A stretch of 40,844 nucleotides of DNA from Bacteroidales bacterium (GTDB lineage: Bacteria; Bacteroidota; Bacteroidia; Bacteroidales; UBA10428). The stretch covers positions 1 through 40,844 of the forward strand of contig JAFGOR010000113.1 in the NCBI GenBank assembly GCA_016926375.1, in the 5' to 3' direction. The position numbers and the translations under genes were made by a program. Shown one piece after another: positions 1 to 40,844 of the stretch (position 1 is the first letter of the stretch; every line of letters begins with the position of its first letter). Under the pieces are notes generated by a model, which did no database searches, had not been told where the DNA came from, and was given only the letters and a program-made list of their open reading frames with translations.

Positions 1-644
1 TACTGCAGAAGACCCACCTGAAATACTTGTTGCAATGACCAGTTGCCCAGCCAATAAAAAGCTACCGTTAGTATCAGAAAGCTGTCGATTAATTGCGAGA
101 TTACGGTTGAACCTGTTGCGCGCAACCACAGATAGCGGTGACTTGTCAGCTTTTTCAGCCACGAAAAGGTATAGGCATCCACAAGCTGGCTCACCAGAAA
201 TGCGGCAAGCGATCCCATTATGATGTTAATACCCTGCCTGAAAACAGTATTGTATGCAAAATTGATGTCAAAATCACCGTTTCCGTTAACAGCACTGTTG
301 TTTTCCATCCAGAAATCCGCTGCCGGCAATTTGTTGGCCACGATCAGAAATATAGAGGAATAAGCGATTAATGCCGCAGTAATAAAACTGATTTTTCTGA
401 CTCCTGCTCTGCCAAAATACTCATTAAGGATATCCGAGGTAATAAATACCAATGGCCATATTACCACGCCAATGCTCATATTCAGGGGTAAGAACTCCTT
501 TCCGTTAACCGACGTTCCGTAAAAAAGGCTTTCAAGTATTTTTCCCAAACTAAAAATCTTCACGCCGGTAAGCTCTGCTAACAAGGCATTGCCAATAAAA
601 AATGCCGACAGTATCAGGTATAAATTGGCTTTCTTATCGTGCAT
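1..644 (-). CDS. Queuosine precursor transporter (YhhQ/VUT family), 3' end outside window
   Basis: Reading the minus strand from an ATG at 644 gives 214 residues that remain open to the window edge, so the C-terminus is missing. The protein is very hydrophobic, with about five visible membrane segments. It carries family hallmarks: ITSDILNEYFG (about residues 67-77) and, near the visible end, SQLIDSFLI. Members of this family import queuosine precursors (preQ0/preQ1 or queuine) across the inner membrane for tRNA modification; E. coli YhhQ is the known example. No neighbouring queuosine gene is visible. The divergent gene begins about 220 bases away. Family assignment is secure; the exact substrate is inference from the family. 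Confidence 0.85.
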   Translation of the reverse strand, partial: MHDKKANLYLILSAFFIGNALLAELTGVKIFSLGKILESLFYGTSVNGKEFLPLNMSIGVVIWPLVFITSDILNEYFGRAGVRKISFITAALIAYSSIFLIVANKLPAADFWMENNSAVNGNGDFDINFAYNTVFRQGINIIMGSLAAFLVSQLVDAYTFSWLKKLTSHRYLWLRATGSTVISQLIDSFLILTVAFYWLGNWSLQQVFQVGLLQ

Positions 645-672
645 AAATAGTTTTTTAATGAGAGCAAGCCAC

Positions 673-693
673 GAACAGCAAACGATACTGTTC
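673..693 (-). other. Small hairpin in the leader of the YhhQ-family gene
   Basis: GAACAG and CTGTTC form a perfect 6-bp stem with a 9-base loop, 29 bases upstream of the ATG at 644. It could be a leader structure, but it lacks preQ1 riboswitch features (see rejected items). The rest of the 645-867 gap holds only a weak promoter-like box at 781. Confidence 0.2.
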
Positions 694-780
694 AAAACGC
701 ATGCGCCCGATTTTTAATGTTCTAAATTTTATAACAGCAGCGGCTGGTTATGTGTTTAGATAAATATCGGAATTTTTATT

Positions 781-788
781 TACCTTGG
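781..788 (+). promoter_or_regulatory. Possible -7 promoter box (TACCTTGG)
   Basis: TACCTTGG differs by one base from the Bacteroidota -7 consensus TAnnTTTG. It lies 80 bases upstream of the preferred ATG at 868. The same or nearly the same octamer precedes two other genes in this window (17502-17509 and 26130-26137, both minus). No convincing -33 TTTG is present. Confidence 0.3.
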
Positions 789-867
789 AATAGAAATATT
801 GCGAAATATCCCCGCTCACAAACAAGTTGGGTTAAAAACCGGAAAAGTCGTATTACAAATTAAACCC

Positions 868-1326
868 ATGGCTATGAAACTTATGAAAGTTGTGGAAGCA
901 GCCCTTGAGTCCAGTCGCTTTGCTGTTCTGGCTACTGAGGGAGCGGGTCAGCCACATGCAAGTTTGGTTGCGATTACGCCGGTTGAAAGTTACCGGCAAT
1001 TGATCTTTGCAACTTATCGTTCTACCCGTAAGTTTAGTAATCTGTCACTTAACCGGAAAGTGGCTGTTCTCTTTGAGGTAGAAAACATTGATAAACCGGG
1101 CCTGCAGAAAAGTCATGTGATTACCGCATTTGGAAATGCAAAAGAGATTCTGCCGGAAGATCGTGATTCAGCCATCAGTGTTCATCTGAAAAGACATCCT
1201 GATTTAGAGTCCTTCCTGCACTCGGAGGACTGTACACTTATTGTGGTTGAGGTTGAGACCTACCAGATAGTGCAGGGCATTGATAACGTCATGTGGTGGA
1301 CTATAGACAAGTTGGACGAAACCTGA
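868..1326 (+). CDS. Pyridoxamine 5'-phosphate oxidase-family (FMN-binding split barrel) protein
   Basis: About 152 residues from ATG 868; the frame stays open back to a TTG at 799, but the region before MAMKLMKVVEAAL looks like leader rather than protein. The core (SSRFAVLATEGAGQPHASLVAITP, then a strand with RSTRKFSNLSLNRKVAVLFE) is the usual start of small PNPOx-like split-barrel proteins, which bind FMN, F420 or haem and act in the cytoplasm on unknown small substrates. Near the C-terminus is VQGIDNVMWWTID. The protein has family length. It stands alone, with a gap of about 77 bases to the DoxX-like gene downstream. Specific substrate unknown. Confidence 0.7.
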   Translation: MAMKLMKVVEAALESSRFAVLATEGAGQPHASLVAITPVESYRQLIFATYRSTRKFSNLSLNRKVAVLFEVENIDKPGLQKSHVITAFGNAKEILPEDRDSAISVHLKRHPDLESFLHSEDCTLIVVEVETYQIVQGIDNVMWWTIDKLDET

Positions 1327-1403
1327 AGTGGATAGTCGACAGGCCTAATATCGCAACTCTTTTTGTTTTCTGTTGTTGTTAAGGTACAAAACAATTTTTT
1401 GTC

Positions 1404-1880
1404 ATGAATCTTCGGGGAAAAACATTTCATCAAGCGGATATTGTCATTACTTCCTGGATGTCAAAGAATGGTTTGACATTCCTTCGGATAAGCATAGGAA
1501 TTATTTTTTTCTGGTTTGGCGTGCTGAAGTATTTTGAGGGTTTAAGTCCTGCAGAAGGAATAGCCATCAGAACCATCGATGTGTTGACATTCCATTTACT
1601 CCCCGAAAGGTTAATTATTGTTGGGTTGGCTACCTGGGAGGTTCTAATTGGTATTGGCTTGCTCCTGAATGCTTTCATGCGTGAAACATTGCTCTTGCTT
1701 TTCTTACAGATGATGGGTACGTTTACTCCTTTATTCCTGTTTCCATCGGATGTATTTCATGTTTTTCCCATTGCACTTACCCTCGAAGGTCAGTATATTG
1801 TTAAAAACATTGTTCTGATAAGTGCGGGAATAGTACTGGGTGCAACTGTTCGGGGGGGGAAGCTGACCCCTGCACGCTAA
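1404..1880 (+). CDS. DoxX-like integral membrane protein
   Basis: 158 residues with four hydrophobic segments (about 27-45, 64-88, 92-110 and 128-148). The opening of the core, LRISIGIIFFWFGVLKYFEG, resembles the first helix of DoxX/DUF417-type membrane proteins, which are small four-helix inner-membrane proteins often linked with redox stress. It ends 16 bases before the SDR gene, so the two are probably cotranscribed. A longer minus-strand reading across the same stretch is a shadow. Family assignment is by overall pattern and first helix; function is not established. Confidence 0.65.
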   Translation: MNLRGKTFHQADIVITSWMSKNGLTFLRISIGIIFFWFGVLKYFEGLSPAEGIAIRTIDVLTFHLLPERLIIVGLATWEVLIGIGLLLNAFMRETLLLLFLQMMGTFTPLFLFPSDVFHVFPIALTLEGQYIVKNIVLISAGIVLGATVRGGKLTPAR

Positions 1881-1896
1881 ATTCATAATACCTTGT

Positions 1897-3321
1897 ATGA
1901 GAATACTTTTAACCGGAGCAACAGGTTATATAGCCAAACAATTACTACCTGTTCTTCTTCACGAAGGGCATGAAGTTATTTGCTGCGTGAGAGACACAAA
2001 GAGATTTGATATTTCACGATATGGTTCTGACCGGATTCAGATCATAGAGGTTGATTTTTTAAACAAGAAATCTCTTGCTGCTATTCCAAACAATATTGAT
2101 GCAGCCTACTATCTAATTCATTCTATGTCATCATCTGCGGATAATTTTGAGAAAGCAGAGGAGACTTCCGCTGTTCATTTCAGGGAAATTATTCAGCAAA
2201 CCGCAGTCCGTCAGGTAATTTATCTGAGCGGAGTTGTGAATGAAGAGAAATTATCAAGGCACCTCATTAGTCGCAAGCATGTTGAAAGCATACTTGGCTC
2301 GGGGTCATATTCCTTAACAACACTCAGGGCCGGTATCATCATTGGATCGGGCAGTGCTTCTTTCGAGATCATACGTGACCTGGTAGAGAAGCTGCCGGTG
2401 ATGATTGCTCCGCGTTGGCTGAATACCCGTTCACAGCCAATTGCAATACGGAATGTAATTGAATTGCTTTCGGGCGTGTTGCTGAATGAAAAAACATTCA
2501 ACCAAAGTTATGATATTGGTGGGCCGGATATTCTGACATATAAGGAGATGCTGCTAAGTTTTGCCAAAGTCAGAGGGCTCAGGCGCTACATTGGAACCGT
2601 TCCTGTAATGACGCCCAAATTATCATCCTATTGGCTTTATTTCATCACATCAACTTCTTATCCTCTGGCTCAAAATTTGGTAAACAGTATGAAGGTTGAA
2701 GTGATTTGCAGGGAAAACAATCTTGTAGAATTGCTAGGAATAACCCTTTTGAATTATGAAGCAGCCATCAGGGATGCATTCAGAAAAATGGATATAAACC
2801 AGGTCTTGTCGAGTTGGAAAGATGCACTGTCGTCAAATACCTTGGTTGACGGCATATCAAAATATGCAGAAGTCCCCGTATATGGGTGTCTTAGTGATCA
2901 TCGTAAACTGCAGATCACTAATGGTGATGAGGTATTAAATAAAATCTGGTCTATTGGAGGAACAAACGGATGGTATTACGGCAACTGGCTATGGGGTATC
3001 CGGGGTTTTATTGACAAGCTTTTTGGAGGAGTAGGTTTAAGAAGAGGCAGAAAAAGCCGGACAGAAATTGTTCCCGGTGATGCACTCGATTTCTGGCGCG
3101 TGCTGATTGCTGACAAAGCCGCGAAAAGGCTGCTGCTTTTTGCTGAAATGAAATTGCCCGGAGAGGCCTGGCTGGAATTTAAAATAGATGACAATAACAT
3201 GTTGCACCAGACAGCTACATTCAGACCTTTGGGATTATGGGGCAGGCTTTACTGGTATTGCGTTCTGCCATTCCATGGGTTGATTTTCAGGGGAATGATT
3301 AAGAATATTGCGGATATTTAA
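1897..3321 (+). CDS. Atypical SDR (NAD(P)-binding) with C-terminal DUF2867 domain
   Basis: 474 residues. Residues 1-290 form a Rossmann-fold NAD(P)-binding domain beginning MRILLTGATGYIA, followed by YYLIHSM and YLSGVV segments as in NmrA/YbjT-like atypical SDRs. From about residue 325 on comes a DUF2867-type domain (WSIGGTNGWYYGNWLWGIRG, then PGDALDFWRV and a late LWLEFK-like strand). The third glycine of GxxGxxG is alanine (residue 13), a change tolerated in atypical SDRs. The catalytic YxxxK is not obvious, so the protein may be a redox sensor or a non-classical reductase rather than a typical dehydrogenase. Likely in one transcript with the DoxX-like gene; DoxX/SDR pairs suggest a membrane redox role, which is inference. 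Confidence 0.8.
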   Translation: MRILLTGATGYIAKQLLPVLLHEGHEVICCVRDTKRFDISRYGSDRIQIIEVDFLNKKSLAAIPNNIDAAYYLIHSMSSSADNFEKAEETSAVHFREIIQQTAVRQVIYLSGVVNEEKLSRHLISRKHVESILGSGSYSLTTLRAGIIIGSGSASFEIIRDLVEKLPVMIAPRWLNTRSQPIAIRNVIELLSGVLLNEKTFNQSYDIGGPDILTYKEMLLSFAKVRGLRRYIGTVPVMTPKLSSYWLYFITSTSYPLAQNLVNSMKVEVICRENNLVELLGITLLNYEAAIRDAFRKMDINQVLSSWKDALSSNTLVDGISKYAEVPVYGCLSDHRKLQITNGDEVLNKIWSIGGTNGWYYGNWLWGIRGFIDKLFGGVGLRRGRKSRTEIVPGDALDFWRVLIADKAAKRLLLFAEMKLPGEAWLEFKIDDNNMLHQTATFRPLGLWGRLYWYCVLPFHGLIFRGMIKNIADI

Positions 3322-3381
3322 GGGCAGGTTATTCAAAAAGAATGAATCAATCAGGGCTGTGTTGATATAGTTCCTGATGCT

Positions 3382-4107
3382 TTATAATATTTCATTCAGG
3401 TCCTGTGCCGCCAGGATCAAATCATCTTCGGTCCATATATGTCGTAATTTAGACTTTTTGAACCTGCTGCTGATTAAAGCCTTTTTATCCGGGAAAAGTT
3501 TATAAATGTTGTGCTTTCCGAATTTTTTGAAGCCCAGGGTTTTTCCGTTTTCAAGCTTTAAAAAATAAGTGTTTTCCAACTTATAAATATCCATATATTT
3601 GGATCCTCTGGAAACCACGTGATATCCCACAATATCAATTTTCCGGTAAGCGTAAAGAGAAATATCGCTTTTGTATAATACTTCTGCAAAAACAGCTACT
3701 GAATCAAATATCAATTCTTCTTTGATGATTATCTTTTCATAGCAATAATCCTTTCCGGTCCTGCTGTTTAAACAAAAACCCTCAATTTGCTCCTTATCTA
3801 GTTTTACCTGCTGATGGGTTCCGGGAGTAAACCACATTAACCTGTCAAGAAATCCGTTATATCGCAGATACTGATTTTTAACAACGCATTTGTTGCTTAA
3901 ATAGACATCACCGTTCAGCCAATCCTCAATATAGTATTGGCTTCCAATACCTATATTTTTCTGTTGGTAAAGATCACCGAATAATTTTGGTTCGGTTATC
4001 GAAATAAGCACAGAATCGCAATCATAACGGGTTATTCCCTGTCCCTTTAATAAAACTGCCGGCAAACAGGAAAGACAGAGGAATACAAAATTCAATTTGT
4101 TCATCAT
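3382..4107 (-). CDS. Secreted protein of unknown function
   Basis: 241 residues with an N-terminal signal peptide (hydrophobic stretch FVFLCLSCLPAVLL, likely cleavage near KGQ|GI). The mature part is rich in beta-strand-type alternation with many Tyr and Lys residues (YDCDSVLISITEPKLFGDLY; KYMDIYKLENTYFLKL). I recognise no domain. The ATG-ATG start sits one base after the stop of the MG2-domain gene (TGAaATGATG), so translation is probably coupled and this is the last gene of the four-gene operon that begins with the TonB receptor at 9593. It is plausibly periplasmic or surface-exposed and works with its operon partners. Confidence 0.6.
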   Translation of the reverse strand: MMNKLNFVFLCLSCLPAVLLKGQGITRYDCDSVLISITEPKLFGDLYQQKNIGIGSQYYIEDWLNGDVYLSNKCVVKNQYLRYNGFLDRLMWFTPGTHQQVKLDKEQIEGFCLNSRTGKDYCYEKIIIKEELIFDSVAVFAEVLYKSDISLYAYRKIDIVGYHVVSRGSKYMDIYKLENTYFLKLENGKTLGFKKFGKHNIYKLFPDKKALISSRFKKSKLRHIWTEDDLILAAQDLNEIL

Positions 4108-4108
4108 T

Positions 4109-5776
4109 TCATTTTCTTAAAGAAGCCACATCAAATAAATCTCTGTATTCAATTTCTTCTCCATCAGCAGAAAACCCTTTAATGATAACCTCAAATATGC
4201 CTGTGCAATCTGACGTGTAGAAAGATGCTGAAACAGCTCTTTTGGAATCAGTTTTTATCAACGGATTCCAATAAAGCAAGGGCCAATACGCAGGAATATT
4301 CCGGGGTATTTTAGCAATTTCCGGTACTTGGTAAAACGAATTTGGCATTAAACTTTCTATCTTGAGTTTTGCAATTGAAGACTGCCATTGAATTGTTTCA
4401 ATTTCGGAAGAAGCTGAAGCAATATCCAGAATCCCAGGTATGGTTAAATTTCCCAGCAAGCGGGCATTTGGGATTGACACAATGGACCTGATTTTTTTTG
4501 AATCGAGATACATAATTTGCCTTACGTGCTCCAATAATATTCCGTCCAGAAAAATATAGGGGAAGGAAAAAACACCTTGATTTACATCAATTATAGAGCC
4601 TACAAAATCATTGTGCTTTTCCCTGATTTTATAATACGTCAATAACTCCCGGGATATCTCACGAAAATCTTGCAGATATTGATATTCAGCAGGTATCACC
4701 ACTTCCGCGGCTTCAGTATACAATTCAGGTCGCCAGCACGCAACAACCTCATCATTAGTTTTTTCTTCCCGGTAAATTTGGTTGTATGATCGTTGAATAT
4801 CCAGATACTTTTTATTGGTTTCAAGGAAGCTTTTTATATCGCCATGAATGTGCAACGGCAAGTGTCCAATTATGCCATCGAAATACTTAGGCATGATTTC
4901 AATTGAGTTTTTGTTTTCACCATCCACTTTAATCATTGCATTTTTCCCAAAATAATAAGGATTTAAGAAAAACCTGAATTCTCCATTATTATTGGTCTCT
5001 GTAAATTGAAGGTTGGCTATACTGTCTTCGCATGACAGAAATACTCTGGTATGCGCAACATACGCGTTGTTTTGGTCCTTAATAAGGCCCTCTAATATAA
5101 CTCCGGAGCGCTCCGGCAAATAGTAACAGGAATGTGAAGAGAGATCTTTAGTGTTGAGCCGGGTTTCAGAAATACTTACAGGGGCAGCCATCCTTACTGA
5201 AACTGAAAGCAATGCATTTGAGATATACTCCGGCAGTTGAATATCGAGCTTTACCTGCTCGCGTTGTGAAAATACCTTTTTGTTTAATTTAACCTGCAGG
5301 TCAAAATTTTGTTTAATCAAATCTTTTTGAAAGGTTGTATCGGATTTTTGCGAAGCTGATTCTGGAATTTTCGCAAGAACATCGGAATCGAACTTGTTGA
5401 CAATCATAATGTTGTTTATGGCAAATGCACCCGGTCCGAAATTGCGCATGTTGTTGGTATATGAAACCAACTGGTAAAGTCCGGTTGTTAAGGTATCTGC
5501 CAGATAGAAGCTGCCAAAAGCGGCTTTGTTTGTAATTTTCAAACAACCCGTAAAAATCCTGTTTTGGTGGTCATTGCTCAAAGTGAGATATAAATAATCA
5601 CTGACATGTTCTCCCTGGTCCGATACTTTAATGGAAAAATAAACCCAGTCACCGGCAATATAGACATCCCTGTCTGTTGTAATTGTAACCTGTTCCGGTT
5701 GTAAGCCGGCTGTTGCTGATAAAGGCACAATTACTGATAAAACTGTCAATATGAAAGCATATATTTTTTTGGCCAT
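4109..5776 (-). CDS. Secreted macroglobulin (MG2)-domain protein
   Basis: 555 residues with a signal peptide (FILTVLSVIVPLSATAG). Residues about 25-130 match the MG2 fold of bacterial alpha-2-macroglobulin-like proteins: TTDRDVYIAGDWVYFSIKV, then FGSFYLADTLTTGLYQLVSY. A second immunoglobulin-like or carboxypeptidase-regulatory stretch (VILEGLIKDQNNAYVAHTRV, about 225-290) follows. No thioester CGEQ motif is present, and the length is far below true macroglobulins (about 1500 or more), so it is a domain-sharing relative. Such proteins recur in Bacteroidota beside TonB receptors. It lies 11 bases after the DUF4249 gene and shares its operon. Likely envelope-located; its ligand is unknown. Confidence 0.7.
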   Translation of the reverse strand: MAKKIYAFILTVLSVIVPLSATAGLQPEQVTITTDRDVYIAGDWVYFSIKVSDQGEHVSDYLYLTLSNDHQNRIFTGCLKITNKAAFGSFYLADTLTTGLYQLVSYTNNMRNFGPGAFAINNIMIVNKFDSDVLAKIPESASQKSDTTFQKDLIKQNFDLQVKLNKKVFSQREQVKLDIQLPEYISNALLSVSVRMAAPVSISETRLNTKDLSSHSCYYLPERSGVILEGLIKDQNNAYVAHTRVFLSCEDSIANLQFTETNNNGEFRFFLNPYYFGKNAMIKVDGENKNSIEIMPKYFDGIIGHLPLHIHGDIKSFLETNKKYLDIQRSYNQIYREEKTNDEVVACWRPELYTEAAEVVIPAEYQYLQDFREISRELLTYYKIREKHNDFVGSIIDVNQGVFSFPYIFLDGILLEHVRQIMYLDSKKIRSIVSIPNARLLGNLTIPGILDIASASSEIETIQWQSSIAKLKIESLMPNSFYQVPEIAKIPRNIPAYWPLLYWNPLIKTDSKRAVSASFYTSDCTGIFEVIIKGFSADGEEIEYRDLFDVASLRK

Positions 5777-5787
5777 AGGTAAGTGCT

Positions 5788-6888
5788 TTATTGAACCCAG
5801 AAATCAGGAGTCTGACTGAGCATAAACCCTTCTGGTGAAGAAGGGGCAACATTTTCAATCCTTTCAAGTTCAACTGGTCTCCCAATGCCGTTTCGTTTAA
5901 TGATATACGACATGGTGCTTAGCGTAGATGCTTCAAAAAATCCAAAAATCAGTTTAGAAGCATCGTTACTGCAAGTAATATTACCTTTTAACTGAGAAAT
6001 TACAGGATCAAATATTTTCCCTCCTGCCCTGGATTGCTCATCAACTTCCCTGTAATAATTATAAGAATCGTTGTTTAACCTGTATTGGTTAATTTTTGCT
6101 ATCCTTTTATATTCATAAACTTCTGTATTTTGATCACTATATATCCAGGTGCCCGGATCGTCAGGGTCCCTGCACAAATCTTTAACCTCGATTCTGGAAT
6201 AAGGTTGTGTTATACATACTTCCTGTTTATATATGTTGAAGGACGAAGAGGTATACTTTTCATTGGTAAATCTCAAGTTGTTATCTTTATGGGTTTGCCA
6301 GCAGCAAAAAAAATTGATCAATTCTTTGATTAAATAATATTCAACCAATTGGGAAGAATTATATCGGAAGCGGGGAGTTAAGGTGTCACCCTCATAATCA
6401 AAATACAGGGCACAAACATCCTCTGTTTCCATAACCATTTGTCCGAATGAATTTTTGCGCAAGTGTTGCGCCTGGTAGTAACCTCCATATACATTGGAGG
6501 GTTGCATTTCCGGAAGCAGGGTTTCGGGTTTCGATACATAAGTGTTACCATCAGGAGCTATCACGGTTAATATGTATGACTTATTGATTACTCCTTCAAA
6601 ATCGAAAGTCACAGGTTCATAATAACCAGCCCCTGTTTCCTCAAAATAAAATACGCTGTCAGTATTGTCAGTTAAATACACAGTGGCATTGCTTACCGCA
6701 GGGTAGGCTCCGGCTGAATCATAGGGTACTGCCAAGGTTAATTTCACGAAATTGTAACCCGGATAATTGGTAAGAAAGGCATCAATAACCAATACCTGCT
6801 GATCAGTATCAATATCCGGTTTGTATGGTTCGCGGCACGACCAAACAACTATAATTGTCAACGCTAAGATCAGAAATGCTTTATTCAT
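5788..6888 (-). CDS. DUF4249 lipoprotein
   Basis: 366 residues beginning with a lipoprotein signal (LALTIIVVWSC, lipid-attachment Cys at residue 18), followed at once by CREPYKPDID and the strand QQVLVIDAFLTN. This is the characteristic opening of DUF4249 proteins. The middle contains TVYLTDNTDSVFYFEE and GAGYYEP segments, also typical. DUF4249 genes are habitually found directly downstream of a TonB-dependent receptor with an N-terminal carboxypeptidase-like domain, as here (8 bases after the receptor stop). The protein is presumed to be an outer-membrane or surface lipoprotein that assists the receptor. Biochemical role unknown. Confidence 0.85.
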   Translation of the reverse strand: MNKAFLILALTIIVVWSCREPYKPDIDTDQQVLVIDAFLTNYPGYNFVKLTLAVPYDSAGAYPAVSNATVYLTDNTDSVFYFEETGAGYYEPVTFDFEGVINKSYILTVIAPDGNTYVSKPETLLPEMQPSNVYGGYYQAQHLRKNSFGQMVMETEDVCALYFDYEGDTLTPRFRYNSSQLVEYYLIKELINFFCCWQTHKDNNLRFTNEKYTSSSFNIYKQEVCITQPYSRIEVKDLCRDPDDPGTWIYSDQNTEVYEYKRIAKINQYRLNNDSYNYYREVDEQSRAGGKIFDPVISQLKGNITCSNDASKLIFGFFEASTLSTMSYIIKRNGIGRPVELERIENVAPSSPEGFMLSQTPDFWVQ

Positions 6889-6896
6889 TTTGCCGG

Positions 6897-9593
6897 CTAA
6901 AAAGAAAAATTATACGTGATTGTTGGTAATGGTCTGCCAATGATGTAAAGGGCATAGAAATTATAATGCGGATATTCCTTCTGAAAATAAGCTGAATAAT
7001 AATTTTTTCTGCCATATAGGTTAATAATCGAAAAGGTCCAGCTGCCTTTCCATAATTTCTTTACTTTGAGTGTCTCACTGCTTGTTATGGAAACATCCAG
7101 CCGATGATAGTCAGGTAACCGGTATTCATTCCGGTCAGAATAATGCACCAGTTCATTGCCACCGACGCTATATCTATATTCCGGTAAAGTTATTGGCCTG
7201 CCTGTGTTATAGGAAAAAGTCCAGGAAAACCTCCATCGTTTTGAAATATGATAATTTCCTATCAGATTTATGTTATGCGGTTTATCATACACCGAAGGGA
7301 AATATTCATTTCTATTTACTTGTTCAACGTCTGTTTTACCATTGGTGCGTCTTTTAGAAGTAGAATAGGCATAGGTTAACCAGCCTGTTAAAAGGCCTGT
7401 GTTTTTCCTGATGAAAAGTTCAATCCCATAATTATAACCTTTGGCTTTTAACAGATCGGCGTCAAGGAATGGATTAACCAATAAGGAAGCTCCGTTTTTA
7501 TATTCAATGATATTGGTTAAGGTTTTATAATACAACTCCAGGGAAGTTTCATACATATTGTTGTTGAAATTTCTGAAATACCCTATTGCAAGTTGATCAC
7601 ATTGCAAGGGCTTGATATGGGTATTGCTTAATTTCCATACATCAGCCGGATTGATGACTGTAGAGTTCGAAACCAGATTGATATATTGATTGATCCTGTT
7701 ATAACTCATCTTAATTGAACTGAGGTCGCTAATGGCATACTTGAGGGCAATCCGGGGTTCAAAACCTGAATAGGCGGCAATGGTTTTATTTTTACCATAT
7801 TGTACTGTATCCATAATTGATTCAGCCGATTTGGGAGTTGAAGGATCATAAAGATAAACAGCAGCAGGTCCGAGATACCTGTACCCTGAATACCTTAATC
7901 CTATTTCAGCGCCCAGTTTTTCGGTTATGTTCATGTTATCACTTGCATATAACCCAAATTCAAGTGCCTTTTCTGAGGCCAGTTTAACAGGAACAATTAA
8001 TGACAATGAATTATAAGGGCTCAGTTCCCCCGGATGCTCATAATACAGAGCCCCGGTTAATCCGAAATCGAACAGGTGATTGGTAGAAGGAGTCCAGGTT
8101 ACATTGTATTTAAGCGTTTTATACAACAAAGATGTTTTTATTTTATAGGTTTCGTCTCTTTGAAGTGTGTCAAATCCATTCGTGACATAATTGTATTTAC
8201 TGAATCCAAAAATCATTGAAGAAAACAAGCTGCTGTTAAAAATATGATTCCAGCGCAGTGACCCGATCAGATTGGTATAGTTATAACCAGTGGAATTCTT
8301 AATACTCATTCTGTCGTTGCTGTAATATCCAAAAAGTGAGAGTTTGTTGTTGCCGTTAATATTATAAACCAACTGTCCGTTCAGATCGGAGAAACCGGCA
8401 GAACTATTCATCAGGTCTACATCATGTGTTTTGCGTAAAAGCCAATCGGAATATGTGGTGCGTCCCCCAAGGAAAAGGTGGGCTTTGTTTCTGCCTAAGG
8501 GCAAATCAAGGGTTGCTCTGCTGTTAATTAATCCTATTCCGCCTTTGAAGGCTGCTTTTTCCTGGTTATCGGTACCCAGGCGAATGTCCAGCACAGAAGA
8601 GGCTCGTTCTCCGTATCTGGCAGGTATGCCTGCTTTATATACTGTAATACCCGAGATGCCATCGGGATTGATAATGGAAGTCAATCCGAACAGGTGGGAT
8701 GAATTAAACACAGGAATATCTTCCAGGAGGATCAGATTCTGATCAGCTCCTCCTCCCCGCACGAAAAAGCCTGTTCCAAATTCACCGCTGGATTGAATAC
8801 CAGGTAGCAGGGTAATACTTTTTAATATATCTACCTCGCCAAATGATACGGGCAATTCATTAATCGTTTTGGCATCAAGTTTCACAAGACTCATTTGATT
8901 ACCAGAAACATTGTTATCGGATCTATTGGAGGTAATGGTCACTTCTGATAAGTTTACCGATTTCTCAAAAATCTCAAAATCAGCATAGCCCGGACTAACC
9001 AGTTTAACATCGCGAACAGACTCTTCATAACCCATATAGGATAATGTAACTTCATAATCACCCACCGGCAACTCTATTGAAAACTCACCTGACTTATTTA
9101 CAGAAGTACCGGTTTTTAATTGATCAATGTATAAGCGGGCACCGGGCAATGACTCTCCATTTTTTCCGTCTACAATCCTGCCTTGCAGGGTTGCTTTTTT
9201 ATATTTGCCGTATTCCTGCATTTTACCCACAAGAACTGCTGAGTTCTTCTCATTTTTACCATCTTGTCGAGTGGGTATATGCTGCAAGACCAAAACAAAG
9301 GTGGCTGAATCCAAAGTAACCAGGGAACATCTCCCGGTTTCGGTAAGTTTATATAGAAAATCTTCGGGAGAAAGATTTGTGGCGCTAACATGCATCTTTT
9401 TGTTCCGAAACCATGCCGGCAGGTAATAAATCCTTAATCCGGTTTTTTGTTCATAAAACGAAATCAGTGAATCAATGGGCTGGTATTCGGTTTGCTCATT
9501 ATTTGGAGGTATTTGCTGTGAGAAGGTTGTGGTTAACTTAATCAGAAAAACAAATACTAAAAGACTCTTTATTGAAATTATGCCAGGATTCAT
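6897..9593 (-). CDS. TonB-dependent receptor with STN and carboxypeptidase-like domains
   Basis: The preferred start is ATG 9593 (898 residues), because MNPGIISIKSLLVFVFLIKL gives a proper signal peptide ending TFS|Q; the frame continues upstream to 9671. Order of domains: STN-type domain (DSLISFYEQKTGLRIYYLP ... NLSPEDFLYKLTETG, about 35-95), carboxypeptidase-regulatory-like beta domain (GRIVDGKNGESLPGARLYI, about 138-220), plug (LDAKTINELPVSFGEVDILK ... FFVRGGGADQNLILLEDIPV), then a beta-barrel ending in Phe (TYNFSF), the usual outer-membrane insertion signal. It heads the four-gene operon with DUF4249 and MG2 proteins. STN domains commonly signal to FecR anti-sigma factors, but no fecR or ECF sigma gene is in the window. 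Substrate unknown. Confidence 0.9.
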   Translation of the reverse strand: MNPGIISIKSLLVFVFLIKLTTTFSQQIPPNNEQTEYQPIDSLISFYEQKTGLRIYYLPAWFRNKKMHVSATNLSPEDFLYKLTETGRCSLVTLDSATFVLVLQHIPTRQDGKNEKNSAVLVGKMQEYGKYKKATLQGRIVDGKNGESLPGARLYIDQLKTGTSVNKSGEFSIELPVGDYEVTLSYMGYEESVRDVKLVSPGYADFEIFEKSVNLSEVTITSNRSDNNVSGNQMSLVKLDAKTINELPVSFGEVDILKSITLLPGIQSSGEFGTGFFVRGGGADQNLILLEDIPVFNSSHLFGLTSIINPDGISGITVYKAGIPARYGERASSVLDIRLGTDNQEKAAFKGGIGLINSRATLDLPLGRNKAHLFLGGRTTYSDWLLRKTHDVDLMNSSAGFSDLNGQLVYNINGNNKLSLFGYYSNDRMSIKNSTGYNYTNLIGSLRWNHIFNSSLFSSMIFGFSKYNYVTNGFDTLQRDETYKIKTSLLYKTLKYNVTWTPSTNHLFDFGLTGALYYEHPGELSPYNSLSLIVPVKLASEKALEFGLYASDNMNITEKLGAEIGLRYSGYRYLGPAAVYLYDPSTPKSAESIMDTVQYGKNKTIAAYSGFEPRIALKYAISDLSSIKMSYNRINQYINLVSNSTVINPADVWKLSNTHIKPLQCDQLAIGYFRNFNNNMYETSLELYYKTLTNIIEYKNGASLLVNPFLDADLLKAKGYNYGIELFIRKNTGLLTGWLTYAYSTSKRRTNGKTDVEQVNRNEYFPSVYDKPHNINLIGNYHISKRWRFSWTFSYNTGRPITLPEYRYSVGGNELVHYSDRNEYRLPDYHRLDVSITSSETLKVKKLWKGSWTFSIINLYGRKNYYSAYFQKEYPHYNFYALYIIGRPLPTITYNFSF

Positions 9594-9606
9594 TTCATAT
9601 TGAAAA

Positions 9607-9614
9607 CAAATATA
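9607..9614 (-). promoter_or_regulatory. Bacteroidota -7 promoter box (TATATTTG) of the TonB/DUF4249 operon
   Basis: On the minus strand TATATTTG matches TAnnTTTG exactly and lies 13 bases before the ATG at 9593, implying a very short leader. This placement supports the 9593 start over 9671. A TTTG occurs further upstream (9640-9643) but its spacing is longer than ideal. Confidence 0.5.
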
Positions 9615-9703
9615 TATTGTAATGATACAAGTAAATATGCAAATACTCCATAAGTAAATACATTTTTTCACAGAATAAGTTTATTCCGGCCATCCACTGT
9701 ATC

Positions 9704-9910
9704 ATGATTTCCCAGGTTCTGATTCAACCCGGAGATATTGTCTGCCGGAATCAGGGCAGGATCTTAACCCATATCGGTATCGTGGTAAACAGGAAATCGC
9801 GCGATGGCAAACGTTACCAGATTGTACATAACATCGGTGGCGGACAGGTGATGGAAAACTGTTTGTTCGATTTCAAGATCATTGGGCACTATCAATATTC
9901 AAAGAAATAA
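9704..9910 (+). pseudogene. Remnant of a DUF1287 gene (C-terminal part only)
   Basis: 68 residues containing the conserved end of DUF1287 proteins: QPGDIVCRNQGR, then THIGIVVNRKSRDGKRYQIV, HNIGGGQVMENCLFDFKIIG and HYQYS. Intact relatives are about 190-230 residues with an N-terminal signal and a cysteine-containing first half. Here the frame is open back to 9635, but the extra residues do not look like the family, and the missing part would run into the divergent receptor gene. It is therefore a truncated leftover, though a short transcript cannot be excluded. The second residue of the QPGDIV motif and following GGG (here RNQGR) are also degraded. Confidence 0.65.
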
Positions 9911-10041
9911 TTGCAGGTTCCGGTAATCATCATGTTTTCCAAATAAATCATCAGTGAACAAGAGCTTGTTTTATTTGTTGAATAATGAAACCGATTGATT
10001 AAACAACAATGAAACATCTGGTTTTCTTCAACAACATACTT

Positions 10042-12435
10042 ATGATCAATAAGGCATTAACCGCCTTCATACTGTTACTTTTGGCTGCCTCATCCTTTGG
10101 TCAATCAGGTATTATCAAAGGCCGTATTTTCAATGCATCCGGCAATCAGCCCGTGGCCTTTGCCAACGTGGTAATTACAGGCACCAATACCTATGCCCTG
10201 AGCGATACTGCGGGTTACTATGAAATCAGTGGTGTGAATCCGGGGTATTACCGTTTATCAGCACTTGCTGTGGGTTTCGAAAATGCTGAAACCGAAGAAT
10301 TTCATGTTACCAATGCCCGGGTTACTTATGTTGATATTACCATGGTGGAAAAGCCCACCGAACTTGACCAGGTAGTGGTAAAAGCCACAGCTTTCAAGCG
10401 TGCAGAGGAAAGTCCGGTTTCCCTGAAATCAATTGGCATTGCCGAAATTGAAAGAAGTCCCGGTGCAAACCGTGACATATCCAAGGTGATACAGGCTTTG
10501 CCGGGGGTGGCTTCGGGGCTGTCATACCGGAACGATTTGATTGTGCGCGGAGGGGGACCTTCGGAGAACCGCTTTCTGGTTGATGGCATTGAAATTCCCA
10601 ACCTCAACCATTTTGGAACACAGGGTGCCAGTGGCGGATCGGTGGGTATTATCAACAGCGATTTTTTACGTGAGGCCGACCTGTTTACCGGGGCCTTTCC
10701 GGCTAATCGCGGCAATGTGTTGAGCTCGGTATTGGAAATGAAACTCATTGACGGCAATCCCGATAAAATGAGTTATCGTGCAGCCTTGGGCGCCAGTGAA
10801 GTAGCGGCCAGTGCATCCGGACCGCTGGGCGAAAGAACAACACTCCTGGTTTCGGCACGGCGTTCCTATCTCCAGTTGCTTTTCAATGCATTGGGACTCC
10901 CTTTCCTGCCTACGTTCAATGATTATACAGTTAAGGTAAAAACCCGCTTCAACCTGAAAAACGAGTTGACTTTGCTGAGTATCGGATCGCTTGATAAAAG
11001 CGTGTTGAATACCACATTGGAGGATCCTGATGAAGAACAACAATACATACTGAGTTACCTGCCTGAATATGACCAGTGGACGTATGCCATTGGCGCTGTT
11101 TACAGGCATTACAGGGATCGTTCCTACGATACCTGGGTACTCAGTCGCAACATGCTGCATAACGAATCAAGAAAATACGAGAACAACGACGAAAACGGAA
11201 ATCTCACCCTGAACTATGTATCACGCGAAATTGAAAACAAGGTCAGGTATGAGAACAACGCGCGGCTTGGTGAATATAAGATCATCAGCGGTGCCGGAGC
11301 GGAATTTGCAAAGTATACCAACAATACCTTTCAGCGTGTATTTATCCCGCGGGCTGATGATACGCTTACCTCGATTGATTATAATTCCTATCTTGATTTT
11401 TTTAAGTATAACGCATTCTTTCAGGTAAGCAAGAGCTTTTTCGCTGATAAGTTAACTCTTTCTGCAGGGCTCCGCGCCGATGGAGCTTCCTACTCCGATG
11501 AAACCAATAACCTGTTGCGTCAGCTTTCACCACGGGCTTCATTTTCTTATGCACTAAGCAGCAAGATGTCGCTTAATGCCAATGTGGGCAGGTATTTCCA
11601 ATTGCCTTCGTATACCACGCTCGGGTACCGTGATTTTGCAGGTAATCTGGTAAACAAAGCCAACGACATCAGATACATCCGTTCGGATCACCTGGTTGCC
11701 GGTGTTGAATTCCGCCGCAATACCAATGCCCGGCTGAGCGTTGAGGGATTCATCAAGTGGTACGACCACTATCCTTTTTCGGTTAACGATTCGGTATCCA
11801 TTGCCAGTAAAGGAGCCAACTATGGCACCTATGGAGATGAGCCTGCTACGCCCAACTCTTCGGGAAGGGCTTACGGGGCAGAAGTTTACTACCGCGATAA
11901 GGTGCTCGATTTGGTTAATGTGATTCTTTCCTATACGTTGGTTCGTTCCGAGTTCGAAGATAAGGACGGTCGTTTAATACCTTCGGCATGGGACAACCGG
12001 CACATCCTGAATCTTTCGGCCGCGGCTGGTTTAAAAAGGAATTGGAATGTGGGAATGAGATGGCGTTTTGTTGGCGGGGCACCCTATACACCTTATGATT
12101 ACAACCGCTCATCATTGATTGAAGCCTGGGATGCCCGGGGACAGGGTTACCTTGATTTCTCCAGATACAATACGGAGCGTTTCGGTAATTTCCATCAACT
12201 TGACATAAGGATTGACAAAGAATATTTTTTCAAAAAATGGTCGCTTGATGTTTATGTGGACGTGCAGAATGTATATAATTTTCAATCAAAAGAAACGGGC
12301 ATACTATTGCAACAGCGCGATACAAATGGCACCCCGTTAGTTGATCCGGAAGATCCTACCCGCTATGCACTCAAATCAATCACGACCAAATCGGGCACCG
12401 TATTGCCTACACTGGGCATTGTGGTGGAATTCTGA
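10042..12435 (+). CDS. TonB-dependent receptor with carboxypeptidase-like domain
   Basis: About 797 residues from ATG 10042 (MINKALTAFILLLLAASSFG, signal peptide, cleavage before Q); an in-frame ATG at 10009 would add 11 residues ahead of the signal. Domains: carboxypeptidase-regulatory-like (KGRIFNASGNQPVAFANVVI, about 25-105), TonB-box region (LDQVVVKATAFKR), plug (RSPGANRDISKVIQALPGV ... DLIVRGGGPSENRFLVDGIE) and a barrel ending TLGIVVEF. Shorter than SusC receptors and with no SusD partner, it belongs to the general TonB receptor group that takes up metals, cofactors or peptides. It is flanked by convergent MFS gene 24 bases away, and its own promoter is not clear. Ligand unknown. Confidence 0.88.
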   Translation: MINKALTAFILLLLAASSFGQSGIIKGRIFNASGNQPVAFANVVITGTNTYALSDTAGYYEISGVNPGYYRLSALAVGFENAETEEFHVTNARVTYVDITMVEKPTELDQVVVKATAFKRAEESPVSLKSIGIAEIERSPGANRDISKVIQALPGVASGLSYRNDLIVRGGGPSENRFLVDGIEIPNLNHFGTQGASGGSVGIINSDFLREADLFTGAFPANRGNVLSSVLEMKLIDGNPDKMSYRAALGASEVAASASGPLGERTTLLVSARRSYLQLLFNALGLPFLPTFNDYTVKVKTRFNLKNELTLLSIGSLDKSVLNTTLEDPDEEQQYILSYLPEYDQWTYAIGAVYRHYRDRSYDTWVLSRNMLHNESRKYENNDENGNLTLNYVSREIENKVRYENNARLGEYKIISGAGAEFAKYTNNTFQRVFIPRADDTLTSIDYNSYLDFFKYNAFFQVSKSFFADKLTLSAGLRADGASYSDETNNLLRQLSPRASFSYALSSKMSLNANVGRYFQLPSYTTLGYRDFAGNLVNKANDIRYIRSDHLVAGVEFRRNTNARLSVEGFIKWYDHYPFSVNDSVSIASKGANYGTYGDEPATPNSSGRAYGAEVYYRDKVLDLVNVILSYTLVRSEFEDKDGRLIPSAWDNRHILNLSAAAGLKRNWNVGMRWRFVGGAPYTPYDYNRSSLIEAWDARGQGYLDFSRYNTERFGNFHQLDIRIDKEYFFKKWSLDVYVDVQNVYNFQSKETGILLQQRDTNGTPLVDPEDPTRYALKSITTKSGTVLPTLGIVVEF

Positions 12436-12459
12436 TAATGCCCATTCAACCGGTGGAGA

Positions 12460-13599
12460 TTATCTTCTGCGGAACGACAATATGAAGGTTAACAGGATAC
12501 AAACCATCAGTACCAGGAAGCTCACCCGCAGGTCCTTCCATTCGGCAATAAATCCAAGTAAAACAGGGCCGGTGAGAAACCCGATATTGGCTGTGGCTGA
12601 AATAAATGAAACCCCGTCCGATGTTCTGATGCCCTTGATGCGTGACGCCAGCCGGTAGACTTCAGGAACAACTACTGAAAAACCGATTCCTATAATAAAG
12701 AAGCCGGTAAAAGTGGTTACAGGCAAGGCCAGCAGCACCAGTACAAAGCCTATGAGGCTGGTTCCGATGGCCATCCGAAGCAGTTTCCACGATCCAAACC
12801 GGTGGCTCAATGCGTCACCGGTAAAGCGTCCGAGCATCATGCCCACCGAAAACAAGGCGTAGCCAAGGCCCAGAAAATGGCCTTTCACCAATACTATCTT
12901 TTTCAAATAGAGCGCACTCCAGTCAGCAATAGCCCCTTCGGAAATCATCAGAATCAGGCTGATTGAAACAATGGCAAGTAAAGGTTTGATGGGAAATTTC
13001 CCGCGTTTGGTTTTCTCTGCATTTTCACTGCGAATGTGAAAATATTCCTGTTTGAGCCAGAATTGCAATCCGATCAGAATGGAAACCAGCACGGTGATGT
13101 GTGCCAGGGGCATCTTCAGCAACCCTGCGATAAAACTGCCGGTTGCTGAGCCAATGAAGCCGCCGATGCTCCAGAAACCGTGACTGCCCGTCATGATGTT
13201 CCTGCCTTCAATTTTTTCAATGGTGGCAGTAAGCGAGTTCAGCGATATGGCAAAAACCGAGCTCATCAGCCCGAAGCAGTAAAGCGCAATACAAAGTGTT
13301 ACATAGGTTGGGGCCAGGAACATGCCATACAGGGCCAGTGCGTATAAAACAAAACCGATAAAGGCTTGTCGGCCCACTCCCAACCGGTCAACCAGCCAGT
13401 TGCTCAGAGGCAGCATGGTAAGCGATCCCAAAGATGTGAAGAAAAGGGCACCTCCGATTTTGCCTTCGGTAATATGGAGCTTATCTGCAATAAAGGGGAT
13501 ATAAGTCACCCAGGTACTAAATATTAGGCTGAAACACGAGTACAAAAAAGCAGGGGCAAAGTATTTGCGACGCTGAAAGAATATTTTAACCGACACCAT
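12460..13599 (-). CDS. MFS transporter, YbjJ-like
   Basis: 379 residues with about 11-12 membrane segments and no signal peptide. Features of the YbjJ/FucP-like group: PLSNWLVDRLGVGRQ after helix 2, GSHGFWSIGGFIGS (about 148-161) and ISEGAIADWSALYLKK (about 218-233). Members move sugars or small metabolites across the inner membrane, but the substrate of YbjJ-type proteins is not well known. It is separately expressed: a perfect -7 box lies 20 bases upstream and the AraC terminator just beyond. The start MVSVKIFFQRRKYFAPAFLYS is supported by that promoter. Ends 24 bases from the convergent TonB receptor. Confidence 0.85.
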   Translation of the reverse strand: MVSVKIFFQRRKYFAPAFLYSCFSLIFSTWVTYIPFIADKLHITEGKIGGALFFTSLGSLTMLPLSNWLVDRLGVGRQAFIGFVLYALALYGMFLAPTYVTLCIALYCFGLMSSVFAISLNSLTATIEKIEGRNIMTGSHGFWSIGGFIGSATGSFIAGLLKMPLAHITVLVSILIGLQFWLKQEYFHIRSENAEKTKRGKFPIKPLLAIVSISLILMISEGAIADWSALYLKKIVLVKGHFLGLGYALFSVGMMLGRFTGDALSHRFGSWKLLRMAIGTSLIGFVLVLLALPVTTFTGFFIIGIGFSVVVPEVYRLASRIKGIRTSDGVSFISATANIGFLTGPVLLGFIAEWKDLRVSFLVLMVCILLTFILSFRRR

Positions 13600-13618
13600 G
13601 ACCTCAATAAATGCGTTG

Positions 13619-13626
13619 CAAAACTA
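13619..13626 (-). promoter_or_regulatory. Bacteroidota -7 promoter box (TAGTTTTG) of the MFS gene
   Basis: Minus-strand TAGTTTTG matches TAnnTTTG exactly, 19 bases before the ATG at 13599. It sits between the AraC-gene terminator and the MFS start, which is where a promoter is needed. The -33 element is weak. Confidence 0.5.
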
Positions 13627-13668
13627 ACATCTTTTGAGCAGGTGCGAACAGGCATGTGGTTAGAAATT

Positions 13669-13700
13669 AAAAAAAAGAAGCCGTCCCTGAAGAGACGGCC
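13669..13700 (-). terminator. Rho-independent terminator of the AraC-type gene
   Basis: GCCGTC (13680-13685) and GACGGC (13694-13699) form a 6-bp GC-rich stem with an 8-base loop. On the minus strand it is followed by a run of T (plus-strand A run 13669-13679). It lies 11 bases after the AraC-type stop codon and before the MFS promoter. Confidence 0.85.
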
Positions 13701-13710
13701 TTGCTTTTGA

Positions 13711-14628
13711 CTACATGGGTTTAACAGGAATACAGATGTCCACTCTGAACTTCCTGGAGGCATCTAATTCGCCGTTGTTATAATAAATCTCGTAGGGACT
13801 GGCGTCGGCCGGTTCGAAACCGCTTTGCGACAGCCACAGGCATGTTGAATCCCAGGCCTGTTTGAATTCATGGGTGAAGATTTCAAACTGCCCGACAACG
13901 AATTTTCCTCCGGGGATCTTCATCTTGCCAATCTCTCCTTCTGTTTTCACATCACCTTGTAATGTAATGCAGGCGCTTTGTCTGATTTTTTCAGGCGCAG
14001 TGACTTTCGGATCGTCATGATAGTAAGTGATTCCTTTTGTTTCAGGAAACCGGAGCAAGCCCCTGGGGCCCGCCCATTTGAAAAGCTTATCATACGCAGT
14101 TCCAATCTGGTCGAAACGGCCGGTGTGACGGCAATAGATAACGTCCATAGCCGGCATGTCTTTAATCTCAAAATTGTCTTTCATCATGGTGTTCAATTTT
14201 AATGAATTGTTTTCACAAACGTAGTCCATGTTGGTATCAGACAATTTACTGTTCTTGCTGAGCAATTGACGATTCTTGCTGTTTTCATTCCTGTTTTTGC
14301 GGAACTCATTAGCACTGCTTCCAAACCGGCCTTTAAAGTTTCGGCAGAATACCGAAGTACTGTTGTATCCGCAGTTAAAGGCTATTTCAGATACCGGTGT
14401 TTCGGAATTGTTGAGGAGCATACTGGCAGCTTTTTCAATGCGGATGCGTTTGATGAATTCATAGAGCGTTTCACCTACAAAAGCTGCATAGATCCGGTGA
14501 AAATGGAATGGAGAGAAACTGGCAACGTTGGCCAGTATCTCAAGTGAAAGCTCCTGGTCAATATGTTGTTCAATGTAATCAATTACTTTGTTGATGCGGT
14601 GAATGTATTCTTTCTGGTAGGTGTTCAT
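13711..14628 (-). CDS. AraC-family regulator with GyrI-like effector domain
   Basis: 305 residues. Residues about 8-108 are an AraC double helix-turn-helix (DQELSLEILANVASFSPFHF as first HTH; NSETPVSEIAFNCGYNSTSV and FCRNFKGRFGSSANEFR as the second). After a polar linker, about 150-305 form a GyrI/SOUL-like ligand-binding domain (MPAMDVIYCRHTGRFDQIG ... PGGKFVVGQFEIFTHEF ... FEPADASPYEIYYNN). This order (DNA binding first, effector second) is that of Rob/BmrR-like drug- or stress-responsive activators. It binds DNA in the cytoplasm. Targets may include the adjacent MFS gene, which would make sense for an efflux pump, but each has its own signals and the link is inference. Confidence 0.88.
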   Translation of the reverse strand: MNTYQKEYIHRINKVIDYIEQHIDQELSLEILANVASFSPFHFHRIYAAFVGETLYEFIKRIRIEKAASMLLNNSETPVSEIAFNCGYNSTSVFCRNFKGRFGSSANEFRKNRNENSKNRQLLSKNSKLSDTNMDYVCENNSLKLNTMMKDNFEIKDMPAMDVIYCRHTGRFDQIGTAYDKLFKWAGPRGLLRFPETKGITYYHDDPKVTAPEKIRQSACITLQGDVKTEGEIGKMKIPGGKFVVGQFEIFTHEFKQAWDSTCLWLSQSGFEPADASPYEIYYNNGELDASRKFRVDICIPVKPM

Positions 14629-14668
14629 AAATAGGAATATGCAGATGGAATTTTATCTGTAATTACAA

Positions 14669-17476
14669 TTACGATTCCGCCTCACGCATCAGGTATTCAG
14701 TGAGGTTTATGTGATGGTCGAGCTTCAGTTTCTGCCGCAACCGGTAGCGCCCAATTTCAACTGCGCGGGGTGAAATGTTAAGCAGGTGGGCCATTTCCTT
14801 GGTGGTAAAGTTCATCCTGAGGTAAGAGCAAAGTCGTAAATCATTTGGGGTGAGTTTGTAGTATTTTTCTTTCAGTTTTCTAAAGAAGCCTTCCTGTGAT
14901 AATTTCAGGTTATTCATGGCATTTTTCCATTCTTCGGTTTGTGAATCGAGGCCGTTGCGGATGATCCGTTCCATTTCCCTGACAAATTTCACCGGGTATT
15001 TTGATGAGTCGGTCTTCAAGGCATCTATTTGTACCTGCAACTCTTTCAGAATTTCTGTTTTTCTGATCAGGAAGCGCATGGTCAGCATCAGCTCGTAACT
15101 CTTATGATCAAGCTCGCTTTCGAGTTTATTTTTGCTGATTTCATATTCCACCAGCCTCCGATGCCGGTCGAGCTCAAACCTGAAAAGCCGTGTTCCCAGC
15201 CATACCAGTAAAGCAGCGGTGGCCATGTAAATAATTCCGGCTACAATGCTCAGATACCAGGGGCGTCTGATGGTAAAAGCGGTTTCCGCAATATCGTAAC
15301 CGGTTGCTGTTTTTACCTGCAGATGATAATACCCATGATTCAGGTTCAGGTAGGTGAACTGATCATGTGTGGTTTGGTGCCATTCGTCTTCTATTTCAGG
15401 AATCCTGTAAAGAAAAACTTTGTCGTTGATGTCAAATCGAGCAGCATCGGAAATAAATACGGTGAGGTTATGTTGTCGGTTGGGAACCGAAGGTTGCACA
15501 TCTTCGTCGGGAGCTACCATGATATTTTTGTTTTGTCCGCTGAAAAGAATTCGGCTGATGACGGGCGTTCCGGGATGTGCCGACTCTATAAGCAGGTTGA
15601 GGTTGACTGTAGAGAATGCCTGCCGTGTAGGTATCAACATGGTGTTGCGGTCAAGGGCAATGATTTGTTGCTCGCGGCCTGGCAAACTGATATATTTTTG
15701 TTCGAATTCAGCAATTTTCCGGGCTTCAAAAGATCTGTTGATATCAAAAAGCGCCAGCCGGTCACCCATCATAAACCAGTAACTGCTCTTTTCGTGGTGA
15801 ATGATCCGGGTGGATGCTCGGTATTCCCCCAGGCTTCTCTCCGAAGTTTGCAGTAATTGAAACCTCCTGTTTTCATAATCGAAGGTGTAAATCGCTGCAG
15901 AGGTCATGAACAACAATTGATTATTAACCATAGCCATGCTGATTTTTTCAGAGGTATCGGCAATGGAATTGAAGTGCAACAAGCTCACCAGCGAATCCGC
16001 CTCTTCATTCAACTCGAGGCGATACAAGCCTTTTTGTGGATGAACTGCCCATACATAACCCAGGTAATCTATTTCGAGGTAGCGGGTGGGCTCATTAAAG
16101 CCTTTTACCCTGCCGTTATACTGCCAATCGCCCCGGCTGTCCTTTCTGAAACTCACTATACCTGTGTAAGTTCCTTGAAGTAGCATGGTGTTGTAGCCTG
16201 TAAAACAATAACCTCCTGTTACATTGCTAATTTTCTGTATGCTCCTGCCCTTAATAAGAAAGGTTCCTTCGTTATGTCCACATAGTAAGCGGTCGCCATA
16301 TTCAAATATCTTCCATACCTGGCCTTGTGCTCCGGGTATGATACCCAGGTTTTCAAAATGATACTGACCCTTCTCATGGTGGATATCGCATACAAACAGC
16401 CCATGGTTGGTGCCCAGGTAAAGCAGGTTGTCTTTTTTGACAGCTGAGTAAACAGTACCCAAAGTTCCGTTGACATCCGAGAAAAGCCGGAAAGGAGTTC
16501 CTGTATTGATGTAAGTGGCTCCTTCGTCCAGTCCCACCCACAATCCCTTACCCGAATCCATAAAAAGTGACAACACCGTGTTGTTATTCAAACCGTTGGT
16601 GTAATTGTATGTTTTAAGAATATTACCGCTGCCATCTGAAAAGATGAGTCCGTTCAGTATGGTTCCGAATACCAGAAGCGAATCATGAACAGCCAGGCCG
16701 GCGTTGCAATTATGATATTTCAGTAACTGCGACAAGTTGTTGTTCAGAGGCGTAAAATTGAATCCATCATATTGGAAAATGCCATTTCGATCGGTACAAA
16801 GCCAAAGATGATTTGCAGGCCGTTCAATCAGGGCATGCACTTTTGTGGCAGCAATGACCTGGCTTCCCGGAATAAAGGTAAACTCACTTCCGTTGAAACG
16901 GTAAAGGCCTTTGTCGATGGCCTGAACAATGAAGTCATTACCTGTTTTGAACAGGAACAATAGGGTGCCCGGTCCGGGTATAATCTGCACTCCTTTACTG
17001 CTAAAAGCATAAATGGAGGTAAACGACTGAAAATAGACAATCCCATCTTTTTCAAGAATATTCCAGATCTCATCATTCTTTAATACCTGTATGCCGCGGG
17101 CAAGCGAATGGTAAACCAGGCCTCCCTGATTGTTTTCCTCCCAGAAACCAAAATCTTCGAACGAACCGGTAAATATTGTTCCGGTTTTGTTTATATAAAC
17201 TGACCTGATACCTTGCTTAAAGGGCAGCGTGTATAACCTTGAACTGATACCGTTGTATTCAATAAGCCCTTCTGAATTGGCAAAGTAGATGAAACCGTTT
17301 ACAGGATTCTGGCTGATTTCCCAGTTCTGGTTTTCAACCGGCAGGTGATTCAGCAGGTATTGCCTAATAATATGTTCCTGGCTTACCGGCTGCGGGATAA
17401 CAGAAGAAATTACAGCTAACCATAAAAGAGCTGAAATGATAAAACGAAGATTTTCTTTGTGTTTGTTAAAAAGCAT
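14669..17476 (-). CDS. Membrane one-component regulator: beta-propeller sensor, Y_Y_Y domain, LuxR-type HTH
   Basis: About 935 residues from ATG 17476 (MLFNKHKENLRFIISALLWL, signal/anchor); a TTG at 17497 would add seven residues. The periplasmic part (about 30-660) has repeated propeller-like blades with two-component-regulator motifs (NGFIYFANSEGLIEYNG; KGLWVGLDEGATYIN; LLYLGTNHGLFVCD). It ends in a Y_Y_Y domain (about 670-738; DKVFLYRIPEIEDEWH ... LNLNHGYYHLQVKT). A membrane helix (about 743-765) and a coiled coil precede a cytoplasmic LuxR-like HTH (about 866-935; KLTPNDLRLCSYLRMNFTTK, then ISPRAVEIGRYRLRQKLKL). No kinase or receiver domain is present. It is the last gene after the SusC/D and GH genes and probably senses released oligosaccharide to control them; that is family-based inference. 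Confidence 0.88.
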   Translation of the reverse strand: MLFNKHKENLRFIISALLWLAVISSVIPQPVSQEHIIRQYLLNHLPVENQNWEISQNPVNGFIYFANSEGLIEYNGISSRLYTLPFKQGIRSVYINKTGTIFTGSFEDFGFWEENNQGGLVYHSLARGIQVLKNDEIWNILEKDGIVYFQSFTSIYAFSSKGVQIIPGPGTLLFLFKTGNDFIVQAIDKGLYRFNGSEFTFIPGSQVIAATKVHALIERPANHLWLCTDRNGIFQYDGFNFTPLNNNLSQLLKYHNCNAGLAVHDSLLVFGTILNGLIFSDGSGNILKTYNYTNGLNNNTVLSLFMDSGKGLWVGLDEGATYINTGTPFRLFSDVNGTLGTVYSAVKKDNLLYLGTNHGLFVCDIHHEKGQYHFENLGIIPGAQGQVWKIFEYGDRLLCGHNEGTFLIKGRSIQKISNVTGGYCFTGYNTMLLQGTYTGIVSFRKDSRGDWQYNGRVKGFNEPTRYLEIDYLGYVWAVHPQKGLYRLELNEEADSLVSLLHFNSIADTSEKISMAMVNNQLLFMTSAAIYTFDYENRRFQLLQTSERSLGEYRASTRIIHHEKSSYWFMMGDRLALFDINRSFEARKIAEFEQKYISLPGREQQIIALDRNTMLIPTRQAFSTVNLNLLIESAHPGTPVISRILFSGQNKNIMVAPDEDVQPSVPNRQHNLTVFISDAARFDINDKVFLYRIPEIEDEWHQTTHDQFTYLNLNHGYYHLQVKTATGYDIAETAFTIRRPWYLSIVAGIIYMATAALLVWLGTRLFRFELDRHRRLVEYEISKNKLESELDHKSYELMLTMRFLIRKTEILKELQVQIDALKTDSSKYPVKFVREMERIIRNGLDSQTEEWKNAMNNLKLSQEGFFRKLKEKYYKLTPNDLRLCSYLRMNFTTKEMAHLLNISPRAVEIGRYRLRQKLKLDHHINLTEYLMREAES

Positions 17477-17530
17477 ATGCCGGTTTTCCTTTGGCAAATC
17501 ACCAAGGTAAATGTATTAAAAAACCGGCAT
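17477..17530 (-). repeat. Inverted repeat spanning the GH gene end and the regulator start
   Basis: An 11-bp perfect inverted repeat: on the minus strand ATGCCGGTTTT (17530-17520, the last codons of the GH144-like gene) and AAAACCGGCAT (17487-17477, ending at the base before the regulator ATG). Between them a shorter bulged stem (CCTTGG/CCAAAGG) can also form. In read-through RNA the hairpin would put the regulator start codon at its base. Confidence 0.7.
17502..17509 (-). promoter_or_regulatory. Possible internal -7 box (TACCTTGG) for the regulator gene
   Basis: Minus-strand TACCTTGG, one mismatch to TAnnTTTG and identical to the box at 781, lies 25 bases before the regulator ATG. It is inside the loop of the inverted repeat, so a transcript starting here would lack the 5' arm. 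Confidence 0.3.
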
Positions 17531-18922
17531 TGAAGTTACATGTTCCCGGTACAAGGTTTCAGAATGTTCTTTGATTGTGAAACCCAGTTTAATAAGCCCA
17601 TTCTGAATTTCTGGAGCCGACATGAAGAGATTCCATAGTAAGGCGCTCCGGTAGTTTTCTATCATGACCACAATGGGCCCCTGGTCTATGGCCAGGTAGT
17701 GTTTTGGATACCAGTTATGATGTATGCTAAAACCATCATAAAACCCGTATATACCAAAAATACTGTCGCCCAGTACATAATAGAAGTGCTTCAGGGCTTT
17801 CATGGATTCTTCAGGTGTATAGGGCAGTGAAGACAGGGCGGCTGAAGGTGTAATTACGCCCAGGTCGGTATTTTCTCCCGGTGCGTGGGCTGCGTAACCT
17901 GCAGGTGAGTAACCTGCTGTCAGCCCCCAGCAGGAGGAGCTGTAGCCCTTATAATTCAATTTATTTTCTGCACACCATTGCCAGTTAATCAGGGTATGAT
18001 TGCGAACCAATTGAAAGTAATCAGCATATCGGTCGGTTAATCTGCGCGGGTCGAGACCCAGGTAGGAGTAATGCGACCAGAAGAGCGGTCCGCCATATTC
18101 CTCGGCATTATTGTATTTCAGAATCAGCGGATGTCCGTATTTTTCAGCTGATGATACCATTAGTCCGTTACGTGCCCATCCCTTATGGTAAGCTTCGGGC
18201 TTAACCGGATGGGTTGGCGATGAGGCGGCAAGTATATAAGTTATCAGGCATTCATTATAGCCTTCAATGGGGAAGTTCATTTCCCATCCGTAATTAGGCG
18301 ACCAATGCCAGTAGATTACACTTTCGCCTCCGCGGGTAAACCAATCCCATTCCACTTGGTGCCAAAGTTTGTCGATATCAGCACAAAGTGCTTTTTCTTT
18401 TTCATTGCCATTGGCAAAGTATTGTCTTGCTGTAAGCAATCCCTGAACAAGATATGCTGTTTCCACAATGTCGGCACCATTATCCTTTACGCTAAATGGT
18501 TTTACTCTGCCCGTTTCACCGTAAAGCCAGTGAGGCCATGCACCATGGAACCTGTCGGCTTGCCCGAGGAATTTTACAATTTGGGTGAGCCGCTCCAATC
18601 CTTGTTCCCGGGAAATAAATCTGCGTTCTATGCCCGTAAGCAGGGCCATTATGCCAAATCCGGTACCCCCGGTGGTCACCACATTCCTGTCGTTTTGGGG
18701 ATATTTGCCATCAACATGGTACCTTTCGCGGGCCATTCCCGAAACCGGTTCTGCTCCATCCCAGAAATACTGAAAAGTGCGGTACTGGGTAAGAGTAAGC
18801 AGGGAGTCATCAGTGAGCTTTTCCCTGACCAACTCAAGGTTTGCAGGATGGTTCCGGCAGCCGGTAAAAACGACAGCTGTAAGTAATATCCAAATAGGTA
18901 CTATTATGCGGTTACTTTTCAT
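17516..18922 (-). CDS. GH144/glucoamylase-like lipoprotein, second copy
   Basis: 468 residues from ATG 18922 (MKSNRIIVPIWILLTAVVFT then Cys, a lipoprotein signal); the frame extends to 18994 but would overlap the upstream gene. The catalytic domain (about 40-450) is the alpha/alpha-barrel Glycoamylase family (PF10091), which includes GH144 endo-beta-1,2-glucanases: LLTLTQYRTFQYFWDGAEPV, TGGTGFGIMALLTGIERRFI, RFHGAWPHWLYGETG, IYWHWSPNYGWEMNFPIEGY, DLGVITPSAALSSLPYTPEE. It lacks the N-terminal immunoglobulin-like domain of the first copy. The start is 5 bases after the upstream stop, so both are in one transcript. Probable role: surface or periplasmic cleavage of a beta-1,2-glucan to oligosaccharides; the substrate is inferred from the family and could differ. 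Confidence 0.82.
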   Translation of the reverse strand: MKSNRIIVPIWILLTAVVFTGCRNHPANLELVREKLTDDSLLTLTQYRTFQYFWDGAEPVSGMARERYHVDGKYPQNDRNVVTTGGTGFGIMALLTGIERRFISREQGLERLTQIVKFLGQADRFHGAWPHWLYGETGRVKPFSVKDNGADIVETAYLVQGLLTARQYFANGNEKEKALCADIDKLWHQVEWDWFTRGGESVIYWHWSPNYGWEMNFPIEGYNECLITYILAASSPTHPVKPEAYHKGWARNGLMVSSAEKYGHPLILKYNNAEEYGGPLFWSHYSYLGLDPRRLTDRYADYFQLVRNHTLINWQWCAENKLNYKGYSSSCWGLTAGYSPAGYAAHAPGENTDLGVITPSAALSSLPYTPEESMKALKHFYYVLGDSIFGIYGFYDGFSIHHNWYPKHYLAIDQGPIVVMIENYRSALLWNLFMSAPEIQNGLIKLGFTIKEHSETLYREHVTSMPVF

Positions 18923-18927
18923 GGCGC

Positions 18928-20586
18928 TTAGTAAGTAAATCCAAGTAAGGTTAAGCCGCTCCTGATGTCGTGGTTGGTCATGAAAAGATTCCACAGCAGC
19001 CCGGTACGGTAATTTTCAATCATGCAAACAATGGGGCCCTGGTCAATAGCAATGTACGACGAGGCAAACCATTGGTCCTTCAGGCTGAAAGCATCATAAA
19101 AGCCATATTGGCCCCACAGCCTGTCTCCCAATACGTAATAAAAGAATTTCAATGCATCCATGCCTGCCTCGGGAACATAGGGAATTGATGCTATTGCTGC
19201 TGTGGGTGCAATTACGCCCAGGTCGTTGGTTGGAGAGCTGGCGCTATAACTGTTGGGAATATCACTGGCAGTGAGGCCCCAGCAATCGCTGTCGTAGTAA
19301 GGATAATTCCGGGGGTTAGCTTTACAGTATTCATAATTGACACGGGCATGCGCCACATTCTGTTGCCAGTAACTCGCATACTGGTCGTTCAGGTTGCGTG
19401 GATCGAGCCCGAGAAATGAGTAATGTGCAAAGAACATAGGCCCTCCGTAGTTTTCACCAAGCGGCAGGGCAATACCATAAAAGCTGTTCCCGTTAACCAT
19501 CGGATACATACCGTTGCGGGCCCATCCCTGGTCATAAACAGCCCTGGGAACAGCATGCGTTGGTGATGACGCTGCCAGTATATAAACCATCAGCGCTTCA
19601 TTCCATCCCTGCACCGGCATGTTTATTTCCCATCCGTATCCGGGCGACCAATGCCAGAACAACTTGTTTTGTCCTTCATTTCGATACCAGTCCCACTCAA
19701 CAGCTTCCCAGAGTTTTTGAATGGTGTCGCAAAGTGCTGTTTCTTCAGCCGATCCGCTGTTGAAGTATTGTTTTGCAGTAAGCAAGCCCTGCATCAGGAA
19801 TGCTGTTTCCACCAGGTCGCCTCCATTATCTTTTGTGCTGAAAGGAATGACTTTCCCCGTTGAACCATTCATCCAATGGGGAAAGGCTCCATGAAACCTG
19901 TCTGTTGAGGGTTTGGTAAGAAAATTTACCAGGGTGGTCAGCCGTTCCAATCCCTGTTGCCTTGAGATAAAACCACGCTCAATGCCAACGACAACAGCCA
20001 TCATACCGAACCCACTCCCACCTGAGGTGACTATGTCGCCTGACCCAAATCGTTCCCGTGCCAACCCTGATATCGGGTGACCATGAATCCAGAAATAATC
20101 AAATGTTTTACGTTGAACCAATGTGAGCAGTGAATCGTCGGTGATTTCCGGAAATTTGGGAGTTTCGTCGAGCGAAGTGCTGAAGATAAAAGAATAGCTT
20201 TCATTAATTCTTCCGCCCAGGTTATTGCCCTGGTCGAGCAGCAGGCGATAAGTAGTAAGACTTTCCAGCGGTATGGGCAGCTTCAGGTAAAGGTTCTGTC
20301 TGTCATCACTGAAATGGTGGATATAACTGGTATCGATGCCGCCGGTAATAAAAAGTTTTTTTCTGATAAATTGGGTGGTATCCACCCTGTTCTGAAATTT
20401 AATCCTGATATCTACCTTGTTGAAATCAATGCCTGCGACGCTCCCGTTGTTCGCCACAGCGATATTGTTGATCCAAAGGGAATCAACAAAAATTTCCCGG
20501 CCGATTTCTTCTTCGGGCTCTTTATTGCAGGCAATGACCAATGCCAGCAAGGGCAAAAATATTTTAAAACAGATGCTGGTATTCAT
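18928..20586 (-). CDS. GH144/glucoamylase-like lipoprotein with N-terminal Ig-like domain, first copy
   Basis: 552 residues from ATG 20586 (MNTSICFKIFLPLLALVIAC, lipoprotein signal); an upstream in-frame start at 20607 would add seven residues. Residues about 25-145 form a beta-sandwich of the bacterial Ig-like (Big_5) kind (VDIRIKFQNRVDTTQFIRKK ... TTYRLLLDQGNNLGGRINES). Residues about 150-545 are the same Glycoamylase/GH144 domain as the next gene: LLTLVQRKTFDYFWIHGHPI, TSGGSGFGMMAVVVGIERGF, RFHGAFPHWMNGSTG, LFWHWSPGYGWEINMPVQGW, DLGVIAPTAAIASIPYVPEA. The two copies are clearly paralogous. The Ig-like domain could anchor or orient the enzyme at the surface, while the shorter copy works nearer the membrane. 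Expression follows a hairpin after the LamG gene. Confidence 0.82.
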   Translation of the reverse strand: MNTSICFKIFLPLLALVIACNKEPEEEIGREIFVDSLWINNIAVANNGSVAGIDFNKVDIRIKFQNRVDTTQFIRKKLFITGGIDTSYIHHFSDDRQNLYLKLPIPLESLTTYRLLLDQGNNLGGRINESYSFIFSTSLDETPKFPEITDDSLLTLVQRKTFDYFWIHGHPISGLARERFGSGDIVTSGGSGFGMMAVVVGIERGFISRQQGLERLTTLVNFLTKPSTDRFHGAFPHWMNGSTGKVIPFSTKDNGGDLVETAFLMQGLLTAKQYFNSGSAEETALCDTIQKLWEAVEWDWYRNEGQNKLFWHWSPGYGWEINMPVQGWNEALMVYILAASSPTHAVPRAVYDQGWARNGMYPMVNGNSFYGIALPLGENYGGPMFFAHYSFLGLDPRNLNDQYASYWQQNVAHARVNYEYCKANPRNYPYYDSDCWGLTASDIPNSYSASSPTNDLGVIAPTAAIASIPYVPEAGMDALKFFYYVLGDRLWGQYGFYDAFSLKDQWFASSYIAIDQGPIVCMIENYRTGLLWNLFMTNHDIRSGLTLLGFTY

Positions 20587-20645
20587 CGTATTCAGTCTAA
20601 AAACCAAGTCAAATTTTATCTAATTGAATGTCAGTAGTGTAAAAT

Positions 20646-20679
20646 GTGGCTGGTTTTCAGTTTTCTTCAAACCAGCCAC
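20646..20679 (-). terminator. Strong intercistronic hairpin after the LamG gene
   Basis: GTGGCTGGTTT (20646-20656) and AAACCAGCCAC (20669-20679) are perfect 11-bp arms with a 12-base loop, starting 22 bases after the LamG stop on the minus strand. The minus-strand tail (ATTTTACAC) is only weakly T-rich, so partial termination or an mRNA-stabilising hairpin is likelier than full termination. Confidence 0.65.
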
Positions 20680-20700
20680 TTGCAAAGCACTGAACCCCAA

Positions 20701-21582
20701 CTATTCAATCTGAGTTACTTCGGCTTCATAAAGATCCATGATTTCATCAGCAGTTAACGCTTTTTTGTAAATCCTGAACTCATCAACCATGCCACGGTAA
20801 TAAGTCATCCATCCCTCGGGTGTTCCTGCAACCTGTTGAGGCCATGCGCCGAAATGGATCTTGGTCATATCCTGTCCCAGTTTGATGGGGCCAAGGAGAG
20901 GTTGATCGCTTCCGTCTCCCGGATCAGGACCGGCATAACGAATCGAAGTAAGCACCAGGGTGCCGTTGGCATAGAATTCCATGGCAGATGTGGTTTTGTT
21001 GTAAACGGCAACCACATGGTACCACATGTCATTCAGGAATTTTGAGCTTTGCCTGCGGATGTCCTGTCCCTTCCAGTCGGGGGATTCACTGTCATACAGG
21101 AAAAACTTCATATCAACAGAATCTCCTTCAGGCTGACTTTCCTGCATCAGTGTGAGCGTACCCATAAAGCCATCTCCACCGTTAACAGCAAAAATCTTAG
21201 CTGCACCACTGGTGGTATTGGGAGTTTTAATCCAGCATGCCAGGGTGAATTCGTCCAGCGTTTTCAAAGCAGTTCCTGCAGCAACATTGTATTCGAAGTA
21301 GGCTTCAGTGGTACTGCCCTGGTAGGCATTCCCTCTCCGGCCTGCCGCAATTGTTGCAGCGCCCACCTTCTGGCTGAACGTAATGGTGTTGTTGGCATAT
21401 TGCACAGCCTCACCCTCGGTTTCAAAGGGGAAATAGGCAATCAGGCTGGAAGTTGCAATGGTATTGGGATCAATTTTCCCGTCATCTTCATCATCATCGT
21501 CTTTTGAGCACGATGTCATCAGTAAGCCGCTCAGAACAAGAGTTCCAAACAGTACTCCAAATAGGCCAAATTTGTTTTTCAT
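20701..21582 (-). CDS. LamG (concanavalin A-like) lipoprotein, probable surface glycan-binding protein
   Basis: 293 residues. Lipoprotein signal (VLSGLLMTSC), then an acidic SKDDDDEDDG stretch, an export signal often seen on surface-exposed Bacteroidota lipoproteins. Residues about 45-290 form a LamG/concanavalin A-like jelly roll: LIAYFPFETEGEAVQYANN, EFTLACWIKTPNTTSGA, MWYHVVAVYNKTTSAMEFYA and the terminal VDEFRIYKKALTADEIMDLY. No catalytic GH16 ExDxxE motif is visible, so binding rather than cleavage is expected. It follows SusD by 37 bases, the usual slot for a surface glycan-binding protein of a polysaccharide utilisation locus. Confidence 0.85.
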   Translation of the reverse strand: MKNKFGLFGVLFGTLVLSGLLMTSCSKDDDDEDDGKIDPNTIATSSLIAYFPFETEGEAVQYANNTITFSQKVGAATIAAGRRGNAYQGSTTEAYFEYNVAAGTALKTLDEFTLACWIKTPNTTSGAAKIFAVNGGDGFMGTLTLMQESQPEGDSVDMKFFLYDSESPDWKGQDIRRQSSKFLNDMWYHVVAVYNKTTSAMEFYANGTLVLTSIRYAGPDPGDGSDQPLLGPIKLGQDMTKIHFGAWPQQVAGTPEGWMTYYRGMVDEFRIYKKALTADEIMDLYEAEVTQIE

Positions 21583-21619
21583 AATTGATATAGATTAATT
21601 AAACATTGAATTTGATAGA

Positions 21620-23104
21620 TCAGTATCCGATATTTTGTAAAAGATTTGGATTCAGTTGACGTTGAGCGGCAGGTATTGGATATACCTCGTGTTTGCCAAT
21701 GGTAAATCCCTTATCGGCAAGTGCAGAAGCCGCATTCCCGGTACGAATCAGATCGAAGAACCGGTCTTCTTCCAGGGCCAGTTCGGCACGCCGCTCATCC
21801 CAGATATCCTGGAGTGTTGTACCACTCATGATTTCAAGCCCGGCCCGGTCTCTTACCAGGTTCAGGGCATCATCTGCCGACAATCCGGATTGGGTGGTGT
21901 AAGTTGCACCCTGAACTTTTGCTTCTGCATACATCAACAATACATCCGAATAGCGCAGGATGCGAACATTGTGTTCAAATCCGTATCCGTTGTAGTTCCA
22001 AATGTTATAAGACGATGGAGTATATACCTTTCCGTTATAAACCGGGTTTACACAACCCGAACGGATGCTGTCGCCTTCGGGTGTTTTCGTTCCCCGGTAT
22101 AACAATGTGGTTGCCGGCCTGATCACCTCACCGCGGGCAGTATAGAAGTCAATCAGGTTCTGGCTGGGTGTACAGAAGCCCCATCCCTGCATGTTGCTGG
22201 GATAGTTGCCGCGTGGCCCCTGAACATAGGCGTATTCCATGAAGGTTTGATCACCAATGGTGTTTCCCAGCGTGGAGCTTTGGATTTCAAAGAGCGACTC
22301 CCTGCTGTTTTCGCCGTCTATACTGAAAACTTCGCGGAAATCAGCGAGCAGTTCATAATTGCCGGAAGCGATGATTTTGTCGGTAAGCGAAGCCACCGAA
22401 TCCCATTCTTCCTGGTACATATGAACCTTGGCCTTCAATGCCATGGCAGTATATCGGTTAATTCGACCGGCCCACTCGCGGGAATACTTTGCCGGTAGCA
22501 CCTGAATGGCCTCCAACAGGTCTTTTTCAATAAAAGCATAAAGCTGCGGAGTGGCAGACTGGCTTACTGCTGACAGTTGTTCTGCCGTAAGCAGCGTGTC
22601 AATAACCGGAACTTTGCCGAACAGCCGGGTGAGGTTAAAGTAGGCGTATGCTCTGATGGTTTTGGCTTCACCCTGGCACTGACGGGCATAAAGCTTATTT
22701 GCACTGTTCTGCATGGCAGCTTCAAACAGGGGCATTTGATGAATGCTGTAATTGGCGCTACTTACAATGTCGTAGTAGCCCTTCCACAAATCATTAATCA
22801 GCCCGTTATCAGCCTCATAAGTTAAGTTATCAAACTCCAGCATGGGCGGGTTGTCTTCGGCGGAGCTTCCTTTATCGGCATTGTCGGAGGCTATTTCAAA
22901 AGCACCAATGTAGGGGAAAACATGAGCGCCATATGACCTGAGGCTGGCATATGCAGCACTTACCGATAGGAATATGTTTTCCGGCTTGGTATAATCAATA
23001 CCGATGGTAGGAACAGTACCTTCAGGCCGGGTGTTGAGCTCTTCCTCACAACCTGAAAGCAGTAAGGCCAAACAGGCGGTATATAATATGCTGAGCACTT
23101 TCAT
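21620..23104 (-). CDS. SusD/RagB-family nutrient-binding lipoprotein
   Basis: 494 residues. Lipoprotein signal (LYTACLALLLSGC), then EEELNTRPEGTVP. Family hallmarks: TYEADNGLINDLWKGYYDIV with SSANYSIHQMPLF (SusD-like N-terminal TPR region), KTIRAYAYFNLTRLFGKVPV (about 160-180), YSDVLLMYAEAKVQGATY, and near the end WDERRAELALEEDRFFDLIR with the usual terminal YPIPAAQRQLNPNLLQN. The protein caps the SusC channel at the cell surface and binds oligosaccharides for uptake. It starts 17 bases after SusC and is the second gene of the utilisation locus. Confidence 0.95.
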   Translation of the reverse strand: MKVLSILYTACLALLLSGCEEELNTRPEGTVPTIGIDYTKPENIFLSVSAAYASLRSYGAHVFPYIGAFEIASDNADKGSSAEDNPPMLEFDNLTYEADNGLINDLWKGYYDIVSSANYSIHQMPLFEAAMQNSANKLYARQCQGEAKTIRAYAYFNLTRLFGKVPVIDTLLTAEQLSAVSQSATPQLYAFIEKDLLEAIQVLPAKYSREWAGRINRYTAMALKAKVHMYQEEWDSVASLTDKIIASGNYELLADFREVFSIDGENSRESLFEIQSSTLGNTIGDQTFMEYAYVQGPRGNYPSNMQGWGFCTPSQNLIDFYTARGEVIRPATTLLYRGTKTPEGDSIRSGCVNPVYNGKVYTPSSYNIWNYNGYGFEHNVRILRYSDVLLMYAEAKVQGATYTTQSGLSADDALNLVRDRAGLEIMSGTTLQDIWDERRAELALEEDRFFDLIRTGNAASALADKGFTIGKHEVYPIPAAQRQLNPNLLQNIGY

Positions 23105-23121
23105 AAGGTTAAGTTTTGAGG

Positions 23122-26112
23122 TTAGAAACTTGCTTTAATTCCCACAGTATATACAGCCTGCAGCGGGTGTACCGAATTATCCACGCCACTTTCAATGGGA
23201 CTTCCGCTGATCTCAGGTGTAAATCCATTGTAAGTAAAAAAGGTATAGGGCCGCTGGGCTGAAATGTAAATTTTCAATATGGGTACAAATGACAGTTTAT
23301 TGATGGTATAACCTGCCTGGATATTCTGAATTCGAATGTACGATCCGCTTTCTACAAAGAAATCGTTGGCCTGCTGAATAAATGAGTAGTTATAGGCTGT
23401 TGCCGAGGGATATTTATCTGAATGATTGTCCTCGGTCCACCTGTTGTCGTAAAAATCCTTGTCGTAATTGCCGTCTGTAAATACATCGCGGTTCATGCGC
23501 TTGGCATTGAGAATTTTATTGCCTGCCTGACCCATCAGTGAAATATTCAGATCGAAATTTTTGATAACGAAACCTGCGTCAATTCCGGCTATTAGCCATG
23601 GAATGGAGCTTCCCAGATACACCTTGTCTTTTTCGTTGATGACCAAATCATTGTTCTGATCTTTGTATTTGAAAAATCCTGCATTTTTAATGGTTTGGTC
23701 CACCGGATCGCGTAAAGCGTCTCCTTCGGATTCATATACGCCGGCAATTTCGTATCCATAAAATGAACCTACAGGATGACCCACTGCGGTGCGTGTGGTG
23801 TAATTGCCCCGCACATAAGCGCCTGGAATGTATTCACGTCCTTCGAGTTCAAGTACCTTGTTGTGAACCGTGGTGGCATTAAATCCCAGGTTCATGACCA
23901 TACCGCCCGAAAATTCATGCGTCCATTTCAGGCTGAGTTCGATCCCTGTATTGAGTATTTTACCATTGTTCCGGAGTTGCTCGGCAACGCCTCCTCCTGT
24001 TGCGATAGGTGTTTTGAAGATGGCGTGATTGGTAACCCTGCGGTAAAGATCCAGGTCGCCTGAAAGTTTATTACCCTTAAGGGTAAAATCAAAACCTACG
24101 TCGAATTCGCTAACCACTTCCCAGCGCATGGAATAGGGAACCACGGTTTGTGCTCCCATGCCGTCAACGAGCACTCTTCCAAAAATGGCGGAACTGGCAG
24201 CTCCGGTTTGTCCCAGCACCAGATCTGAGTTTGCAGGAACATTGGCATTGCCCAATAAGCCCCAGCTTGCCCTTGCTTTCAGGTAATTAAAAAGCTGCTG
24301 GTTGGCCATGAAGTTTTCTTTGGTAAGCGTCCAACCCAATCCAACTGAAGGGAAGTAGCCCCATTTTTTCTGGAATTTCTGACTGCCGTCAGCTCTGAAG
24401 GTAAGGGTGGCCAGGTACTTGTCGCTGAAATTAAGCGTGCCGCGGGTAAAGTAAGAGATACTGAAATGCCTTTTCGGATCATCATTGGCCCAACGGTCAA
24501 GTGTGGATCCGTTCTTCAGGTATTTGCTCTGGTCGTCCAATCCGGAAACGTTTTTGGCGCGTCCGTCAATTTTATCCCACTTTTCAACTCGCGTTGACTG
24601 ACCCAGCATTACTGTGTAATATAGCTTTCCTTTCTGGTTTCGATAGGTCAGGGTATTATCCAGTATTTGCTTTGAAGAATTGTCAAACGTGCGGGTAAGA
24701 ATGGATTCCCTTACACCCTGTGAGCCCCCAACTTGATATTCGGGAGTAAAATTGCGAATATTAGCATTGCTAAGGTCCTGGTTGTAAGCAATTCTAAAAG
24801 TAAGCTTGTCAATAACCGGGTATAATTCAGCATATACATTGAATACAAGTCGGTTACCCTTATCAAGCGCATCGTGATAATATGCTGCCGCAACCGGGTT
24901 TCCGTATTGGTTGCCGAAACCATAGCGCTGCGGTGAATCAAAGGACAGGGGGTAAGCGTCCACGTTGGCTGAATTGTAAACGGGATAAACCGGGGGATTG
25001 ACATAAGCGCCAAAAAACGCACCCTCGTTGGGACTTATCTTGCTGTAATTGGTAACAATTGCGTTAAGGCCTATTTTTAAAAACTTTGTTACTTCCTGAT
25101 CAAGGCGTCCGCGCAAGTTGTAACGGTTGTATGAATTTTTAGCATCCATAATGCCCTCCTGATACAGGTATGAGCCACCGAAGGAATAGGAAGTCTTTTC
25201 CAGATTTCCTGAAATATCCATGCTATGCCCGCTCATGGGAGCTGTTCTTACCAGTTTCCTGTACCAGTCGGTACTGGCAGGGTAATCGGCAGCGTCTTTG
25301 GGAATGTAGCCGGTGGCATTGGCATTGGCATCATTCATCAATTCAACATATTCCTCGCGCGATGCCATTTTCATTATGTTAACCGGTACCTGAATACCGT
25401 AATATCCGTCGTAAGTAATGGAGGGCTTGCCCGTAGTTCCCCTTTTGGTGGTGATGAGTATGACACCATTGGCAGCGCGAACACCATAAATGGCAGCCGC
25501 TGACGCATCTTTGAGTACAGTGATGTCTTCGATGTCACCGGAACCCAGAAAGTCGATGTTGTCAACAAAAACACCGTCAACCACATAGAGCGGATTGGCA
25601 TAATCGCCGATGGATCCAACACCTCTTATTTTTACAGAGGGTCCACTGCCGGGCACACCACTGTTAATGATCTGAAGTCCCGGCACCTTCCCCTGAAGGG
25701 CCTGCATAGCGCTGGAAGTGACCTGCCGCGACAGTTCAGACCCTTTAACGGTAACAATAGGTGCAGTAAGGTCTTTTACCCGCTGCGTACCGTAGCCAAT
25801 TACTACAACCTCATCCATAAGTGTTGATTCGGTAACCAGTGTGACATCGATGGCGGTTCTGTTGCCCACGGCAAAGTTTTGCGAAGCCATGCCCACCATG
25901 GAGAAAACCAGTGTATCGGAGGGTGCGGCATCAATTGAATAATTACCATCGCCATCGGTGACTGTTCCCCTCAATGTGTTTTTTATCTGGATGGTTACAC
26001 CAGGCAGCGATACCTGCTGGTCATCAATTACCCTGCCCTTGACAAGTTGTTGGGCACTGGCAGGTAGCAGGCTGAGCGGTATCATCAGGATAACAGGCAG
26101 CAATTTTTTCAT
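23122..26112 (-). CDS. SusC/RagA-family TonB-linked outer-membrane protein
   Basis: 996 residues from ATG 26112 (MKKLLPVILMIPLSLLPASA, signal peptide); the frame is open to 26220 but the added 36 residues are not protein-like. Domains: carboxypeptidase-like (KGRVIDDQQVSLPGVTIQIK, about 22-95), TonB-box region (MDEVVVIGYGTQRVKDLTAP), plug (QALQGKVPGLQIINSGVPGS ... KIRGVGSIGDYANPLYVVDG) with DITVLKDASAAAIYGVRAAN, which are SusC signatures, then a barrel ending in Phe (VGIKASF). It imports oligosaccharides with SusD and drives the locus; the enzymes downstream point to a glucan. A divergent metallophosphoesterase gene starts 279 bases upstream. Confidence 0.95.
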   Translation of the reverse strand: MKKLLPVILMIPLSLLPASAQQLVKGRVIDDQQVSLPGVTIQIKNTLRGTVTDGDGNYSIDAAPSDTLVFSMVGMASQNFAVGNRTAIDVTLVTESTLMDEVVVIGYGTQRVKDLTAPIVTVKGSELSRQVTSSAMQALQGKVPGLQIINSGVPGSGPSVKIRGVGSIGDYANPLYVVDGVFVDNIDFLGSGDIEDITVLKDASAAAIYGVRAANGVILITTKRGTTGKPSITYDGYYGIQVPVNIMKMASREEYVELMNDANANATGYIPKDAADYPASTDWYRKLVRTAPMSGHSMDISGNLEKTSYSFGGSYLYQEGIMDAKNSYNRYNLRGRLDQEVTKFLKIGLNAIVTNYSKISPNEGAFFGAYVNPPVYPVYNSANVDAYPLSFDSPQRYGFGNQYGNPVAAAYYHDALDKGNRLVFNVYAELYPVIDKLTFRIAYNQDLSNANIRNFTPEYQVGGSQGVRESILTRTFDNSSKQILDNTLTYRNQKGKLYYTVMLGQSTRVEKWDKIDGRAKNVSGLDDQSKYLKNGSTLDRWANDDPKRHFSISYFTRGTLNFSDKYLATLTFRADGSQKFQKKWGYFPSVGLGWTLTKENFMANQQLFNYLKARASWGLLGNANVPANSDLVLGQTGAASSAIFGRVLVDGMGAQTVVPYSMRWEVVSEFDVGFDFTLKGNKLSGDLDLYRRVTNHAIFKTPIATGGGVAEQLRNNGKILNTGIELSLKWTHEFSGGMVMNLGFNATTVHNKVLELEGREYIPGAYVRGNYTTRTAVGHPVGSFYGYEIAGVYESEGDALRDPVDQTIKNAGFFKYKDQNNDLVINEKDKVYLGSSIPWLIAGIDAGFVIKNFDLNISLMGQAGNKILNAKRMNRDVFTDGNYDKDFYDNRWTEDNHSDKYPSATAYNYSFIQQANDFFVESGSYIRIQNIQAGYTINKLSFVPILKIYISAQRPYTFFTYNGFTPEISGSPIESGVDNSVHPLQAVYTVGIKASF

Positions 26113-26129
26113 GGGTGCAGATATTTGTA

Positions 26130-26137
26130 CCAAGTTA
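26130..26137 (-). promoter_or_regulatory. Possible -7 box (TAACTTGG) of the SusC/D operon
   Basis: Minus-strand TAACTTGG, one mismatch to TAnnTTTG, lies 17 bases before the SusC ATG. A -33 TTTG is not evident, which would fit an activator-dependent promoter of a carbohydrate locus. The remainder of the 279-base divergent gap is AT-rich without other clear sites. Confidence 0.35.
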
Positions 26138-26379
26138 GGAAGACTCTGTTTGTTTGGGCTTATTATGATATGCTTATTGAATTGCACACAGGGAAAAGAA
26201 GGGTTGAAAATTACCTTCATTTCACCTCAACAAGGAATGATAAATAGTTATTATACAATTTGATAATCTTTTAATATATTCCTTTTAATTGCTTCTGCAT
26301 AACCCAAATTTTAAGCTATTTGTTTTCTTGTTTTTTAATTCTTTTCAGTCGGTAACCAATAACAAATTCAATTTATTCC

Positions 26380-26387
26380 GAACTTTG
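26380..26387 (+). promoter_or_regulatory. Possible -7 box (GAACTTTG) of the metallophosphoesterase gene
   Basis: GAACTTTG has one mismatch to TAnnTTTG and ends only four bases before the ATG at 26392, so transcription would give an almost leaderless mRNA. Promoter boxes this close to the start are often seen in Bacteroidota, but the call is weak. Confidence 0.3.
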
Positions 26388-26391
26388 CCTT

Positions 26392-27318
26392 ATGAAGCTT
26401 TACAAATTTCAATATCTTCTGGGTATCATGTTAGTATTATTCTCCTGCGAGGAGCGTGATATCACAACGGATAGTTCGGGTTTTGAGGTGAACATGGAAT
26501 CTGATTCAATTGTTTTTGCTGTAATTGGCGATTACGGACTTTCAGGTGAGCCTGAGAGGCGAGTGGCAGATATGGTGAAAAGCTGGAATCCGGATTTCAT
26601 TCTCACTGCAGGCGACAACAATTACTATTTGGGGGCATGGCACACAATAAAAGAAAATGTCAGCAAGTATTACGGCGACTATATCTACAACTTTGATGCC
26701 CCATTGAAATACCAGTGCCAGGGGAAAGCATTTGAAGATCAGGCTAATCGTTTTTTCCCAACTCCGGGGAATCACGATAGCAAAAACATGACATGGTTGG
26801 AGCCGTATTTGAGTTTTTTTACCCTTCCAGGTAATGAATTAAATTACAAATTTGTGTGGGGACCTGTTACTTTCTATTCCATTAATGTTTTAAGACCATT
26901 TGCTGAAATTGGCAGAAAATGGCTTGAAGAACAGGTTGCGACTTCCCGAACTCCTTTTAGAATAGTCTGTTTTCATTATGGGCCTTATTCTTCAGGTAAT
27001 CACGGAAATGATGTTGAGACACAGTGGGATTTCCATGGACTAGGTATTGATGTGACATTTGCAGGACACGATCATATTTATGAAAGAATTGAAAAAATTG
27101 GAGAGGAAGGAACCTATTACATAATTAATGGTTTAGGTGGATTTAGGAAAAATGGTGGTTGCAATTCCAATCCATTGTCTGCAGAGGAGTTCAACTGTTT
27201 CTGTTTTGAGGAGGAATTTGGTGCTATCAAGGCTATTGCAACCCATAATAAGCTGATCATTCAATTTTATGCTATCGGAAACCCGCTGGCGGTTGACCGG
27301 GTTGAAATCGTCAAGTAA
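26392..27318 (+). CDS. Metallophosphoesterase lipoprotein (purple acid phosphatase-like)
   Basis: 308 residues with a lipoprotein signal (LLGIMLVLFSC, Cys 19). All metal-binding motifs of the calcineurin-like fold are present: GDYG (Asp 47), GDNNYY (Asp 75, Asn 76), GNHD (127-129), FHYGPYSSG and GHDHIYE towards the C-terminus. The order and the Tyr in GDYG resemble secreted purple acid phosphatases. It would hydrolyse phosphomonoesters in the periplasm or at the surface. It is divergent from SusC and appears to be a single-gene unit. Late NCNSNPL ... NCFCFEEE contributes Cys residues that might form a disulfide. Confidence 0.88.
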   Translation: MKLYKFQYLLGIMLVLFSCEERDITTDSSGFEVNMESDSIVFAVIGDYGLSGEPERRVADMVKSWNPDFILTAGDNNYYLGAWHTIKENVSKYYGDYIYNFDAPLKYQCQGKAFEDQANRFFPTPGNHDSKNMTWLEPYLSFFTLPGNELNYKFVWGPVTFYSINVLRPFAEIGRKWLEEQVATSRTPFRIVCFHYGPYSSGNHGNDVETQWDFHGLGIDVTFAGHDHIYERIEKIGEEGTYYIINGLGGFRKNGGCNSNPLSAEEFNCFCFEEEFGAIKAIATHNKLIIQFYAIGNPLAVDRVEIVK

Positions 27319-27350
27319 TAGCTTTCCCTTCTGATGCTTACGTAATTGTG

Positions 27351-27530
27351 TCAAATCAGGAGTTCACCCCTATCCTTTTTTTTAAACTCACCCGGTTCCA
27401 CATGAATGTTCACTTCAATGTGGTCAATCTTTTTCATAATCTGGTCTTCAATCTCATCACAGATGCGATGCATATCCCTGAGTTACATGTTTTCGGGCAT
27501 TTCCAGATGCAGGTTGGAAACCTGTTTAAA
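27351..27530 (-). pseudogene. Remnant of a cation diffusion facilitator (CDF) transporter, C-terminal domain
   Basis: Minus-strand reading gives VSNLHLEMPENM, a TAA stop (27483-27485), then LRDMHRICDEIEDQIMKKID and HIEVNIHVEPGEFKKKD up to a TGA at 27351. This is the cytoplasmic dimerisation domain of CDF zinc/manganese efflux proteins (consensus like LHLEVP, aHxIcDeIE, vtIHVEP). The membrane part is absent: an in-frame stop lies just upstream and the next gene on that side is unrelated. So the gene is both truncated and interrupted by a stop. The plus-strand ORF here is a shadow. Confidence 0.7.
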
Positions 27531-27547
27531 CGGATGTTAAACAGGTT
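27519..27547. repeat. Inverted repeat between metallophosphoesterase and GH2 genes
   Basis: AACCTGTTTAA (27519-27529) and TTAAACAGGTT (27537-27547) are perfect 11-bp arms with a 7-base loop; two more pairs (GG/CC) extend it after a bulge. There is no T-run on either side, so it may be an operator or a relic rather than a terminator. Confidence 0.5.
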
Positions 27548-27577
27548 CCTCTGCTAGGTCTTATCGGTCCAATCTTG

Positions 27578-27585
27578 TATATTTG
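27578..27585 (+). promoter_or_regulatory. Bacteroidota -7 promoter box (TATATTTG) of the GH2 gene
   Basis: TATATTTG matches TAnnTTTG exactly, 29 bases before the ATG at 27615. No good -33 element is seen; the inverted repeat at 27519-27547 lies directly upstream, where an activator or repressor could bind. Confidence 0.5.
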
Positions 27586-27614
27586 TTTACATAATAACTT
27601 TTATATCCGCCATC

Positions 27615-29441
27615 ATGAGAACTGCAGTATTGTTACTTGCTTTGTTAATCAGTGCCTGTGTCCTCTCACAGGAAGTGATGATCAACATACCCGGGCGCAA
27701 TAGTTTTTCACTTAACGGAAAGTGGAATTATATTGTTGATCCTTATGAGAACGGTTATTATGATTACCGTTACGAACCCTTTGATAAAAATGAGAACCCC
27801 ACCGGAGGATATTTTCTCGACAGGAAACCGGCCAGCAAGTCGGACCTGGTGGAATATGACTTTGACCTGATGCCTGCACTGATGGTGCCCGGCGACTGGA
27901 ATTCGCAGGATGACAAACTTTTTTACTATGAAGGCACAGTGTGGTACCGGAAGTTGTTTGAATACGCCAAAAAAGATGCGGGTAACCGGGTATTTCTTTG
28001 CTTCGGCGGGGCCAATTACGAGACCGATGTGTATCTGAACGGCCGCAAACTGGGCAAACATATTGGAGGTTTTACACCTTTTAACTTTGAAATCACCGGC
28101 ATTTTAAAAGAAGGTTCAAATTCGGTGGTGGTAAAAGTGGACAACAAGCGCAGGCGCGATGGGGTGCCCACGTTAAATACCGACTGGTTCAACTATGGTG
28201 GTATTACACGTGATGTGTGCCTGGTTGAGGTTCCCGGAACTTTCATATCGGATTACTTTATCCAGCTGGCAAAAGGAAAGCAGGACCTGATATCGGGGTA
28301 TGTAAAACTGAACGGACAGAATGCTTCTCAAAAGATCCGGATTGAAATACCCGAATTGAAAATAGCAACCGAAATAACCACCGGTGAGAGCGGCACAGCC
28401 AGTTTGGAAATTCCCGTGAAAAAGATCGACCGATGGTCAACTTCCAATCCAAAGCTTTACCAGGTGAACATCTCCGCGGGAGGTGATGCAATCAGCGAGA
28501 AGATTGGTTTCAGAAATATTGAAACCCGGGGTACCGACATCCTGCTGAACGGAACATCTGTATTCCTCAGGGGTATCTGTATTCATGAGGAAAACCCGAT
28601 GCGCGGGGGCAGGGCTTATTCGGTTGAGGATGCCCGCATGCTTCTGGGATGGGCCAGGGAGTTGGGTTGCAATTATGTGCGACTGGCTCACTATCCTCAT
28701 AATGAGAACATGGCCCGGGTGGCTGACGAAATGGGCATTCTCCTTTGGGAGGAGAATCCGGTTTACTGGACCATTTTGTGGGATAATCCCGGTACATTTG
28801 AAAATGCCAGGAACCAGCTCACCGAACTAATCACACGCGACAAAAACAGGGCTTCCGTAATCATCTGGTCGATGGCCAATGAAACCCCGGTAAGCGATGC
28901 CCGCACCAGTTTCCTGAAAAAACTGGTTACCCATGCTCGTGAACTCGACAATACCCGGCTGATATCAGCGGCCATGGAGGTGCATCGTGATCCGGCCAAG
29001 CCAAACGACCGGATTGTGGAAGACCCCTTTGCCGAATATACCGACATTGTTAATTTCAATGAATATGTTGGCTGGTACGATGGATTGCCGCCTGATTGTG
29101 ATAAAATCAACTGGATTATAAACTATGACAAACCGGTGATGATCAGTGAAGTGGGCGCCGGAGCTTTGCAGGGACTTCATGGAGACGCGCTTACATGCTG
29201 GACGGAAGAATTCCAGGAAGACCTGTTCAGGCGAAACCTCGCCATGTTGTCGAAAATTCCCCAGTTCCGGGGCGTATCACCCTGGATCCTCTGCGATTTC
29301 AGATCACCGCGCCGGCACCTGGCAAACATACAGGATGGTTGGAACCGCAAAGGCCTGATTGGCGAAAACGGCACCAAAAAGAAGGCTTTTTTTGTGGTAC
29401 GCGATTTTTATCGTCAGAAAGCTACTGAGTTCGAAAAATGA
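27615..29441 (+). CDS. Glycoside hydrolase family 2, probable beta-glucuronidase
   Basis: 608 residues with an export signal (MRTAVLLLALLISAC; Cys 15 fits a lipobox, otherwise cleavage near LSQ). Domain order is standard GH2: sugar-binding jelly roll (about 25-205; WYRKLFEY, GGANYETDVYLNGRKLGKHI), Ig-like domain (about 206-305) and TIM barrel (about 306-600; FLRGICIHEENP). Acid/base Glu 423 lies in WSMANE and nucleophile Glu 512 in MISEVGAGA; their spacing is like that of E. coli UidA. Near the end, NRKG (Asn 577, Lys 579) matches the N-x-K motif that recognises the glucuronate carboxylate in beta-glucuronidases. Together with the uronate genes downstream this favours glucuronidase over galactosidase. 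Intervening genes separate it from that operon. Confidence 0.82.
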   Translation: MRTAVLLLALLISACVLSQEVMINIPGRNSFSLNGKWNYIVDPYENGYYDYRYEPFDKNENPTGGYFLDRKPASKSDLVEYDFDLMPALMVPGDWNSQDDKLFYYEGTVWYRKLFEYAKKDAGNRVFLCFGGANYETDVYLNGRKLGKHIGGFTPFNFEITGILKEGSNSVVVKVDNKRRRDGVPTLNTDWFNYGGITRDVCLVEVPGTFISDYFIQLAKGKQDLISGYVKLNGQNASQKIRIEIPELKIATEITTGESGTASLEIPVKKIDRWSTSNPKLYQVNISAGGDAISEKIGFRNIETRGTDILLNGTSVFLRGICIHEENPMRGGRAYSVEDARMLLGWARELGCNYVRLAHYPHNENMARVADEMGILLWEENPVYWTILWDNPGTFENARNQLTELITRDKNRASVIIWSMANETPVSDARTSFLKKLVTHARELDNTRLISAAMEVHRDPAKPNDRIVEDPFAEYTDIVNFNEYVGWYDGLPPDCDKINWIINYDKPVMISEVGAGALQGLHGDALTCWTEEFQEDLFRRNLAMLSKIPQFRGVSPWILCDFRSPRRHLANIQDGWNRKGLIGENGTKKKAFFVVRDFYRQKATEFEK

Positions 29442-29465
29442 CAGTAGGATTAATACATCCGGGGG

Positions 29466-29912
29466 TTAATTTCTCACTTCAACAATCAATTTGGCAGTTT
29501 GCAGATTGAATTTTGCATCGTTGAATGTTGGTGGAACAAACCTGTTTTGCCCCTGGAGGTAAAATCCATAGGTTTCTTTAGGCATGCCCAGGAAATTCGT
29601 ATTCAGCTTGTCATCGTTGTTTTCATCATGAAAGAACTTAATGGCATATTGTCCGTAAGGCACATCCTTAACTACCCACATTGTTTTGCAGTTTTTTATG
29701 ACCAGAGATGCACCCGCATACTTTTTTTCCTGGTTATTCCAACTTGCCTCGGAACTAAAAAGGCCAATTTTGATAGTTCCTTTATCGCTTTTCAGGCCTG
29801 AGATAACCACGGTTATTTCACCGGTAAGATTGCCTGCAGGCTTGCCGGAATGATGGTAATCGACAGAACCGAATAGGATTAACATGCATGAAGCCACAAT
29901 TTCTTTGATCAT
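29466..29912 (-). CDS. DUF2141 secreted protein
   Basis: 148 residues with an N-terminal hydrophobic signal (EIVASCMLILFGS). The mature part matches DUF2141: LTGEITVVISGLKSDKGTIK, GLFSSEASW, VPYGQYAIKFFHDENNDDKL and NTNFLGMPKETYGF. The DENNDDKLNTN stretch is calcium-loop-like. These are small periplasmic or outer-membrane-associated proteins of unknown function. It lies 46 bases after the permease gene on the same strand and may be cotranscribed from the sigma-54-type promoter. Confidence 0.82.
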   Translation of the reverse strand: MIKEIVASCMLILFGSVDYHHSGKPAGNLTGEITVVISGLKSDKGTIKIGLFSSEASWNNQEKKYAGASLVIKNCKTMWVVKDVPYGQYAIKFFHDENNDDKLNTNFLGMPKETYGFYLQGQNRFVPPTFNDAKFNLQTAKLIVEVRN

Positions 29913-29958
29913 TACTTTTGGCTTTTTAGGATTGACAATGGGTATGCATTTACTGAAG

Positions 29959-32283
29959 TTATTCGTACCGAAGAGAATTTACGGGATCTTCAACAGCAGC
30001 TTTCCATACCTGCCAGCTTACTGTAGCTAACAGCATAGTCAGCATGAGTATACCACCCAGTACAAAAAATAAAACTCCGGGCTCAATGCGGTGTGGAAAA
30101 ACAGACAAATATGCCCTGCTGCCATACCAGGATAACGGAGAAGCAATAGCCGCAGCAATGAAAGTCTGGATGATCAGACCTTTTGATAACTTAAACATAA
30201 TTCCACTGATATTTGCGCCAAATACCTTACGAATTCCAATCTGTTTCCGGAAACGTTGGGCAATAAACAAGGATAATCCGAAAACTCCAATCAACGAATT
30301 GATCAGGGTAAGCAAAAAGAATACGTGCAACATCCTGCCTGCAGTAATATACGACTTGCCCTCCTTGGTATCCATTAATACCTCATTGTGGTACTTTATT
30401 TCAACAGGATAATCAGCATTGAATTTTCGCAATATGTTTATAATATATGTATGAGTAGCCTCTTTTTTATGTGGGTTGATGCGTATTACCAGATATTCGT
30501 TCAGGTAATTGCTGTATGTGATCAGAAAGGGAGTGATTTCCACTATCGGAGGCACAGCCTGGTATGCATCTACCACTCCGATGATGGTATATGCTTTATC
30601 CCTGATCTGCACTGTCTTACCTATTGGATCAGTAAATCCTAACTCATGGGCAGTTTTTTCATTGATTACCACACCATTCTCCTTGTCGGAAGGATGTATA
30701 TCTGAAAAAAATCTTCCCGCCACCATTTTTATGCCAAATACATTCAGGTAATCAGGATCGAAGTTGAACCAGGTGGCGAATGTGGTATTGTTTTTTTCCT
30801 TCCAGTCAAGAGTGAGATTGTATCCCATACTGGGGATTGTTGACCCCCATGAAACATCCAGAACATCAGGATTCTTCTTGAGCTCATCCTTAACTTTTCT
30901 TAAATCACCCCACGGGTAACCGTTAACACAAATTACATTACTGCCGTCATACCGGGTAATATCACGACTATACATGTACGTAGCCTGTTTATCCATAACC
31001 ATGATTAATTGTATGAAAACAATACTTAAGAATAACTGCAGTGTGGTAAGGATATTTCGTGAACTCAGGCCGGAATGTTGTGCTGAATTGCTATTCTTCA
31101 TCAGCGAGATGGGTTTTGCTGAGGAAAATTTCAAAGCCGGATAAAATCCTGAAATTACGGTAACCACAATAAATAAGAGTAAGCCGGCAATCAAAAAATG
31201 CTGGTCGGCAGTAATATGTAGGTTTGTGTTCATGCTGGCATTGAACCTGGGAAGTGTGAGTTTGAGCAGAACAACGGCCAGGTTAAAACTGATCAGTGTT
31301 GTCAGGAAGGTGTCGGTTAAAAGTTGCAGAAATACATGGATCTTGTTTGCTCCGTTTACCTTCCTGACTCCTGTTTCACGAATTCTTGATGAGAACAATA
31401 TGTTGATGAAGTTAATGTAGTTCAGACAGGAGATCAGCAGTACAAATAAACCACCGAAAAGAAAGACTTGTAATTTACCTTTGGTATTCTCATAAGTTCC
31501 TTTGAAATGAATCTCTTTAAGCGGGAGGAGATAGGCAGAGATATTTTCAATAGGTGAGGGGATTTTATAGGAACGTCGGATTTTCTCATTCAGGTCTTTC
31601 AGATCAGCTCCTGATTTCAGCAATACATAAGTACTGTATGATGTTGACTGATATTCCTGGTATTTCCAATAACCAAAACGCGATGAAAACCTCATGGGAA
31701 TAATGAATTCAGTTATTATCTGTGTATTGGAAGGAAGATCATCAAAGACACCGGTAACTGTAAAATCGACCTGTTCTCCGTTGCAGTTGATCCGAAGATT
31801 TTTACCCAAGGGCACTTCCCTGCCAAAGTATCTTATTGCGGCTTGCTCCGAAATGACAATACTCTGGGGATCATTGTCTTGGTGCCCCATTTTGAACGGA
31901 ATGGTAAATATCTGAAAGAACATGGAGTCGGCAAATGTGATATCATCTTCAATAAATAGATTCTCGCCTGCTCTTACTGTAGTTGCGTAGTTCCGGGTTA
32001 TTGTATAGGATTCAATTTCAGGGAACATATCCTGCAAAGCCTCTCCTTCGGGGCCGAAAGTAGACGGAATAAAATCAATGTCACCGAATTTGCCACTCAG
32101 ATAAATAGCGGAAATCCTGTCGGACTTTTCATGACATTCCTCGTAGGTAAGCTCATGCAATGCAAAAGCTATGGCTATAACCGCTGATGCCAATCCGAGC
32201 GTGAGTCCAAGTATGTTGATAAATGAGATCCACCTGTTTTTCAACAAGTATCTCCAGGCAGTGATCAGGTAATGTATGAACAT
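29959..32283 (-). CDS. MacB/FtsX-type ABC transporter permease without ATPase
   Basis: 774 residues. Opens with MFIHYLITAWRYLLKNRWIS and helix FINILGLTLGLASAVIAIAF, the typical start of Bacteroidota MacB_PCD permeases. A periplasmic domain (about 45-270) precedes FtsX helices (FLFGGLFVLLISCLNYINFI, then RIRETGVRKVNGANKIHVFL). A second MacB_PCD plus FtsX unit ends VSWQVWKAAVEDPVNSLRYE, with RKQIGIRKVFGANISGIMFK. No ATP-binding subunit or MacA-like adaptor is in the window, so it must pair with a distant ATPase or act alone. Such permeases often transduce signals or export lipids and peptides. It is divergent from the sigma-54 regulator. Confidence 0.88.
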   Translation of the reverse strand: MFIHYLITAWRYLLKNRWISFINILGLTLGLASAVIAIAFALHELTYEECHEKSDRISAIYLSGKFGDIDFIPSTFGPEGEALQDMFPEIESYTITRNYATTVRAGENLFIEDDITFADSMFFQIFTIPFKMGHQDNDPQSIVISEQAAIRYFGREVPLGKNLRINCNGEQVDFTVTGVFDDLPSNTQIITEFIIPMRFSSRFGYWKYQEYQSTSYSTYVLLKSGADLKDLNEKIRRSYKIPSPIENISAYLLPLKEIHFKGTYENTKGKLQVFLFGGLFVLLISCLNYINFINILFSSRIRETGVRKVNGANKIHVFLQLLTDTFLTTLISFNLAVVLLKLTLPRFNASMNTNLHITADQHFLIAGLLLFIVVTVISGFYPALKFSSAKPISLMKNSNSAQHSGLSSRNILTTLQLFLSIVFIQLIMVMDKQATYMYSRDITRYDGSNVICVNGYPWGDLRKVKDELKKNPDVLDVSWGSTIPSMGYNLTLDWKEKNNTTFATWFNFDPDYLNVFGIKMVAGRFFSDIHPSDKENGVVINEKTAHELGFTDPIGKTVQIRDKAYTIIGVVDAYQAVPPIVEITPFLITYSNYLNEYLVIRINPHKKEATHTYIINILRKFNADYPVEIKYHNEVLMDTKEGKSYITAGRMLHVFFLLTLINSLIGVFGLSLFIAQRFRKQIGIRKVFGANISGIMFKLSKGLIIQTFIAAAIASPLSWYGSRAYLSVFPHRIEPGVLFFVLGGILMLTMLLATVSWQVWKAAVEDPVNSLRYE

Positions 32284-32315
32284 ATCAGTTGCTTAAAAAT
32301 TTTCATCAGGATTGT

Positions 32316-32331
32316 TTCAATTCGTATGCCA
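32316..32331 (-). promoter_or_regulatory. Sigma-54-like (-24/-12) promoter of the permease gene
   Basis: Minus strand TGGCATACGAATTGAA fits TGGCAYR-N4-TTGCW except that the -12 GC is GA. The spacing from GG to the -12 G is 10 bases, as required. The start site would lie near 32306, about 22 bases before the permease ATG. The only sigma-54 activator in the window is encoded divergently next to it. Confidence 0.5.
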
Positions 32332-32394
32332 AAATTGATATGTATCAGATATACAACAAGAAAAAGTCTTAAATGATCTTTATTATTCAAAATA

Positions 32395-32433
32395 TGTTCC
32401 ATTATGGAACACATGGTGTTCTATGTTGGAACA
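32395..32433. promoter_or_regulatory. Paired palindromic operators, candidate enhancer for the NtrC-type regulator
   Basis: Site 1 (32395-32411) is TGTTCCATTATGGAACA, a perfect 8-bp-arm palindrome with one central base. Site 2 (32417-32433) is TGTTCTATGTTGGAACA, with two mismatched pairs. Their starts are 22 bases apart, two helical turns, and the centres lie about 97 and 119 bases upstream of the predicted sigma-54 start. GAACAC and GTGTTC in between also pair. This is the classic upstream-activator layout. Confidence 0.65.
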
Positions 32434-32478
32434 TAATCCCTATTTTTATAGCAGGATTCAGCTTATCGCATATTTTAC

Positions 32479-33852
32479 ATGTCGAAATCTTCCGGACATA
32501 TTCTGATTATTGATGACAATACAAGCGTATTGAATTCTCTGGTGCTTTACCTGAAATACCAGTTTGAAAAGGTCACTGCTTTGCGCAATCCAAACCTTAT
32601 CCCGGAATCGATTGAAAAAGATCGCCCCGACATTGTGCTGCTTGACATGAATTTTACAGCAGGTATTAACAATGGGAATGAAGGTCTTTTTTGGCTGAAC
32701 CAAATACTAAAGGCTGATCCTGATGCGGTAGTAGTGCTGATTACAGCATATGGGGATGTTGAACTTGCCATCAGGGCAATTAAGGAAGGTGCCACAGACT
32801 TCATTCTGAAACCATGGGATAACAATAAACTGTTGGCCACGTTGCAATCCGCCATGAAATTGCGCCAGACAAGAAAGCAGGTTCAATACCTGAAACTCAG
32901 GGAGACACAGTTAAAAGAGGATATTTGCCGCAGATTTTCGGAAATTATCGGGGAATCACCGGCTATGAAAGATTTGTTGGACAAGGTGCGGAAAGTAGCG
33001 AAAACAGATGCGGGCATTTTGCTTACCGGTGAAAATGGTACAGGAAAGGAGTTGATTGCCAGGGAGATTCATAGGTTATCCAATCGGAATAAACAGGACT
33101 TTGTTTCAGTGGACCTGGGTGCTTTGCCTGAATCGCTTATTGAAAGCGAACTTTTCGGACATGTAAAAGGAGCATATACCGATGCAAGGGAAGATCGGAT
33201 AGGCAGGTTTGAAACAGCCGATGGTGGTACCTTGTTCCTGGATGAGATCGGCAATCTGAATTGCAATATTCAACCCAAATTGCTTACTGCCATTGAACAG
33301 AGAAAGATTACTCCGCTGGGTTCCAATAAAACCCGTAACGTGAATATCAGGATTATTTGTGCAACCAATTCCCATTTAATTGACCTGGTAAAACAGGGAC
33401 TTTTCAGGGAGGACTTGTTTTACAGGATCAATACCATTGAAATTGAAGTTCCTCCTTTGAGGAATCGCGGAAATGACATCATGCTGCTTGCATGGCATTA
33501 CCTGGTTGAATTCTGCGCCAGGTACAACCGCAAAGGGATCAGAATCACTGAAAAATCAATCGAAAAGCTAAAGGATTACTCCTGGCCCGGTAATGTCAGA
33601 GAATTAAGGCATACTATTGAGAAAGCTGTTATTCTTTCCGATTCATTGGAACTGGAGCCACAACATTTCTCCTTTGAAACTGAAAGATTGAGACCAGATG
33701 TGGTTATTCCGGCAATGAATCTTGAAGAGCTTGAAAAAAGAGCAATAGCAATGTCATTAAACAGGTACAACCGGAATATTGCCGAGACGGCCAGGGAACT
33801 TGGTATTGGACGCCAGACACTCTACCGAAAAATCGAAAAATATAAGCTCTGA
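32479..33852 (+). CDS. Sigma-54-dependent response regulator (NtrC family)
   Basis: 457 residues. Receiver domain 1-125 with acidic pair Asp 12/Asp 13, phospho-acceptor Asp 56, Thr 89 and Lys 111. AAA+ domain about 150-385: Walker A GENGTGKE (184-191), loop-1 motif GAYTDA (231-236, in place of GAFTGA), Walker [10 protein letters not shown] (251-259) and a later [20 protein letters not shown]-terminal Fis-type HTH (about 420-457; [20 protein letters not shown]). It would contact sigma-54 RNA polymerase at -24/-12 promoters. All receiver and ATPase residues are intact. The histidine kinase gene follows after 21 bases, and paired palindromes lie upstream. Confidence 0.93.
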
Positions 33853-33873
33853 CCCAATAATGCGGACCAGAAT

Positions 33874-34638
33874 ATGGCTATGGTTTATCAAAAATTTTAT
33901 ACAAATGTCATCATCCGTACAGTATCCATAACCTTTACCGGACTTGTTCTTGCTTATGTGGTTATGAAGCGGGATGACCTGTACGTTGCATTCAACGTAC
34001 TTTTGCTGATCATGGTGCAAACCGTTTTAATGATACAGTATTTAAATCGGATAAATCGTGATCTTGCCCACTTTTTTAATGCCATTTCAAATGATGATTC
34101 CAACGTTGTGTATAGAAAAACGGCTTCGGGAAAGACTTTTCAGGTGCTTCATGAAAGTTTTGATCAGATTAATGCAAGGATCCAGGCACTGAAGATGGAA
34201 AACAGCCGTCGCACATTCTACCTTCAGCATCTTGTGGAGCATGCCGGAATAGGAATTATTTCATATGCAGGCAACGGTAAAATAGACATTTTTAATCCGG
34301 CAGCCAGAAAACTTCTCAATATTTCATCCGGTGTGACAGTCCAGAAAATTAATGAACTTAACAGGATGACTGGATTAGCTCTCGGGGAAATAAGGCCGGG
34401 AGAAAAACGCCTGCTCAAAGCAAACCTGAAAAATGATTCCATTCCTCTTTCAGTAATGGCAAGCGATTTTGTTTTTCGGGGTGAGACGACAAGATTGCTA
34501 ACCTTTCAGGGCATCAAAAGTGAACTGGAGGACAATGAAATGGTATCGTGGCAAAAACTTATCAAAACGCTTACGCATGAAATCGTAAATTCCATAGGTC
34601 CAATATCATCCACCAATAATACAATGAAATCGTTTTAA
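33874..34638 (+). pseudogene. Histidine kinase truncated after the H-box (no ATPase domain)
   Basis: 254 residues. Two membrane helices (about 9-30 and 38-58), a PAS-like region (about 115-210; GIGIISYAGNGKIDIFNPAA) and the dimerisation helix with phospho-acceptor His 235 (WQKLIKTLTHEIVNSIGPIS). The frame ends 19 residues later at TNNTMKSF. Intact members of this family run about 170 residues further, with N, G1 and G2 boxes; none of these can be read in any frame before the LacI gene 125 bases downstream. The 3' end has therefore been lost, or a very short non-catalytic kinase is made. It is the cognate partner of the regulator by position. Confidence 0.75.
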
Positions 34639-34678
34639 TGGATGCTGATATGGCGACCGGGCAATCAGCTCGCCGTAT

Positions 34679-34686
34679 TAATTTTG
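34679..34686 (+). promoter_or_regulatory. Bacteroidota -7 promoter box (TAATTTTG) of the uronate operon
   Basis: TAATTTTG matches TAnnTTTG exactly, 77 bases before the ATG at 34764, in the 125-base gap after the truncated kinase. It would give a leader of about 70 bases containing a GTTAAC palindrome. No clear LacI operator was recognised. Confidence 0.4.
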
Positions 34687-34763
34687 TATATTTATTTGAA
34701 TTTCTGATGCCATGTAAAAATATTATTTTAACTTGCCGTTAACGTACACGAACATTTTTGTCC

Positions 34764-35858
34764 ATGGGAAAAAGCATGAAACCGGCACAGCGAAGGGTAA
34801 CCATCAAGGATATTGCTGCCATGGCCGATGTTTCGATAGGTACGGTTGATCGTGTTTTGCACAAAAGGGGAGAGGTCAACCAGCAGACCGAAGAGCGTGT
34901 AATGTCGTTTGTGGAGAAACTGGGGTATACCCCAAACCTCCTCGCCAAGTCGCTGGCACTTAAAAAAAGTTTCAACATTGTAGCACTGATCCCCGATGCC
35001 GGAGTGAACAATCCCTATTGGAAGGAGCCGGTGACGGGGTTTAACAGGGCAACCGAGGAATTGAATGACTTTCATGCCAAAATCCTGGTTAATTATTTCG
35101 ACCCGGGTGACGTAAATTCATTTGTAAAGGAATTCAACAGAATCATGGATATGAAACCGGATGGTATCATTATGGCTCCGAATTTTCATGATGCGGCTGT
35201 TAAATTGATGCCCAAATGTAAAGCCCTGAATATTCCGGTTATACTATTTGACAACAACCTGGATGATGGTTCAGGAATTGCTTATTACGGTCAGAATGCC
35301 CTGCAAAGCGGAATTGCAGCTGCCAAATTAATGCGTTACGGTTTGCCGTTAAACGCTCAGGTCCTTATTTTCAACCTGGCCGGAAACAAGGTAATTACAC
35401 GTCACATGATGCGCCGGGAGCAAGGTTTCCGTCAGTATTTTGAAAATAATTCCCGCGCCGGGGAGGTTCAGATCATGACTGTTGAGGCAGACCTGAAAAA
35501 AAATACAGAACCGGAAGTTACCCTTGAAAAAGTGTTTGAAAAGAACCCGGACATATCCGGAATTTTTGTTACCAACTCCAGGGTACACCGGATAGCCCGT
35601 TACCTATCGGAAATAGGCAAAGACAAGCTTACCCTGATTGGTTATGATCTCATCAATGAGAACCGGGAATATCTGAAAAGTGGTATCATTGATTTTCTGA
35701 TTTGCCAGAAACCCGAAGAACAGGGTTACCGTTCGGCTATGGCCATGTTCAATTACCTGCTTACCGGTAAACAGGTCGAAAAAATCAATTACAGTGCCAT
35801 TGATGTGATTATTCGTGAGAATGTAGATTTTTATAAAAACACCACTAACAGAATCTGA
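34764..35858 (+). CDS. LacI-family transcriptional regulator
   Basis: 364 residues from ATG 34764; an in-frame TTG two codons earlier is less likely. N-terminal HTH RRVTIKDIAAMADVSIGTVD (about 10-30), hinge helix ... LAKSLALKK, then a periplasmic-binding-protein-like effector domain (about 60-345; NIVALIPDAGVNNPYWKEPV, IMDMKPDGIIMAPNFHDAAV, NIPVILFDNNLDD, LTLIGYDLINENREYLKSGI, ending FLICQKPEEQGYRSAMAMFN). The effector is probably a hexuronate or a derivative. The next gene (uxuB-like) starts two bases after this stop, so the regulator controls and is part of the operon. It may repress or activate; Bacteroidota LacI proteins do both. Confidence 0.92.
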   Translation: MGKSMKPAQRRVTIKDIAAMADVSIGTVDRVLHKRGEVNQQTEERVMSFVEKLGYTPNLLAKSLALKKSFNIVALIPDAGVNNPYWKEPVTGFNRATEELNDFHAKILVNYFDPGDVNSFVKEFNRIMDMKPDGIIMAPNFHDAAVKLMPKCKALNIPVILFDNNLDDGSGIAYYGQNALQSGIAAAKLMRYGLPLNAQVLIFNLAGNKVITRHMMRREQGFRQYFENNSRAGEVQIMTVEADLKKNTEPEVTLEKVFEKNPDISGIFVTNSRVHRIARYLSEIGKDKLTLIGYDLINENREYLKSGIIDFLICQKPEEQGYRSAMAMFNYLLTGKQVEKINYSAIDVIIRENVDFYKNTTNRI

Positions 35859-35860
35859 TT

Positions 35861-36712
35861 ATGAAGAAGTTTGATTTCTCTGATTTAAAAGGAAAAGTAT
35901 GTGTGATTACCGGAGGTGCGGGTATTATCGGGCAGGCCTTGTGTGATGCCCTTGCAGCTGCCGGCATTAAAACCGCCATCATCGATCTGAATCTCGATGC
36001 CGCCTCGGCAATGGCAACGGCGCTGACCAAGAAGTACGGTACGGATTGCATTGGAGTGCAGGCCACCGTGCTCGATAAGGAATCACTCATAGCTGCTGAA
36101 AAGGAAATTACTGCAAAACTAGGGCCTGTTGATTTCCTGATCAACGGAGCCGGCGGCAACTCTCCTAATGCAACTACCAAGGTTGAGCAGATTATCAATG
36201 CAGGAGATTTTCAGGCATCCGACACTTTCTTTGGGCTCGACCTGAGCGGATTCGACAAGGTGTTTGCCCTCAATTTTTCCGGTACACTTTTGCCTACCAT
36301 GGTATTTGCACCCGACATGATCAGAAGGGGTAAGGGAGGCATACTCAATATCTCCTCCATGAATTCATTCAGGCCTTTGACCAAAATTCCTGCATATTCG
36401 GCTGCCAAGGCTTCAGTGAACAATTTTACCCAGTGGCTTTCGGTGCATCTTGCCAAAACAGGTGTCAGGGTGAATGCCATTGCACCCGGCTTCTTCCTTA
36501 CCAACCAGAACCGCTTTTTGCTGGTGGATGAAAAAACCGGCCTGTCTACTCCGCGCGGAAAGAAAATTATGGACAATACTCCGGTAGGAAAATATGGAGA
36601 ACCCGAAGATCTGCAAGGCGCCATGTTGTTTTTGCTTTCGGATTTGTCATCATTCATCACCGGCGTGGTGCTTCCGGTTGACGGTGGTTATAGCGCTTTT
36701 GGCGGTGTTTAA
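35861..36712 (+). CDS. uxuB: SDR-type fructuronate reductase (D-mannonate oxidoreductase)
   Basis: 283 residues. Classical SDR: NAD-binding TGGAGIIG (17-24), NGAGG (95-99), catalytic Ser 166 in NISSMNSF, Tyr 179 and Lys 183 (YSAAK). Sequence stretches SFRPLTKIPAYSAAKASVNN, FTQWLSVHLAKTGVRVNAIA, PGFFLTNQNRFLL and the terminal GVVLPVDGGYSAFGGV are the signature of the Bacillus-type (YjmF) D-mannonate oxidoreductase rather than a generic SDR. It reduces D-fructuronate to D-mannonate with NAD(P)H in the cytoplasm. It lies two bases after lacI and 17 before the LarA-like gene. It is not related to the E. coli long-chain UxuB, so the symbol refers to function. Confidence 0.85.
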   Translation: MKKFDFSDLKGKVCVITGGAGIIGQALCDALAAAGIKTAIIDLNLDAASAMATALTKKYGTDCIGVQATVLDKESLIAAEKEITAKLGPVDFLINGAGGNSPNATTKVEQIINAGDFQASDTFFGLDLSGFDKVFALNFSGTLLPTMVFAPDMIRRGKGGILNISSMNSFRPLTKIPAYSAAKASVNNFTQWLSVHLAKTGVRVNAIAPGFFLTNQNRFLLVDEKTGLSTPRGKKIMDNTPVGKYGEPEDLQGAMLFLLSDLSSFITGVVLPVDGGYSAFGGV

Positions 36713-36729
36713 AAAAAGAACAAAGGATT

Positions 36730-37998
36730 ATGATCTATTTTGAACGCGGATCGGAGCATACGATCCTTACTAAAAACGACCTGAAAGAAGGATTGTTCAC
36801 TGCACTTGACAAACTGGGACAACGCAACAGGGTGCTTGCTGTGCCGCCCGATTTCACCCGGTTCCATTCACATGCCGGTGCCCTGACTTCCCTGGTTTAT
36901 GAATATTACAAGGACAGGCTCACCGACGTGCTGCCTGCACTGGGAACACATTCCCCCATGACGGCGGAGCAGATTGATACCATGTTTCCGGGTGTGCCCC
37001 ATGAGGTATTCAGGGTGCACGACTGGCGCAATGATGTGATTACTGTTGGGAGTGTTCCGGGTAAGTTTGTTGCCGAAGTAACTGATAATGCCCTTTCATA
37101 CGACTGGCCGGCGCAGCTGAATAAACTGGTATACCAGGGCGGTCACGACCTCATTCTTTCCATTGGCCAGGTGGTGCCACACGAAGTGATAGGCATGGCC
37201 AATTACAACAAAAACCTGTTTGTAGGCACAGGCGGTTCCGAAGGCATTAACAAAAGTCATTTTGTTGGTGCGGTTTATGGTATGGAACGCCTGATGGGAA
37301 AAGCTGATAACCCGGTGAGGAGCTTGCTGAATTACGCATCGGAGCATTTCATCAGTCACCTGCCTTTGGTATACGTGCATACCGTGGTCGGACGAAGCGA
37401 AAAAGGCGATTTGGTTGTCAGGGGACTTTTCATTGGCGACGATGTGGAAGTGTTCACCCGCGCTGCAGATCTGTCGCTGAAGGTAAATTTCACGGCACTC
37501 GACAAGCCTTTGAAAAAAGTGGTTGTTTACCTTGATCCGACAGAGTTTAAAAGCACCTGGCTGGGGAATAAAAGTATATACCGAACCCGTATGGCCATTG
37601 CCGATGACGGTGCGTTAATTGTGCTTGCTCCGGGTGTTAAGGAATTTGGAGAGGATGCTGAAATCGACCGGCTGATCCGGAAGTATGGATATTTTGGCAC
37701 CCCTGAAACACTCCGGAAACTTAAAGAAAACAAAGAGCTTGAGAACAACCTGAGCGCAGCAGCACACCTGATTCACGGAAGCTCCGAAGGCCGGTTTTCC
37801 ATAACCTACTGTCCGGGTCACTTAACGCGGCAGGAAGTGGAATCGGTTAATTTCAGATATGCCGACCCGAACGAGATGATGAAAAAATACAATCCCGGCG
37901 TGCTGAAAGATGGCTTGAATAAAACGTCAGAAGGCGAAGAGATATACTATATTTCCAATCCGGCCATCGGGCTGTGGGCGTGTAAGGACAGACTTTAG
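36730..37998 (+). CDS. LarA-family nickel-pincer racemase/epimerase, likely acting on a hexonate
   Basis: 422 residues, the family length. The N-terminal domain (DUF2088) has AVPPDFTRFHSHAGALTSLV and LGTHSPMT (His 74). The cofactor site is complete: His 151 (VVPHEV), Lys 161 (NYNKNLFVG), His 177 (GINKSHFVGA). The spacing His-10-Lys-16-His equals that of Lactobacillus LarA (His 174, Lys 184, His 200), where the Lys carries the nickel-pincer nucleotide. So the chemistry, hydride shift at an alpha-hydroxy acid, should be kept. Context (fructuronate reductase before, uronate transporter and UxaC after) makes D-mannonate the likely substrate, giving D-gluconate; some LarA homologues are known as gluconate 2-epimerases. 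LarB, LarC and LarE for cofactor synthesis are not in the window. Confidence 0.85.
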   Translation: MIYFERGSEHTILTKNDLKEGLFTALDKLGQRNRVLAVPPDFTRFHSHAGALTSLVYEYYKDRLTDVLPALGTHSPMTAEQIDTMFPGVPHEVFRVHDWRNDVITVGSVPGKFVAEVTDNALSYDWPAQLNKLVYQGGHDLILSIGQVVPHEVIGMANYNKNLFVGTGGSEGINKSHFVGAVYGMERLMGKADNPVRSLLNYASEHFISHLPLVYVHTVVGRSEKGDLVVRGLFIGDDVEVFTRAADLSLKVNFTALDKPLKKVVVYLDPTEFKSTWLGNKSIYRTRMAIADDGALIVLAPGVKEFGEDAEIDRLIRKYGYFGTPETLRKLKENKELENNLSAAAHLIHGSSEGRFSITYCPGHLTRQEVESVNFRYADPNEMMKKYNPGVLKDGLNKTSEGEEIYYISNPAIGLWACKDRL

Positions 37999-38002
37999 AG
38001 GA

Positions 38003-38146
38003 ATGAAACATAATTTGATGAATAGCAGCAGTGGCAGTGGCAGTAGCAGTAGCAGCAGTCAAATCCCAAATCCCAACACACAAAATCCACACATCAAGTA
38101 TCCAGTACCTGCCTGCCGGCAGGCAGGTCCAGTATCCAGTAAATAA
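38003..38146. repeat. Intergenic low-complexity block with trinucleotide repeats and REP-like palindrome
   Basis: In the 180-base gap: an AGC/AGT/GGC trinucleotide run (38024-38059), tandem AAATCCC units (about 38061-38074), a 22-bp perfect palindrome at 38107-38128 (half-site ACCTGCCTGCC), and flanking direct repeats GTATCCAGTA (38098-38107 and 38132-38141). Such units recur as dispersed intergenic repeats in Bacteroidota. It splits the uronate operon. Confidence 0.7.
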
Positions 38147-38178
38147 CAACATTCAATACAAATTCAAACAACAACAAC

Positions 38179-39579
38179 ATGACAACAATCTCTCAACAAG
38201 TTGGTAAGTACCGGTGGACCATTTGTGCGCTGGTTTTCTTTGCCACAACCATCAACTATTTCGATCGGAATGTGCTGGGATTGCTCAGACCCATCCTGGA
38301 TGAAGCAGGCATCTTTGGTGAAAACGTGGCTGATCGGGAACTTTATTACTCTTGGGTAGTTATGAGTTTTCAGATTGCATATGCCATTGGTATGCTGTTA
38401 GCAGGCCGGTTCATCGACTGGGTTGGCACCAAGCGGGGATACCTGTTTTCGCTGCTGGGCTGGAGTTTTGCGGCTATAGGACATGCACTGGCGCATAATA
38501 CCTTTTCCTTTGGAATATGGCGTGCTGCTTTGGGATTAACTGAAGCCGGCAATTTTCCGGCTGCCAATAAAACCATGGCCGAATGGTTTCCCAAAAAAGA
38601 AAGGGCATTTGCCACAGGTATTTATAATTCAGGGGCTAACATAGGTGCCATAGTTACACCCTTATTCGTTCCCTGGATGGCAGAAACCTGGGGCTGGCAA
38701 TGGGCGTTTATTGTTGTGGGGGCTGTTGGACTGATCTGGCTCTTTTTCTGGTACCGGATTTATGCTTCACCTGAGCAGAAACTAAAAGATGGTTTGCTAT
38801 CCCAGCAAGAATACGATTATATTCACAGTGACCTCGATGAACAAGCCGAGGAGCAGAAGGATGAAAACAAAGAGCGGGTTCCCTGGTTGAAGCTGTTGAA
38901 ATTCAGACAAACCTGGTCATTCTTTTTCGGTAAATTTCTTACCGATGGTGTGTGGTGGTTCTATCTGTTCTGGTTGCCGGCCTTTCTAAATGGTGAAAAC
39001 AAACGGAAAGCCGCTGCGTTTGAAAGCCTGAATCCTGATTTCATTGGTGATATGGGTGATATTCCTGGAGTGATTACATGGACTTTTGCTGTTGCCGTAG
39101 TTTACACCATTTCTACCGTTGGATCAATATATGGCGGATGGCTTCCCAAAAGGTTCATGGACGGCGGTATGCCTTCATACAAAGCACGCAAAACTTCTAT
39201 GTTTATCTATGCCTTGTTCCCGTTAACTGTATTGATGGCTTCGTGGTTGGGGCAATTTAATACCTGGTATGCTGTTTTGGTAATCGGTATTGCTTGTGCT
39301 GCCCACCAGGCCTGGTCGGCTAATATTTTCACCACCGTAACTGATATGTTCCCAAAAAAGGCTGTAGCTTCTGTTACAGGTATCGGTGGTTTTGCAGGGG
39401 CTATCGGCGGACTGCTGGTATCGCAAACGGCAGGGCTTTTACTTCAGCATTTTGCTGCACTGGGCAAAATTGAACTCGGCTACGGCTTCCTGTTTATTTT
39501 TTGTGGTGTTGCCTATATTGCAGCCTGGATTATCATGCATTTCCTGGTTCCAAAGTTAAAACGAGTTGAAAATTTGTAA
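38179..39579 (+). CDS. exuT: MFS hexuronate transporter (ExuT-like)
   Basis: 466 residues with 12 membrane segments, of the anion:cation symporter (ACS) group. Family motifs: RWTICALVFFATTINYFDRN (helix 1), LLAGRFIDWVGTKRGYL between helices 2 and 3, AALGLTEAGNFPAANKTMAE (helix 4), FPKKERAFATGIYNSGANIG (helix 5) and the later MFPKKAVASVTGIGGFAGAI (helix 11). These match ExuT/GudP-type transporters of glucuronate and galacturonate by proton symport. A cytoplasmic loop at about 195-235 is charged (DLDEQAEEQKDENKE). Its start is 180 bases after the LarA-like gene, across a repeat block, and UxaC follows after three bases. Placement makes a uronate the likely substrate. Confidence 0.88.
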   Translation: MTTISQQVGKYRWTICALVFFATTINYFDRNVLGLLRPILDEAGIFGENVADRELYYSWVVMSFQIAYAIGMLLAGRFIDWVGTKRGYLFSLLGWSFAAIGHALAHNTFSFGIWRAALGLTEAGNFPAANKTMAEWFPKKERAFATGIYNSGANIGAIVTPLFVPWMAETWGWQWAFIVVGAVGLIWLFFWYRIYASPEQKLKDGLLSQQEYDYIHSDLDEQAEEQKDENKERVPWLKLLKFRQTWSFFFGKFLTDGVWWFYLFWLPAFLNGENKRKAAAFESLNPDFIGDMGDIPGVITWTFAVAVVYTISTVGSIYGGWLPKRFMDGGMPSYKARKTSMFIYALFPLTVLMASWLGQFNTWYAVLVIGIACAAHQAWSANIFTTVTDMFPKKAVASVTGIGGFAGAIGGLLVSQTAGLLLQHFAALGKIELGYGFLFIFCGVAYIAAWIIMHFLVPKLKRVENL

Positions 39580-39582
39580 GCA

Positions 39583-40844
39583 ATGAAAAAGTTTCTGGAC
39601 GAAAACTTCCTGCTGCACTCAAAAACGGCAGAATACCTGTATCATGAGCATGCGGCAAAGTTGCCGATTATCGATTATCATTGTCATCTTTCGCCCGCTC
39701 AGATAGCCGAAAATAATCACTTTGAGAATATCACCCAGCCCTGGCTGTATGGTGATCATTACAAGTGGCGGGCCATGCGCACCAACGGAGCTGATGAGCG
39801 GTTTTGCTCGGGAAATGCTTCCGACCGGGAAAAATTTGATAAATGGGCTGAAACGGTGCCGTATACTTACCGCAATCCGCTGTATCACTGGACACACCTG
39901 GAATTGCAACGCTACTTTGGCATAACCGAATTGCTTAGCCCTGAAACGGCCGATACCATCTACTCAAAAACTGCGGAATTGCTGAAAGGCGACGATTATA
40001 CGCCTGTTGGCATGATCCGCATGATGAACGTGGAAATTGTATGTACCACCGATGACCCGGTTGACTCACTGGAGCATCACCGGATTATCAAAGCGAAACA
40101 TCCTGCTGTTAAAATCATTCCTGCATGGCGGCCTGACAAATTGCTGGGTATAGAAGATCTTGCAGGTTTTAATGCTTATGTTGATAAGCTGGTAGCTGTT
40201 TCAGGTATTTCCATCAACAGCTACGAATCGCTGAATGAAGCGCTTGATAAACGGCACCAGTTTTTCCACAACGAGGGTTGCCGGTTGTCGGATCACGGGC
40301 TGGAAACATTTTATGCCGAGCCCTATAATCCGGGTGAAATCAATGCCATTTTTAACAAGGTACGAAGCGGATTGGTTCCAACGGCTATTGAAGTGCTGAA
40401 ATTCAGATCAGCCTATCTGCATGATCAGGCGGTGATGGATCACAAGCGCAACTGGACGCAGCAGTATCATGTTGGCGCTTTGCGTAACAACAACTCACGA
40501 ATGCTGAGAACCTACGGTCCCGATGGTGGTTTTGATTCCATTGGCGATTTCACCCTGGCAGCAGCCATGTCGCGGTTTCTCGACCGGCTGGATAATGACG
40601 GACAGCTTACACGTACCATCTTGTACAACCTGAATCCTGCTGACAATGAACTGATGGCCACCATGCTGGGTAATTTCCAGGACGGCTCATACCCGGGTAA
40701 AATTCAATGGGGCTCAGGCTGGTGGTTCCTCGATCAGAAAGACGGCATGGAAAAACAGCTTAATGCCCTATCGAATTTGGGCCTGGTAAGTCGGTTTATT
40801 GGCATGCTAACCGATTCACGCAGCCTGTTGTCGTATCCCCGGCA
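39583..40844 (+). CDS. uxaC: Glucuronate isomerase (uronate isomerase), 3' end outside window
   Basis: 420 residues are visible of about 465-475 for the family; the frame is open to the window end. The metal-site motif YHCHLSP (His 33 and His 35) lies near the N-terminus. Other family stretches: ENITQPWLYGDHYKWRAMRT, GADERFCSGNASDREKF, TYRNPLYHWTHLELQRYFGI, VEIVCTTDDPVDSLEHH, QYHVGALRNNNSRM and FQDGSYPGKIQWGSGWWFLD. The enzyme interconverts D-glucuronate and D-fructuronate (and galacturonate and tagaturonate) in the cytoplasm, the first catabolic step after import. It starts three bases after the transporter stop, so the two are translationally close. Confidence 0.95.
   Translation, partial: MKKFLDENFLLHSKTAEYLYHEHAAKLPIIDYHCHLSPAQIAENNHFENITQPWLYGDHYKWRAMRTNGADERFCSGNASDREKFDKWAETVPYTYRNPLYHWTHLELQRYFGITELLSPETADTIYSKTAELLKGDDYTPVGMIRMMNVEIVCTTDDPVDSLEHHRIIKAKHPAVKIIPAWRPDKLLGIEDLAGFNAYVDKLVAVSGISINSYESLNEALDKRHQFFHNEGCRLSDHGLETFYAEPYNPGEINAIFNKVRSGLVPTAIEVLKFRSAYLHDQAVMDHKRNWTQQYHVGALRNNNSRMLRTYGPDGGFDSIGDFTLAAAMSRFLDRLDNDGQLTRTILYNLNPADNELMATMLGNFQDGSYPGKIQWGSGWWFLDQKDGMEKQLNALSNLGLVSRFIGMLTDSRSLLSYPR

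Follow-up and report, generated by a model that had tools for sequence, protein, structure and literature searches.

Background

Sigma-54 promoters that are activated by NtrC together with IHF, such as E. coli glnHp2, have two NtrC dimer sites upstream of -100 and an IHF site before the -24/-12 element. The -24/-12 element is recognized by the pattern TGGCAYR-N4-TTGCW, in which the GG and a G at a spacing of 10-11 nt are invariant, and E. coli NtrC itself has the recognition helix GRNTLTRK and binds sites with the half-site TGCACC. Enhancers of the NtrC type have dyad binding sites about 80-150 bp upstream. Few regulons of NtrC-type regulators have been described in Bacteroidota. In NifA-controlled systems the upstream activator sites are given as TGT-N10-ACA (PMC2820453, PMC7294313). 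A 2025 study predicted from -24/-12 matrices alone that COG0577/FtsX-like permeases of Bacteroidia are under the control of sigma-54 (PMC12316311), and its main text mentions neither palindromes nor upstream activator sites. Studies of synthetic enhancers and of looping at the Vibrio qrr genes described a dependence on the helical repeat, so that natural insertions and deletions are expected in whole turns (PMC4740811).

Organization of the locus and the probable sigma-54 promoter

The window, by which we mean the whole stretch of 40,844 nucleotides that was analysed, comes from a genome of 3.43 Mb in 294 contigs that is 86% complete. The genes of interest are arranged in the order permease (minus strand), a 195-nt intergenic region, NtrC-type response regulator (plus strand), and histidine kinase (plus strand), and the features are as follows.

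29466..29912, minus strand: DUF2141 gene downstream of the permease gene, possibly in the same operon
29959..32283, minus strand: MacB_PCD/FtsX ABC-type permease, 774 aa, the predicted target gene
32316..32331, minus strand: sigma-54 -24/-12 element TGGCATACGAATTGAA, facing the permease gene, predicted start at about 32305-32306
32339..32363, no strand: candidate site for DNA bending by an IHF/HU-type protein; it matches the consensus weakly, at 11 of 17 positions, and its centre is 20 nt upstream of TGG
32395..32411, no strand: predicted promoter-proximal activator site TGTTCCATTATGGAACA, 17 bp, centre at about -98
32417..32433, no strand: predicted promoter-distal activator site TGTTCTATGTTGGAACA, 17 bp, centre at about -120
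32479..33852, plus strand: NtrC-type response regulator with receiver, AAA+ sigma-54 activator and Fis HTH domains, predicted binder of the palindromes
33874..34638, plus strand: sensor histidine kinase, 254 aa, ending after the H-box

The permease gene and the DUF2141 gene possibly form an operon because they are only 46 nt apart. The preliminary description of this region had recognized a gene for an NtrC-type activator next to the sites, and the domains PF00072, PF00158, and PF02954 were all found in its product above their cut-offs. It had not mentioned that the adjoining kinase is short, namely, 254 aa versus 454-458 aa in an orthologue. Full-length kinases are found at four other orthologous loci, and a search for the missing half elsewhere in this 86% complete genome gave no close match. 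The truncation may be a result of decay or of an assembly fault, and the input side of the system in this genome may thus be broken or impaired.

An element of the -24/-12 type facing the permease gene had been proposed and it is there on the minus strand at 32316-32331. It has one mismatch from TGGCAYRN4TTGCW (C to A at -12) and its -12 half reads TTGAA rather than TTGC. Matches to the consensus with up to two mismatches occur in the window 25 times versus 26 expected by chance, and at this frequency it is only the conservation of its position that lends the element weight. The position is indeed conserved in the orthologous locus L034, where the element reads TGGCATACACCTTGTT. The figures of 97 and 119 bases given earlier are correct when the palindrome centres are measured from the predicted start and not, as was written, from the -24/-12 element, which is separated from the proximal palindrome by a gap of 63 nt. 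Likewise, the region had been called a divergent sigma-54 control region. The genes are divergent, but a sigma-54 promoter is seen on the permease side only; a promoter of this type toward the regulator gene was considered and rejected since the best scores on that strand equal those of shuffled sequences. The sigma factor itself, whose gene was to be looked for, is encoded in the genome (rpoN on C55, PF04552, E 2.8e-52). A scan of the local region for sigma-70-type promoters and terminators gave matches that were not above chance.

The paired palindromes and their conservation

Both 17-base TGTTC-N7-GAACA sites that had been reported are present, and they are spaced 22 bp from start to start. 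The exact pattern occurs at 7 places in the 3.43-Mb genome compared to 2 for a reversed-pattern control. Four of these 7 places form two pairs, one in the window and one at C253:5995/6017, both spaced exactly 22 bp, and the second pair adjoins the gene of a paralogous regulator. The three remaining copies are single and lie inside reading frames. When up to one mismatch was allowed, the 393 genomes of the order yielded 6 such pairs and 0 for the reversed control; of the four pairs outside the window's genome, three lie beside the gene of a regulator from this family, with a permease gene in divergent orientation. The pattern scan of the window's genome (86% complete) revealed no other paired site with a promoter that would extend the regulon beyond this locus.

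Conservation of the palindromes in relatives had been named as the point to check, and they are conserved: the pairs and the permease-facing -24/-12 element are retained in orthologues and at dozens of paralogous loci. The orthologous loci are L034/L153 (74% identity) and L154, L155, L156, and L157 (61-63% identity). All five have two sites of the form TGTWCC-N5-GNWACA spaced 22 bp apart, although several half-sites have degenerated and the distal one of L034 matches poorly, and at all five a gap of 63-64 nt separates the sites from a -24/-12 element. Their regulators share the recognition helix GRQTLYRK with the regulator of the window. A homologous permease lies beside the regulator at L034 (67%), L155 (59%), and L154 (27%), and no permease match was found in the flanking DNA examined at L156 and L157.

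The same arrangement is seen in the wider family. In the upstream regions of 76 relatives, two like palindromes (score at least 22) are spaced 22 bp apart in 17 regions and 23 bp apart in 3, while no other spacing in the range of 17-39 bp occurs in more than 1 region, and a palindrome length of 17 is likewise preferred. Among 47 regions with a clear pair, 96% have a -24/-12 element scoring at least 15 on the target-facing strand, compared to 11% with one on the opposite strand and 7% in shuffled sequences. A joint test, which asks for paired sites of the TGT-N11-ACA type 22 or 23 bp apart and a sigma-54 element at a fixed distance, was passed by 76 of the 132 relatives with upstream DNA. Of these, 49 combine a spacing of 22 with a long gap, 19 combine a spacing of 23 with a short gap, and 8 are mixed. 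The gap limits in this test were chosen from the first set of relatives and therefore the regulator-blind scan described below is the unbiased measure.

Regulators and half-sites

The sigma-54-contacting loop of the window's regulator is GAYTDA instead of the textbook GAFTGA; the F/Y and the T are kept and the G is changed to D. A GA(F/Y)TDA or GSFTDA loop is found in nearly all family members, whose loci carry sigma-54 promoters, whereas the loops of two further activators encoded in this genome read GAFTSA and GSFTGA. Letters 4-6 of the half-site vary with the recognition helix. They are AAA or CAA with TRQTLYN, AAA with TRPTLY(H/K), WCC with GRQTLYR, T(C/T)C with GRTT(L/M)YR, TCA with SRTTLY(A/S/T), CTA-like with ARQTLYN, and TGG-like with NRSTLY. 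The helix and the half-site of E. coli NtrC fit the row in which GR..R goes with CC. The association is strong when tested against shuffles, but it follows clades, and the regulator tree offers only 1-3 independent contrasts, with which significance is unreachable, and so we treat a helix-to-site code as a lead. Members with an RTSLYRR helix (C39 of the same genome, which is L023, and L171-L199 in relatives) are without a TGT-N11-ACA pair in the scan; recurring GTACGA-like words upstream of them may be a different site.

These data bear on the possibility that the palindromes are bound by a different protein, either another of the six paralogous regulators or an unrelated factor. The paralogue locus on C253 has TGTTCA-type sites, and cross-binding would be possible because these have the TGTTC core in common with the sites of the window; that the local kinase is truncated also speaks for this possibility. 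However, letters 4-6 of the half-site track the helix of the adjacent regulator across clades (GRQTLYR with TGTWCC, SRTTLY(A/T/S) with TGTTCA, and TRQTLYN with TGTAAA or TGTCAA), and we consider binding by a different protein unlikely. The adjacent NtrC-type regulator is the better candidate.

Spacing between the sites and the promoter

The regulator-blind scan used a pattern in which TGCCA is followed, after 46-76 nt, by the outer triplets of a pair of TGT-N11-ACA palindromes spaced 22 bp apart. In the 393 genomes of the order this pattern was found at 57 places in 45 genomes, whereas the reversed control gave about 3. Most of the gaps (50 of 57) are 51-56 or 62-66 nt long, and the modes lie at 54-55 and 64 nt; a binomial test against a uniform distribution gives 4e-16, a value that ignores kinship among the genomes. 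The two gap classes differ by one helical turn, about 11 nt. When the scan was extended to the wider class (395 genomes) 18 places were found over a visible background, several of them with a 52-nt gap and a TGTnCG half-site. Four loci from other orders of the class (L116, L122, L110, and L109) are laid out in the same way, but with half-sites of the form TGTnCG and a gap of 51-52 nt. Where an adjacent regulator was seen at these loci, its helix is TR(T)ALYRR. Seven other loci (L125, L129, L130, L131, L136, L138, and L147) have the complete enhancer layout and no family regulator matched within the 3 kb examined; they are possible trans targets, and at L129 and L130 a permease match is present.

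Aligning the linkers on the promoter revealed an element resembling an IHF site. Neither this conserved element nor the one-turn quantisation of the spacing was part of the preliminary description. Linkers of both gap classes have in common TA-N5-CTGATTATCAG-N5-TA, and the family consensus is YAANNNNYTGATWATCARNNNNTTR, centred 20 nt upstream of the -24 box in the long class and 19 nt in the short class. Each arm agrees with the IHF consensus of E. coli, WATCARNNNNTTR, as quoted in PMC7962754, giving a palindromic doubling. The pattern scan provided 30 further sites that had not contributed to the family consensus, one of which is the window under another locus number. Of these, 20 (67%) score at least 12, all with the centre at 18-20, compared to 16% of shuffled linkers at any position. 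The element in the window is weak, matching the doubled consensus at 11 of 17 positions, yet its best match lies at the expected centre. A palindromic site would fit a homodimer of an HU/IHF-family protein, and one gene of this family is present in the part of the genome that was examined.

It could be argued that the fixed spacing reflects the shared ancestry of one much-copied locus and not a functional constraint, and on the regulator tree the gap class does change only about 3 times and the palindrome spacing 6 times. Against this, the linkers have diverged, and after removal of those more than 70% alike, 45 of 49 and 24 of 24 remain. Linker length nevertheless varies by no more than a few bases apart from shifts of about 11, where unconstrained linkers would drift, and when the palindromes shift, the IHF-like element stays equally far from the promoter. 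Shared ancestry as the sole explanation is therefore very unlikely, and functional constraint on the spacing is the reading we prefer.

Proposed mechanism

Since the parts, their order, and their fixed distances are conserved across relatives, this region is very probably a sigma-54 enhancer-promoter for the permease gene that is worked by the adjacent NtrC-type regulator, as judged from sequence. Thus, the layout of an upstream activator site and a sigma-54 promoter that was proposed earlier is supported by the conserved sites, the position of the promoter, and the presence of rpoN. In the mechanism that we propose, two dimers of the phosphorylated regulator (32479-33852) would occupy the palindromes at about -98 and -120, next to each other on the same helical face. 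An IHF/HU-type protein may then bend the DNA at about -46, a step that is optional, and the AAA+ ring of the regulator would reach RNA polymerase-sigma-54 at the -24/-12 element and open the promoter. The permease gene would thereby be switched on, and probably the DUF2141 gene too. We infer from the sequence that the regulator is the binder, that an IHF/HU protein bends the DNA, that phosphorylation is needed, and that the regulation is in this direction.

The distal palindrome ends 45 nt from the start of the regulator gene, and a regulator bound at this distance from its own start may also control itself. The least probable explanation is that the palindromes are operators through which the regulator mainly represses or tunes a sigma-A-type promoter of its own gene, with a coincidental -24/-12 match. 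Common as this closeness is in relatives, the permease-side sigma-54 element is at a fixed helical distance in nearly all of them, and gaps confined to 51-56 or 62-66 nt would not be expected from a chance match. Auto-control may be an additional role of an enhancer that serves the permease gene.

Beyond this locus, we put forward a more general proposal, which we hold tentatively and at somewhat less than even confidence, that Bacteroidota use a locked sigma-54 enhancer. It would consist of paired TGT-N11-ACA sites 22 or 23 bp apart, a palindromic site for an IHF/HU homodimer in a constant position, and two promoter distances that differ by one turn; it would be worked by regulators with a GA(F/Y)TDA loop, and half-sites set by the recognition helix would insulate parallel transporter circuits from one another. 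The geometry of sites, bend, and promoter is a specific motif with which target promoters can be predicted for dozens of unstudied regulators, and the natural spacing variants of one turn offer a test of enhancer rigidity. If the link between helix and half-site is confirmed, targets would be readable from the protein sequence.

Comparison with known systems

In a mostly open-access literature we found no description in Bacteroidota of paired TGT-N11-ACA sites, of two locked distances, or of a palindromic IHF-like element. The 2025 prediction (PMC12316311) concerns the same class of target genes and the same sigma factor; the activator sites, the spacing, and the bending element are new here. 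NifA sites also have TGT and ACA as outer triplets upstream of a sigma-54 promoter, but here the triplets are separated by N11, the sites are always paired at 22 or 23 bp, and the regulator is a response regulator with a receiver domain. Unlike the looping studies (PMC4740811), our data reveal whole-turn quantisation in natural Bacteroidota enhancers with paired sites. The overall design resembles that of promoters of the E. coli glnHp2 type, which have two sites, an IHF site between these and the promoter (here an IHF-like element that is weak in the window), and a 17-bp inverted repeat with outer TG and CA. The differences are that the half-site here is TGTTCC compared to TGCACC for NtrC, that the IHF-like consensus is palindromic, that the spacing is kept at two narrow values across a Bacteroidota order, and that the target is an ABC-type permease. 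Thus, enhancers built from NtrC, IHF, and sigma-54 are already known, and what is described here is a dimensionally fixed Bacteroidota form of them.
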